Positions 1 to 44,970 of a stretch of 44,970 bases of DNA are shown here, piece by piece. Below the pieces are notes generated by a model. That model had not been told where the DNA came from, did no database searches, and saw only the letters and a program-made list of their open reading frames with translations. The stretch comes from Sphingomonadaceae bacterium (lineage in GTDB: Bacteria; Pseudomonadota; Alphaproteobacteria; Sphingomonadales; Sphingomonadaceae): assembly GCA_016000085.1 (NCBI GenBank), contig JAECRT010000007.1, forward strand, positions 1 to 44,970, given 5' to 3'. Both the position numbers and the translations under genes were made by a program. Every line of letters starts with the position of its first letter. Position 1 is the stretch's first letter.

Positions 1-809
1 CGGCCGTCCGCCGCCAGTCGTTCGCCCGCCGCGACCAGCATGGTCATGCCGGGGCGCAACGCGCTTGCCGCCTGCCAGCGGCTGTGTCCGCTATCGTCCA
101 GCACCATCGCGCCGGGCGCGGTCTGTTTGAGCAGTGCAGCCACCCCGGCGCGCGCGCGGGCGCGCATCAGGCTGTCGAGGCAGCGGCCCGCGAGCAGGAA
201 GAACAGCAGCATCACCGCGCCGTCGAACCAGGCGTGCGCCCCGCCGGTCACGGTTTCATACAGGCTCATGCCCGTGGTCAGCAGCACGCCGATGCTGATC
301 GGAACGTCCATATTGGTGCGCCCCTGCCGCAGCGCGGCCCAGGCCGAGCGAAAGAAGGGGATGCCCGCATAGGCGACCGTGGGCAGGGCGATGAGAGCAG
401 ACAACCAGTGAAACATGGCCCGCGTCGCGCCGTCCGCGCCAGACCAGACCGATACCGACAGCAGCATAACGTTCATCGCGGCGAAGCCCGCAACGGCGAG
501 CGCGCGGATCAGCGCCCGGCTTTCGGTCGCTGCAATGTCCATACCGGGGTCGGCGAGCGCTTCGGCTTCGAACCCCAGCGCGGCGATAGCCTGTTTGAGG
601 TCGGGCGGGGTGAGCGCGGGATCGTGCTGGATGGCGACCCGCTTCGCGCCCAGATTGACGCGCGCCGATGCGATGCCGGGGACATGAGCGAGGCCATTTT
701 CGATCTTCCCGATGCAGCCGGCGCAATGGATGCCGGGCAGGGCGAACAGGCTGGTTTGCATGGCGGGCGCGGCAGGGGGTTCGGGCAGGAGGAGCGGTTG
801 GGTCGCCAT
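1..809 (-). CDS. ccoI: Cation-translocating P-type ATPase CcoI/FixI (C-terminus beyond window)
   Basis: This is the N-terminal 269 residues of a heavy-metal P-type ATPase, cut by the left edge. A heavy-metal-associated domain carries GIHCAGC with cysteines near 29 and 32. Four hydrophobic segments follow between about 95 and 240, including AHAWFDGAVMLLFFLLAGR. The actuator, CPC, phosphorylation and ATP-binding parts lie outside the window. As the gene after ccoN-O-Q-P-G-H it should be the copper exporter that supplies Cu for the CuB site of cbb3 oxidase; this role rests on the family and locus. The ATG overlaps the ccoH stop by one base (TGATG), suggesting translational coupling. A ccoS gene may follow outside the window. 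Confidence 0.9.
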   Translation of the reverse strand, partial: MATQPLLLPEPPAAPAMQTSLFALPGIHCAGCIGKIENGLAHVPGIASARVNLGAKRVAIQHDPALTPPDLKQAIAALGFEAEALADPGMDIAATESRALIRALAVAGFAAMNVMLLSVSVWSGADGATRAMFHWLSALIALPTVAYAGIPFFRSAWAALRQGRTNMDVPISIGVLLTTGMSLYETVTGGAHAWFDGAVMLLFFLLAGRCLDSLMRARARAGVAALLKQTAPGAMVLDDSGHSRWQAASALRPGMTMLVAAGERLAADG

Positions 810-1282
810 CAGTCGATCTCTCGCAGGATGTGATGATCGCCCGCGCCATGGCGCACGGTGATGCGTAACTGCCAGCGTCCGGGCGGAAGCGTATGATCGC
901 TGGTGTAGCGGCCGGGCGCGCGTTCATGGAAGGCGAGCGCGATGTCGGGCGCGCGGCCAAGCGGATGCTGGGCCAGTGCGCGCACGGTGCCGCCCGCTAT
1001 AGGCTTGGCCTGTGCGTCGGTCAGGCTGAGCGCGACGTGGCGACCGGGCAACAGCGTCACCTCGCCCCGCCAGCCCAGTCGGGTCTGCGCGCGGGCTTCA
1101 TCCAGCCAGCCATTGAATTTCTGGCTGGCGACATAGCTGTTATCGACCACCACCCCGCCAAAAGAGCGCACGGCCAGCGTCGCCATCAGGCAATTGACGG
1201 CGATCACCACCGCGAAAAAGGCGACCAATAGGCCGGTCATGTGCCAGCCGGTGAAGCGACGGGACGGGGCAGGGCGCATCAT
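809..1282 (-). CDS. ccoH: CcoH/FixH family protein, cbb3 oxidase assembly
   Basis: A 157-residue protein with one N-terminal membrane segment (about residues 13-35, WHMTGLLVAFFAVVIAVNC) and a periplasmic domain. The stretch SFGGVVVDNSYVASQKFN and the later GRWQLRITVRH match the FixH family. FixH/CcoH is a small membrane protein needed for stable assembly of cbb3 cytochrome oxidase. It lies between ccoG and ccoI, with a 4-bp overlap with the ccoG stop and a 1-bp overlap with the ccoI start. The order G-H-I is the standard fixGHI arrangement. Two adjacent ATG codons open the gene, so the start may be one codon later. Confidence 0.9.
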   Translation of the reverse strand: MMRPAPSRRFTGWHMTGLLVAFFAVVIAVNCLMATLAVRSFGGVVVDNSYVASQKFNGWLDEARAQTRLGWRGEVTLLPGRHVALSLTDAQAKPIAGGTVRALAQHPLGRAPDIALAFHERAPGRYTSDHTLPPGRWQLRITVRHGAGDHHILREID

Positions 1283-2715
1283 TGGGGCCTTTCGAAACGG
1301 GCGTCTTCGCGATCGCCGCCGCCTTCATGGTCGGTGGCGCGCACGGTGAAGGCGAAATCCTGGCGCTGCGGCCCGGTGGGTGGCGCGGCGATGAAGATGC
1401 GCAACTTGGCCACGCTGTCGGCCGGAACCATGGTGCGGATCACGGGCCGGGCGCGTTCGCGCACCATGGTGTCGGTCCAGAGCTGCGCGTCTGCCAGCCC
1501 TTCGACGCTGACCTCCATCGGCCGGGGTCGCGCCTCCATATTGCGCAGCTTGACGGTATAGGCGTTGCGGATCGCGCCGTCGGACAGGGCCACGAAAATG
1601 GGGTTGCGATCCTGCTGCGCGGCGATGTCCACCCGTGTGCGCGCGCCCAGTGCAAACAGCATGGCCGCGCCGATCCCGCTCCATCCCGCCAGATAGGCAA
1701 GGGTGCGGGGGCGGAGCAGGGTCTTGAGCACGGGGCGGGACGGGGCGCCCCGTTTCTCGGCCTCCGCATCGTCCTGTGTGCAATAGTCGATCAGGCCGCG
1801 CGGACGCCCGATCTGGGCCATCACCTGATCGCAGGCGTCGATGCACAGCGCACAGGTGATGCAGCCGACCTGCGGTCCTTCGCGAATGTCGATGCCGGTG
1901 GGGCATACCGCGACGCACTGGTTACAGTCGATGCAGTCGCCAAAATCACCCGGCGCGGCCTGCGCCTTTTTGAGGCTGGCGCGTTGTTCGCCACGCCAGT
2001 CCTTATAAGTGACGACGAGGGATGTTTCGTCCAGCATCGCCGTCTGGATGCGGGGCCAAGGGCACATATAGATGCAGACCTGCTCGCGCATGAAGCCACC
2101 CAGGATGAAGGTGGTGGCGGTCAGCAGGGCGACGGTCGCATAAGCCGTGGGCGCGGCGGTGCCGGTCCAGAAGGCCCGTTGCAGGCTGGGCGCATCGGCG
2201 AAATAGAAGATCCATGCGCCGCCCGTGGCAAAGGCGATGGCCAGCCAGACGCTCCATTTGGTGAGGCGGCGCACGAGTTTGGCCGGTGTCCATGATGCCT
2301 TGGCGAGCCGGATCTGGGCATTGCGGTCGCCATCGATGAAGCGTTCGACATGCTGGTACAGATCGGTCCAGACCGTCTGCGGGCAGGCATAGCCGCACCA
2401 TGCACGGCCCACCGCCGATGTGACCAGGAACAGGCCGATCCCCGCCATGATGAGCAGGCCCGCAACATAGTAGAATTCATGCGGCCAGATTTCGATCGCG
2501 AACATGTAGAAGCGCCGATGGGCAAGGTCGACCAGCACCGCCTGATCGGGCGCATAGGGGCCGCGATCCCAGCGAATCCATGGCGTGACCCAATAGATCG
2601 CCAGCGTTACCGCCATGATCGCCCATTTCAGGCGGCGATAGAAGCCGTCGACCGCCTTGGGATAGACGCCCCTGCGCTTTTCATAGAGGGGCAAGGCGGT
2701 GTCAGCGGGCAACAT
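1279..2715 (-). CDS. ccoG: cbb3 oxidase accessory ferredoxin-type membrane protein CcoG/FixG
   Basis: A 478-residue polytopic membrane protein with two 4Fe-4S clusters. Hydrophobic segments occur near residues 30-50, 80-105, 150-180 and 190-215, and another follows the ferredoxin part. The iron-sulfur region reads CIDCNQCVAVCP and then CITCALCIDACD, near residues 258-300. The C-terminal third is the Ig-like FixG domain. CcoG acts as a reductase in copper delivery to cbb3 oxidase. The ATG at 2715 gives MLPADTALPLYEKRRG, which fits the family; an open frame upstream only shadows ccoP. The gene overlaps the end of ccoP by 14 bp. Confidence 0.95.
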   Translation of the reverse strand: MLPADTALPLYEKRRGVYPKAVDGFYRRLKWAIMAVTLAIYWVTPWIRWDRGPYAPDQAVLVDLAHRRFYMFAIEIWPHEFYYVAGLLIMAGIGLFLVTSAVGRAWCGYACPQTVWTDLYQHVERFIDGDRNAQIRLAKASWTPAKLVRRLTKWSVWLAIAFATGGAWIFYFADAPSLQRAFWTGTAAPTAYATVALLTATTFILGGFMREQVCIYMCPWPRIQTAMLDETSLVVTYKDWRGEQRASLKKAQAAPGDFGDCIDCNQCVAVCPTGIDIREGPQVGCITCALCIDACDQVMAQIGRPRGLIDYCTQDDAEAEKRGAPSRPVLKTLLRPRTLAYLAGWSGIGAAMLFALGARTRVDIAAQQDRNPIFVALSDGAIRNAYTVKLRNMEARPRPMEVSVEGLADAQLWTDTMVRERARPVIRTMVPADSVAKLRIFIAAPPTGPQRQDFAFTVRATDHEGGGDREDARFERPQ

Positions 2716-3622
2716 CGTCCGCCGTTTCCGCTGCCGCAGTCGTCGCTTCGCCGCCGCCAAGACTGTGGACATAGGCGGCCAGCATACGGATGGTCGCCTT
2801 GTCCAACTTGTCGTCCCAGCGTGGCATGACGCCCTGACGGCTGTTCCAGACGGTCTGGCGGATCGTGTCGGCATCGCCGCCATAGAGCCAGATGCCGTCG
2901 GTCAGGTTGGGCGCGCCCAGCGTACGATTGCCCTTGCCGTCTGCGCCATGACAGACCGCGCAATTGTCGGCGAAGAGTTGCGCGCCGCGCTGCGCCGCCG
3001 GGCTTGCCTTGTCCTGATGGCTGATGACGCGAACATGGGCGACGACATCGTCCACCTGTGCGGCGGTGAGCAACTGGTCGCGGCCGAATGCGGGCATCAT
3101 CGATTGGCGGGTGGCGTCATGATCGGGATTGCGGACGCCGTCGGTGATCGTCTTTTCGATCGTCGCCAGATCGCCGCCCCACAGCCAGTCGTCATCGTTT
3201 AGGTTGGGATAGCCCCTGGCCCCCGCCGCGCCGGACCCGTGGCACTGGACGCAATGGACCTTGAAGGCGGCGCGCCCGCCTTCGACCGCGGCCTGCATCA
3301 GCCGGGGACGGCCCGGCAGGTCGGTGATTGCGCGTTCGGCGATCACCTTGTGCAGGGGTGCAACCTGCGCTTCCCGCGCCGCCAGTTCCTTGTCCAGCGC
3401 ACCCCGGCTCGACCAGCCGAGCATGCCGCGCGTATAGTCGGTCAGCATCGGGATCGCGGGGTAGGCGATCACATAACCGACCGCGAAGACGATCGTCGCG
3501 TAGAAGGTCCACAGCCACCAGCGCGGCAACGGGGTGTCGAGTTCTGCGATCCCGTCCCATTCATGGCCCTTGAGCGCGGTGCCGGTGGCGGCGTCGATCT
3601 TCTTGTCCTGTGCGTCAGCCAT
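2702..3622 (-). CDS. ccoP: cbb3-type cytochrome c oxidase subunit III (dihaem CcoP/FixP)
   Basis: A 306-residue membrane-anchored dihaem cytochrome c that passes electrons to CcoO and CcoN. One N-terminal membrane segment, RWWLWTFYATIVFAVGYVIA, is followed by two class I cytochrome domains. Haem motifs are CVQCH (about residue 124) and CAVCH (about 221), with methionine-containing segments SMMPAFG and GVMPRWDD as likely sixth ligands. The start MADAQDKK at 3622 is preferred because it sits inside the ccoQ stop (8-bp overlap); an in-frame ATG pair seven codons upstream is possible. Confidence 0.95.
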   Translation of the reverse strand: MADAQDKKIDAATGTALKGHEWDGIAELDTPLPRWWLWTFYATIVFAVGYVIAYPAIPMLTDYTRGMLGWSSRGALDKELAAREAQVAPLHKVIAERAITDLPGRPRLMQAAVEGGRAAFKVHCVQCHGSGAAGARGYPNLNDDDWLWGGDLATIEKTITDGVRNPDHDATRQSMMPAFGRDQLLTAAQVDDVVAHVRVISHQDKASPAAQRGAQLFADNCAVCHGADGKGNRTLGAPNLTDGIWLYGGDADTIRQTVWNSRQGVMPRWDDKLDKATIRMLAAYVHSLGGGEATTAAAETADDVAR

Positions 3623-3785
3623 TATCGGCCTCCGTCTCATCATTTTTGAAAATCATCATGGCAGCGTCGCGGCTCAGTCGGCGGCCACGGGGCAGGAAGT
3701 GCCAGCCGACGAGCACCGCATAGGTCGCGCCCATGAAGACCAGTCCCCAACTGTCGGCAAAATGGCGCAGGGCGTCATAGCTCAT
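3615..3785 (-). CDS. ccoQ: cbb3-type cytochrome c oxidase subunit CcoQ/FixQ
   Basis: A 56-residue protein between ccoO and ccoP, starting [17 protein letters not shown] and ending TEADNG. It has one membrane segment (about residues 13-31, ending [10 protein letters not shown]) and a short charged tail. This size, layout and position are typical of CcoQ, the small subunit that stabilises the cbb3 complex. The ATG lies in a 4-bp ATGA overlap with the ccoO stop, and the TGA stop overlaps the ccoP start by 8 bp, so the operon is tightly coupled here. Confidence 0.88.
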
Positions 3786-4516
3786 CGGGGCTTCTCCTGC
3801 GGTTGGGCAGCGTCGACATCGACCAGCGTGCCGAGCATCTGGAGATAGGCGACGAGCGCATCCATCTCGGTCAGCTTGCCCGGATCGCCGTCGAAATCGC
3901 GGACCTGCGCCTTGGGATAGCGTTTGAGCAGGTCGCCGCTGTCGGCGGTGGGATCGGCCTGTGCCTTCAGGTCGTCATTGGCCTTCGCCACATCTGTTTC
4001 GCTATACGGCACGCCCACCCGCGTCAGGGCGGTCAAGTCGCCGCGCATGTCGCCCGCCTTCAATTCCCGGTCGGCCAGAAAGGGATAGGTCGGCATGATC
4101 GATTCCGGCACTACGGCGCGCGGGTCTTTCATGTGCTGGACATGCCATTCGTCGGAGTAGCGACCACCCACGCGCGCGAGATCAGGCCCGGTGCGCTTCG
4201 ACCCCCATTGGAACGGGTGGTCGTACATGCTTTCCGCCGCCAGGCTGTAATGGCCATAGCGTTCCGTTTCGTCGCGAAAAGGCCGGATCATCTGGCTGTG
4301 GCAGTTGTAGCAGCCTTCGCGGATGTAGATGTTGCGGCCCGCCAGTTCGAGCGGCGTATAGGGGCGCATGCCCTCCACCTTCTCGATCGTATTGTCGATC
4401 CAGAAAAGTGGCGCGATCTCCACGATGCCGCCAATGGCGACGACGATCAGCGAGGCGATGCCGAGCAGCGATATGTTCCGCTCCAGCTTGCCATGGTCGA
4501 AGAGTTTGGATGCCAT
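3782..4516 (-). CDS. ccoO: cbb3-type cytochrome c oxidase subunit II (monohaem CcoO/FixO)
   Basis: A 244-residue monohaem cytochrome c subunit. An N-terminal anchor ([19 protein letters not shown]) precedes the haem motif CYNCH (cysteines near 69 and 72) in the family signature [27 protein letters not shown] near residue 150 likely supplies the methionine ligand. CcoO hands electrons from CcoP to the CcoN active site. It starts about 12 bp after ccoN and ends in a 4-bp overlap with ccoQ. Its length is close to that of known CcoO proteins. Confidence 0.96.
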
Positions 4517-4528
4517 GTCGGCGTCTCC

Positions 4529-6190
4529 TTATGCAGGCTGGGCAGCGAGAAGCGGCTTGTCGGCGGTGGGATCATAGGCGGCGTCGCGCATCGGCCTTTC
4601 GGCGCGCAGCGGGCTGCCCGCGATGGTCTTGCCGATGTTCCAGGCCATGATGATCGCGCCGGCCAGATACATCAGCCCGCCCGCAGCGCGGATCAGATAC
4701 ATCGGGAACATCGCGCTCACGACTTCGGAGAAAGCGTAGACGAGGTAGCCGTCGCTGCCATATTCGCGCCACATCAAGCCCTGCATGATGCCCGCAACCC
4801 ACATCGATGCGGCGTAGAGAACGATGCCCAGCGTCGCGAGCCAGAAGTGCCAGTTGACGAGGCGCAGCGAGTAGAGCCGTTCCCGCTGCCACAGGCGCGG
4901 GGTGAGATAATAGAGGCAGGCGAAGGTGATGAGGCCGTTCCAGCCCAGCGCGCCGCTATGCACATGGCCGATCGTCCAGTCGGTATAGTGGGACAGGCTG
5001 TTGACCGCCTTCACCGACATGACCGGCCCTTCGAAAGTGGACATGCCGTAGAAGGCCAGCGCCATCACCATCATGCGGATGATCGGGTCGGTGCGGATCT
5101 TGTCCCATGCGCCATTGAGCGTCATCAGGCCGTTGATCATCCCGCCCCAGCTGGGCATCCACAGCATGATCGAAAAGACCATGCCCAGCGTCTGCGCCCA
5201 GTCGGGCAGCGCGGTGTAATGGAGGTGGTGCGGACCCGCCCAGATATAGAGGAAGATCAGCGACCAGAAATGGATGATCGACAGGCGATAGGAATAGACC
5301 GGCCGTTCCGCCTGCTTGGGCACGAAATAATACATCATGGCCAGGAAACCGGCGGTCAGGAAGAAGCCCACCGCATTATGGCCGTACCACCATTGGGTCA
5401 GCGCATCCTGCACGCCGGCAAAGGCGCTGTAGCTTTTGGACCCCAGCAGGCTGACCGGCATCGACAGATTGTTGACGACGTGCAGCATCGCGATGGTCAG
5501 GATGAAGGCGAGATAGAACCAGTTCGCCACATAGATATGCGGTTCGCTGCGCCGCAGGACCGTGCCGCCGAAAACGATGAGGTAGCAGACCCAGACGATC
5601 GTCAGCCACAGGTCGACATACCATTCCGGTTCGGCATATTCCTTGCCCTCCGTAATGCCCATCAGATAGCCGGTGGCGGCCAGCACGATGAACAGCTGGT
5701 ATCCCCAGAAGACGAAGTTCGCGAGGCCGGGGGAAAAGAGACGGGCGCGGCAGGTGCGCTGCACGACGTAGAAGCTGGTCGCGATCAGCGCGTTGCCGCC
5801 AAAGGCGAAGATCACTGCTGAGGTGTGGAGTGGTCGCAGCCGACCGAAGCTGGTATATTCGAACCCCAGGTTGAGCGCGGGAAAGGCGAGTTGCAGGGCG
5901 ATGTATAGCCCCGCCAGAAAGCCCGCCAGACCCCAGAACACCGTCGCAATCACGCCCCAGCGGATCACATCGTCATAATAACGGCCCTGTTCGGCAGGCA
6001 TTTTCAGCACGCCGCGCGCGAACGCCGCATAGTCGGCGCGGCGCATCGCGATGACGGCCAGCAACAGCGCGGTCGCGCTTACGATCCCCATATGGACGGC
6101 AAAGCCGCTGTCGACCGCGCCCAACGCGGCAGCAAATGCCGCCAGCGCGAGCGCGAACCAGCCGCCCGTCCTCATTACCAGTCTGTCCAT
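4529..6190 (-). CDS. ccoN: cbb3-type cytochrome c oxidase subunit I (CcoN/FixN)
   Basis: The 553-residue catalytic subunit of high-affinity cbb3 oxidase, an integral membrane protein with about twelve segments. Expected haem and CuB histidines are visible in [46 protein letters not shown] and [17 protein letters not shown]. The enzyme reduces O2 to water and pumps protons at low oxygen. The start [11 protein letters not shown] is chosen because it lies just after the predicted promoter; the frame stays open upstream, but that stretch contains the FNR box at 6248-6261 and does not look coding. First gene of the ccoNOQPGHI run. Confidence 0.97.
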
Positions 6191-6247
6191 GGTGCTTCCC
6201 TGTGAAAGGCTTTGGGTCGCCCTTCGATCAGGCGCCGTTCCCTTGCA

Positions 6248-6261
6248 TTGACCTGTGTCAA
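6248..6261 (-). promoter_or_regulatory. FNR/FixK-type box upstream of ccoN
   Basis: The palindrome TTGAC-CTGT-GTCAA matches TTGAY-N4-RTCAA, the half-site pattern bound by FNR/FixK/FnrL regulators. Its centre is about 64 bp upstream of the ccoN ATG. If it acts as a class II site centred near -41.5, transcription would begin about 23 bp before ccoN. Control of fixNOQP by FNR-family proteins is well established in alphaproteobacteria. The regulator gene is not in the window. Confidence 0.82.
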
Positions 6262-6450
6262 ACGGCGGTTCGGCGGTCTTTACGGGATAGTCCCTAGCCG
6301 GAAGCATTTGTAACAAATTGTTGCCAGAGCGCCCGGCTCTTGAAGCCATGCGTCCTTCCCACGATATGGAGGGAGCGGGCCGGGCCCCTCTGGCGGTTGG
6401 ATGCAGATCCAGCCGCGATGTCGGACCGCATCGAGTGTGCTCGGTGCAGG

Positions 6451-6486
6451 TTCGCGGGATATCTCCCCCCTTTACGATCCCGCGAA
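6451..6486 (+). ncRNA. Candidate ybhL leader: 10-bp hairpin in the 5' region of the BAX-inhibitor gene
   Basis: A perfect inverted repeat TTCGCGGGAT / ATCCCGCGAA (6451-6460 and 6477-6486) encloses a 16-base loop containing CTCCCCCC. It lies 55 bp upstream of the GTG of the ybhL-like gene. A structured ybhL leader RNA of unknown function was reported upstream of this gene family in alphaproteobacteria, so the element may be that motif; I cannot run the covariance model. The rest of 6262-6540 has a short palindrome AACAAATTGTT (6312-6322), a T6 run just before the start region, and no convincing gene. Confidence 0.5.
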
Positions 6487-6540
6487 GACCGCGCTGAGCC
6501 GCTCGATCCCAAGACGTTTTTTGGATGGAGAATTGACGCC

Positions 6541-7251
6541 GTGAACAATCCCGTACGCATGCCCGGCTATGGTGCGAGCCAGACGGCGCAGACCGACGCC
6601 GGCCTGCGCGCGCACATGCTGGGCGTTTTCCGCAATATGGGCATCGGCCTGGTCATTACCGGCCTAGTCGCTGCCTTTATCGGCAATACGCCGGTGCTGG
6701 CCGCCGCGATTTTTGGCACGCCTCTGAAGTGGGTGGCGATCTTTGCGCCACTGGCGTTCGTATTCTTCTTCACCTTCCGCATCGAAAAGATGACGACGGC
6801 AGGCGCGCGCATGGCCTTCTACGCCTTTTCGGCGGTGATGGGCGTGTCGCTGGCCAGCATCTTCCTGGTGTTCACCGGCGGCAGCATCGCGCAGGCCTTC
6901 TTCTCGGCGGCGGTGATGTTCCTCGGCATGGCGCTGTGGGGCTATACGACGCAGCGTGACCTGACGAAGATGGGCAGCTTCCTGATGATGGGCCTGATCG
7001 GCATCGTCGTCGCCAGCCTGATCAACATTTTCTTGGGCAGCTCGGCGATGCAGATGGTCATTTCGATCATCGGTGTGGTGGTTTTCACCGGCCTGACCGC
7101 CTGGGACGTGCAGCGCATCAAGTCGGACTATTTCCACTTTGCCGGTCATGAAGTCGCACAGAAGATGCAGGTCATGGGCGCGTTGTCGCTGTACCTCAAC
7201 TTCGTCAACCTGTTCCAGATGCTGCTCAGCCTGACCGGCGAGCGGGAGTAA
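6541..7251 (+). CDS. BAX inhibitor-1 / YbhL-YccA family membrane protein
   Basis: A 236-residue integral membrane protein with about seven hydrophobic segments. It starts at a GTG (reads [14 protein letters not shown]) behind the purine-rich GGATGGAGAA; the frame is open further upstream, but that part covers the leader hairpin. Typical BI-1 features are the mid-protein [20 protein letters not shown] and the C-terminal [20 protein letters not shown] with conserved acidic residues. Family members affect membrane protease quality control (YccA with FtsH) and calcium leak; the exact role here is unknown. The zinc-ribbon gene follows four bases later. Confidence 0.92.
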
Positions 7252-7255
7252 CAGG

Positions 7256-7549
7256 ATGCGGGATCAAGCGGCCGTGTCGGCCATGCTTTGCCCGGTCTGT
7301 CATGTCGGATTGGCGATGACGGACCGGCAGGGCGTGGAGATCGACTATTGTCCCCAGTGCCGGGGCGTGTGGCTGGACCGGGGCGAACTCGACAAGATCA
7401 TCGAGCGTTCCGGGCGGGACAGCGCCCCGGCTGCCGCTGCGCCGCCGGTGGCGCAGCAGAGCTACCGCCCGGACCGCGACTATCGCGACGACGGGCGGGG
7501 TTATCCCAAGAAGCGCAAGAAGAGCTTTCTGGAAGAGTTGTTCGATTGA
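7256..7549 (+). CDS. Zinc-ribbon (zf-TFIIB type) protein
   Basis: A 97-residue soluble protein with one zinc ribbon near the N-terminus: CPVC (about residues 12-15), then YCPQCRGVWLDRGELDKI, the signature of the zf-TFIIB family (CxxC-x16-20-CxxC followed by GVWLDxGEL). The tail is basic and low in complexity (YPKKRKKSFLEELFD). The function is unknown in bacteria. It lies four bases downstream of the BI-1 gene and is followed by a good terminator, so the two genes probably form one unit. Confidence 0.88.
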   Translation: MRDQAAVSAMLCPVCHVGLAMTDRQGVEIDYCPQCRGVWLDRGELDKIIERSGRDSAPAAAAPPVAQQSYRPDRDYRDDGRGYPKKRKKSFLEELFD

Positions 7550-7553
7550 GAAG

Positions 7554-7581
7554 AGGGCGGTCCGGTAAGGCCGCCCTTTTT
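7554..7581 (+). terminator. Rho-independent terminator after the zinc-ribbon gene
   Basis: AGGGCGG (7554-7560) pairs with CCGCCCT (7571-7577) across a 10-base loop and runs into TTTTT. It begins five bases after the zinc-ribbon stop codon and is oriented to end the BI-1/zinc-ribbon transcript. Confidence 0.85.
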
Positions 7582-7605
7582 CATGCGGCGAGCATGGGGC
7601 GAAAA

Positions 7606-7636
7606 GGGAGAACCCAGCGTTCGCTGGGATGACGGG
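7606..7636. repeat. Short palindromic REP-like element
   Basis: CCCAGC-GTTC-GCTGGG (7613-7628) is a tight hairpin within AGAACCCAGCGTTCGCTGGG followed by ATGACGGGAG. The form 'cgctgggatgacgg' resembles dispersed intergenic repeats common in proteobacterial genomes. It lies between the terminator of the zinc-ribbon gene and the end of polA, where two transcripts converge. Only one copy is visible here, so repeat status is inferred. Confidence 0.5.
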
Positions 7637-7653
7637 AGAGCAGGAGGCTGCGC

Positions 7654-10437
<2,784 letters not shown>

Positions 10438-10574
10438 GGGGGAGGGGATAGCGGGTAAAGCGGCGACCCTCCAGTGGGCGCGAGGCACGAATGCGGAACA
10501 ACCGCCCGCGTCGATTATTTCCACTCTGTTGCCGCTGCCGGATCAGGCCGGGCGGGGCGGCGAGGGGGGATCAG

Positions 10575-11378
10575 ATGCAGTTTCCGATTTGGATCGCGGT
10601 GGCGGCGGCCTGGTTCGTGCCGATGGTGGCCGACGCGCAGGAGGCGCGCGACCTGTGCGCCGACCGGCCGGGCCTGGGCACGCCAGCCTGTACGGTGGAC
10701 AAGGGGCGCGTCGTATTGGAACTGGGCCTGGGCGACTGGACGCGCGAGAAGGATGCGCAAAGCCGGACGGATACAATCCTGGCGGGCGATGCGCTGCAGC
10801 GCGTTGGTCTGACCGACAGTCTGGAGGCGCAGATCGGCTGGACCGCCTATGGCCATGTGCGCACCCGCGACCGGGTGAGCGGACAGGTCGACAGGGCCGA
10901 TGGCGTGGGGGATGTTCGCGTCGCGCTGCGGCAGAACCTCCACAACCCGGATGGATCGGGCTTTTCCATTGCGCTCATGCCCTATGCGACGGCGCCGGTC
11001 GGTGGATCGGCAATCGGCGATGGCGACTGGGGGGCAGGGCTGATCGTGCCGGTCAGTTTCGACCTGGGCAGCGGCCTGTCGGTCGAGTTGACGCCGGAGA
11101 TGGACGCCGCGGTCGATTCGGACGGCAATGGCCGCCATATCGCCTATGGCAGCGTGGCGGGGCTGACGGTGTCGATGAGCGAGACGCTGAGTGTCACGGT
11201 GGAAGCATCCGTCCTGCGCGATGACGACCCTGATGGCCACGCCACGCAGGCGCTGAGCGCCCTGTCGCTGGCATGGCAGCCGTCCGACGACACGCAGTTC
11301 GACATTGGCGTCAACGCCGGGCTGAACGGTCATAGCCCCGACAGCGAAGTCTATCTGGGCGTGACGCGCCGGTTCTAA
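10575..11378 (+). CDS. Outer-membrane transporter-like beta-barrel protein (MetA-pathway/phenol-type family)
   Basis: A 267-residue exported protein with a clear signal peptide (MQFPIWIAVAAAWFVPMVADA, cleavage before QE). The mature part alternates short strands rich in polar and aromatic residues and ends in YLGVTRRF with a C-terminal Phe, the usual end of an outer-membrane barrel. Two cysteines occur early (DLCADRPGLGTPACTV). It resembles proteins annotated as putative transporters of the phenol-degradation MetA-pathway type. The ATG at 10575 follows GAGGGGGGA, a strong ribosome site. The substrate is unknown. Confidence 0.75.
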   Translation: MQFPIWIAVAAAWFVPMVADAQEARDLCADRPGLGTPACTVDKGRVVLELGLGDWTREKDAQSRTDTILAGDALQRVGLTDSLEAQIGWTAYGHVRTRDRVSGQVDRADGVGDVRVALRQNLHNPDGSGFSIALMPYATAPVGGSAIGDGDWGAGLIVPVSFDLGSGLSVELTPEMDAAVDSDGNGRHIAYGSVAGLTVSMSETLSVTVEASVLRDDDPDGHATQALSALSLAWQPSDDTQFDIGVNAGLNGHSPDSEVYLGVTRRF

Positions 11379-11386
11379 GCCGGCGC
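11366..11386. terminator. Hairpin spanning the stop codons of two convergent genes
   Basis: GCGCCGG (11366-11372) pairs with CCGGCGC (11380-11386) around a 7-base loop that contains the TAA of the barrel gene. The right arm touches the stop of the beta-lactamase-like gene. It is probably a two-way terminator; no long T-run follows on the plus strand. Confidence 0.55.
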
Positions 11387-12510
11387 TACCGTTTCTCGTG
11401 GTTCGCCGCGATCGCCTTGGCAACGGCCTGCATCAGCGCCCAGCGCTCCGGGATCGACACGGTGGTCGACCCGATCATCACCGCAACCGCATAGCTGGTG
11501 CCATCTGGCGCGGTCATGATGCCGATATCGTTGAAGCCGGTGGAGCGCGGCGCCAGATCTTGCCCTGTGCCGGTCTTGTGGAGGTAGGACCAGCCAGCAG
11601 GCACGCCGCCCTTGATCCGTTGCGGCCCGGTCTTGGCTTCCTCCATAATGTTGAGCAGCAGGCGAGACGAAGCAGAGGAGAGCATGTCACCCTCCTTCAG
11701 CTTTGCCAGCGCAGCGACGATCGATGCGGGGGCCGCGCCGTCTGGCGGATTGGCGAGGTAGTTGTCGAGCGCCTTCACGCGCGCCGCCATGGGCAGCTTT
11801 GCGCGGGCGGCGTAGAAATTGCGGCCGATCGAATAATCCTGTCGCCAGTCCAGTCCCGCCGTCGCCGATTGCAGCAGCCGCTCGCCCGGACCGAAGCGAA
11901 TATCCTTGATCATCCGCCGCGCCAGATAGCTGCGCACCGCTTCCGGCCCGCCGACGGCGCGCAACAGGGCGTCGTTCGCGGTGTTGTCGCTCTGCGTCAT
12001 GGCGCGGCGCATCAGGTCGGCATAGCTGGTCGTCCAGCCGCTCGACCCCACCATGGCGGCGGTCGGCTGGTGGAACAGGGTCAGGTCGTTGCGGGTGATG
12101 GTGGTCGTGTCGGCCAGGCGCAGCTTGCCGCGATCCACCGCGTCGAGGAACGACATCGACACCCAGAGTTTCGATACGCTTTGCTGCGGAAACAGGGCGT
12201 TGCCGTTCCACGCGACAGTCCAGTCCGCGCCGATCCGCCGGACGGCAATGCCGACCCTGCCGTTGAAGCTTTGACCCAGATTGCGCACGACGCTGACCAG
12301 CGCTGGCGAGGGGGCTTCGCGCTGATCGATGTCGCGATAGGGCTGAGGCGGGTTGGCGACCGGACGGATCGGCCATGTATTGGTGGTGGGCTGAACCGTC
12401 TGCGGCGCGGCCCTTGCGGGTGGTGGTTGGGGCGCGCTGACACAGGCCGATAGGGCCGTCATCGCCAATATGAGGCGCGCGGCGCCGCCCCGGTTTGTCT
12501 TCGCAGTCAT
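11386..12510 (-). CDS. Class A beta-lactamase-like serine hydrolase, predicted lipoprotein
   Basis: A 374-residue exported protein. A signal ending LSAC (Cys near 23) suggests lipid attachment, followed by a proline-rich linker. The catalytic set of the serine beta-lactamase fold is present: SVSK (Ser about 111, Lys 114), SDN (174-176) and KTG (312-314). A Glu in GPGERLLQ sits 36 residues after the Ser of SDN, the same spacing as Glu166 in class A enzymes, with Gln in place of Asn170. The loop after it is about 34 residues longer than usual. Starts at 12531 (MKSAGIL) and 12510 (MTAKTNRGG) are both possible; the latter has GGGG six bases upstream. It may be a beta-lactamase or a cell-wall peptidase. 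Confidence 0.82.
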   Translation of the reverse strand: MTAKTNRGGAARLILAMTALSACVSAPQPPPARAAPQTVQPTTNTWPIRPVANPPQPYRDIDQREAPSPALVSVVRNLGQSFNGRVGIAVRRIGADWTVAWNGNALFPQQSVSKLWVSMSFLDAVDRGKLRLADTTTITRNDLTLFHQPTAAMVGSSGWTTSYADLMRRAMTQSDNTANDALLRAVGGPEAVRSYLARRMIKDIRFGPGERLLQSATAGLDWRQDYSIGRNFYAARAKLPMAARVKALDNYLANPPDGAAPASIVAALAKLKEGDMLSSASSRLLLNIMEEAKTGPQRIKGGVPAGWSYLHKTGTGQDLAPRSTGFNDIGIMTAPDGTSYAVAVMIGSTTVSIPERWALMQAVAKAIAANHEKR

Positions 12511-12607
12511 CAATATCCCCGCACTCTTCATTCACCCTTAGGGATCGCCAGGGCTTTTCCGGGCAAGGCCAATGCGACGAATGATTCCACATTTGCGATG
12601 TAAGGAA

Positions 12608-12664
12608 GCTGAACGGTGCAACCATCTGAATGTGCGAGCTGATCCGCTCAGTTGCGGTTCAGCG
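12608..12664. repeat. Imperfect inverted repeat between divergent genes
   Basis: GCTGAACGGTGCAAC (12608-12622) and GTTGCGGTTCAGC (12651-12663) form a near-perfect inverted repeat with a 28-base spacer. It lies between the beta-lactamase-like gene and the alpha/beta hydrolase, ending about 20 bp before the latter. It could be an operator for either gene or an RNA hairpin in the hydrolase leader. Confidence 0.4.
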
Positions 12665-12700
12665 ACGGGCGGGCAATAGCGCATGATGGGAAATGAAGGC

Positions 12701-13531
12701 ATGAACAGGCGCGCGCTGCTGTCGGGCGGATTGGCAGGGGCGCTGACGCTGGGCGCGCCGTTGTGGGCGGCGGCGCCCTTTGCGTCGCGGCGGATCGCGG
12801 TGAATGTGCGCGGGACGGGGCGCGACGTGGTGTTGATTCCGGGGCTGGCCAGTGGTCCGGGCATCTGGAATGGGGTGTTGGCCGCGTTGCCGACCTATCG
12901 GTTTCACCTGATCCATGTGCGCGGCTTTGCCGGGTTGAGCGCGGATGCCAATGCCAGCGGGCCGTTGGTCCAGCCGGTCGCGGACGAAATCGCGCGCTAT
13001 GTCGGGGCGGCGAAGCTCTCGCGGCCTGCGATCGTGGGGCATAGCATGGGCGGCACATTGGCGATGCTGCTGGGCCTGAAGGCAGCGGCGAGCCGGATCA
13101 TGGTGGTCGACATGCTCCCCGCGGGGGCAGCCATGGTCGGCGGGACGGCGAGTGGTCTGGGCTTTCTGGCGGATCAACTGGGCGGCTATCTGACCGGTAC
13201 GCTCGCGGGGCGGCGCTATCTGGCCCAGATGGTGGCGCAAACGCCGGGGGCGAAGGGCAGTGATCCCGAAGTCATCGCCAACGCCCTGCGCGATCTGGCG
13301 AATATCGACCTTGGGCCGCAACTGCCGCGCCTCGCGGCACCGCTGGAGGTGGTCTATGCCGTCGGCGCGGATGCCGCGCAGGCGAGCGCGATTACCAGCC
13401 GTTTTCGTGCGGATTATGCAGGCAAGAAAGGTACGCTGCTCAAGGCGATCGGTCCCAGTGGCCATATGGTGATGGCCGATCAGCCGACGCGGTTCAACGC
13501 GGCGTTAGGGGATTTTCTCAAGGGTATTTGA
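12701..13531 (+). CDS. Alpha/beta hydrolase with Tat-like signal
   Basis: A 276-residue alpha/beta hydrolase. The N-terminus MNRRALLSGGLAGALTLGAP has a twin-arginine pair before a hydrophobic stretch, pointing to Tat export. The fold shows the oxyanion region VLIPGLASGPGIWNG, the nucleophile elbow GHSMGGT (Ser about 115) and a late histidine in GPSGHMVMADQP. The substrate is not predictable. An in-frame ATG pair at 12683 gives six more residues; 12701 is chosen because it places RR right at the signal start. The stop codon overlaps the FNR-type box at 13528-13541. Confidence 0.85.
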   Translation: MNRRALLSGGLAGALTLGAPLWAAAPFASRRIAVNVRGTGRDVVLIPGLASGPGIWNGVLAALPTYRFHLIHVRGFAGLSADANASGPLVQPVADEIARYVGAAKLSRPAIVGHSMGGTLAMLLGLKAAASRIMVVDMLPAGAAMVGGTASGLGFLADQLGGYLTGTLAGRRYLAQMVAQTPGAKGSDPEVIANALRDLANIDLGPQLPRLAAPLEVVYAVGADAAQASAITSRFRADYAGKKGTLLKAIGPSGHMVMADQPTRFNAALGDFLKGI

Positions 13532-13541
13532 CGCGGGTCAA
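13528..13541. promoter_or_regulatory. Second FNR/FixK-type box
   Basis: TTGAC-GCGG-GTCAA is a perfect palindrome with the same half-sites as the box before ccoN. It covers the stop codon of the alpha/beta hydrolase. The next protein-coding gene on the plus strand is about 5 kb away, so the box does not obviously serve a protein gene. It lies about 40 bp before a short stretch ending in a strong terminator. Confidence 0.55.
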
Positions 13542-13575
13542 AGCGGGCGTGGCGGGAACATGCGAACAGGATGAT

Positions 13576-13650
13576 CCCGGACGTGCTTTCAGCGCATCCC
13601 TCCTCTAGACTCAGGCGCGGCGCTGTATCCCAGCGACCGCGCCGCTTTTT
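13576..13650 (+). ncRNA. Candidate FNR-controlled small RNA with anti-SD motif
   Basis: If the box at 13528-13541 acts at -41.5, transcription would start near 13576 and give an RNA of about 75 nt. It contains the unpaired C-rich stretch ATCCCTCCTCTAGA (13606 region), complementary to GAGGAGGG ribosome sites, then the terminator at 13614-13649. C-rich anti-SD loops plus a terminator are typical of several alphaproteobacterial trans-acting sRNAs. I see no clear -10 element, and the stretch could simply be the 3' end of the hydrolase mRNA. Confidence 0.4.
13614..13649 (+). terminator. Strong rho-independent terminator
   Basis: GGCGCGGCGCTG (13614-13625) pairs with CAGCG-A-CCGCGCC (13631-13643) with one bulged A and a 5-base loop, followed by GCTTTTTG. 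The T-run exists only on the plus strand, so it ends plus-strand transcripts (the hydrolase, the candidate sRNA, or both) just before the nadB stop codon. Confidence 0.85.
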
Positions 13651-13651
13651 G

Positions 13652-15256
13652 TCAGGGCGACAGCACAGTGTCGATCGCGTCCGGCAGCATATCGAGATAA
13701 TCGAGCGTATAGTGCAGTCCGCGGCTTTCCTTGCGATGGAGCGCCGACCGGACGACCAGGCGCGCCACTTCGAGCAGGTTGCGCAATTCGATGAGGTCGG
13801 GCGTTACCCGGAAATTGCCGTAATAATCGTCGACTTCCCGCGCCAGCAGATCGATGCGGTGCTGGGCGCGTTCGAGCCGCTTGGTGGTGCGGACGATGCC
13901 CACATAGTCCCACATGAAGCGGCGGATTTCCTTCCAGTTATGCTGGACGATGACTTCCTCGTCGCCGTTGGTGACGCGGCTTTCATCCCATGGCCGGATC
14001 GGCGGGGGAAGCGGCAGACTGTCCCAGTGCGCGCGGATATGTTGCGCCGCTGCTTCGCCGAAGACGAAACATTCGAGCAGGCTGTTCGAGGCCAACCGGT
14101 TCGCGCCGTGCAGGCCGCTTTCGGTGACTTCGCCCGCCGCATACAGGCCGGGCAGGTCGGTGCGACCATCCAGATCGATGATGACGCCGCCGCAGGTATA
14201 ATGTTGTGCGGGGACGACCGGGATCGGCTCTTTCGTGATGTCGATGTCCAGATCGAGCAGCCGGGCATAGATGGTCGGGAAGTGATGCTTCACGAACTCG
14301 GGCTCTTTGTGGCTGATGTCGAGATGGACATAATCCAGGCCGAGCCGCTTGATTTCATGATCGATCGCGCGGGCCACGATGTCGCGTGGGGCCAGTTCCT
14401 CGCGCGGGTCGAAGCGGGGCATGAAGCGCTCGCCGCCGCCTGGCACGCCGGGGGGGAGTTTGAGATGGCCGCCTTCGCCGCGTACCGCTTCGGTAATCAG
14501 GAAATTCTTGACCTCCAGATTGTAGAGGCAGGTCGGGTGGAACTGGTTCATTTCCATGTTCGACACGCGGCAGCCCGCACGCCAAGCCATGGCGATGCCG
14601 TCGCCGGTCGCGCCGCGCGGGGCGGTGGAGAAGAGATAGGTACGGCCCGCGCCGCCGGTGCACAGGATCGTCGCGCGGCCAAGCAGCGCGTCGACATGCT
14701 TGGTTTTCTTGTTGAAGGCATAGACGCCCCAGACATGGCCGTCGCCCGAATAGCGCTCGCCATGGCGGCTGGTGATCAGGTCGAGCGCGACCATATCCTC
14801 GACCAGGGTGATATTGGGATTGGCGCGTGCGGCCTTGAGCAGGGCGACCTGCACCGCATGGCCGGTGGCGTCGTCGACATGGACGATGCGGCGGTGGCTA
14901 TGCCCGCCCTCGCGGGTCAGATGCCAGCGGTCGCCAAAATCCTCGCCTGCGTTGAACGGCACGCCCAGCGCGGCGAGGCGGTCGATGGCGGCGGGGGCTT
15001 CGGAGACAACGAATTCGACCGTGGCCCGATCGTTAAGACCAGCGCCCGCGACCATCGTGTCATCGACATGCGCCTGAAAACTGTCGCCTGCGTCGAGGAC
15101 GGCGGCAATGCCGCCCTGCGCCCAGTTGGTCGAGCCGCCGTCGAGCGCGCCCTTGGCCAGCACCACGACCTTGCGGTCCTGCGCCAGGTTGATGGCGGCC
15201 GTCAGCCCCGCCGCGCCGGAGCCGATGATGATGACGTCATGGGTGGTCGTGGGCAT
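13652..15256 (-). CDS. nadB: L-aspartate oxidase
   Basis: A 534-residue flavoprotein that oxidises L-aspartate to iminoaspartate, the first step of de novo NAD synthesis. The FAD-binding start is DVIIIGSGAAGLTAAINLAQ, followed by STNWAQGGIAAVLD, the His/Arg-rich substrate segment REGGHSHRRIVHVDD and the late FAD motif GLHGANRLASNSLLECFVFG. These and the length match NadB and not the succinate dehydrogenase flavoprotein, which shares the fold. nadA and nadC are not adjacent. About 30 bp separate its start from the upstream ABC ATPase stop, so the two may be co-transcribed. Confidence 0.95.
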   Translation of the reverse strand: MPTTTHDVIIIGSGAAGLTAAINLAQDRKVVVLAKGALDGGSTNWAQGGIAAVLDAGDSFQAHVDDTMVAGAGLNDRATVEFVVSEAPAAIDRLAALGVPFNAGEDFGDRWHLTREGGHSHRRIVHVDDATGHAVQVALLKAARANPNITLVEDMVALDLITSRHGERYSGDGHVWGVYAFNKKTKHVDALLGRATILCTGGAGRTYLFSTAPRGATGDGIAMAWRAGCRVSNMEMNQFHPTCLYNLEVKNFLITEAVRGEGGHLKLPPGVPGGGERFMPRFDPREELAPRDIVARAIDHEIKRLGLDYVHLDISHKEPEFVKHHFPTIYARLLDLDIDITKEPIPVVPAQHYTCGGVIIDLDGRTDLPGLYAAGEVTESGLHGANRLASNSLLECFVFGEAAAQHIRAHWDSLPLPPPIRPWDESRVTNGDEEVIVQHNWKEIRRFMWDYVGIVRTTKRLERAQHRIDLLAREVDDYYGNFRVTPDLIELRNLLEVARLVVRSALHRKESRGLHYTLDYLDMLPDAIDTVLSP

Positions 15257-15287
15257 GTATTACCCTTTATTATCAGATATTAAAGAA

Positions 15288-16220
15288 TCAGGCTGCCGCC
15301 GTCAGGTTGAGGAAGACATCCTCCAGATCGGGATCGCGGGTGACGACGTCGACGATGGCGAGGCCGCTGGCCTGCACGGCGCTGAGCACCTGACCGGCAT
15401 TGGCGCGGTCCTTCAGATAGGTGATGGTCAGCGTGCGGTCGCCCGACAGTTCGACCTTTTCGAAGCATGGCGCGTCCGGCGCGACGGTGATGTCGCGATC
15501 AACAGTCACCTGCACCACTTTTTCCTGCGCCATGGCGAGCAGTTCGCGAGTCGGCTTGTCGGTGATGACCCGGCCATGGTTGATGATGCCGATGCGGTCG
15601 CACAGTTCTTCGGCTTCTTCGAGATAGTGGGTCGTCAGCACGATCGTCACACCCAGCGCGTTCAATTCGCGCACATAGGCCCAGAGTTGCTGGCGCAATT
15701 GCACGTCGACGCCCGCGGTCGGTTCGTCCAGCACCAAAATCGGGGGCGAATGGACCATCGCCTTGGCCACCAGCAAACGGCGCTTCATGCCGCCCGACAG
15801 CGTACGGGCATAGGCGTTCGCCTTGTCCTCCAGATGGACGGCGCGCAGCAATTCCATCGAGCGGCGCTTGTCCTTTGGCACGCCATAGAAGCCGGCGGTA
15901 TTTTCCAGCGTCTCATACGGGGTGAAGAAGGGGTCGAAGACGATTTCCTGCGGCACGATGCCAATGCTGTTCTTGGCATTGCGGGGATTGGCTTCGATGT
16001 CGAAGCCCCAGATGCTGACGTCGCCCGCCGTCTTGTTCACCATCCCCGCCAATATGTTGATCGTGGTCGACTTGCCCGCGCCGTTCGGCCCCAGCAGGCC
16101 GTAAATCTGCCCGCGCGGGATCGTCAGGTTGATCCCGTCGAGCGCGCGTTTGCCACCCTTGTAGACCTTGGTGAGGTTGCGGATTTCGATTGCGGGCGTG
16201 GATGCGGGGGTATCGGTCAT
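15288..16220 (-). CDS. ABC-2 type transporter ATP-binding protein
   Basis: A 310-residue ABC ATPase. Walker A is GPNGAGKST (about 44-52), the signature LSGGMKRRLLVAKAM lies near 143, and Walker B with the D-loop is ILVLDEPTAGVD near 163; the switch histidine is in VLTTHYLEEAEEL. The C-terminal 80 residues form the extension usual in DrrA/YadG-type exporters. No membrane permease gene is adjacent on either side, so its partner must be elsewhere. The substrate is unknown. Confidence 0.9.
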   Translation of the reverse strand: MTDTPASTPAIEIRNLTKVYKGGKRALDGINLTIPRGQIYGLLGPNGAGKSTTINILAGMVNKTAGDVSIWGFDIEANPRNAKNSIGIVPQEIVFDPFFTPYETLENTAGFYGVPKDKRRSMELLRAVHLEDKANAYARTLSGGMKRRLLVAKAMVHSPPILVLDEPTAGVDVQLRQQLWAYVRELNALGVTIVLTTHYLEEAEELCDRIGIINHGRVITDKPTRELLAMAQEKVVQVTVDRDITVAPDAPCFEKVELSGDRTLTITYLKDRANAGQVLSAVQASGLAIVDVVTRDPDLEDVFLNLTAAA

Positions 16221-16263
16221 GGTCGCCTATAGTGGGGACGGGACGGGGCGAAGGGAAGGGGGA

Positions 16264-17217
16264 TCAGAACTGGTCGGCAATGTCCATCAGGCCCAGCAGC
16301 TTTTTGGGCGCGACCTGTAGCCAGCTGGCGCGCAGCCGTCCGGCAATATGATCCCAGTCGGTATCGCCCAGATCGAGCCGGATGCCGACCCATTCGTCGC
16401 CGAAATAGGCGGGCCGGTAATAGCGTTCCGCGTCGCTCTCGATCAGCATCGCCTGTTCATCGGGCGCGGTCGCCTTGACGAGCAGGGCAGTAATGCCGTC
16501 GCCATGGTGATTGCGGGTGAAATAGGCGAATTTCTTGCCCTTCACGATGCCGAAGCAGGGCATGCCGTGCGAGACGATCTCGTCCGCCTGCGGCAAGGCG
16601 AGCGCGGCTTCGCGCACCTGATTGAGCAGCCAGTCGGGATGGCGTTCGCGGCCGACAAATTCGGCCAGCGTGCGGGAATACAACTGATGTTCGGCGATCA
16701 GGATACGCGCGGCGAGGCTGTCGGGCGTGTCGCCGGGCAGGATGGCCACCGGCGTCTGCGCCAGCACCGGGCCGTCGTCCAGTTCGGCCGTGACGACATG
16801 GACCGAGCAGCCGGCATGGCTGTCGCCCGCGTCGATCGCGCGTTGATGTGTGTCCAGCCCCTTGTAGAGCGGCAGCAGGCTGGGGTGGATGTTGAGCATC
16901 CGGTTGTCCCAACCGGCGACAAATTCGGGCGACAGGAGCCGCATATAGCCCGCCAGCGCGACGAAATGCGCGCCAGCGCGGCGTAGCTGCGCATCGATGA
17001 TCTGGTCGAACTCGGCGCGCTTCAAGCCTTTATGGCTGTGGGCGAAGGTCGGGATGCCTTCGGCGGCAGCGAGCGTCAGTCCGGCGGCGTCTGGATCGTT
17101 GGCGGCGACCAGCACGATCTCATAAGGGCAGTCGGCGGCCTTTGCTGCGTAGAGCAGGGCCGCCATATTGGAGCCACGGCCGGAAATCAGGACCGCTACT
17201 TTTGCCTTGGCCATCAT
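16264..17217 (-). CDS. purN: Phosphoribosylglycinamide formyltransferase fused to a YjbR/MmcQ-like domain
   Basis: A 317-residue protein, about 110 residues longer than a usual PurN. Residues 1-190 are the formyltransferase: GRGSNMAALL binds phosphate, NIHPSLLPLYKG holds the catalytic Asn-His (His about 111), and TAELDDGPVL holds the catalytic Asp. It adds the third carbon of the purine ring using 10-formyl-THF. Residues 193-317 (HGMPCFGIVKGKKFAYFT, then YYRPAYFGDEWVGIRLDLG, ending APKKLL) look like a YjbR/MmcQ domain, a CyaY-like fold of unknown function. The frame is continuous, so this is a true fusion. It lies downstream of purM, with a REP-like element between. Confidence 0.9.
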   Translation of the reverse strand: MMAKAKVAVLISGRGSNMAALLYAAKAADCPYEIVLVAANDPDAAGLTLAAAEGIPTFAHSHKGLKRAEFDQIIDAQLRRAGAHFVALAGYMRLLSPEFVAGWDNRMLNIHPSLLPLYKGLDTHQRAIDAGDSHAGCSVHVVTAELDDGPVLAQTPVAILPGDTPDSLAARILIAEHQLYSRTLAEFVGRERHPDWLLNQVREAALALPQADEIVSHGMPCFGIVKGKKFAYFTRNHHGDGITALLVKATAPDEQAMLIESDAERYYRPAYFGDEWVGIRLDLGDTDWDHIAGRLRASWLQVAPKKLLGLMDIADQF

Positions 17218-17224
17218 CCTAACT

Positions 17225-17301
17225 CCGTTCGGGCTGAGCCTGTCGAAGCCCTGCTCTGTACTTCAAGAAGAACGGCCCTTCGACAAGCTCAGGGCGAACG
17301 G
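17225..17301. repeat. REP-like inverted repeat between purM and purN
   Basis: Two 27-bp arms, CCGTTCGGGCTGAGCCTGTC (continuing GAAGCCC; 17225-17251) and GCCCTTCGACAAGCTCAGGG (continuing CGAACGG; 17275-17301), are near-perfect reverse complements with a 23-base spacer. This 'GTTCGCCCTGAGC..TGTCGAAG' family occurs in many copies in sphingomonads and other proteobacteria. It sits in the middle of the purM-purN unit and may form a strong hairpin that lowers purN relative to purM. Confidence 0.8.
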
Positions 17302-17308
17302 GTGGATT

Positions 17309-18403
17309 TCAGCCCAGATGCGTGGCCGACCAGTCGGCCTGCGCGCTCCAGGTTTCGACGCTGCCCTTGACGGTGCAGCCCTTGTCGCCCGCTTCGACCG
17401 TGCCGATCCGGTAGACTGTTTCGCCCGCGTCGGTCAGCGCCTTGGTCACGCCCGCTACATGGGTTTCGTCCACCGCCAGCACCATGCCGACGCCGCAATT
17501 GAAGGTGCGGGCCATTTCTTCCGGTTCGATATGGCCCTGCGCCTGAAGGAAGGCCATCAGCCGGGGCTGTTCCCAGCTATCGGCATCCACGACCGCATGG
17601 CAACCGTCGGGCAGGACGCGGGGAATATTTTCCAGCAGGCCGCCGCCGGTGATGTGCGCCAGCGCATTGACCATGCCCGCGCGCACCAGCGGCAACAGGC
17701 TTTTCACATAGATGCGGGTCGGCGCCATCAGCGCGTCGATCAACAGCACTTCATTGTCGAAGATGGCGGGACGGTCGAGTTTCCAGCCTTTGTCCGTGGC
17801 CAGGCGGCGGACCAGCGAAAAGCCGTTGGAGTGGACGCCCGACGAGGCGAGGCCGATCAGCACGTCGCCTGCCTTCACCCGGTTGCCGGTCAGCGCCTTG
17901 GAGCGTTCGACCGCACCGACGCAGAAACCGGCCAGATCATAGTCGCCCGGCGCATACATGCCCGGCATTTCGGCAGTTTCCCCGCCGATCAGCGCGCAGC
18001 CCGCCATCCGGCACCCTTCTGCGATGCCCGCGATCACGCGCTCGGCGACGCCGCTTTCCAGCTTGCCGGTGGCGTAATAGTCGAGGAAAAACAAAGGTTC
18101 GGCGCCCTGCACGATCAGGTCGTTGGCGCACATGGCAACAAGGTCGATGCCCACGCCGTCATGCCGGTCATGGTCGATCGCCAGTTTCAGCTTCGTGCCG
18201 ACGCCGTCATTGGCCGCGACCAGCAGCGGATCGTCATAGCCGGCGGCCTTGAGATCAAAGAAGCCGCCAAAGCCGCCCAGTTCAGCGTCGGCGCCGGGGC
18301 GTCTGGTAGCCTTGGCCAGCGGGGCGATGGCGCGCACGAGCGCGTTACCGGCGGCGATATCGACGCCAGCCTTGGCGTAGCTGTAGGATTCGTTCTCACT
18401 CAT
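17309..18403 (-). CDS. purM: Phosphoribosylformylglycinamidine cyclo-ligase
   Basis: A 364-residue AIR synthetase, which closes the imidazole ring in step five of purine synthesis. Family motifs include [12 protein letters not shown] at the N-terminus, [42 protein letters not shown] and [16 protein letters not shown], then [13 protein letters not shown]. The ATG at 18403 fits the family; the open frame upstream runs into the divergent DUF2066 gene. purM precedes purN on the same strand, as in many bacteria, and is divergent from the DUF2066-hda unit. Confidence 0.96.
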
Positions 18404-18438
18404 GGGGCAGCGCTCTACGGTCGAAACGGCAATATGTC

Positions 18439-18485
18439 GAGTTTCGCGCGGTCCAGCAGGAACGGAGGTGGGAATGAGTTTCGCG
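18439..18485. repeat. Direct repeat in the purM/DUF2066 divergent promoter region
   Basis: GAGTTTCGCG occurs twice (18439-18448 and 18476-18485), 37 bp start to start, in the 125-bp gap between divergent purM and the DUF2066 gene. Paired operator sites are possible, but chance is not excluded. Confidence 0.3.
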
Positions 18486-18528
18486 TTGGCGCTTGGCAGA
18501 TAGGGCAAATCCCGCCAAAAGGACGCCC

Positions 18529-19827
18529 GTGAGCCTGAGCCAGTCCCTTTCCCGTCTGCCATTCCTGTCGGGCGCCGTTCTTCGCCTGCTGTCGCGGCCC
18601 GTCCAGATCCTGTTGGCGATTGCGCTGGGCGTGGCGGCCGCGGGGCTGTTCGCGCAGATGGAAGGGGAACGCGGCGTGCCCCCGATCGCCAGTGGCGGCG
18701 ATTTCGAAGTGCGCGGCGTGAAGGTCGACGTGCTGGCCAAGGATGCCGACAGCGCCCGCTATGCCGGGTGGCGCATGGCCCAGCGACAGGCGTGGCGGAT
18801 GCTGTGGGCGCGGACCCATGGCGGCGGCGGTGCGCCTGCCCTGTCCGATTCGCAGATCGAGGCGATGGTGTCGGGCATCGAGGTGGAATATGAGCAGGCC
18901 GGGCCAACGCGCTATGTCGCGACGCTGGGCATATTGTTCGACCGGGCGCGCACCGGGCAATTGCTGGGCGTGTCGGGCAATGTGATGCGGTCGCCGCCGT
19001 TGCTGGTCATTCCGGTGCTGTGGGACGGCGGATCGGCAGTCTCCTATGAACGCACCAATGAATGGCAGAAGGCCTGGGCGCGGTATCGCACCGGCGACAG
19101 TGCGATCGATTATGTCCGCGTGGCGGGGTCGATTGCCGATCCCATCCTGCTGAACGCCGGGCAGACCGGGCGGCGCGGGCGGCTGTGGTGGCGCGTGCTG
19201 CTCGACCAATATGGTGCGGCCGATGTGGTGATCCCGATCGCCCGTCTCGACCGCGCCTATCCCGGTGGCCCGGTGACGGCGACCTTCACGGCCCGCTATG
19301 GCCCGGACAACAGCCTGATCGGCAGCTTTTCGCTGCGCGCGTCGAACGACAGCGGCATCGCACAGTTGATGGACCAGGGCGCGCGGCGGATCGACGAACT
19401 CTATATCCGCGCGCTCAATGACGGCCGCTTGCGGCCCGACCCTTCGCTCATCATCGAGGAGCCGGTCGATCCCGATGCATTGGCGATCGAGGACGCGGTG
19501 GAAATGCCGGTCGAGGCGGTCGACGTGAACACGGCCGCGACCACTGGCGCGAGCTTCTCGATCCAGTTCGATACGCCCGATGTCGGGTCGGTGACGCAGG
19601 GCGAATCGGCGGTCCGGGGGATTCCCGGCGTCCGGTCGGCCGCGACGCGCAGCCTGGCGCTGGGCGGAACATCGGTGATGCAGGTGAGCTTTGACGGGAC
19701 GATCGACATGCTGCGTGCCGGGTTGCAGGCGCGCGGCTACACGGTTGCGGCGTCGGGCACGACGTTGCGGATCACGCGGCGGCAGGCGACGCCTGCGCCG
19801 GCAGGAGCCGCCGCGCCCGTCCCATGA
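18529..19827 (+). CDS. DUF2066 domain protein with a C-terminal ferredoxin-like domain
   Basis: A 432-residue protein starting at GTG ([13 protein letters not shown]). A membrane segment or signal ([19 protein letters not shown]) is followed by a DUF2066-type region: [19 protein letters not shown], then [20 protein letters not shown] and [12 protein letters not shown]. From memory, the order purN-purM-DUF2066-hda also occurs in pseudomonads, which supports the family call. The last 80 residues ([38 protein letters not shown]) look like an HMA-type beta-alpha-beta fold with no metal-binding cysteines. Function unknown. It ends in a 4-bp overlap with hda. Confidence 0.72.
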
Positions 19828-20474
19828 GCCAGATCAGTCTGCCTTTCGAATGGCAAGGTAATGCGCGTGACGGCCATTTCCTGGTCAGTGACGCCAATCG
19901 CCTGGCAGTCGCGCATCTGGAGCGGTGGCGCGAGTGGCCGCTGTCGGTCAGCGTGCTGACCGGGCCGCCCTGTTCGGGTCGGTCGACGCTGGCGCGCCAT
20001 TTCGCGCGGATGAGCGGGGGCAGCGTCATCGACGATGCCCAGGGACAAGACGACCGGCCGGACGAACATGGACTGTTTCACGCCTGGAACGAGGCGCAGA
20101 CCCAGCGCCGCCCGCTGTTGATGATCGGCCATGCCGCGCCTGCAAGCTGGGCCGTGGCGTTACCCGACCTGCGATCGCGGCTCGCCGCTGCGCCGCATGT
20201 CGCCATATCCGAGCCGGACGAAGCGCTGGCCCGCGCCCTGATCGAACGGGCGTTCGATACCGCCGGGGCGGGTTATGCCGCCGATGTGCCCGACTGGCTG
20301 GTGCGCCGGATCGAGCGCAGCTATGGCGCGATTGCCGCGGTGACGCGTATGCTGGATCAGGCGGCACTGTCATCTGGTCGTAAGATTTCTGTCGCACTGG
20401 CGAAAGAGTGCCTGCATGCGGCAGGTTTTCTGCCTATAGTCCCGCCAGATCCTTCCACTGACCAGCGCGAGTAA
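19824..20474 (+). CDS. hda: DnaA regulatory inactivator Hda-like AAA+ protein
   Basis: A 216-residue DnaA-like protein lacking the DNA-binding domain. The N-terminal QISLPFEW resembles the clamp-binding peptide by which Hda docks on the DNA polymerase III sliding clamp. The P-loop reads LTGPPCSGRST, with Arg where most ATPases have Lys; from memory the E. coli Hda P-loop (GAGRS) also has Arg. A degenerate Walker B (SVIDDAQ) and a sensor region (LVRRIERSYGAIAAV) follow. With the clamp it stimulates ATP hydrolysis by DnaA and stops over-initiation. The start overlaps the DUF2066 stop (ATGA); ppk1 begins four bases after it. Confidence 0.88.
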   Translation: MSQISLPFEWQGNARDGHFLVSDANRLAVAHLERWREWPLSVSVLTGPPCSGRSTLARHFARMSGGSVIDDAQGQDDRPDEHGLFHAWNEAQTQRRPLLMIGHAAPASWAVALPDLRSRLAAAPHVAISEPDEALARALIERAFDTAGAGYAADVPDWLVRRIERSYGAIAAVTRMLDQAALSSGRKISVALAKECLHAAGFLPIVPPDPSTDQRE

Positions 20475-20477
20475 TCC

Positions 20478-22616
20478 GTGGCCGAAGCCGATCCTGCTGC
20501 TACCCTGTCGCCGTCGAGCGACCGCTACTTCAACCGGGAGCTGTCCTGGCTGGCGTTCAACCAGCGGGTGTTGGAAGAGGCGATGAACCGCGCCCATCCG
20601 CTGCTGGAGCGGTTGCGGTTCCTGTCCATATCCGGGGCCAATCTGGACGAATTCTTCTCCGTCCGGGTGGCGGGCCTGAAGGGCCAGCAGTTGCAGGATG
20701 TCGATATGCGATCCGCCGACGGGTTGACCGCCGGTCAGCAGTTGGCGGGCATCGCCGAGGAAACCGCGCGGTTGATGCAGGCGCAGCAGAAGGTCTGGGG
20801 CCTGCTGCATGGCGAATTGGGGGATGTGGGGATCGACGTGATCGGCCCGGCCAGCCCGATGGACCCTTTAAGCGAAGCATGGCTGCGCGAGCATTTCCTG
20901 ACGCAGATATTCCCGATATTGACCCCGCAGGCGCTCGATCCGGCGCATCCCTTTCCTTTCATCCCCAATCAGGGGCTGTCGATCGTCTTCGATTTGCAAC
21001 GCCTGTCCGACCGGCAGCCGATTCGCGAACTGGTGATGATTCCGGCGTCGCTTGCCCGGTTCGTGCGGATTCCCGGCGAAACCGCGCGCTACATGGCGCT
21101 GGAGGCGGTGGTGCGCCGCTTTTCCGCTGATCTTTTCCCCGGTTATCAGGTCCGCAACAGCGGCGTGTTCCGCATCATTCGCGACAGCGACATCGAAATC
21201 GAGGAAGAGGCGGAGGATCTGGTCCGCCATTTCCGCAGCGCCATCAAGCGCCGCCGCCGGGGCCGGGTCATCCGCATGGAAATCGAGGAGCGCATTCCCG
21301 AACCGGTCGAGGAAATGTTGCAGGACATGATCCAGGGGCATGAGGCGATCATCGCCGAGGTCGAGGGTTTCGTCGGCATTGGCGACCTGTCCGGCCTGGT
21401 CGACGAAGATCGGCCTGACCTGAAGTTCGAACCCTATGCGCCGCGCTTTCCCGAACGTATCCGCGAATATGGCGGCGACTGTTTTGCGGCGATCCGGGCG
21501 AAGGACATTGTCGTCCACCATCCCTATGAGGCGTTCGACGTCGTCGTATCCTTCCTGAAGCAGGCGGCGATCGACCCCGATGTGGTGGCGATCAAGCAGA
21601 CGCTGTATCGCGCGGGCAAGCAGTCCGCGATCATCCGGGCGCTGATCGACGCGGCGGAGGCGGGCAAGTCGGTGACGGCGGTGGTCGAACTCAAGGCGCG
21701 GTTCGACGAGGAACAGAATATCCTGTGGGCCGACGCGCTGGAGCGGGCCGGGGTACAGGTGGTCTATGGCTTCATCGATTGGAAGACCCACGCCAAGATT
21801 TCGATGGTCATTCGCCGGGAGGGTGGGCAGTTCCGCAGCTACTGCCATTTCGGCACCGGTAACTATCATCCGATCACCGCGCGCATCTATACGGACCTGA
21901 GCTTCTTCACCGCCGATCCGGCCTATAGCCGCGACGCTGCCGCGCTGTTCAACTATATCACCGGCTATGTCGAACCCCAGAGCCTGGAAAAGCTGGTCAT
22001 GTCGCCGCGCGACCTGCGCGATACGCTGTGCCGTTATATCGACGCGGAAATCGACCATGTGCGTGCCGGACGGCCCGGCAGCATCTGGGCGAAGATGAAC
22101 TCGCTGGTCGATCCCGCGATCATCGAGAAACTTTATGCGGCGAGCAATGCGGGCGTGCAGATCGACCTGATCGTGCGCGGCATATGCTGCCTGCGTCCCG
22201 GCGTGCCGGGCATGTCGGAAAATATCCGGGTCAAATCGGTCGTGGGCCGCTTTCTGGAACATAGCCGTATCGCCGTGTTCGGCAACGGCAATGCCCTGCC
22301 CAACAATGGCGCGAAGGTGTTCATCAGTTCGGCCGACTGGATGCAGCGCAATTTCGACCGCCGCGTCGAATTTCTGGCCCCGGTCGAAAATCCCACGGTC
22401 CATGACCAGATATTGGATCAGGTAATGGTGGCCAACCTGATCGACACCGAACAAAGCTGGGTATTGGACAGCCACGGCCATTATGCGCGGCTGGAACCGG
22501 GCGACAAGCCGTTCAACCTGCACCGCTATTTCATGACCAATCCGTCGCTGTCCGGGCGCGGCGCGGCGCTGGACAACGAGGCGGTGCCCACGCTCCGTCT
22601 GCGCGGACGGGTATAG
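20478..22616 (+). CDS. ppk1: Polyphosphate kinase 1
   Basis: A 712-residue PPK1 that reversibly adds ATP gamma-phosphate to polyphosphate. It starts at GTG. The N domain has RYFNRELSWLAFNQRVLEEA and LRFLSISGANLDEFFSVRV. The catalytic part has VVAIKQTLYRAGKQSAIIRA, VTAVVELKARFDEEQNILWA and YCHFGTGNYHPITARIYTDL (His near 457 is the candidate phosphohistidine), then HSRIAVFGNG and SSADWMQRNFDRRVEFLAP. The length is typical. ppx starts 6 bp after the stop, so synthesis and breakdown of polyphosphate share one transcript. Confidence 0.96.
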   Translation: MAEADPAATLSPSSDRYFNRELSWLAFNQRVLEEAMNRAHPLLERLRFLSISGANLDEFFSVRVAGLKGQQLQDVDMRSADGLTAGQQLAGIAEETARLMQAQQKVWGLLHGELGDVGIDVIGPASPMDPLSEAWLREHFLTQIFPILTPQALDPAHPFPFIPNQGLSIVFDLQRLSDRQPIRELVMIPASLARFVRIPGETARYMALEAVVRRFSADLFPGYQVRNSGVFRIIRDSDIEIEEEAEDLVRHFRSAIKRRRRGRVIRMEIEERIPEPVEEMLQDMIQGHEAIIAEVEGFVGIGDLSGLVDEDRPDLKFEPYAPRFPERIREYGGDCFAAIRAKDIVVHHPYEAFDVVVSFLKQAAIDPDVVAIKQTLYRAGKQSAIIRALIDAAEAGKSVTAVVELKARFDEEQNILWADALERAGVQVVYGFIDWKTHAKISMVIRREGGQFRSYCHFGTGNYHPITARIYTDLSFFTADPAYSRDAAALFNYITGYVEPQSLEKLVMSPRDLRDTLCRYIDAEIDHVRAGRPGSIWAKMNSLVDPAIIEKLYAASNAGVQIDLIVRGICCLRPGVPGMSENIRVKSVVGRFLEHSRIAVFGNGNALPNNGAKVFISSADWMQRNFDRRVEFLAPVENPTVHDQILDQVMVANLIDTEQSWVLDSHGHYARLEPGDKPFNLHRYFMTNPSLSGRGAALDNEAVPTLRLRGRV

Positions 22617-22621
22617 GGCGC

Positions 22622-24136
22622 GTGAATTCGATGCTCAGCCGGGTGCGCGAAGCGGCCCGAACCATGGCGACATCGCCCGAACCGGCGACGGCGCGCACGG
22701 CGATTATCGACATTGGGTCCAACAGCGTGCGCCTCGTCATTTATGACGGGCCGCGCCGTATCCCCTTCGTCCTGTTCAATGAAAAGGTGATGGCGGGGCT
22801 GGGCGCGTCGCTGGCCAAGACCGGGCGAATCGAACCGGAAGCGATGGATCGGGGGCTGAAGGCGATTGCCCGCTTCGCCCTGTTGTGCCGGGAAATGAAG
22901 GTCGCCGAGGTGCGCTGCGTCGCCACCGCCGCCGTGCGGGACGCCACCAACGGGCCGGATTTCATTGCGCACGCTGCCGCAATGGGCCTGACCGTCGAGC
23001 TGTTGACCGGCGCGCAGGAAGCGATCGGCGCGGCGCTGGGCGTGCTGTCGGGCATACCGGGCGCGGACGGGATCGTGGGCGATCTAGGCGGCGGAAGCCT
23101 GGAGCTGGCGCGGATTCGCGGCGGTCGGGTGGAACAGATCATATCCTTGCCGCTGGGCGTGCTGCGCTTGCCGCAGATCCGGGCCAAAGGGCCACGGATG
23201 CTGGAGCGCCAAGTTGGCAAGATGATGGAAAATGCGGGATGGCGACCCGAACCGGGCCTGCCCTTCTACCTTGTGGGTGGATCGTGGCGCGCTCTGGCGC
23301 GGTTCGACATGCAGCTGACCCATTTCCCGCTGCCGGTCGTCCATCAATATGACATGGCCGCTTCGCGCGCCGAACAATTGACCCGCATCGTGTCCCATGT
23401 CGATCGTGCGCGGCTGAAGGAAATTCCCGCGATCAGCGGGTCGCGCGTGCCCACGCTGCCGGGCGCCGCCGCGCTGCTGTCGGTCATGGTGCGCCAGTTG
23501 CAGTCGAGTCGCCTGATCGTGTCGGCCTATGGTCTGCGCGAAGGGTTGCTCTACGAAGATCTGCCGGAGGATATTCGCAGCCATGATCCGTTGCTGGTCG
23601 CGTGCGAGGCCGAAGGGGAATCGCAGTCGCGCTTCCGGGGCCATGGCGACCGGATAGACCGCTGGATCGCGCCCCTGTTCCCACAAGACGATGGCGCGTC
23701 ACGGCGTATTCGCCGCGCCGCTTGCCTGCTGGCCGATGTCGGCTGGCGCGCCAATCCCGATTTCCGGGCCGAGCGCGGCGTGGAGATCGCGCTGCACAGC
23801 AATTGGGTGGGTATCACCGCAGCGGAACGGGCGATGCTGGCGCAGGCGCTGCACAGCAATTTCGGCGGTGGCAGCGGCACGCCGATCGGCCTCGATCGGA
23901 TCGCTCAGCCTGCCGCGCTGCACAGCGCGATGTTGTGGGGATTGGCGATTCGCCTGGCCCAGCGGCTGTCGGGCGGGGTCGAAGGGCCGCTGGCCCTGTC
24001 GCGGCTGGTGCGGGATGATGACATGCTGACGCTGCATCTGAACGCCGACGAAGCGGCCCTGTTCGGTGAAGCGGTCGAGCGTCGGTTGCGCAACCTGGCG
24101 CAGGCCATGGGCATCCGTTACCGCCTGCTCAGTTGA
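22622..24136 (+). CDS. ppx: Exopolyphosphatase / Ppx-GppA family phosphatase
   Basis: A 504-residue ASKHA-fold phosphatase. It starts at GTG; an internal ATG 14 codons later is an alternative. Motifs are AIIDIGSNSVRLVIYDG near residue 30, CVATAAVRDATNGPDF, and the second phosphate loop IVGDLGGGSLELARIRGGR. A C-terminal HD-like helical region follows. It removes terminal phosphate from polyphosphate and may also act on pppGpp. It lies 6 bp after ppk1, so the two are probably co-expressed. Confidence 0.92.
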   Translation: MNSMLSRVREAARTMATSPEPATARTAIIDIGSNSVRLVIYDGPRRIPFVLFNEKVMAGLGASLAKTGRIEPEAMDRGLKAIARFALLCREMKVAEVRCVATAAVRDATNGPDFIAHAAAMGLTVELLTGAQEAIGAALGVLSGIPGADGIVGDLGGGSLELARIRGGRVEQIISLPLGVLRLPQIRAKGPRMLERQVGKMMENAGWRPEPGLPFYLVGGSWRALARFDMQLTHFPLPVVHQYDMAASRAEQLTRIVSHVDRARLKEIPAISGSRVPTLPGAAALLSVMVRQLQSSRLIVSAYGLREGLLYEDLPEDIRSHDPLLVACEAEGESQSRFRGHGDRIDRWIAPLFPQDDGASRRIRRAACLLADVGWRANPDFRAERGVEIALHSNWVGITAAERAMLAQALHSNFGGGSGTPIGLDRIAQPAALHSAMLWGLAIRLAQRLSGGVEGPLALSRLVRDDDMLTLHLNADEAALFGEAVERRLRNLAQAMGIRYRLLS

Positions 24137-24197
24137 CTGTGCCGGATGCGCGCGGGACCATCTTTCCCCGTCGCGTAAATCCCGGTAAGGCCCGGCG

Positions 24198-24869
24198 ATG
24201 ACAACTGCTCCCGCGCCGATCAGCCGCTCGCTTTTCCTTTTTTCGATCTTCTATGGCGGCATGGTCTGCATTGCAGGGGTGCTGGGTAACAAGCAGGTCA
24301 CGCTGGGGCCGATATCGGATCTTGGTCCGGCCGTCGGACTGGGGCCGCTGGCGGTGGAAGCGGGCATCTTTGCCTTCCTGCTGCTGGTGACGATTTCCAG
24401 CGCGGTGGCGGAACTGCATGGCCGCACCGTGGCCACCCGGCTGGTCCAGTTCGGCTTCCTGCCGCTGATCGCCTCCATCGGGCTGTCGATCGTCGTACTG
24501 TCGGTGCCCGCCGCAGGGGACATGGACCCAGCCCGCGTCGATGCCTTTGCGATGATGATGGGCGGCACGCCGCGCATCTGGCTGGGCGGGATCATCGCCT
24601 ATGGCATTTCGCAAACGCTCAACGTCACGCTGTTCGCGATGCTCAAGGGGCGGGAAGGCAGCCGGATGCTGTGGCTGCGCGCGGCGGCGGCGAGTATATT
24701 GTCGCAGATCGTCGATACGCTGCTGTTCGTGACCATCGCCTTTTACGGGGTGTTTCCGATCGGCGAGCTGTTGCTGGGGCAGATGTTGGCCAAGGTCGTG
24801 CTGTCGGCGCTTCTCGTGCCGCCGGTCATCTATATGCTGGTGGCGCTGGGCCGACGGCTGGATCGGTAA
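24198..24869 (+). CDS. Queuosine precursor transporter (YhhQ/VUT family)
   Basis: A 223-residue membrane protein with about six hydrophobic segments, starting LFLFSIFYGGMVCIAGVLGN. The family signature is visible in the centre and C-terminal half: AYGISQTLNVTLFAMLK, ASILSQIVDTLLFVTIAFY and LLLGQMLAKVVLSALLVPP. Members import queuosine precursors (preQ0/preQ1). No queuosine synthesis genes are nearby, which fits a salvage role. It lies 60 bp after ppx; no preQ1 riboswitch is evident in that gap. Confidence 0.85.
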   Translation: MTTAPAPISRSLFLFSIFYGGMVCIAGVLGNKQVTLGPISDLGPAVGLGPLAVEAGIFAFLLLVTISSAVAELHGRTVATRLVQFGFLPLIASIGLSIVVLSVPAAGDMDPARVDAFAMMMGGTPRIWLGGIIAYGISQTLNVTLFAMLKGREGSRMLWLRAAAASILSQIVDTLLFVTIAFYGVFPIGELLLGQMLAKVVLSALLVPPVIYMLVALGRRLDR

Positions 24870-24906
24870 CTTGCGATAACCACCATATGGCCTTATGCGC
24901 CCGCGC

Positions 24907-25812
24907 ATGACCAGCACGCATGATCCTGTCCCGGCGCTTCTCGCCAAGGCCGAAACCCTTGTCGAGGCGCTGCCCTATATGCAGCGTTATGCGGGCAAGA
25001 CCTTTGTCGTGAAATATGGCGGCCATGCCATGGGCGACCCGGAACTGGCGCGCGATTTTGCCGAGGACGTAGTCCTGATGAAGGCGGTCGGCATCAATGT
25101 CATCGTCGTGCATGGTGGCGGGCCGCAGATCGGCGCGATGCTCAAGAAGCTGGGCGTCGAATCGCAGTTTATCGGCGGGTTGCGCGTCACCGACGCCGAA
25201 ACCGCCAAGATCGCCGAAATGGTTCTGGCCGGGTCGATCAACAAGGAAATCGTTGGCTGGATCGCGGGCGCGGGCGGGCGCGCGGTCGGCATATCCGGCA
25301 AGGATGGCGGCCTGGTCCTTTGCGAAAAGGTGTTGGGCAAGCGCGAGGCGGACCCCAATTCGGGGATCGAGCGCAATGTCGACCTGGGCTTTGTCGGCGA
25401 TCCGGTGAAGATCGATCGCTCCATCCTCGACACGCTGTCGAAGGACGGGATCATCCCGGTGGTCGCCCCGGTGGGCATGGGCACGGATGGCCACACCTAT
25501 AATGTTAACGCCGACACGATGGCGGGCGCGATCGCAGCGGAATTGGGCGCGTCGCGCTTCTTCCTGCTGACCGATGTGGCGGGGGTGCTGGACAAGCAGA
25601 AGAATCTGCTGACCGACCTCAATCCCGCGGCAATTGCCGTGTTGCAGGGCGACGGGACGATCAGTGGGGGCATGATCCCGAAGCTGGAAACCTGCGTCAA
25701 GGCGGTCGAGGGCGGGGTGGACGCCGCCGTCATCCTCGACGGGCGAGTGCCCCATGCGATGCTGCTGGAAATCTTTACCGATCGGGGTGCGGGCACGCTG
25801 ATCCGCAAATAA
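24907..25812 (+). CDS. argB: Acetylglutamate kinase
   Basis: A 301-residue amino-acid kinase, second enzyme of arginine synthesis. Motifs are [39 protein letters not shown], the substrate segment [17 protein letters not shown] and the nucleotide segment [17 protein letters not shown]. The N-terminal extension ([20 protein letters not shown]) is usual in arginine-inhibited forms, so feedback control is likely. Start MTSTHD at 24907 is preferred; an ATG four codons earlier (24895) is possible. Its stop directly abuts that of the convergent GNAT gene. Confidence 0.95.
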
Positions 25813-25822
25813 TCAGCGGATC
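25800..25822. terminator. Hairpin holding both stop codons of argB and the GNAT gene
   Basis: GATCCGC (25800-25806) pairs with GCGGATC (25816-25822). The 9-base loop AAATAATCA contains the argB TAA and, on the other strand, the TGA of the GNAT gene. It is symmetric and could end both convergent transcripts. Confidence 0.55.
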
Positions 25823-26334
25823 AGTATCTGGGGGTTGGCCCAGTGGATGCGCTTTTCGGGCAGGGTGCGCCCGTCCGGGCCGGGCTTGTCCCAATCCTCG
25901 ACCTCCACACCGCCGCGCGCCGCATAAAAGCCCCGCGCGGCGTGATTGTCGGCATAGCACCACAGGAAGAGGCCAAGGTCGGGCCAGCCATCCAGCGCCC
26001 ATGTCGCGGCCTGGGCGAGGAGGGCTGTGCCGATGCCGCTGCCTTTGGCGGCGGGCAGGGCGTGGAGATTGTCGACCAGCGTGCCCCAGCGGGCGTCCGC
26101 GCCGCCGATGACGCAGACAAAGCCCATGGCCTGCCCGTTGGCCTGTGCGATGATGATTCGCTGGCCCGGCTGGGGGTCGGCGAACCGCGCGGTCCAGGTC
26201 GCGAGCCGTTCGGCCTCTATTGCGCCCGCGAGATAGGCCGGGTCCATGATATGGGCATAGGCGATGCGCCAGCTTGCCACATGCATGGCGGCAATGAGCG
26301 GGGCATCGGCGGGTGTGGCGTCACGAAAGTCCAT
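25813..26334 (-). CDS. GNAT family N-acetyltransferase
   Basis: A 173-residue acetyltransferase. It begins MDFRDATPADAPLIAAMHVA, the usual GNAT first strand and helix. The acetyl-CoA site is LPAAKGSGIGTALLAQAATW (Q/RxxGxG/A-like) near residue 95, followed by LFLWCYADNHAARGFYAARG. The substrate is unknown. An in-frame ATG 18 codons upstream adds residues that do not fit the family. Convergent with argB and divergent from yggT. Confidence 0.88.
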   Translation of the reverse strand: MDFRDATPADAPLIAAMHVASWRIAYAHIMDPAYLAGAIEAERLATWTARFADPQPGQRIIIAQANGQAMGFVCVIGGADARWGTLVDNLHALPAAKGSGIGTALLAQAATWALDGWPDLGLFLWCYADNHAARGFYAARGGVEVEDWDKPGPDGRTLPEKRIHWANPQILIR

Positions 26335-26474
26335 GAAACGGCTATAGCGCGTTTGGCGATTTTGTCCTGTCGTTGGTGGAATAAGCATGGCCCGGTGCTT
26401 GTGGCGGGGTGGCCCCCTCGGCTAGGAGGCTATTCTGAAAACTGCGGCAGCGCATCATTGGAAGGCCGACTAGC

Positions 26475-26789
26475 TTGTTCGAATTGCTCAATGCCCTGAA
26501 CGGCATCGTCTATATCGTGCTGGAAGCGATATGGTGGATCATCATCATTCAGGCGGTGCTCAGCTGGTTGATCGCGTTCAACGTCATCAACACATCCAAC
26601 GAATATGTCCGCAACGGCCTGTATGCGCTCGATCGCATGACCGAGCCGCTGTACCGGCCGGTGCGCAAGTTCATGCCGGACCTGGGCGCGCTCGACCTGT
26701 CGCCCATGGTGGTGCTGCTGGCGGTCATCATCCTGCAAGGCCCGATCCGCGAAAACCTGTTTGGCGCATTGATGCGCGCGGCCGCCTGA
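26475..26789 (+). CDS. yggT: YggT family membrane protein
   Basis: A 104-residue membrane protein with two hydrophobic regions, starting at TTG with GGAAGG ten bases upstream. Conserved YggT features are ILVLEAIWWIIIIQAVLSW-like helix 1, the loop LDRMTEPLYRPVRKFMP and the second helix LSPMVVLLAVIILQGPI. Family members have been linked to osmotic stress and membrane organisation, but the role is not settled. First gene of the chain yggT-yggU-folD-SnoaL-like-marC. Confidence 0.87.
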   Translation: MFELLNALNGIVYIVLEAIWWIIIIQAVLSWLIAFNVINTSNEYVRNGLYALDRMTEPLYRPVRKFMPDLGALDLSPMVVLLAVIILQGPIRENLFGALMRAAA

Positions 26790-27106
26790 TCGCTGTCTGG
26801 ACGCAGGCGGGCAACGACCTGTTGCTGGGCGTTCGGCTGACGCCCGGCGCCGCGAAGGAGCAGGTCGGCGGCTTGTGGACCGACGAGAAAGGTCTGGGCT
26901 GGCTGTGCGCCCGCGTTCGCGCCGTGCCGGAAAAGGGGCGGGCGAACGATGCGCTTATCGCCCTGCTGGCGAAACGGCTGGATTGCGCGAAAAGCGCGAT
27001 TTCGCTGGAATCGGGGGACAGCAACCGGCTAAAGCGGCTGCGTATCCGCGACGGCGCGCAGGACCGTTTCGTCGCCACCATAGAAGCATGGGTTGACCTA
27101 TCATGA
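26786..27106 (+). CDS. yggU: DUF167 / YggU family protein, probable CTG start
   Basis: A small soluble protein of the DUF167 family, with [17 protein letters not shown], then [20 protein letters not shown] and [16 protein letters not shown] matching the family core. No ATG, GTG or upstream TTG gives the expected length. A CTG at 26786 overlaps the yggT TGA (CTGA) in the right frame and gives 106 residues; a TTG at 26822 would cut into the first strand. The function is unknown. It ends in an ATGA overlap with folD. The coding call is sure; the start is inferred. Confidence 0.8.
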
Positions 27107-27996
27107 CCATCGGCAAGATCATCGACGGCAAGGCTTTCGCAGCCACTTTGCGCGACAAGGTGGGGGAAGGCGTTGCCGCCTTCACCGCGCAGACGGGTCG
27201 CAAGCCCGGTCTGGCCGTGGTGCTGGTGGGCGAAGATCCGGCCAGCGCCGTCTATGTCCGCAACAAGGGCAAGATGACGGTCGCGGCGGGCATGGAAAGC
27301 CTGGAGTTCAAGCGCCCGGTCAGCATCGGCGCGGATGATCTGCTCGACCTGATCGAGGAACTGAACCATGACGAGCGAGTCGATGGCATCCTCGTCCAGT
27401 TGCCGTTGCCTGCGCATATCGACGAGGCCGCCGTCATCGCTGCGATCGACCCGGCCAAGGATGTGGATGGCTTTCATGTCGTCAATTCCGGCCGTCTCGC
27501 CACGGGGCAGGATGCGCTGGTGCCCTGCACGCCGCTGGGCTGCATCATGCTGTTGAAGGACGAACTGGGCGATCTGAGCGGGCTGGAAGCGGTGGTAGTG
27601 GGGCGATCCAACATCGTGGGCAAGCCGATGGCGCAGCTGCTGCTGGCCGAAAGCTGCACCGTGACGATCGCGCACAGCCGCACCCGTGACCTGGCGAGCG
27701 TCGTTCACCGCGCCGACATCGTGGTCGCCGCCGTGGGGCGGGCGGAAATGGTCAAGGGCGAATGGATCAAGCCCGGTGCGACCGTGATCGACGTGGGCAT
27801 CAACCGCATTGCCGATACCGAAGATGGCAAGAGCCGCATCGTGGGCGATGTCGCCACGGCCGAGGCGCTGGCCCATGTCCGCGCGATTACTCCAGTACCC
27901 GGCGGCGTCGGGCCGATGACGATCGCGGTGCTGCTGCGCAATACGCTGGTGGCGGCCCATGCCCGCGCGGGGCTGGGCAAGCCGGAGGGGTTGTGA
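27103..27996 (+). CDS. folD: Bifunctional methylene-THF dehydrogenase / methenyl-THF cyclohydrolase
   Basis: A 297-residue FolD that interconverts 5,10-methylene-, methenyl- and 10-formyl-THF with NADP. The active-site segment [11 protein letters not shown] holds the expected Tyr and Lys; [16 protein letters not shown] and [13 protein letters not shown] follow. The cofactor part has [20 protein letters not shown] and [20 protein letters not shown]. Its product feeds purN, which is elsewhere in this window. It overlaps yggU by 4 bp (ATGA) and the next gene by 4 bp (GTGA). Confidence 0.97.
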
Positions 27997-28667
27997 GGGC
28001 GCGCGTCGCGCTGCTGACATTGGGCGCGGCGCTGTTGCTCGCCGCAAAGCCGCCGCTGCGCTTTCAGCCCGACCCCAGTTCCGTCATCGCGGCGGAAATC
28101 GCCTTCAACCGGATGGCGCAGGACAAGGGGCAATGGACCGCCTTTCGCGCGAACGCCGCCGACGATGCGGTGATGTTCGTGCCGCAAAAGGTCGTGGCGA
28201 AGGACTGGTTGAAAGGTCGGGCCGATCCACCCGCGTCGGTCAAATGGTCGCCATCGATCGTCTATGTCGCTTGCGACGGCAATCTGGCCGCCAGTACCGG
28301 CAATTGGACGCGGCCGGACGGGTCCGCCGGCTATTTCACGACGATCTGGCGCCGGGACAAGAAGGGCGCGTGGAAATGGATACTCGACCATGGCGACACG
28401 CTGGCGTCGCCGCGCGCCGCGCCGGAGTTTCTGAGCGGGAAGGTGGCGACATGCAAGAGCGCCGCCCGGCCCGTCGGTCCGCCGCCAACAGGCGGAAAAC
28501 CGGGCGCTAAAGCTGGTGGGGGTGACATGCCCCTGCCGCCGCCGGACGAAAGCCTGATGTGGACAGCCGACATCACCCCGGATGGCGGGCGTGTCGTGAC
28601 GGTCAGAATGTGGAACGGCAGCGGCTATGACGTTGTGATCGAGGACAAGGTGAAGGCGGCGTCATGA
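27993..28667 (+). CDS. Exported SnoaL/DUF4440-like protein
   Basis: A 224-residue protein starting at GTG in a GTGA overlap with the folD stop. It has a signal peptide ([18 protein letters not shown]). The central part, [20 protein letters not shown] then [19 protein letters not shown] and [19 protein letters not shown], resembles the cone-shaped DUF4440/SnoaL fold used by small enzymes and binding proteins. A glycine/proline-rich linker follows near 165-185. No catalytic role can be named. Its stop overlaps the marC start (ATGA). Confidence 0.7.
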
Positions 28668-29284
28668 TTGAACTGTTTCTGTCGGCGTTCGTCACTCTGT
28701 TCGTCGTCATCGACCCGCCGGGCTGTGCGCCCATCTATGCCAGCCTGACCAACGGCGCCAATGCGGAGCAGCGGCGGTCCATGGCGATCCGGGCAGTCGG
28801 CATCGCGGCCGCCATCCTGTTGGTCTTCGCCCTGTGGGGCAAGCAATTGCTGGGCGTGCTGGGCATTGCGCTCGACAGTTTCCGCATCGCGGGCGGCATC
28901 ATGCTGTTCATGATCGCGATGGACATGGTGTTCGAAAAGCGCACCCAGCGGCGCGAGGACCGGGCGCAGAAGATTTCGACCGAAGACCCGCATGTCGAGG
29001 ATGTGTCGGTGTTCCCGATGGCGATGCCCATGATCGCGGGGCCGGGTTCGATCGCGACAGTCATGTTGCTGATGTCGCGCGCCAATGGCTTGTCCGAGCG
29101 GATGGTGGTGCTGGGCGCTGTGGTGCTGACGCTAGTGCTGATGCTGGGCGCGCTGGTGGCCGCGGGACCGCTCATGGCGCTGCTGGGCCGCAAGATAGAG
29201 GCGGTGATAACGCGGCTGTTGGGCGTATTGCTGGCCGCGCTGGCGGCGCAGTTCGTGATCGACGGCCTGAAGGCGAGCTTCTGA
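28664..29284 (+). CDS. MarC family integral membrane protein
   Basis: A 206-residue membrane protein with about six segments and MarC signatures: FVVIDPPGCAPIYASLT at the N-terminus, DSFRIAGGIMLFMIAMDMV, and FPMAMPMIAGPGSIATVMLL. MarC was once tied to multiple antibiotic resistance in E. coli, but that was not upheld; the transport role is unknown. It closes the overlapping chain that starts at yggT. The stop lies inside the left arm of a 16-bp perfect hairpin. Confidence 0.9.
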   Translation: MIELFLSAFVTLFVVIDPPGCAPIYASLTNGANAEQRRSMAIRAVGIAAAILLVFALWGKQLLGVLGIALDSFRIAGGIMLFMIAMDMVFEKRTQRREDRAQKISTEDPHVEDVSVFPMAMPMIAGPGSIATVMLLMSRANGLSERMVVLGAVVLTLVLMLGALVAAGPLMALLGRKIEAVITRLLGVLLAALAAQFVIDGLKASF

Positions 29285-29326
29285 ACTACAGCCGGGTCGC
29301 CCAGGAGCGGCCCGGCTGTAGTTCAG
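29281..29326. terminator. 16-bp perfect inverted repeat at the marC stop
   Basis: CTGAACTACAGCCGGG (29281-29296) and CCCGGCTGTAGTTCAG (29311-29326) are exact reverse complements around a 14-base loop. The marC TGA lies in the left arm. It is between convergent marC and the OmpA lipoprotein gene, so it probably ends both transcripts, though no T-run follows on either strand. Confidence 0.7.
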
Positions 29327-29333
29327 TGAAGCA

Positions 29334-30014
29334 TCAGCCCCGCACGTCGGCTTCGGTGACGGGGGCAATCTTGATTTCGACGCGGCGGTTGGCTGCCTTG
29401 CCCTCTTCGGTCGCGTTCGACGCGATCGGCTGGGTTTCGCCAAAGCCGCGCGTGCCGATGCGAGCGGACTGGACGCCGCGGCTGACCAGATAGCTGGACA
29501 CGGCCTGCGCGCGGCGTTCCGACAGAGTCTGGTTATAAGCGTCCGCGCCGTCACTGTCCGTGTGACCATAGACGTCGATATAGGTCTTGGGATATTGCGC
29601 CAGCACCGATGCGACATCGTTCAGCGTCGGCTGGAACTGAGGCTGGACGTCGGACTTGTCATAGCCAAAGGTGATGCCGGACGGCATACGCAGCAGCAGG
29701 TTGTCGCCGTCTCGAATGACATCGACGCCGGAACCGGCCGTTTCCTCGCGCAGCTTGCGTTCCTGTGCGTCCATATAGGCGCCTACGCCCGCGCCAGCGA
29801 CCGCGCCGATGCCCGCGCCGAGAATCTTTTCGGTGCGATCGTTGCGTCCGCCGACCAGATCACCCAGCAGATAGCCGCCCAGCGCGCCGCCGATACCGCC
29901 GATCGCCGCCTTGGAAATCGTGCGCTGTCCTGTCTGCGGATCGGTGGTGCAGGCGGCGGTGGCGAGCATGGCGGCCAGACCGGCTGCCCCGGCAATGCGT
30001 TGGTAAATCTTCAT
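29334..30014 (-). CDS. OmpA family lipoprotein with glycine-zipper segment
   Basis: A 226-residue lipoprotein: signal MKIYQRIAGAAGLAAMLATA and lipobox LATAAC with Cys 22. Residues 37-82 form a glycine-zipper stretch (AIGGIGGALGGYLLGDLVGG, then GAGIGAVAGAGVGAYMD). The C-terminal OmpA domain has VYGHTDSDGADAYNQTLSE and RGFGETQPIASNATEEGKA before NRRVEI, the residues that bind peptidoglycan. It probably links the outer membrane to the wall. The in-frame extension upstream of 30014 overlaps the intergenic region and is unlikely. Confidence 0.93.
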   Translation of the reverse strand: MKIYQRIAGAAGLAAMLATAACTTDPQTGQRTISKAAIGGIGGALGGYLLGDLVGGRNDRTEKILGAGIGAVAGAGVGAYMDAQERKLREETAGSGVDVIRDGDNLLLRMPSGITFGYDKSDVQPQFQPTLNDVASVLAQYPKTYIDVYGHTDSDGADAYNQTLSERRAQAVSSYLVSRGVQSARIGTRGFGETQPIASNATEEGKAANRRVEIKIAPVTEADVRG

Positions 30015-30167
30015 GATCCTGTTCCTTATCCTGTCCTGCGTCTTTTTGGAGCGGATGCCCCCCAAATGGCTGAAGTGGCGCGTTTGTTCCACAACCGAAC
30101 TGAACTGTGGATGATGGGGCTGTTGTGAAATTGAAAGAATAAAGGTTATAGGAGGTCGCTGACCGCC

Positions 30168-31484
30168 ATGGCCACGATCCCCCCCCCCAATCCGACGCCC
30201 TATCCCTGGGTTGACCTTGTCATCATCCTCGCTCTGGTAGCGTTGAACGGTGTCTTCGCCATGTCCGAACTGGCCATTGTATCGGCGCGCAAGCCCCGGT
30301 TGCAGGCGATGGAGAAAGCGGGGCGCAAGGGTGCGACGACCGCGCTGGCGCTGGCGAGCGATCCGGGCAAATTCCTGTCGACCGTGCAGATCGGCATCAC
30401 CCTGATCGGCATCATCGCGGGCGCCTATTCGGGCGCGAGCCTGGGCGGGCCGACCGGCGAGCGATTGCAGATGCTGGGCCTGTCGCCCAACCTGGCCGAA
30501 AATGCCGGTTTTGCGCTGGTGATCGGGTTGACAACCTATGCCTCGCTGATCGTGGGCGAACTGGTGCCCAAGCAATTTGCACTGCGCGCGCCGGAGCCGA
30601 TCGCGGTGCTGGTGGCCACGCCGATGCTGTGGCTGTCGAAGCTAACTGCGCCGATCGTGTGGGTGCTGGACGGGTCGAGCGCGCTGATCTTTAAGCTGTT
30701 GCGGCTGGATCGCGAATCGGAACAGCATGTCACCGCCGAAGAACTGCATCTGATCGTCGCCGAAGCGAGCAAATCGGGCGTGATCGAAGAAAGCGAACGG
30801 GCGATCATTTCGGGCGTCGTGCGGCTGGCTGATCGCCCGGTACGCGAGGTGATGACGCAGCGTATGGAGGTCGACTGGATCGACATTGCCGCCGACGACG
30901 CGACGATCCGCGCCAGGTTGCAGGAATCGCCGCACACCCGATTGCCCGTGGGGCGCGGGTCGGTGGAGGATATTATCGGCATCGTCCAGGCGCGAGACAT
31001 CATGACCGCGCTGTTCCGGGGCGAGGCGCTGAACCTGGGCGCGCTGATGCGCAAGGCGGAAGTGGTGCCCGATCAGGTCGATGCGATGGATGCGCTGGAA
31101 GTCTTGCGCCGGTCCGACGTGCCAATGGTGATGGTGCATGACGAATATGGCCATTTCGAAGGCATCGTGACGCCCGCCGACCTGTTGTCGGCGATCGCCG
31201 GGCATTTCGCGTCGGACCGTGACGCCTATGATGAGCCGGACATGGTCGAGCGGGAGGATGGCAGCCTGTTGGTGTCGGGCCAGATGCCGATGGACCAGTT
31301 GGCCGAACGGATCGGCATCAACCTGTCGGAAGATCGCGACTATGCCACCGTCGCAGGTCATGCGCTGTGGCTGCTCAAGCGGTTGCCTGAAGTGGGCGAT
31401 TTCGTCGACGATCAGGGCTATCGCTTCGAAATTGTCGACATGGACGGGCGCAAGATCGACAAACTTCTGGTCGTGGGGCGATGA
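30168..31484 (+). CDS. CNNM/HlyC-CorC family transporter (DUF21-CBS-CorC_HlyC)
   Basis: A 438-residue membrane protein with the order DUF21 (about 1-185, four hydrophobic segments including LVIILALVALNGVFAMSELA), two CBS domains (VREVMTQRMEVDWIDI, then LMRKAEVVPDQVDAM) and a C-terminal CorC_HlyC domain ending DMDGRKIDKLLVVG. Family members are linked to Mg2+/Co2+ efflux, and 'hemolysin' is a legacy name. GGAGGTCGC lies before the ATG. Codons 4-7 contain a run of ten C (30179-30188), which could slip and frameshift the gene; a later ATG (MSELAIVSARK) could restart within helix 1. Confidence 0.92.
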   Translation: MATIPPPNPTPYPWVDLVIILALVALNGVFAMSELAIVSARKPRLQAMEKAGRKGATTALALASDPGKFLSTVQIGITLIGIIAGAYSGASLGGPTGERLQMLGLSPNLAENAGFALVIGLTTYASLIVGELVPKQFALRAPEPIAVLVATPMLWLSKLTAPIVWVLDGSSALIFKLLRLDRESEQHVTAEELHLIVAEASKSGVIEESERAIISGVVRLADRPVREVMTQRMEVDWIDIAADDATIRARLQESPHTRLPVGRGSVEDIIGIVQARDIMTALFRGEALNLGALMRKAEVVPDQVDAMDALEVLRRSDVPMVMVHDEYGHFEGIVTPADLLSAIAGHFASDRDAYDEPDMVEREDGSLLVSGQMPMDQLAERIGINLSEDRDYATVAGHALWLLKRLPEVGDFVDDQGYRFEIVDMDGRKIDKLLVVGR

Positions 31485-31497
31485 ACCGGGCCGGGTG

Positions 31498-32337
31498 ATG
31501 GAGACGGACGCGCTCGATGCGATGATGGCGATGGCGCGGGGCGCCGTTGCGGCGCATCCGGGCAGGCTGTGCGTGCTGGGTCTGTGCGGGGCGCAGGGTA
31601 GCGGAAAATCCACTCTGGCGGCGGCGCTCAAGGCGCGAATGGACATGGAAGGCTGCGCTACGGCGCTGCTGTCGATCGACGATCTTTATCTAGGACGAGC
31701 GGCGCGGGTAGCGTTGGCGCGGGACGTGCATCCGTTGCTGCGCACGCGGGGCGTGCCGGGGACGCATGATGTCGCGCAGGGGCTGGACGTGATTGCACGG
31801 CTGGAACGGGGCGAGGGCGCGCTGTTGCCGCGCTTCGACAAGGCGAGTGACGATCCCTGTCCGCAGGACCGATGGGAACGGGCCGCGCCCGATACGCGCC
31901 TGCTGGTGCTGGAAGGATGGTGCGTGGGCGCGCGGCCGCAGGCGGAGGCGGCGCTGGCCGAGCCGGTCAACAGGCTGGAGCAGTCGGAGGATAGTGACGG
32001 GCGCTGGCGGCGTTTTGCCAATGCAGCGCTGGCAGGGGATTATCAGCGGTTGTTTGCGCGGATCGATCGGCTGGCGCTGCTGGCGGCACCGGGATTTGAA
32101 GTGGTGCAGACCTGGCGCGGGGAGCAGGAGGCGGCGCTGCGGGCCCATGCAGGCGCGGCGGCCGGGGTAATGGACGATGCGCAGGTTGCGCGGTTTATCC
32201 AGCATTATGAGCGGCTGACGCGCCATATATTGGACGAGATGCCCGCGCGTGCGGATCTGGTCATACAGTTGGCGGCGGATCGCTCGGTCGTGGGAACGGT
32301 CGTCCGCGCTGGATCGTGGGGCAAGCTCCACCCCTAA
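31498..32337 (+). CDS. Glycerate kinase, GLYK type (P-loop kinase)
   Basis: A 279-residue P-loop kinase. Walker A is LGLCGAQGSGKSTLAAAL near residue 30; LSIDDLYLGRAARVALARD, RGVPGTHDVAQGLDVI, LPRFDKASDDPCPQDRW and LLVLEGWCVGARPQ follow the plant/fungal D-glycerate 3-kinase pattern. It should turn D-glycerate into 3-phosphoglycerate. The ATG at 31498 lies just after the CNNM gene; a GTG directly upstream is possible. Adjacent to but not clearly related to the transporter. Confidence 0.85.
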   Translation: METDALDAMMAMARGAVAAHPGRLCVLGLCGAQGSGKSTLAAALKARMDMEGCATALLSIDDLYLGRAARVALARDVHPLLRTRGVPGTHDVAQGLDVIARLERGEGALLPRFDKASDDPCPQDRWERAAPDTRLLVLEGWCVGARPQAEAALAEPVNRLEQSEDSDGRWRRFANAALAGDYQRLFARIDRLALLAAPGFEVVQTWRGEQEAALRAHAGAAAGVMDDAQVARFIQHYERLTRHILDEMPARADLVIQLAADRSVVGTVVRAGSWGKLHP

Positions 32338-32431
32338 CGTGACGGGTACTCTGGCGCCCATGCTTTCGCTTTTATTTGGGCGAGGCGGTCGCGATTCGCG
32401 CCATTCGTCGACGACAGTGCCCCCAAACGAA

Positions 32432-32460
32432 ACGGGCGCGGCAAGCTGTGCCACGCCCGT
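32432..32460 (-). terminator. Terminator after the cytochrome c gene
   Basis: ACGGGCG (32432-32438) and CGCCCGT (32454-32460) pair, with extra GGC/GCC pairing inside. Read on the minus strand it is followed by TTTCGTTT, so it mainly serves the cytochrome gene; it may also end the glycerate kinase transcript from the other side. Confidence 0.65.
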
Positions 32461-32481
32461 TCTATGCTTTCGGCGCGCCGC

Positions 32482-33108
32482 TTATTTTGCGGCGGCGTTT
32501 TCAGCCGGGGCTTCCGCTGCGTTGGCGGCATTGCCAGCCTCTGCGGTGTTGGCGCCTTCTGCTGCCGCTGCGGGAGCCGCGTCGGCGGCAGGCAGGGGCA
32601 GGTTGGAGCCTTGCGTGTTCAGCCAGGCGATCAGGTTGGCGCGATCAGCCGGATTGCCAAGGCCCGCAAAGGTCATCTTGGTGCCAGCCGCAAATTCACG
32701 CGGGCTTTTCAGCCAGTGATCGAGATTTTCGAACGACCATGAGCCACCCTTACCCGACAGCGCGGGCGAGAAGGCGAAGCCACCCTTGCCCTTGCCGATT
32801 TCTTCGCCGACGGTGCCGAACAAATTCGGGCCGATGCCGTTGGCGCCGCCGGAATTGACGGTGTGGCAGGCGGCGCACTTGGCGAACACCTTCTCACCGG
32901 CCGCCACGTCGGCGGTGGCGAGCAGGGTGTTGAGGCCAGGACCGGTGTCACCACCGGCTGCGCCTTCGGCTTCGACGCCCTCGATCGCATAGCCCATTTT
33001 CTCGGGCCGCTCGTCGTGAAAAATTTTGGAACTGACGATCGCGCCGCCGAGCGCGATTATCCCAGCGAACAGAGCCCAGCCCGCTACGGTGTTGAAACGA
33101 TCGCCCAT
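32482..33108 (-). CDS. Membrane-anchored cytochrome c (CycM type)
   Basis: A 208-residue class I cytochrome c held by an N-terminal anchor (FNTVAGWALFAGIIALGGAI). The haem site is CAACHTVNSGGANGIGPNLF with GTKMTFAGLGNP as methionine ligand region. The C-terminal 35 residues are Ala-rich low-complexity. Such cytochromes carry electrons from bc1 to terminal oxidases. The start MGDRFNTV at 33108 is favoured; the upstream in-frame part overlaps the divergent promoter region of pheA. It is 26 kb from the cbb3 genes, so a link is inference. Confidence 0.9.
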   Translation of the reverse strand: MGDRFNTVAGWALFAGIIALGGAIVSSKIFHDERPEKMGYAIEGVEAEGAAGGDTGPGLNTLLATADVAAGEKVFAKCAACHTVNSGGANGIGPNLFGTVGEEIGKGKGGFAFSPALSGKGGSWSFENLDHWLKSPREFAAGTKMTFAGLGNPADRANLIAWLNTQGSNLPLPAADAAPAAAAEGANTAEAGNAANAAEAPAENAAAK

Positions 33109-33293
33109 TCGTTCGATTTCCCTTGCGCTTCTTTTTCTGGCGGCTGTCTTCCGCGCCCCCTCTTGTGCGCTGCCATAATGGCGGACACGCGAACGTGCAA
33201 GCCGGGTTAAGCCCACAAATGCGCCTGTGCCCAATCGGGCCTGTTGCCCATGCTTGCGCGCGCGCGGTCAAAACCCTAAGCGCGCACCCATCC

Positions 33294-34184
33294 ATGGAAA
33301 ATTATCCCGCACCCGCCCGCGCGATTGTCGCAGAAATGGCTCAAAAGGCCGCGATCGATCCGGCCCGCGCCGTCGCCTATCAGGGCGCGCCCGGCGCTAA
33401 TTCGCATCTCGCGGCGCTAGGCTATGCGCCCGATTGTGTGCCTTTGCCCAGTTTTGCGTTCGAGGATGCAATTGATGCAGTGCGAAACGGTCAGGCTGCG
33501 CGCGCGATCATCCCCATCGAAAACAGTCTGCACGGGCGCGTGGCGGACATGCATTTCCTGTTGCCCGAATCGGGCCTGAGTATCGTCGACGAATATTTCC
33601 TGCGCATTCGCCACTGCCTGATGGCGCCCGACGCCAGCCCCGTCAAAAGCGCGATCAGCCATCCGCAGGCGCTGGGCCAGTGCCGCCATTATCTGCGCGA
33701 GCGTGGCATCCAGCCGGTTGCTTATGCCGATACGGCGGGGGCGGCGGCGCTGGTGGCGGAAACTCGCCTGCCCGGCGAAGGGGCGATTGCGCCCTATCTG
33801 GCCGCCGAACTCTATGGCCTGCGTCTGATCGCGGAGAATATCGAGGATAGCGACGACAATATGACGCGCTTCCTGGTGCTGGCGCGCGAAGCAAGGATGC
33901 CGGTGGCCAATGTCGGTCCGGTGATGACGACATTCCTGTTCGAGGTGAAGAATGTGCCCGCCGCGCTCTATAAGGCGATGGGCGGCTTTGCCACCAATGG
34001 CGTCAACATGACGAAACTGGAAAGCTATCAGCGCGGCGCCAGTTTCGCCGCGACGGAATTTTTCTGCGATATCGAGGGAATGCCGGGCGATCCGGCAGTG
34101 GACCGGGCGCTGGCGGAACTGGAGTTCCACACCAAATGGGTGCGGATGCTGGGCAGCTATCGCCAGGCGCGACCGCGCACCTAG
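33294..34184 (+). CDS. pheA: Prephenate dehydratase
   Basis: A 296-residue monofunctional prephenate dehydratase, making phenylpyruvate for phenylalanine. The catalytic domain has VAYQGAPGANSHLAALGY, IIPIENSLHGRVADMHFLLP, ISHPQALGQCRHYL and YADTAGAAALVAE; the C-terminal ACT domain (TTFLFEVKNVPAALYKAMGG then NMTKLESY) binds phenylalanine for feedback control. There is no chorismate mutase domain. Start MENYPAPARA at 33294 is chosen; the frame upstream lies in the divergent gap with cycM. Confidence 0.95.
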   Translation: MENYPAPARAIVAEMAQKAAIDPARAVAYQGAPGANSHLAALGYAPDCVPLPSFAFEDAIDAVRNGQAARAIIPIENSLHGRVADMHFLLPESGLSIVDEYFLRIRHCLMAPDASPVKSAISHPQALGQCRHYLRERGIQPVAYADTAGAAALVAETRLPGEGAIAPYLAAELYGLRLIAENIEDSDDNMTRFLVLAREARMPVANVGPVMTTFLFEVKNVPAALYKAMGGFATNGVNMTKLESYQRGASFAATEFFCDIEGMPGDPAVDRALAELEFHTKWVRMLGSYRQARPRT

Positions 34185-34255
34185 AGGCTCGTTGGTCACG
34201 CATGTGGGGCTATTCCTGCGTGACCTGTTGCCGGTGCCGCCCTATAGCCCTGCCC

Positions 34256-34984
34256 ATGGTCGCAGCCCTGATCTATTCCGCCCTGGTGATGAGCGTCATT
34301 GTCGGCGTGCGTTACCTGTTGGCGAGCGGGGGTTTTGCGTTGGCGACGCGCATCCGGCAGCCAGGCCTGTATCGGGGACTGGGCGCACAGATTCGCCGGG
34401 AAATCGGCTGGTCGCTGGCCGCCGCGCTGATCTATGGCGCGCCCGCCGGGATCGTGGCGTGGGGCTGGAAGGAACAGGGCTGGACCCGCATCTACACCGA
34501 TGTCGCCGCTTTTCCGCTCTGGTATCTGCCGCTGTCGGTGCTGCTCTATCTCGCGGCGCATGACACATGGTTTTACTGGACCCATCGGGCGATGCACCGG
34601 CCCACGCTGTTCCGCACCGCCCATGCGGTGCATCATGCCAGTCGGCCCCCGACGGCCTGGGCGGCGATGAGCTTTCACCCGTGGGAAGCGCTGACCGGGG
34701 CGGTGGTGATCCCGGCGCTGGTCTTTGTGATTCCGATCCATGTCGGCGCGCTGGCCTGTGTGCTGACAATCATGACGGTGATGGGGGTCAGCAATCATAT
34801 GGGCTGGGAAATGTTTCCGCGCTGGATGGTGCGTGGGGCGATCGGCGGCTGGCTCATCACCGCCAGCCATCATCAGCGGCATCATGATCTGTATGCCTGT
34901 AATTACGGGCTTTATTTCCGTGTCTGGGACCGGCTGTGCGGCACCGACCGGGGACTGGGCGATTTTGCGAAGGGACGTTTGTGA
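34256..34984 (+). CDS. Sterol desaturase / fatty acid hydroxylase family membrane protein
   Basis: A 242-residue membrane diiron enzyme. Histidine clusters are HDTWFYWTHRAMH, HAVHHAS, SNHMGWEMFP and SHHQRHHDLY, the HxxxH/HxxHH/HxxHH pattern of this superfamily. Several hydrophobic segments surround them (PLWYLPLSVLLYLAAH, GAVVIPALVFVIPIHVGALA). It probably hydroxylates or desaturates a lipid or carotenoid; the substrate is unknown. Starts at 34202 (MWGYSCV) or 34256 (MVAALIYSALV) are possible. Its stop overlaps the next start by 4 bp. Confidence 0.85.
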   Translation: MVAALIYSALVMSVIVGVRYLLASGGFALATRIRQPGLYRGLGAQIRREIGWSLAAALIYGAPAGIVAWGWKEQGWTRIYTDVAAFPLWYLPLSVLLYLAAHDTWFYWTHRAMHRPTLFRTAHAVHHASRPPTAWAAMSFHPWEALTGAVVIPALVFVIPIHVGALACVLTIMTVMGVSNHMGWEMFPRWMVRGAIGGWLITASHHQRHHDLYACNYGLYFRVWDRLCGTDRGLGDFAKGRL

Positions 34985-35424
34985 GCGGACGAACAAGGCT
35001 GCTCAGCGCGGCTATCGCGGCCTGGGCGTTGATCGGGGCGGCGCCGGTGGGCCAGCCCCAGTCGCTCAGCATGGCGCTGGAAGGGCTGCGGTCAGGCAAG
35101 GGCCAGATGTTGGTGTGCGTGACGCGGACGGCGCAATATTTCCCCGACTGCACCAAAGACCCCGACAAGCATCATTTCACGGTTCCGGCGAAGGCTGGGC
35201 CAATGGTGCTGGGCGCAATGGCGCCGGGTGATTATGCCATCGCCATCATCCATGACGAAAATGGCAATGGGAAGCTGGATACGTTCGCGGGCATCCCGCG
35301 CGAGGGGGTGGGCTTTTCTCGCAATCCCGTGCTGCGCTTTGGCGCGCCCAGTTTCCAGTCGGCCCGTTTCGCGGTGGCGGGCGCGCCGGTCGAGCAGGTC
35401 ATAAAGCTCAAATATTTCCTGTGA
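34981..35424 (+). CDS. DUF2141 family exported protein
   Basis: A 147-residue protein starting at GTG in a GTGA overlap with the hydroxylase stop. A signal peptide (LLSAAIAAWALIGAAPVG) precedes the DUF2141 domain: MLVCVTRTAQYFPDC, then APGDYAIAIIHDENGNGKLD and GVGFSRNPVLRFGAPSF. The DENGNGKLD loop looks like a calcium-type or EF-hand-like turn. The function is unknown. Coupling to the hydroxylase suggests a joint role in a membrane or pigment pathway. Confidence 0.85.
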   Translation: MSGRTRLLSAAIAAWALIGAAPVGQPQSLSMALEGLRSGKGQMLVCVTRTAQYFPDCTKDPDKHHFTVPAKAGPMVLGAMAPGDYAIAIIHDENGNGKLDTFAGIPREGVGFSRNPVLRFGAPSFQSARFAVAGAPVEQVIKLKYFL

Positions 35425-35463
35425 TGGCAGGCGCGGGAACCTGTATCCGGCTCAAAACATTCT

Positions 35464-35495
35464 AGACCCTGAACGCATCATAACGAGCAGGGTCT
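35464..35495 (+). promoter_or_regulatory. Hairpin over the mipA ribosome-binding site
   Basis: AGACCCTG (35464-35471) pairs exactly with CAGGGTCT (35488-35495) around a 16-base loop. The only SD-like sequence before the ATG at 35499, AGGG, lies in the right arm. The hairpin may hide it, or it may be a weak terminator for the gene before. Confidence 0.45.
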
Positions 35496-35498
35496 TTC

Positions 35499-36347
35499 AT
35501 GCACCGTTTCAGCAGCCGTCTGGCCGCGACCATCGTCGCGACCCTGCCCCTCGTCGCGCCCGTTTTGGCGCAGGAGGAAGAACAGCATAGCACACTCACC
35601 ATCGGTGTGGGGGCGGCGGCCATCCCCAGCTATGAAGGGTCCGATGACTATCGGGTGATGCCGATCGTGCAGGCGCGCGGCAAGGTGCATGACTTTTCCT
35701 TCTGGACCCGTGGCACGGCGCTGTATGTCGATGCCATTCCCGATCCGGGCGGTACGGGCGTCGATTTCGAATTCGGTCCCGTGGTGAATGTGCGGCTCGA
35801 CCGGACGAGCCGCAAGAATATCAAGGATGATGCGGTCCGCCTGCTTGGCAAGCGCGACACGGGGATCGAGGTCGGCGGCTTTGTCGGCTTGGGCAAGACG
35901 GGCGTCATCACCAGTGACTATGACAATTTGTCGGCGCGGGTGGCCGTGACCAAGGATGTCGGCGGCGCGCACAAAAGCTATGTCGTCACCCCGACGATCG
36001 AATATTTCACACCGCTGTCGAAAACGGCCTTCGTCGGAACATCGGTTTCGGCGGAATATGTCGGCAAGAAATATGGCCGCTATTATTATGACATCGGCGC
36101 GCTCGAAAGCGCCCAGAGCAATCTGGCGCCCTACAGCAGGGCTGGCGACAAAGCGGGTTTCAAGAAGCTGAACTTCAACCTGAGCGCGGGCAAATCCCTG
36201 TCGGGCGACCTGCGCCATGGCTGGGCGATCTTCGCGGTCGGCGGCTATTCGCGGATATTGGGCCGCTACGCCGATTCGCCGATCGTCGCGGACGCAGGAT
36301 CGAAGAATCAATGGGTGGGGGCCGTGGGCATCGGTTATACCTTCTGA
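35499..36347 (+). CDS. MipA/OmpV family outer-membrane protein
   Basis: A 282-residue barrel protein with a signal peptide ending VAPVLAQ. Mature residues start EEEQHSTLTIGVGAAAIPSYEGSD-like, the MipA/OmpV N-terminus, and the protein ends AVGIGYTF with C-terminal Phe. The barrel strands alternate through SYVVTPTIEYFTPLS and VGTSVSAEYVGKKYG. MipA in E. coli is a scaffold for murein enzymes; OmpV relatives act in osmotic or antibiotic response. The ribosome site lies in a hairpin. Confidence 0.88.
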   Translation: MHRFSSRLAATIVATLPLVAPVLAQEEEQHSTLTIGVGAAAIPSYEGSDDYRVMPIVQARGKVHDFSFWTRGTALYVDAIPDPGGTGVDFEFGPVVNVRLDRTSRKNIKDDAVRLLGKRDTGIEVGGFVGLGKTGVITSDYDNLSARVAVTKDVGGAHKSYVVTPTIEYFTPLSKTAFVGTSVSAEYVGKKYGRYYYDIGALESAQSNLAPYSRAGDKAGFKKLNFNLSAGKSLSGDLRHGWAIFAVGGYSRILGRYADSPIVADAGSKNQWVGAVGIGYTF

Positions 36348-36353
36348 CCCGGA

Positions 36354-36458
36354 TCTCCTGCCGCTTGACCTCCTGCTGATCGCCAACCTTGTGCCCAAGG
36401 GGTGACGCCCCACATAAGGCGCGGTATGGAGGCGGCGATACACCGCATCGGCAGGAGA
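36354..36458 (+). promoter_or_regulatory. cnoX leader with two anti-SD arms
   Basis: The SD region CGGCAGGAGA (36449-36458) is the exact reverse complement of TCTCCTGCCG (36354-36363) seven bases after the mipA stop. A second arm, CTCCTGC (36370-36376), can also pair with GCAGGAG (36451-36457), supported by ATCGCC/GGCGAT (36379-36384 with 36434-36439). Two small hairpins lie between (36387-36400, 36399-36411). It could be a switch on cnoX translation. Confidence 0.45.
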
Positions 36459-36466
36459 CTAAAAGC

Positions 36467-37378
36467 GTGGCGACCCTAGGATTGAGCGAAACCGACAAGG
36501 CGGCGGTAGAGGCGTTTCGCCGCGATGTGGTGGAGCCGTCGCAGACGCAATTGGTGATCGTCGATTTCTGGGCCGAATGGTGCGGCCCGTGCAAGCAACT
36601 GACCCCGATCATCGAGAAGGTGTGCGCCGATTATGCGGCCAAGGGCGTCACGCTGGTCAAGGTCAATGTCGACGAAAATGGCTTCATCGCCAGCCAGTTC
36701 CGCGTCCAGTCGATCCCGACCGTCTATGCCGTATTTCAGGGGCAGCCGGTCGCTGACCTGTCACAGGCACGGACCGAGGGGCAGCTGAAGCAATATCTCG
36801 ACCAGTTGCTGGGCCAGTTGCCGATCCAGTCGGATGAAAAGGCGCAGTTGCAGGAAATCGCGCCGCTGATCGCGATGGGCGAGGAATATCTGGGCAGCGG
36901 CGATGCCGAGCGCGCTCTGTCGGTTTTCATCCAGGTTGCGGAGATGGTGCCGGACAATAAGGATGTCGCCTCCGGGCAGGCGCGAGCGCTGGTGGCTCTG
37001 GGCCGGCTTGATGAGGCCGAGGCGCTGCTCGACGCGCTGCCTGCCGATATCGTGAAGGATCAGGCGATCGAACGCGCGCGCGCGGCGATCGCGCTGGCGC
37101 GGGACAGCAAGCCGGTCGCCGACCTGTCGGGCGTGCAGGCGCGGGTCGATGCCGATCCCGACGATCATGAAGCGCGATTCGAGCTGGCGGCCGGCCTGAT
37201 GGGCAATGGCGACCGGGATGGCGCGGCGCAGGCGCTGCTGGAAAGCATCCGTCGCGACCGGGCGTGGAATGACGGCGTGGCGCGGGCGCAACTGCTGACG
37301 ATTTTCGAAGCGGTCGGGCTGGAAGATCCATGGGTGTCGGCGCAGCGGCGCAAGCTGTCGCAGATCCTGTTTTCCTGA
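36467..37378 (+). CDS. cnoX: Thioredoxin-TPR chaperone, CnoX/YbbN type
   Basis: A 303-residue protein: an N-terminal thioredoxin domain with DFWAEWCGPCKQLTPIIEKV, then a C-terminal TPR-like helical region (about 130-303). The start is GTG behind AGGAGA. E. coli CnoX lacks a canonical CxxC, but this protein keeps CGPC, so it may be redox-active as well as a holdase feeding GroEL or DnaK. Just after mipA, and followed 8 bp later by the Lon-domain gene, so these two are likely co-expressed. Confidence 0.88.
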   Translation: MATLGLSETDKAAVEAFRRDVVEPSQTQLVIVDFWAEWCGPCKQLTPIIEKVCADYAAKGVTLVKVNVDENGFIASQFRVQSIPTVYAVFQGQPVADLSQARTEGQLKQYLDQLLGQLPIQSDEKAQLQEIAPLIAMGEEYLGSGDAERALSVFIQVAEMVPDNKDVASGQARALVALGRLDEAEALLDALPADIVKDQAIERARAAIALARDSKPVADLSGVQARVDADPDDHEARFELAAGLMGNGDRDGAAQALLESIRRDRAWNDGVARAQLLTIFEAVGLEDPWVSAQRRKLSQILFS

Positions 37379-37385
37379 TGCCATC

Positions 37386-37997
37386 ATGAACTTGGCGCGC
37401 GTTTCGATCTTTCCGCTGTCCGGTGCCCTGCTGCTGCCGGGCATGGACCTGCCGCTGCATATCTTCGAGCCGCGCTACCGGGCGCTGATCCATGACGTGA
37501 TGGCGCGCGACCGGCGCATCGGCATGATCCAGCCACGCAAGGATGGCCCTGTGCCGCCGCTGTTTGACATGGGATGCCTGGGCCATGTCAGCCATATCGA
37601 GGCGCTGGAGGATGGGCGGTTCAACATCATCCTGACCGGAATCACCCGTTTTCGCGTGGTCCGCGAATTGTCGGTGACGACCCAGTTTCGCCAGATCGAG
37701 GCGGATGTGGAGCAGGCGCCGGAGGATGAGGTGCTGCACATGGTCGAGCGTGCGGCGCTGGAACAGGAATCGCGGCGCTTTGCTGAGTCGCTGGGCTATG
37801 TCGTCGACTGGACGGCAGTATCCCGGCTGGATGATATGGCTCTGGTCAACGGCATTGCCCAGATCGCGCCGTTCGATGCGGCGGCCAAGCAGACGCTGCT
37901 GGAGGCCAATACGCTGTCGGAACGGTCGGAGCGGATCATTCAACTGATGCAGATCGTCGGGCGGATCGAGCGCGACGGCGGCGCGACCATGCAGTGA
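37386..37997 (+). CDS. LON peptidase N-terminal (substrate-binding) domain protein
   Basis: A 203-residue soluble protein made only of the Lon N-terminal domain: [40 protein letters not shown] and ITGIGRFR-like [17 protein letters not shown]. There is no ATPase or protease part. Such free-standing domains may hold or present unfolded proteins. It begins 8 bp after cnoX, a chaperone, and 11 bp before the Trm112 gene, which supports a small protein-quality unit. Confidence 0.88.
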
Positions 37998-38007
37998 GCG
38001 ACGGGCA

Positions 38008-38205
38008 GTGAGCGATGCGGCAAGGACCAACGAGGCGTCGATCGACCCCTGGTTGCTGGAAAAGCTGGTTTGCCCGGTGACGCGCGGGCCGCTGCGCTGG
38101 GATGCGGCGCGCGGGGCTTTGGTGTCGGATGCGGCGGGCCTGGCCTATCCGGTCCGCGATGGCGTGCCGGTGTTGACTGCGCGGGCCGCCGTTCCCGTCA
38201 CTTGA
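38008..38205 (+). CDS. Trm112 family protein
   Basis: A 65-residue protein starting at GTG. It has the Trm112 pattern [19 protein letters not shown] and [15 protein letters not shown]; one metal-type Cys (CPV) remains while the partner is absent. Trm112 proteins stabilise methyltransferases in eukaryotes and archaea; in bacteria the role is unclear. Its last 8 bp overlap the end of the convergent ridA gene. Confidence 0.88.
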
Positions 38206-38629
38206 AAGCCGCGATGCACTCCACTTCCAGAGGTGCGCCCAGCGCCAGGCCATCCGCGCCGAAGGCGCTGCGTGCGGGCAGGCGCTTGCCTGCGAAATAG
38301 GGCAGGTAGGCGGCATTGAAGCGCGGCCAGTTGGTCATGTCGTCCAGCATCACCGTGCATTTGACGACATTGCCGAAATCGAGGCCATGATCCTTCAAAA
38401 TCCCGCCGATCGAATCCATCGCGCTCTTCACCGCTGCGTCGAACCCTTCCTTATGCGGGTCCATCCCCTGCGGCACCTGCCCGATTTGGCCTGACAGAAA
38501 GAGTATGTCGCCCACGCGTACGGCGGGGGAGAAGGGGAGTTTGGCGGGCAGAGCCTGTTGCGCGAAGGCGGGAACGGCCAGGCCGAGCAGGAGGGCGGAT
38601 GCGGCGGCGATCATGGTCTTCATCATCAT
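38198..38629 (-). CDS. Exported RidA family protein
   Basis: A 143-residue RidA (YjgF/YER057c/UK114) protein with a signal peptide, [20 protein letters not shown] ending AFAQ. The RidA core is [40 protein letters not shown] and [20 protein letters not shown], with the conserved catalytic Arg of the PARSA segment. RidA hydrolyses reactive enamines/imines from PLP enzymes, normally in the cytoplasm; this one is predicted to be periplasmic. It lies behind the TonB receptor on the same strand, with a hairpin between. Convergent with Trm112. Confidence 0.88.
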
Positions 38630-38672
38630 CTCTCCTGCCCCGCTGAAATCGGGTTGTGGGGCGTTACCAATG

Positions 38673-38706
38673 CCATGGGCCGCACGTTGCAGCGTGCGGC
38701 CCATGG
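38673..38706 (-). terminator. 14-bp palindrome between the TonB receptor and ridA
   Basis: CCATGGGCCGCACG (38673-38686) pairs exactly with CGTGCGGCCCATGG (38693-38706) around TTGCAG. It starts about 22 bp after the receptor stop. It probably ends or attenuates the receptor transcript before ridA. No T-run follows. Confidence 0.6.
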
Positions 38707-38727
38707 GGTTTCACGTTGCCGCGACGC

Positions 38728-41361
38728 TTACCAGTTTATGGCGACGCGGGCATAATAATAGCCGCCATTGATGCCATAGGGCGAAATGGTCGGGTAGAGG
38801 TTGGTCGAGTAGGTCCGCGAATTACCCGCCAGCTGGGGTCCGCGAATATTTTCGAACGACCGCTTGGTGGGATATTTGTTGAACAGATTGTTCGCGCCGA
38901 TCGAGATCTTGATCGGTTCGGCAATCTTGTAGCCGACTTCCAGATCGGTGATGAACGCCTGCTTCACATAGGTCCGGGTGTCGGCCCCGGCCAGCGGGCC
39001 GTTACCCGCAGAGACTTCCAGCGCGTAGACCTTGGAATAATAGCTTTCGCGCAGGTTGGCGCTGAACTTGCCCATCGACCAGAAGGCTCCCAGCGTCGCC
39101 CGGAATTTGGGCGTGCTGCTTTCGAGTTCGGCGATGCTGTACCGATTGATCAGAGCCGCGCCCGCCACGTTCAGGTTGGATGGCGGAGCGGAAACCTTGA
39201 GCACCTTATTCTTGTTGTAGTTCGCCGTGTAGGACCAGTCGATCCGGCCCAGATCGCCCAGGTCGGTCATGTAGGATGCGACCAGATCGACGCCGGTCGT
39301 GCGCATTTTCACGCCGTTGGCGAAGGTCTGAACCGACACGCTGCCATCGATGTTGCGGGTGCCGTTGACGTTTTGAAGCACATAGCTGGGGATTTCCCCG
39401 CCCAGAGCGCCGGCAACCGCGTCCAGCACCGCCTGCTGGTTGTTGAGGGCAAAGTCCGCTGCGTTGAAATTGTTGCAGCGGCTGGCGTCGAACGCGCCCG
39501 ATTCCTTGTAGCCGGCCGGGCAGAAGGGACCACGGAAGCCATAGAAGGAACTGGAGATCACGATGCGATCGCGGATCGTGATATGGTAGGCGTCCAGCGT
39601 GACCGTCAGCTTGGGCAGCGGGTTGAGTACCAGCCCTGCGCTGAAGTTGGTCGACTTTTCAGGCTTGAGGCCACCAAAGCCCAAAGCCTGCGCCGCCGCC
39701 GAACTGGCCGGCAGCACGCCGCCTACGCCGCTTGGCCCTACGTTGATGCCCGAATAGCCGCCTTCGGCCAGGGTTGGCGCCCGGAAGCCCGTGCTGACCG
39801 TGCCGCGCACCGCAATCGCGTCGGAGAAATCATAGCGGCTGGTCAGCTTGAAGACGGTGGTGTCGCCAAAATCGCTATAATGTTCGTGACGCACCGCGCC
39901 ATCGACCAACCAATTTTCGGTCGGCTTGATGCTGATGTCGAGATATTGCGAGAAATTCTTGCGCGTATATTTGCCAGCGTCGTTCGGGCTGTAACCGAAG
40001 AAGGACTGGGCGCCCGCACCATAATAGGAGGCCGGATCGCCCGCGACGATCTCGTAGCTGTCCTTGCGATATTCCAGACCGGCCGCCAGCGTCAGCGGTG
40101 AAGCCAGGCCCACTTCGAAGGCGTGGGTCAGGTCGAGCGTGTTGCTCCACTGGGTGCCGACGAAATCGCCATTGTGGAAGAAAGTCGGCGTGAATCCGGT
40201 ATCGCGATACAGCTGCGAGTTGCCCGAATTCTCCACATTGACCCGAACGATATCCTTTCCATAGGTCGATGCGATGTCGAAGGTGGTTTCGCCTATCTTG
40301 CCGCGAAGGCCGCCGGTGAAGCTATAGTCGGTTTCGTCCACCATTTCGCGGGGCTGGAAGCCGCCGGGATAGAGGCGGACGGTCGTTTCATTGCCATTGC
40401 GGTCGGCCGGAGCGACGAAGCTGCCGTCGGGATCGACCGTCTTGACGATGACGGTAGGGTTGCGGGTGTTTTCGTAGGCGCGGGCCTTCTTATGGCCGTA
40501 GCTGCCGAAGCTGTAGGCTTCGAAATCGCCAAATTCATAGCCGGCATTATAGCTGACAATCGTCTGGTTGATCTGGGGATCGCCCGAGATCCGATTGGTA
40601 TAGGGATAGCCCATCAGTTCCGCGATGGCGGGGTAGGTGCCGACCAGCGCCGTGGCTTCCGGGTTTATGTCGCCACGGAAGCTATAGCCTTTTTTCTTCT
40701 TTTGGGCGGCGATGTTCAGATAGGCGCCTTCGAATGGCGCCAGGCCGATGTTGCCGCCGATGCTGTAGGTCCGGCCGCCGCCATCATAATATTCGCCGGC
40801 CGTGGCGTTGATCGACCCGCCATGATCGGCCTGCTTCTGGATGAAGTTGATGACGCCCGCGATCGCATCGGTGCCATATTGGGCGGCGGCGCCGTCCTGA
40901 AGCACTTCGACCCGCTCGATCGAATCCTGCGAGATGAAGCTGATGTCCGGCGCGGCGCTGCCGCCGAAGGGGCCACCCGCGACCGAGACGTTGGCCGTGC
41001 CATGGCGGCGCTTGCCATTGACCAGGATCAGCGTGTGGTTGGGGCTGAGGCCGCGCAGCTTCATTTGCAGGTTATGGGCCTGAAGATCGCTGCCGAAGGA
41101 CTGTGCCTGAACCGATGGCAGATTTTGCGCCAGGCTCTGGATCAGGTCGGGTGAACCGGTGCGCTGGATCGCGTCGGCGCCCAGCAACTGGATCGGCGCG
41201 GGACTGTCGGCCGCTTTCATGCCGGTCAGGCGCGTGCCGGTCACGATGATGGCGGCGCCACCATCGGCTTGTGGTTCCTGCGGCGTTTCCTGAGCTAACG
41301 CACCGGCGGACCAGGACGAAGCGAGGATCAAAGACAGTTTCAATGCGGAAATACGCGTCAT
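38728..41361 (-). CDS. TonB-dependent outer-membrane receptor
   Basis: An 877-residue receptor with signal peptide (SLILASSWSAGALAQ) and TonB-box-like AIIVTGTRLTG. The plug (about 40-165) has GSPDLIQSLAQNLPSVQAQS and LRGLSPNHTLILVNGKRRHG; VEVLQDGAAAQYGTDAIAGV is the usual plug end. The barrel follows, ending VAINW with a C-terminal Trp. It imports siderophores, sugars or other large solutes; the ligand is not predictable. Behind it on the same strand is ridA. Its AT-rich upstream region (41437-41470) holds the likely promoter; the ATG follows AGGGGG. Confidence 0.94.
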   Translation of the reverse strand: MTRISALKLSLILASSWSAGALAQETPQEPQADGGAAIIVTGTRLTGMKAADSPAPIQLLGADAIQRTGSPDLIQSLAQNLPSVQAQSFGSDLQAHNLQMKLRGLSPNHTLILVNGKRRHGTANVSVAGGPFGGSAAPDISFISQDSIERVEVLQDGAAAQYGTDAIAGVINFIQKQADHGGSINATAGEYYDGGGRTYSIGGNIGLAPFEGAYLNIAAQKKKKGYSFRGDINPEATALVGTYPAIAELMGYPYTNRISGDPQINQTIVSYNAGYEFGDFEAYSFGSYGHKKARAYENTRNPTVIVKTVDPDGSFVAPADRNGNETTVRLYPGGFQPREMVDETDYSFTGGLRGKIGETTFDIASTYGKDIVRVNVENSGNSQLYRDTGFTPTFFHNGDFVGTQWSNTLDLTHAFEVGLASPLTLAAGLEYRKDSYEIVAGDPASYYGAGAQSFFGYSPNDAGKYTRKNFSQYLDISIKPTENWLVDGAVRHEHYSDFGDTTVFKLTSRYDFSDAIAVRGTVSTGFRAPTLAEGGYSGINVGPSGVGGVLPASSAAAQALGFGGLKPEKSTNFSAGLVLNPLPKLTVTLDAYHITIRDRIVISSSFYGFRGPFCPAGYKESGAFDASRCNNFNAADFALNNQQAVLDAVAGALGGEIPSYVLQNVNGTRNIDGSVSVQTFANGVKMRTTGVDLVASYMTDLGDLGRIDWSYTANYNKNKVLKVSAPPSNLNVAGAALINRYSIAELESSTPKFRATLGAFWSMGKFSANLRESYYSKVYALEVSAGNGPLAGADTRTYVKQAFITDLEVGYKIAEPIKISIGANNLFNKYPTKRSFENIRGPQLAGNSRTYSTNLYPTISPYGINGGYYYARVAINW

Positions 41362-41503
41362 TCATGCCCCCTGTTGCCATTTTTTTGATGACAAGAAGAG
41401 AAACGAAGCGCGTGCCTCTACCCACTATTGCAGTGCACAAATTTCGTAATATTTTAAATTATGCCTGTATTGTTGCTAGTGGCAATCGCCCGCAACCGCT
41501 TAC

Positions 41504-41525
41504 TCCCCGCGCATTTGGGCGGGGA
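41504..41525 (-). terminator. Hairpin after the TlpA-like gene
   Basis: TCCCCGC (41504-41510) and GCGGGGA (41519-41525) form a 7-bp stem with an 8-base loop, 33 bp beyond the stop of the TlpA-like gene and upstream of the TonB receptor promoter. No clear T-run is present. Confidence 0.4.
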
Positions 41526-41557
41526 AGGGCATTGTTGTGCGGGTGCGGTGATGAGGG

Positions 41558-42175
41558 TCAGGATGCCATCGCGGCGTCGATCAGCGCCTCGGCTTCCGGC
41601 CCTTCCCAGTCCATCGCGCCGATCACGCGGACCATTTCCTTGCCCTTTGCATCATAGAGGACGGTGGTGGGCAACAGGCCGGTGGCATAGTGAAAGCCCA
41701 ACTGGTTTTCGGGATCGGCCCAGCCCTTGAGATGGGGCAGGGGATGTTTCTTGAAAAAGGGCGCGACGACCTTTTCACCCTGATTATCCTGCGAGATGGT
41801 GAGGACGGCCAGCCCCTTTGGCCCATAGGTCGCGGCGACCCGGTCGAGCGTGGGCATTTCCGCGACACAGGGCGTGCACCATGTCGCCCACAAGTTGACC
41901 AGCAGCGGTCGACCCGCAAAATCCTGCAAGGTCGCGTCGCCGCCATCGGGGTTCTGGAAAATGAAGGTCGGTGCAGGCGTTCCTGCCTTGCTGCGGTCGA
42001 GCCGATAGTTGAAGCCGTCGTCCTTCCCGGCTTTGCCCGCTGCATCGCCGCCGGTCGCCGCAACCTCGCCGCTCATGCTCGCATTGGCTTGCCCCGAGGG
42101 CGGTGATTGCCTATCGCAGGCCGCCAATCCGACAGCCAGGAGCAGAGTCATTAGCCAGGGCAATGAAGGTTTCAA
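41558..42175 (-). CDS. TlpA-like thiol-disulfide lipoprotein
   Basis: A roughly 205-residue TlpA/ResA-type protein. A signal and lipobox ([10 protein letters not shown]) anchor it to a membrane on the outer side. The thioredoxin domain has [20 protein letters not shown] with active-site CTPC, then [14 protein letters not shown] with the cis-Pro loop. It likely reduces periplasmic disulfides, e.g. in haem or copper handling. A TTG at 42175 (GGAG nine bases upstream) gives MKPSLPWLM with a good signal; an ATG at 42196 would overlap the argH start codon. Confidence 0.85.
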
Positions 42176-42194
42176 AGGGGGAAGCTCCAACAGC

Positions 42195-43561
<1,367 letters not shown>

Positions 43562-43565
<4 letters not shown>

Positions 43566-43819
43566 ACGGGCGGACGCTGATCGGGCTTTCCATCGTTGCG
43601 CTGGCGCTGGTGGGCTGTGGTGGTCGCCAGCCGCTCAAGCCCGTGACGGGCCAGAGCCTGCCCGCCATTCCCGTGGGGGCTTCGACCGCGCCGACCAGCA
43701 CCACGCTGATGAACCCGTCGGTGCAGGCGCGTCCCGAACGCAACGTGGAATTGCTGACCCAGTCGCGTCAGCGGGGCGACGATCCGTTCGACCTGCCGCC
43801 CGAAAAGCAGCCTCAATAA
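43562..43819 (+). CDS. Small lipoprotein, LptM-like
   Basis: An 85-residue lipoprotein: signal [20 protein letters not shown] with lipobox LVGC. After the Cys comes [15 protein letters not shown], reminiscent of the CGxKGPLxxP start of LptM, the small lipoprotein that helps mature the LPS translocon LptD and is encoded near lysine/DAP genes. The rest is polar and Pro/Ser-rich. It lies between argH (ATGA overlap) and lysA (19 bp), matching the LptM neighbourhood. The call is by context and short motif. Confidence 0.65.
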
Positions 43820-43837
43820 GACTATAAGGACCAGCAT

Positions 43838-44970
43838 TTGGACCATTTCGACTATGTGGACGGCGCCATGCATGTGGAGCAGGTGCCGATGGCGGCGATC
43901 GCCGATGCGGTCGGCACGCCGGTCTATATCTATTCGACCGCGACATTGAGCCGCCATGTCGGCGTTTTCCGCGATGCGCTGGGCGCTCTCGACAATCCGT
44001 TGATCGCCTTTGCGGTCAAGGCCAATCCCAACGCCGCCGTGCTGGCGACTTTGGCGAAGCTGGGCCTGGGCGCGGACGTGGTGTCGGGCGGCGAATTGCT
44101 GCGCGCGGTGGCGGCTGGCATCCCGGCCGACCGTATCGTTTTTTCCGGGGTCGGCAAAACCGCCCATGAAATGCGGCTGGCGCTGGAGCAGGGCATTTTC
44201 CAGTTCAATCTGGAAAGCGAGCCGGAAGCGCAGATGCTGTCCGATGTTGCGCTCTCCATGGGCCTGCGCGCGCCGGTCGCCTATCGCATCAACCCGGATG
44301 TCGACGCGGGCACCCATGCCAAGATTTCCACCGGCAAGTCGGAAAACAAGTTCGGCATCCCCTATGACCGGGCGCTGGAAAGCTATGCGGCCGCGCGCGA
44401 CCTGCCCGGCCTGGATGTGCAGGGCGTAGCCGTGCATATCGGCAGCCAGTTGACCGATCTCGCGCCGCTGGAGGCTGCCTTCACCAAGGTGGGCACTCTG
44501 GTCGCGGCGCTGCGGGCGGCGGGGCATGATATACGTACCGCCGATCTGGGCGGTGGTCTGGGCGTCCCCTATGATCCGTCCCAGCCATTGCCGCCCAGTC
44601 CCGCCGATTATGGCGCGATGGTGACGCGCGTGACGCAGGGCTGGAACCTGCGCCTGATGTTCGAGCCGGGCCGGGTGATCGTGGGCAATGCCGGCGTGCT
44701 GCTGTCGCGGGTGATCCGCGTGAAGCAGGGGGCCAAGGCGCCCTTCGTCATCGTCGATGCGGCGATGAACGACCTGTTGCGGCCCAGCCTGTACGACGCA
44801 TGGCATGATATTCGCGCGGTGGCGCCTGCGGGCGAACGGGCGGCGTCCAATGTGGTCGGGCCGGTGTGCGAGACGGGCGACACTTTCGCCATGCATCGCG
44901 ATATGGATGTGGTGGCGGCGGACGATCTGGTCGCCTTCATGACGGCGGGCGCCTATGGCGCGACGATGGC
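43838..44970 (+). CDS. lysA: Diaminopimelate decarboxylase (C-terminus beyond window)
   Basis: The first 377 residues of LysA, cut by the right edge. It starts at TTG (reads LDHFDYVDGAMHVEQ) with AAGGA seven bases upstream. PLP-lysine motif FAVKANPNAAVLATLA, then HIGSQLTDLAPLEAAF, TADLGGGLGVPYD, FEPGRVIVGNAG and GPVCETGDTFAMH mark the barrel and the active-site Cys. It decarboxylates meso-DAP to lysine. It follows argH and the LptM-like gene on the same strand. Confidence 0.94.
   Translation, partial: MDHFDYVDGAMHVEQVPMAAIADAVGTPVYIYSTATLSRHVGVFRDALGALDNPLIAFAVKANPNAAVLATLAKLGLGADVVSGGELLRAVAAGIPADRIVFSGVGKTAHEMRLALEQGIFQFNLESEPEAQMLSDVALSMGLRAPVAYRINPDVDAGTHAKISTGKSENKFGIPYDRALESYAAARDLPGLDVQGVAVHIGSQLTDLAPLEAAFTKVGTLVAALRAAGHDIRTADLGGGLGVPYDPSQPLPPSPADYGAMVTRVTQGWNLRLMFEPGRVIVGNAGVLLSRVIRVKQGAKAPFVIVDAAMNDLLRPSLYDAWHDIRAVAPAGERAASNVVGPVCETGDTFAMHRDMDVVAADDLVAFMTAGAYGATM

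Follow-up and report, generated by a model that had tools for sequence, protein, structure and literature searches.

A putative FNR-activated small RNA with an alphaR8-like layout between a hydrolase gene and nadB in Sphingobium

In enterobacteria, the small RNA (sRNA) FnrS is activated by FNR, made anaerobically and represses genes that are dispensable under these conditions, as described in sections of a 2021 review that names FnrS and NarS as FNR-controlled (PMC8139620). The same sections present PcrZ of Rhodobacter sphaeroides as a low-oxygen-induced, FnrL-dependent sRNA which is directly controlled by PrrA and possibly only indirectly by FnrL (PMC8139620). In Caulobacter, SisA–D are siblings under separate promoters that carry an anti-SD 10-mer, and overexpressed SisA represses many targets, according to parts of the published account (PMC12559287). 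In the sphingomonad Sphingopyxis granuli TFA, the 61-nt SuhB is reported, in an excerpt of the relevant study, to repress thnR translation with Hfq (PMC6563040). A further excerpt on this strain gives its Fnr consensus as TTGAc/t-N4-g/aTCAA and locates the majority of the boxes in Fnr-regulated operons, including that of ccoN, at or close to −41.5 (PMC7713065). Finally, a passage of a 2026 review cites a 2021 study for ‘FnrS’ of S. granuli TFA, an sRNA belonging to the anaerobic response, and gives fnr as the target of this RNA (PMC13414033). In view of this citation, a sphingomonad sRNA linked to FNR is probably no longer novel, and the general idea is probably in print already; the passage also suggests, independently of our analysis, that sphingomonads make use of such RNAs. 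Among open-licence papers, we found no extension of ‘FnrS’ to Sphingobium and no tie to alphaR8.

Here we examined a stretch of 44,970 nucleotides from a Sphingobium assembly (the window). In it, an alpha/beta hydrolase-type gene (12683–13531, plus strand) and the convergent nadB gene for L-aspartate oxidase (13652–15256, minus strand), both taken from the list of open reading frames and the former bearing the product name given in the earlier note, enclose a short intergenic region. We consider it probable that this region encodes a trans-acting sRNA of ~75 nt (13576–13650, plus strand; start predicted, end at a T-run), which would be activated by FNR at low oxygen and act as an anti-SD-type repressor with an alphaR8-like layout. 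Comparison, as opposed to expression, gives good support to its designation as an FNR-controlled small RNA, while anti-SD action is plausible given the alphaR8-like layout and the CCUCC-type stretch left exposed.

The region has a perfect TTGAC-N4-GTCAA box (TTGACGCGGGTCAA; 13528–13541, unstranded, centre 13534.5), as the earlier note had reported, and the hydrolase stop codon (13531) indeed falls inside it. The likeness to ccoN also held: a pattern scan places a second exact box upstream of ccoN in the same window (6248–6261, unstranded; ccoN on the minus strand, named from the earlier note and from our reading of the protein). In total, the 3.23-Mb assembly (83% complete) contains three exact TTGACN4GTCAA sites, two of them in the window and the third on contig C18. 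A first-order Markov estimate predicts 0.016 such sites per 45-kb window and 1.15 per genome, so that, with three observed, the box alone is unremarkable genome-wide; the weight rests on its conserved place and not on the box itself. Adjoining the ccoN promoter region, Rfam identifies a terC RNA (RF03067, 63.6 bits) at 6372–6433, corresponding to the 5′ end of a gene that resembles a Bax-inhibitor-type membrane protein.

A nadB match was present in all 94 genomes of the genus, and the 3′ flanks of nadB from 92 other genomes (G063 has no usable flank) were combined with the window into a set of 93. The combination of a TTGAYN4RTCAA box with a C-rich stretch and a T-run behind it, referred to here as the full unit, occurs in 48 of these flanks and is absent from 45; 0.0005 boxes of this type are expected per 250-nt flank. 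The four central bases vary, with 26 different versions among the 48, and 37 of the 48 boxes lie 114–137 nt from the end of nadB. S. xenophagum is among the carriers. At E < 1e-7, a 161-base query aligned in 13 of the 94 genomes, the window's own included; the match sits between the hydrolase and nadB in all 13, covering only the first 49 bases in one (G068).

Between the window and nine close relatives, the box shows 87% identity, the 22 nt behind it (the spacer) 52% and the segment from the −10 to the start 40%. Identity rises to 71% in the hairpin and C-rich stretch and 76% in the terminator, the best kept part of the RNA, compared with 72% at the hydrolase end and 80% at the nadB end. By these values, conservation of the RNA roughly matches that of coding sequence and exceeds that of the spacer. 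That the RNA (71–76%) is no better kept than either gene end counts against an sRNA. According to the earlier note, a terminator kept without its box and C-rich stretch would speak against its proposal; an alignment upstream of the nadB 3′ end, which it had suggested, instead revealed conservation of the box, the C-rich stretch, a −10 at fixed distance and stem covariation.

Some loci depart from the common form. In one nadB flank (L099, from G082), the box is followed by an ORF of ~57 amino acids (MTAHISADSH start, likely membrane segment), possibly an FNR-driven small protein, and then by the C-rich stretch and terminator. Five other loci (L104, L105, L184, L189 and L190) form a subtype with a box of like kind and a longer RNA, in which an extra 5′ hairpin (CGACGATCCGCAGTCGTCG-like) precedes a CCCTCC stretch.

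Position +24 after the box is an A (1.81 bits) in 34 of 35 non-redundant boxed flanks, and a T precedes this position in 20 of the 35; the values for positions +13 to +22 are 0.05–0.42 bits. In the larger set of 48, which has five more flanks, includes L099, omits L100 and has no redundancy filter, A is found at +24 in 44 flanks and missing from 4, with TA in 27. If this base is the −11 A of a −10 element, transcription would start at 13576, with the box centred at −41.5. In the window, the element is a degenerate GAACAG (13564–13569, plus strand; conserved A at 13565), and the ccoN box has GAAGGG at the same distance. The earlier note had seen no clear −10. This remains true of the window strain, whose −10 is poor and has drifted, but not of its relatives, many of which have TAnnnn at exactly that distance; by comparison, their element implies a start near 13576, the position given in the note. 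A simple consensus scan reported neither a plus-strand promoter nor the terminator of the predicted sRNA. With a TTGAY-N4-RTCAA box near −41.5 of the putative start and a −10, the region has the arrangement of a class II FNR-activated promoter, and an FNR protein is encoded in the genome (G000:C41, L339). This protein has four N-terminal Cys, together with a C-X2-C-X7-C cluster and an ETVSR recognition helix, which we take to be marks of an Fnr-type protein.

Folding of positions 13576–13652 gave −33.6 kcal/mol (z −4.08), with none of 200 shuffles as stable. The fold consists of a 5′ hairpin (13579–13599), an open stretch and a Rho-independent terminator (13614–13650) whose stem (13614–13643) is followed by TTTTT (13646–13650), all on the plus strand; the earlier note had likewise read a strong terminator with its T-run on this strand. 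The C-rich stretch, CCCTCCTC (13598–13605, plus strand), is the proposed seed, and CTCCTC within it (13600–13605) is predicted to be unpaired, in line with the open stretch of the note. When homologues were tested for their most accessible CUCC or CCCC, this 4-mer was unpaired with a probability of at least 0.76 in 42 of 42 (mean 0.98 versus 0.46 for the whole RNA), a value that is favoured by the choice of the best 4-mer per RNA. No shared target by long perfect complement was found when GTGGAGGAGGGA was searched in 12 genomes (12-nt complement): 10 of its 15 matches are the antisense strand of the sRNA gene, and the other 5 are scattered over 4 genomes (G039, G045, G052 and G080).

Both the 5′ hairpin and the terminator stem show covariation. 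In a plain MAFFT alignment of 14 sequences, double changes occur in 4 of 18 pairs and 92.8% of cells pair. The real values were reached in 500 shuffles 47 times for the 4 pairs, 6 times for the pairing percentage, 11 times for the covariation score and 175 times for the pair types; with 47 and 175 shuffles reaching the first and last of these, covariation on this alignment is modest. When 46 sequences (41 distinct) were instead aligned by fitting to the model, an alignment that leans to the structure, 13 of 18 pairs had double changes, a number reached by 0 of 500 shuffles. Another alignment (A1), in which the 5′ hairpin was misplaced in shorter members, was kept out of the counts.

Since the hairpin lies directly behind the hydrolase gene, it might do no more than terminate the hydrolase mRNA, or a 3′UTR-derived RNA, and be accompanied by a chance box; about one exact box is expected genome-wide, and the terminator is the best kept part of the RNA. 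However, the flanks separate unit from gene. A tblastn match to the hydrolase was found in 69 of the 93, with unit and hydrolase together in 41, the unit (box, C-rich stretch and T-run) without hydrolase in 7, the hydrolase without the full unit in 28 and neither in 17, and the unit thus comes and goes independently of the hydrolase. Where the hydrolase occurs without the full unit, the gap to nadB is at most 82 nt in 20 of 26 measurable flanks; in one flank of this class (L082), the RNA is present with a one-mismatch box. The box half-sites and the −10 A are, moreover, retained around a fast-changing spacer. We therefore regard a simple terminator as unlikely.

The box is palindromic and could also direct transcription the other way, giving an RNA antisense to the hydrolase gene, and the promoter scan does give a minus-strand sigma-70-like site that uses it (13541–13512, 9/12). 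Conservation to the left of the box is uninformative here because that side is hydrolase coding sequence. Yet the box and the plus-strand unit persist in the seven flanks without hydrolase, and the conserved −10, C-rich stretch and terminator all lie on the plus strand, which renders the antisense alternative highly improbable. A true sRNA might instead be bound by another regulator of the CRP/FNR superfamily and not by oxygen-sensing FNR. TTGAY half-sites are common across this superfamily, and the genome has three HTH_Crp_2 matches over the cut-off besides the Fnr-type protein. Against this, the arrangement of the box is that of ccoN in the window, and it fits both the sphingomonad Fnr consensus, TTGAc/t-N4-g/aTCAA, and the −41.5 position given in the excerpt on TFA (PMC7713065); we consider control by a different regulator quite unlikely.

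The Rfam search proposed in the earlier note gave no match here at the gathering threshold, but at a permissive threshold RF00519 (suhB/mmgR, alphaR8) was the best of 4227 families and aligned end to end. The window copy scores 20.0 bits against RF00519, where membership takes at least 41, and 20 bits is noise level in the window's own genome. Of 40 loci scanned, 13 have RF00519 matches at E ≤ 10, none of which reaches 41, and 27 list none. The best scores are 38.3 (L046), 35.9 (L078), 33.8 (L207, from another genus), 33.6 (L043) and 32.1 bits (L083), with eight more loci at 20–26 bits; 20 unboxed control loci reach at most 22.6 bits.

An RF00519 match over the cut-off is present in 94 of 94 genomes of the genus, with 2–11 matches in each, and the window's genome has six canonical copies over the cut-off (C43:21624, C77:13342, C33:19441, C73:35614, C2:44631 and C73:43001). 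The 160 nt around the core were free of FNR boxes in all 35 canonical copies inspected. Several of the copies viewed (L114–L143 and the own genome) have a TTGCAA-rich block upstream. The predicted sRNA shares the alphaR8 layout of a weak 5′ hairpin, an unpaired C-rich stretch and a terminator; in place of the single-stranded 10-mer UUUCCUCCCU the window has AUCCCUCCUCU, and canonical Sphingobium copies also deviate from UUUCCUCCCU. On the basis of the RF00519 scores and the absence of the box from canonical copies, we describe the unit as alphaR8-like: probably related to alphaR8 (mmgR/SuhB), but not a member. Descent from alphaR8 is likely for the group of units and may extend to the window copy.

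A covariance model (R1), built from 14 sequences of the RNA alone with the box left out, gave matches at E ≤ 0.05 in 78 of 94 genomes. All 28 matches with E < 5e-7, the 14 training sequences among them, adjoin nadB. Of the matches elsewhere, the 28 better-scoring were fetched. A box lies near two of these weaker matches, 81 nt (G064, TTGACTCAGATCAA) and 97 nt (G050, TTGATTCAGGTCAA) upstream, and none was found near the other 26. Fourteen of the unboxed matches were rejected as sRNA copies: they all correspond to the 3′ end of a single conserved gene, which closes with ACCGGATGTAA (or TGA), and score up to 39 bits. Consequently, R1 matches below ~40 bits are no evidence alone, and those on canonical suhB loci (≤29.6 bits) were discarded as proof of kinship. 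Behind this gene, L163–L168, L170, L171, L174, L175, L178, L179, L182 and L202 have a C-rich stretch together with a strong terminator; this resembles the 3′ half of the sRNA and possibly gives rise to a 3′UTR-derived RNA.

Across the family, the pattern box-N23-A-CTCC-TTTTT was found in 16 of 397 genomes and its reversed control in none of 397; the pattern is strict, matching only 3 of the 11 own-genus genomes drawn. Units resembling the sRNA occur in 6 of 10 genomes of one genus (g37) and 4 of 9 of another (g96). With neighbouring genes named from reading of their proteins, the g37 copies inspected (L207, L208 and L210) adjoin an ABC-transporter ATPase gene, with a queA-like gene on the other side in L207 and L210, while those of g96 (L213 and L214) adjoin a hemN-like gene. 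One g96 unit (G426) is identical to that of Novosphingobium huizhouense (L257). Three genomes (G219, G228 and G247) gave single-genome matches to the family pattern. A scan of named genomes returned 111 stretches, with 10 from Sphingobium among the 80 listed. Eleven further alphaproteobacterial matches were, by eye, unlike the unit (low-GC or coding-looking), except for one from Acetobacteraceae (L246), which ends in a C-rich stretch and hairpin; the other listed matches belong to many different phyla and are apparently due to chance.

These comparisons suggest how the locus might work. As oxygen falls, FNR would bind the box at −41.5 and activate a class II promoter, whose position and −10 come from comparison. 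RNA polymerase would then make the 5′ hairpin, the exposed CCUCC-type stretch and the terminator. The exposed stretch may base-pair with selected mRNAs at their purine-rich ribosome-binding sites, probably with Hfq as the platform, and so lower their translation. Genes unwanted at low oxygen would in this way be silenced while FNR turns on ccoNOQP and others. By its layout, the predicted sRNA would be an alphaR8-type (mmgR/SuhB/Sis) sibling placed under FNR. More broadly, and with rather less than even confidence, we suggest that sphingomonads have repeatedly brought an alphaR8-like sRNA that masks ribosome sites under the direct control of FNR, each time at another locus (next to nadB in Sphingobium, an ABC-transporter gene in another genus and hemN in a genus that includes Novosphingobium), obtaining a low-oxygen silencer of their own from a family that is elsewhere associated with carbon storage and carbon starvation. 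If true, a conserved FNR-driven sRNA would provide FNR with a repressive arm in sphingomonads, which are pollutant-degrading bacteria, and its predicted promoter, seed and siblings make the proposal directly testable.

Among described systems, alphaR8 (MmgR of Sinorhizobium, SisA–D of Caulobacter and SuhB of Sphingopyxis TFA, the last placed there by its name and the Rfam family name) shares with the predicted sRNA the weak 5′ hairpin, the single-stranded C-rich anti-SD stretch and the terminator. In contrast to alphaR8, the predicted sRNA has an FNR box, is without UUUCCUCCCU and scores 20 bits against a cut-off of 41. Its likeness to enterobacterial FnrS is FNR activation, here predicted from the box; the Rfam FnrS family gave no match to the stretch in gathering or permissive scans. 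PcrZ is likewise an alphaproteobacterial low-oxygen sRNA, from which the predicted sRNA, compared in sequence by Rfam scan only, differs by its FNR box at −41.5. Finally, the ‘FnrS’ of Sphingopyxis granuli and the predicted sRNA, likened here by the description in the review passage alone, are both sphingomonad and linked to low oxygen, and the window unit may be the Sphingobium counterpart of that RNA.
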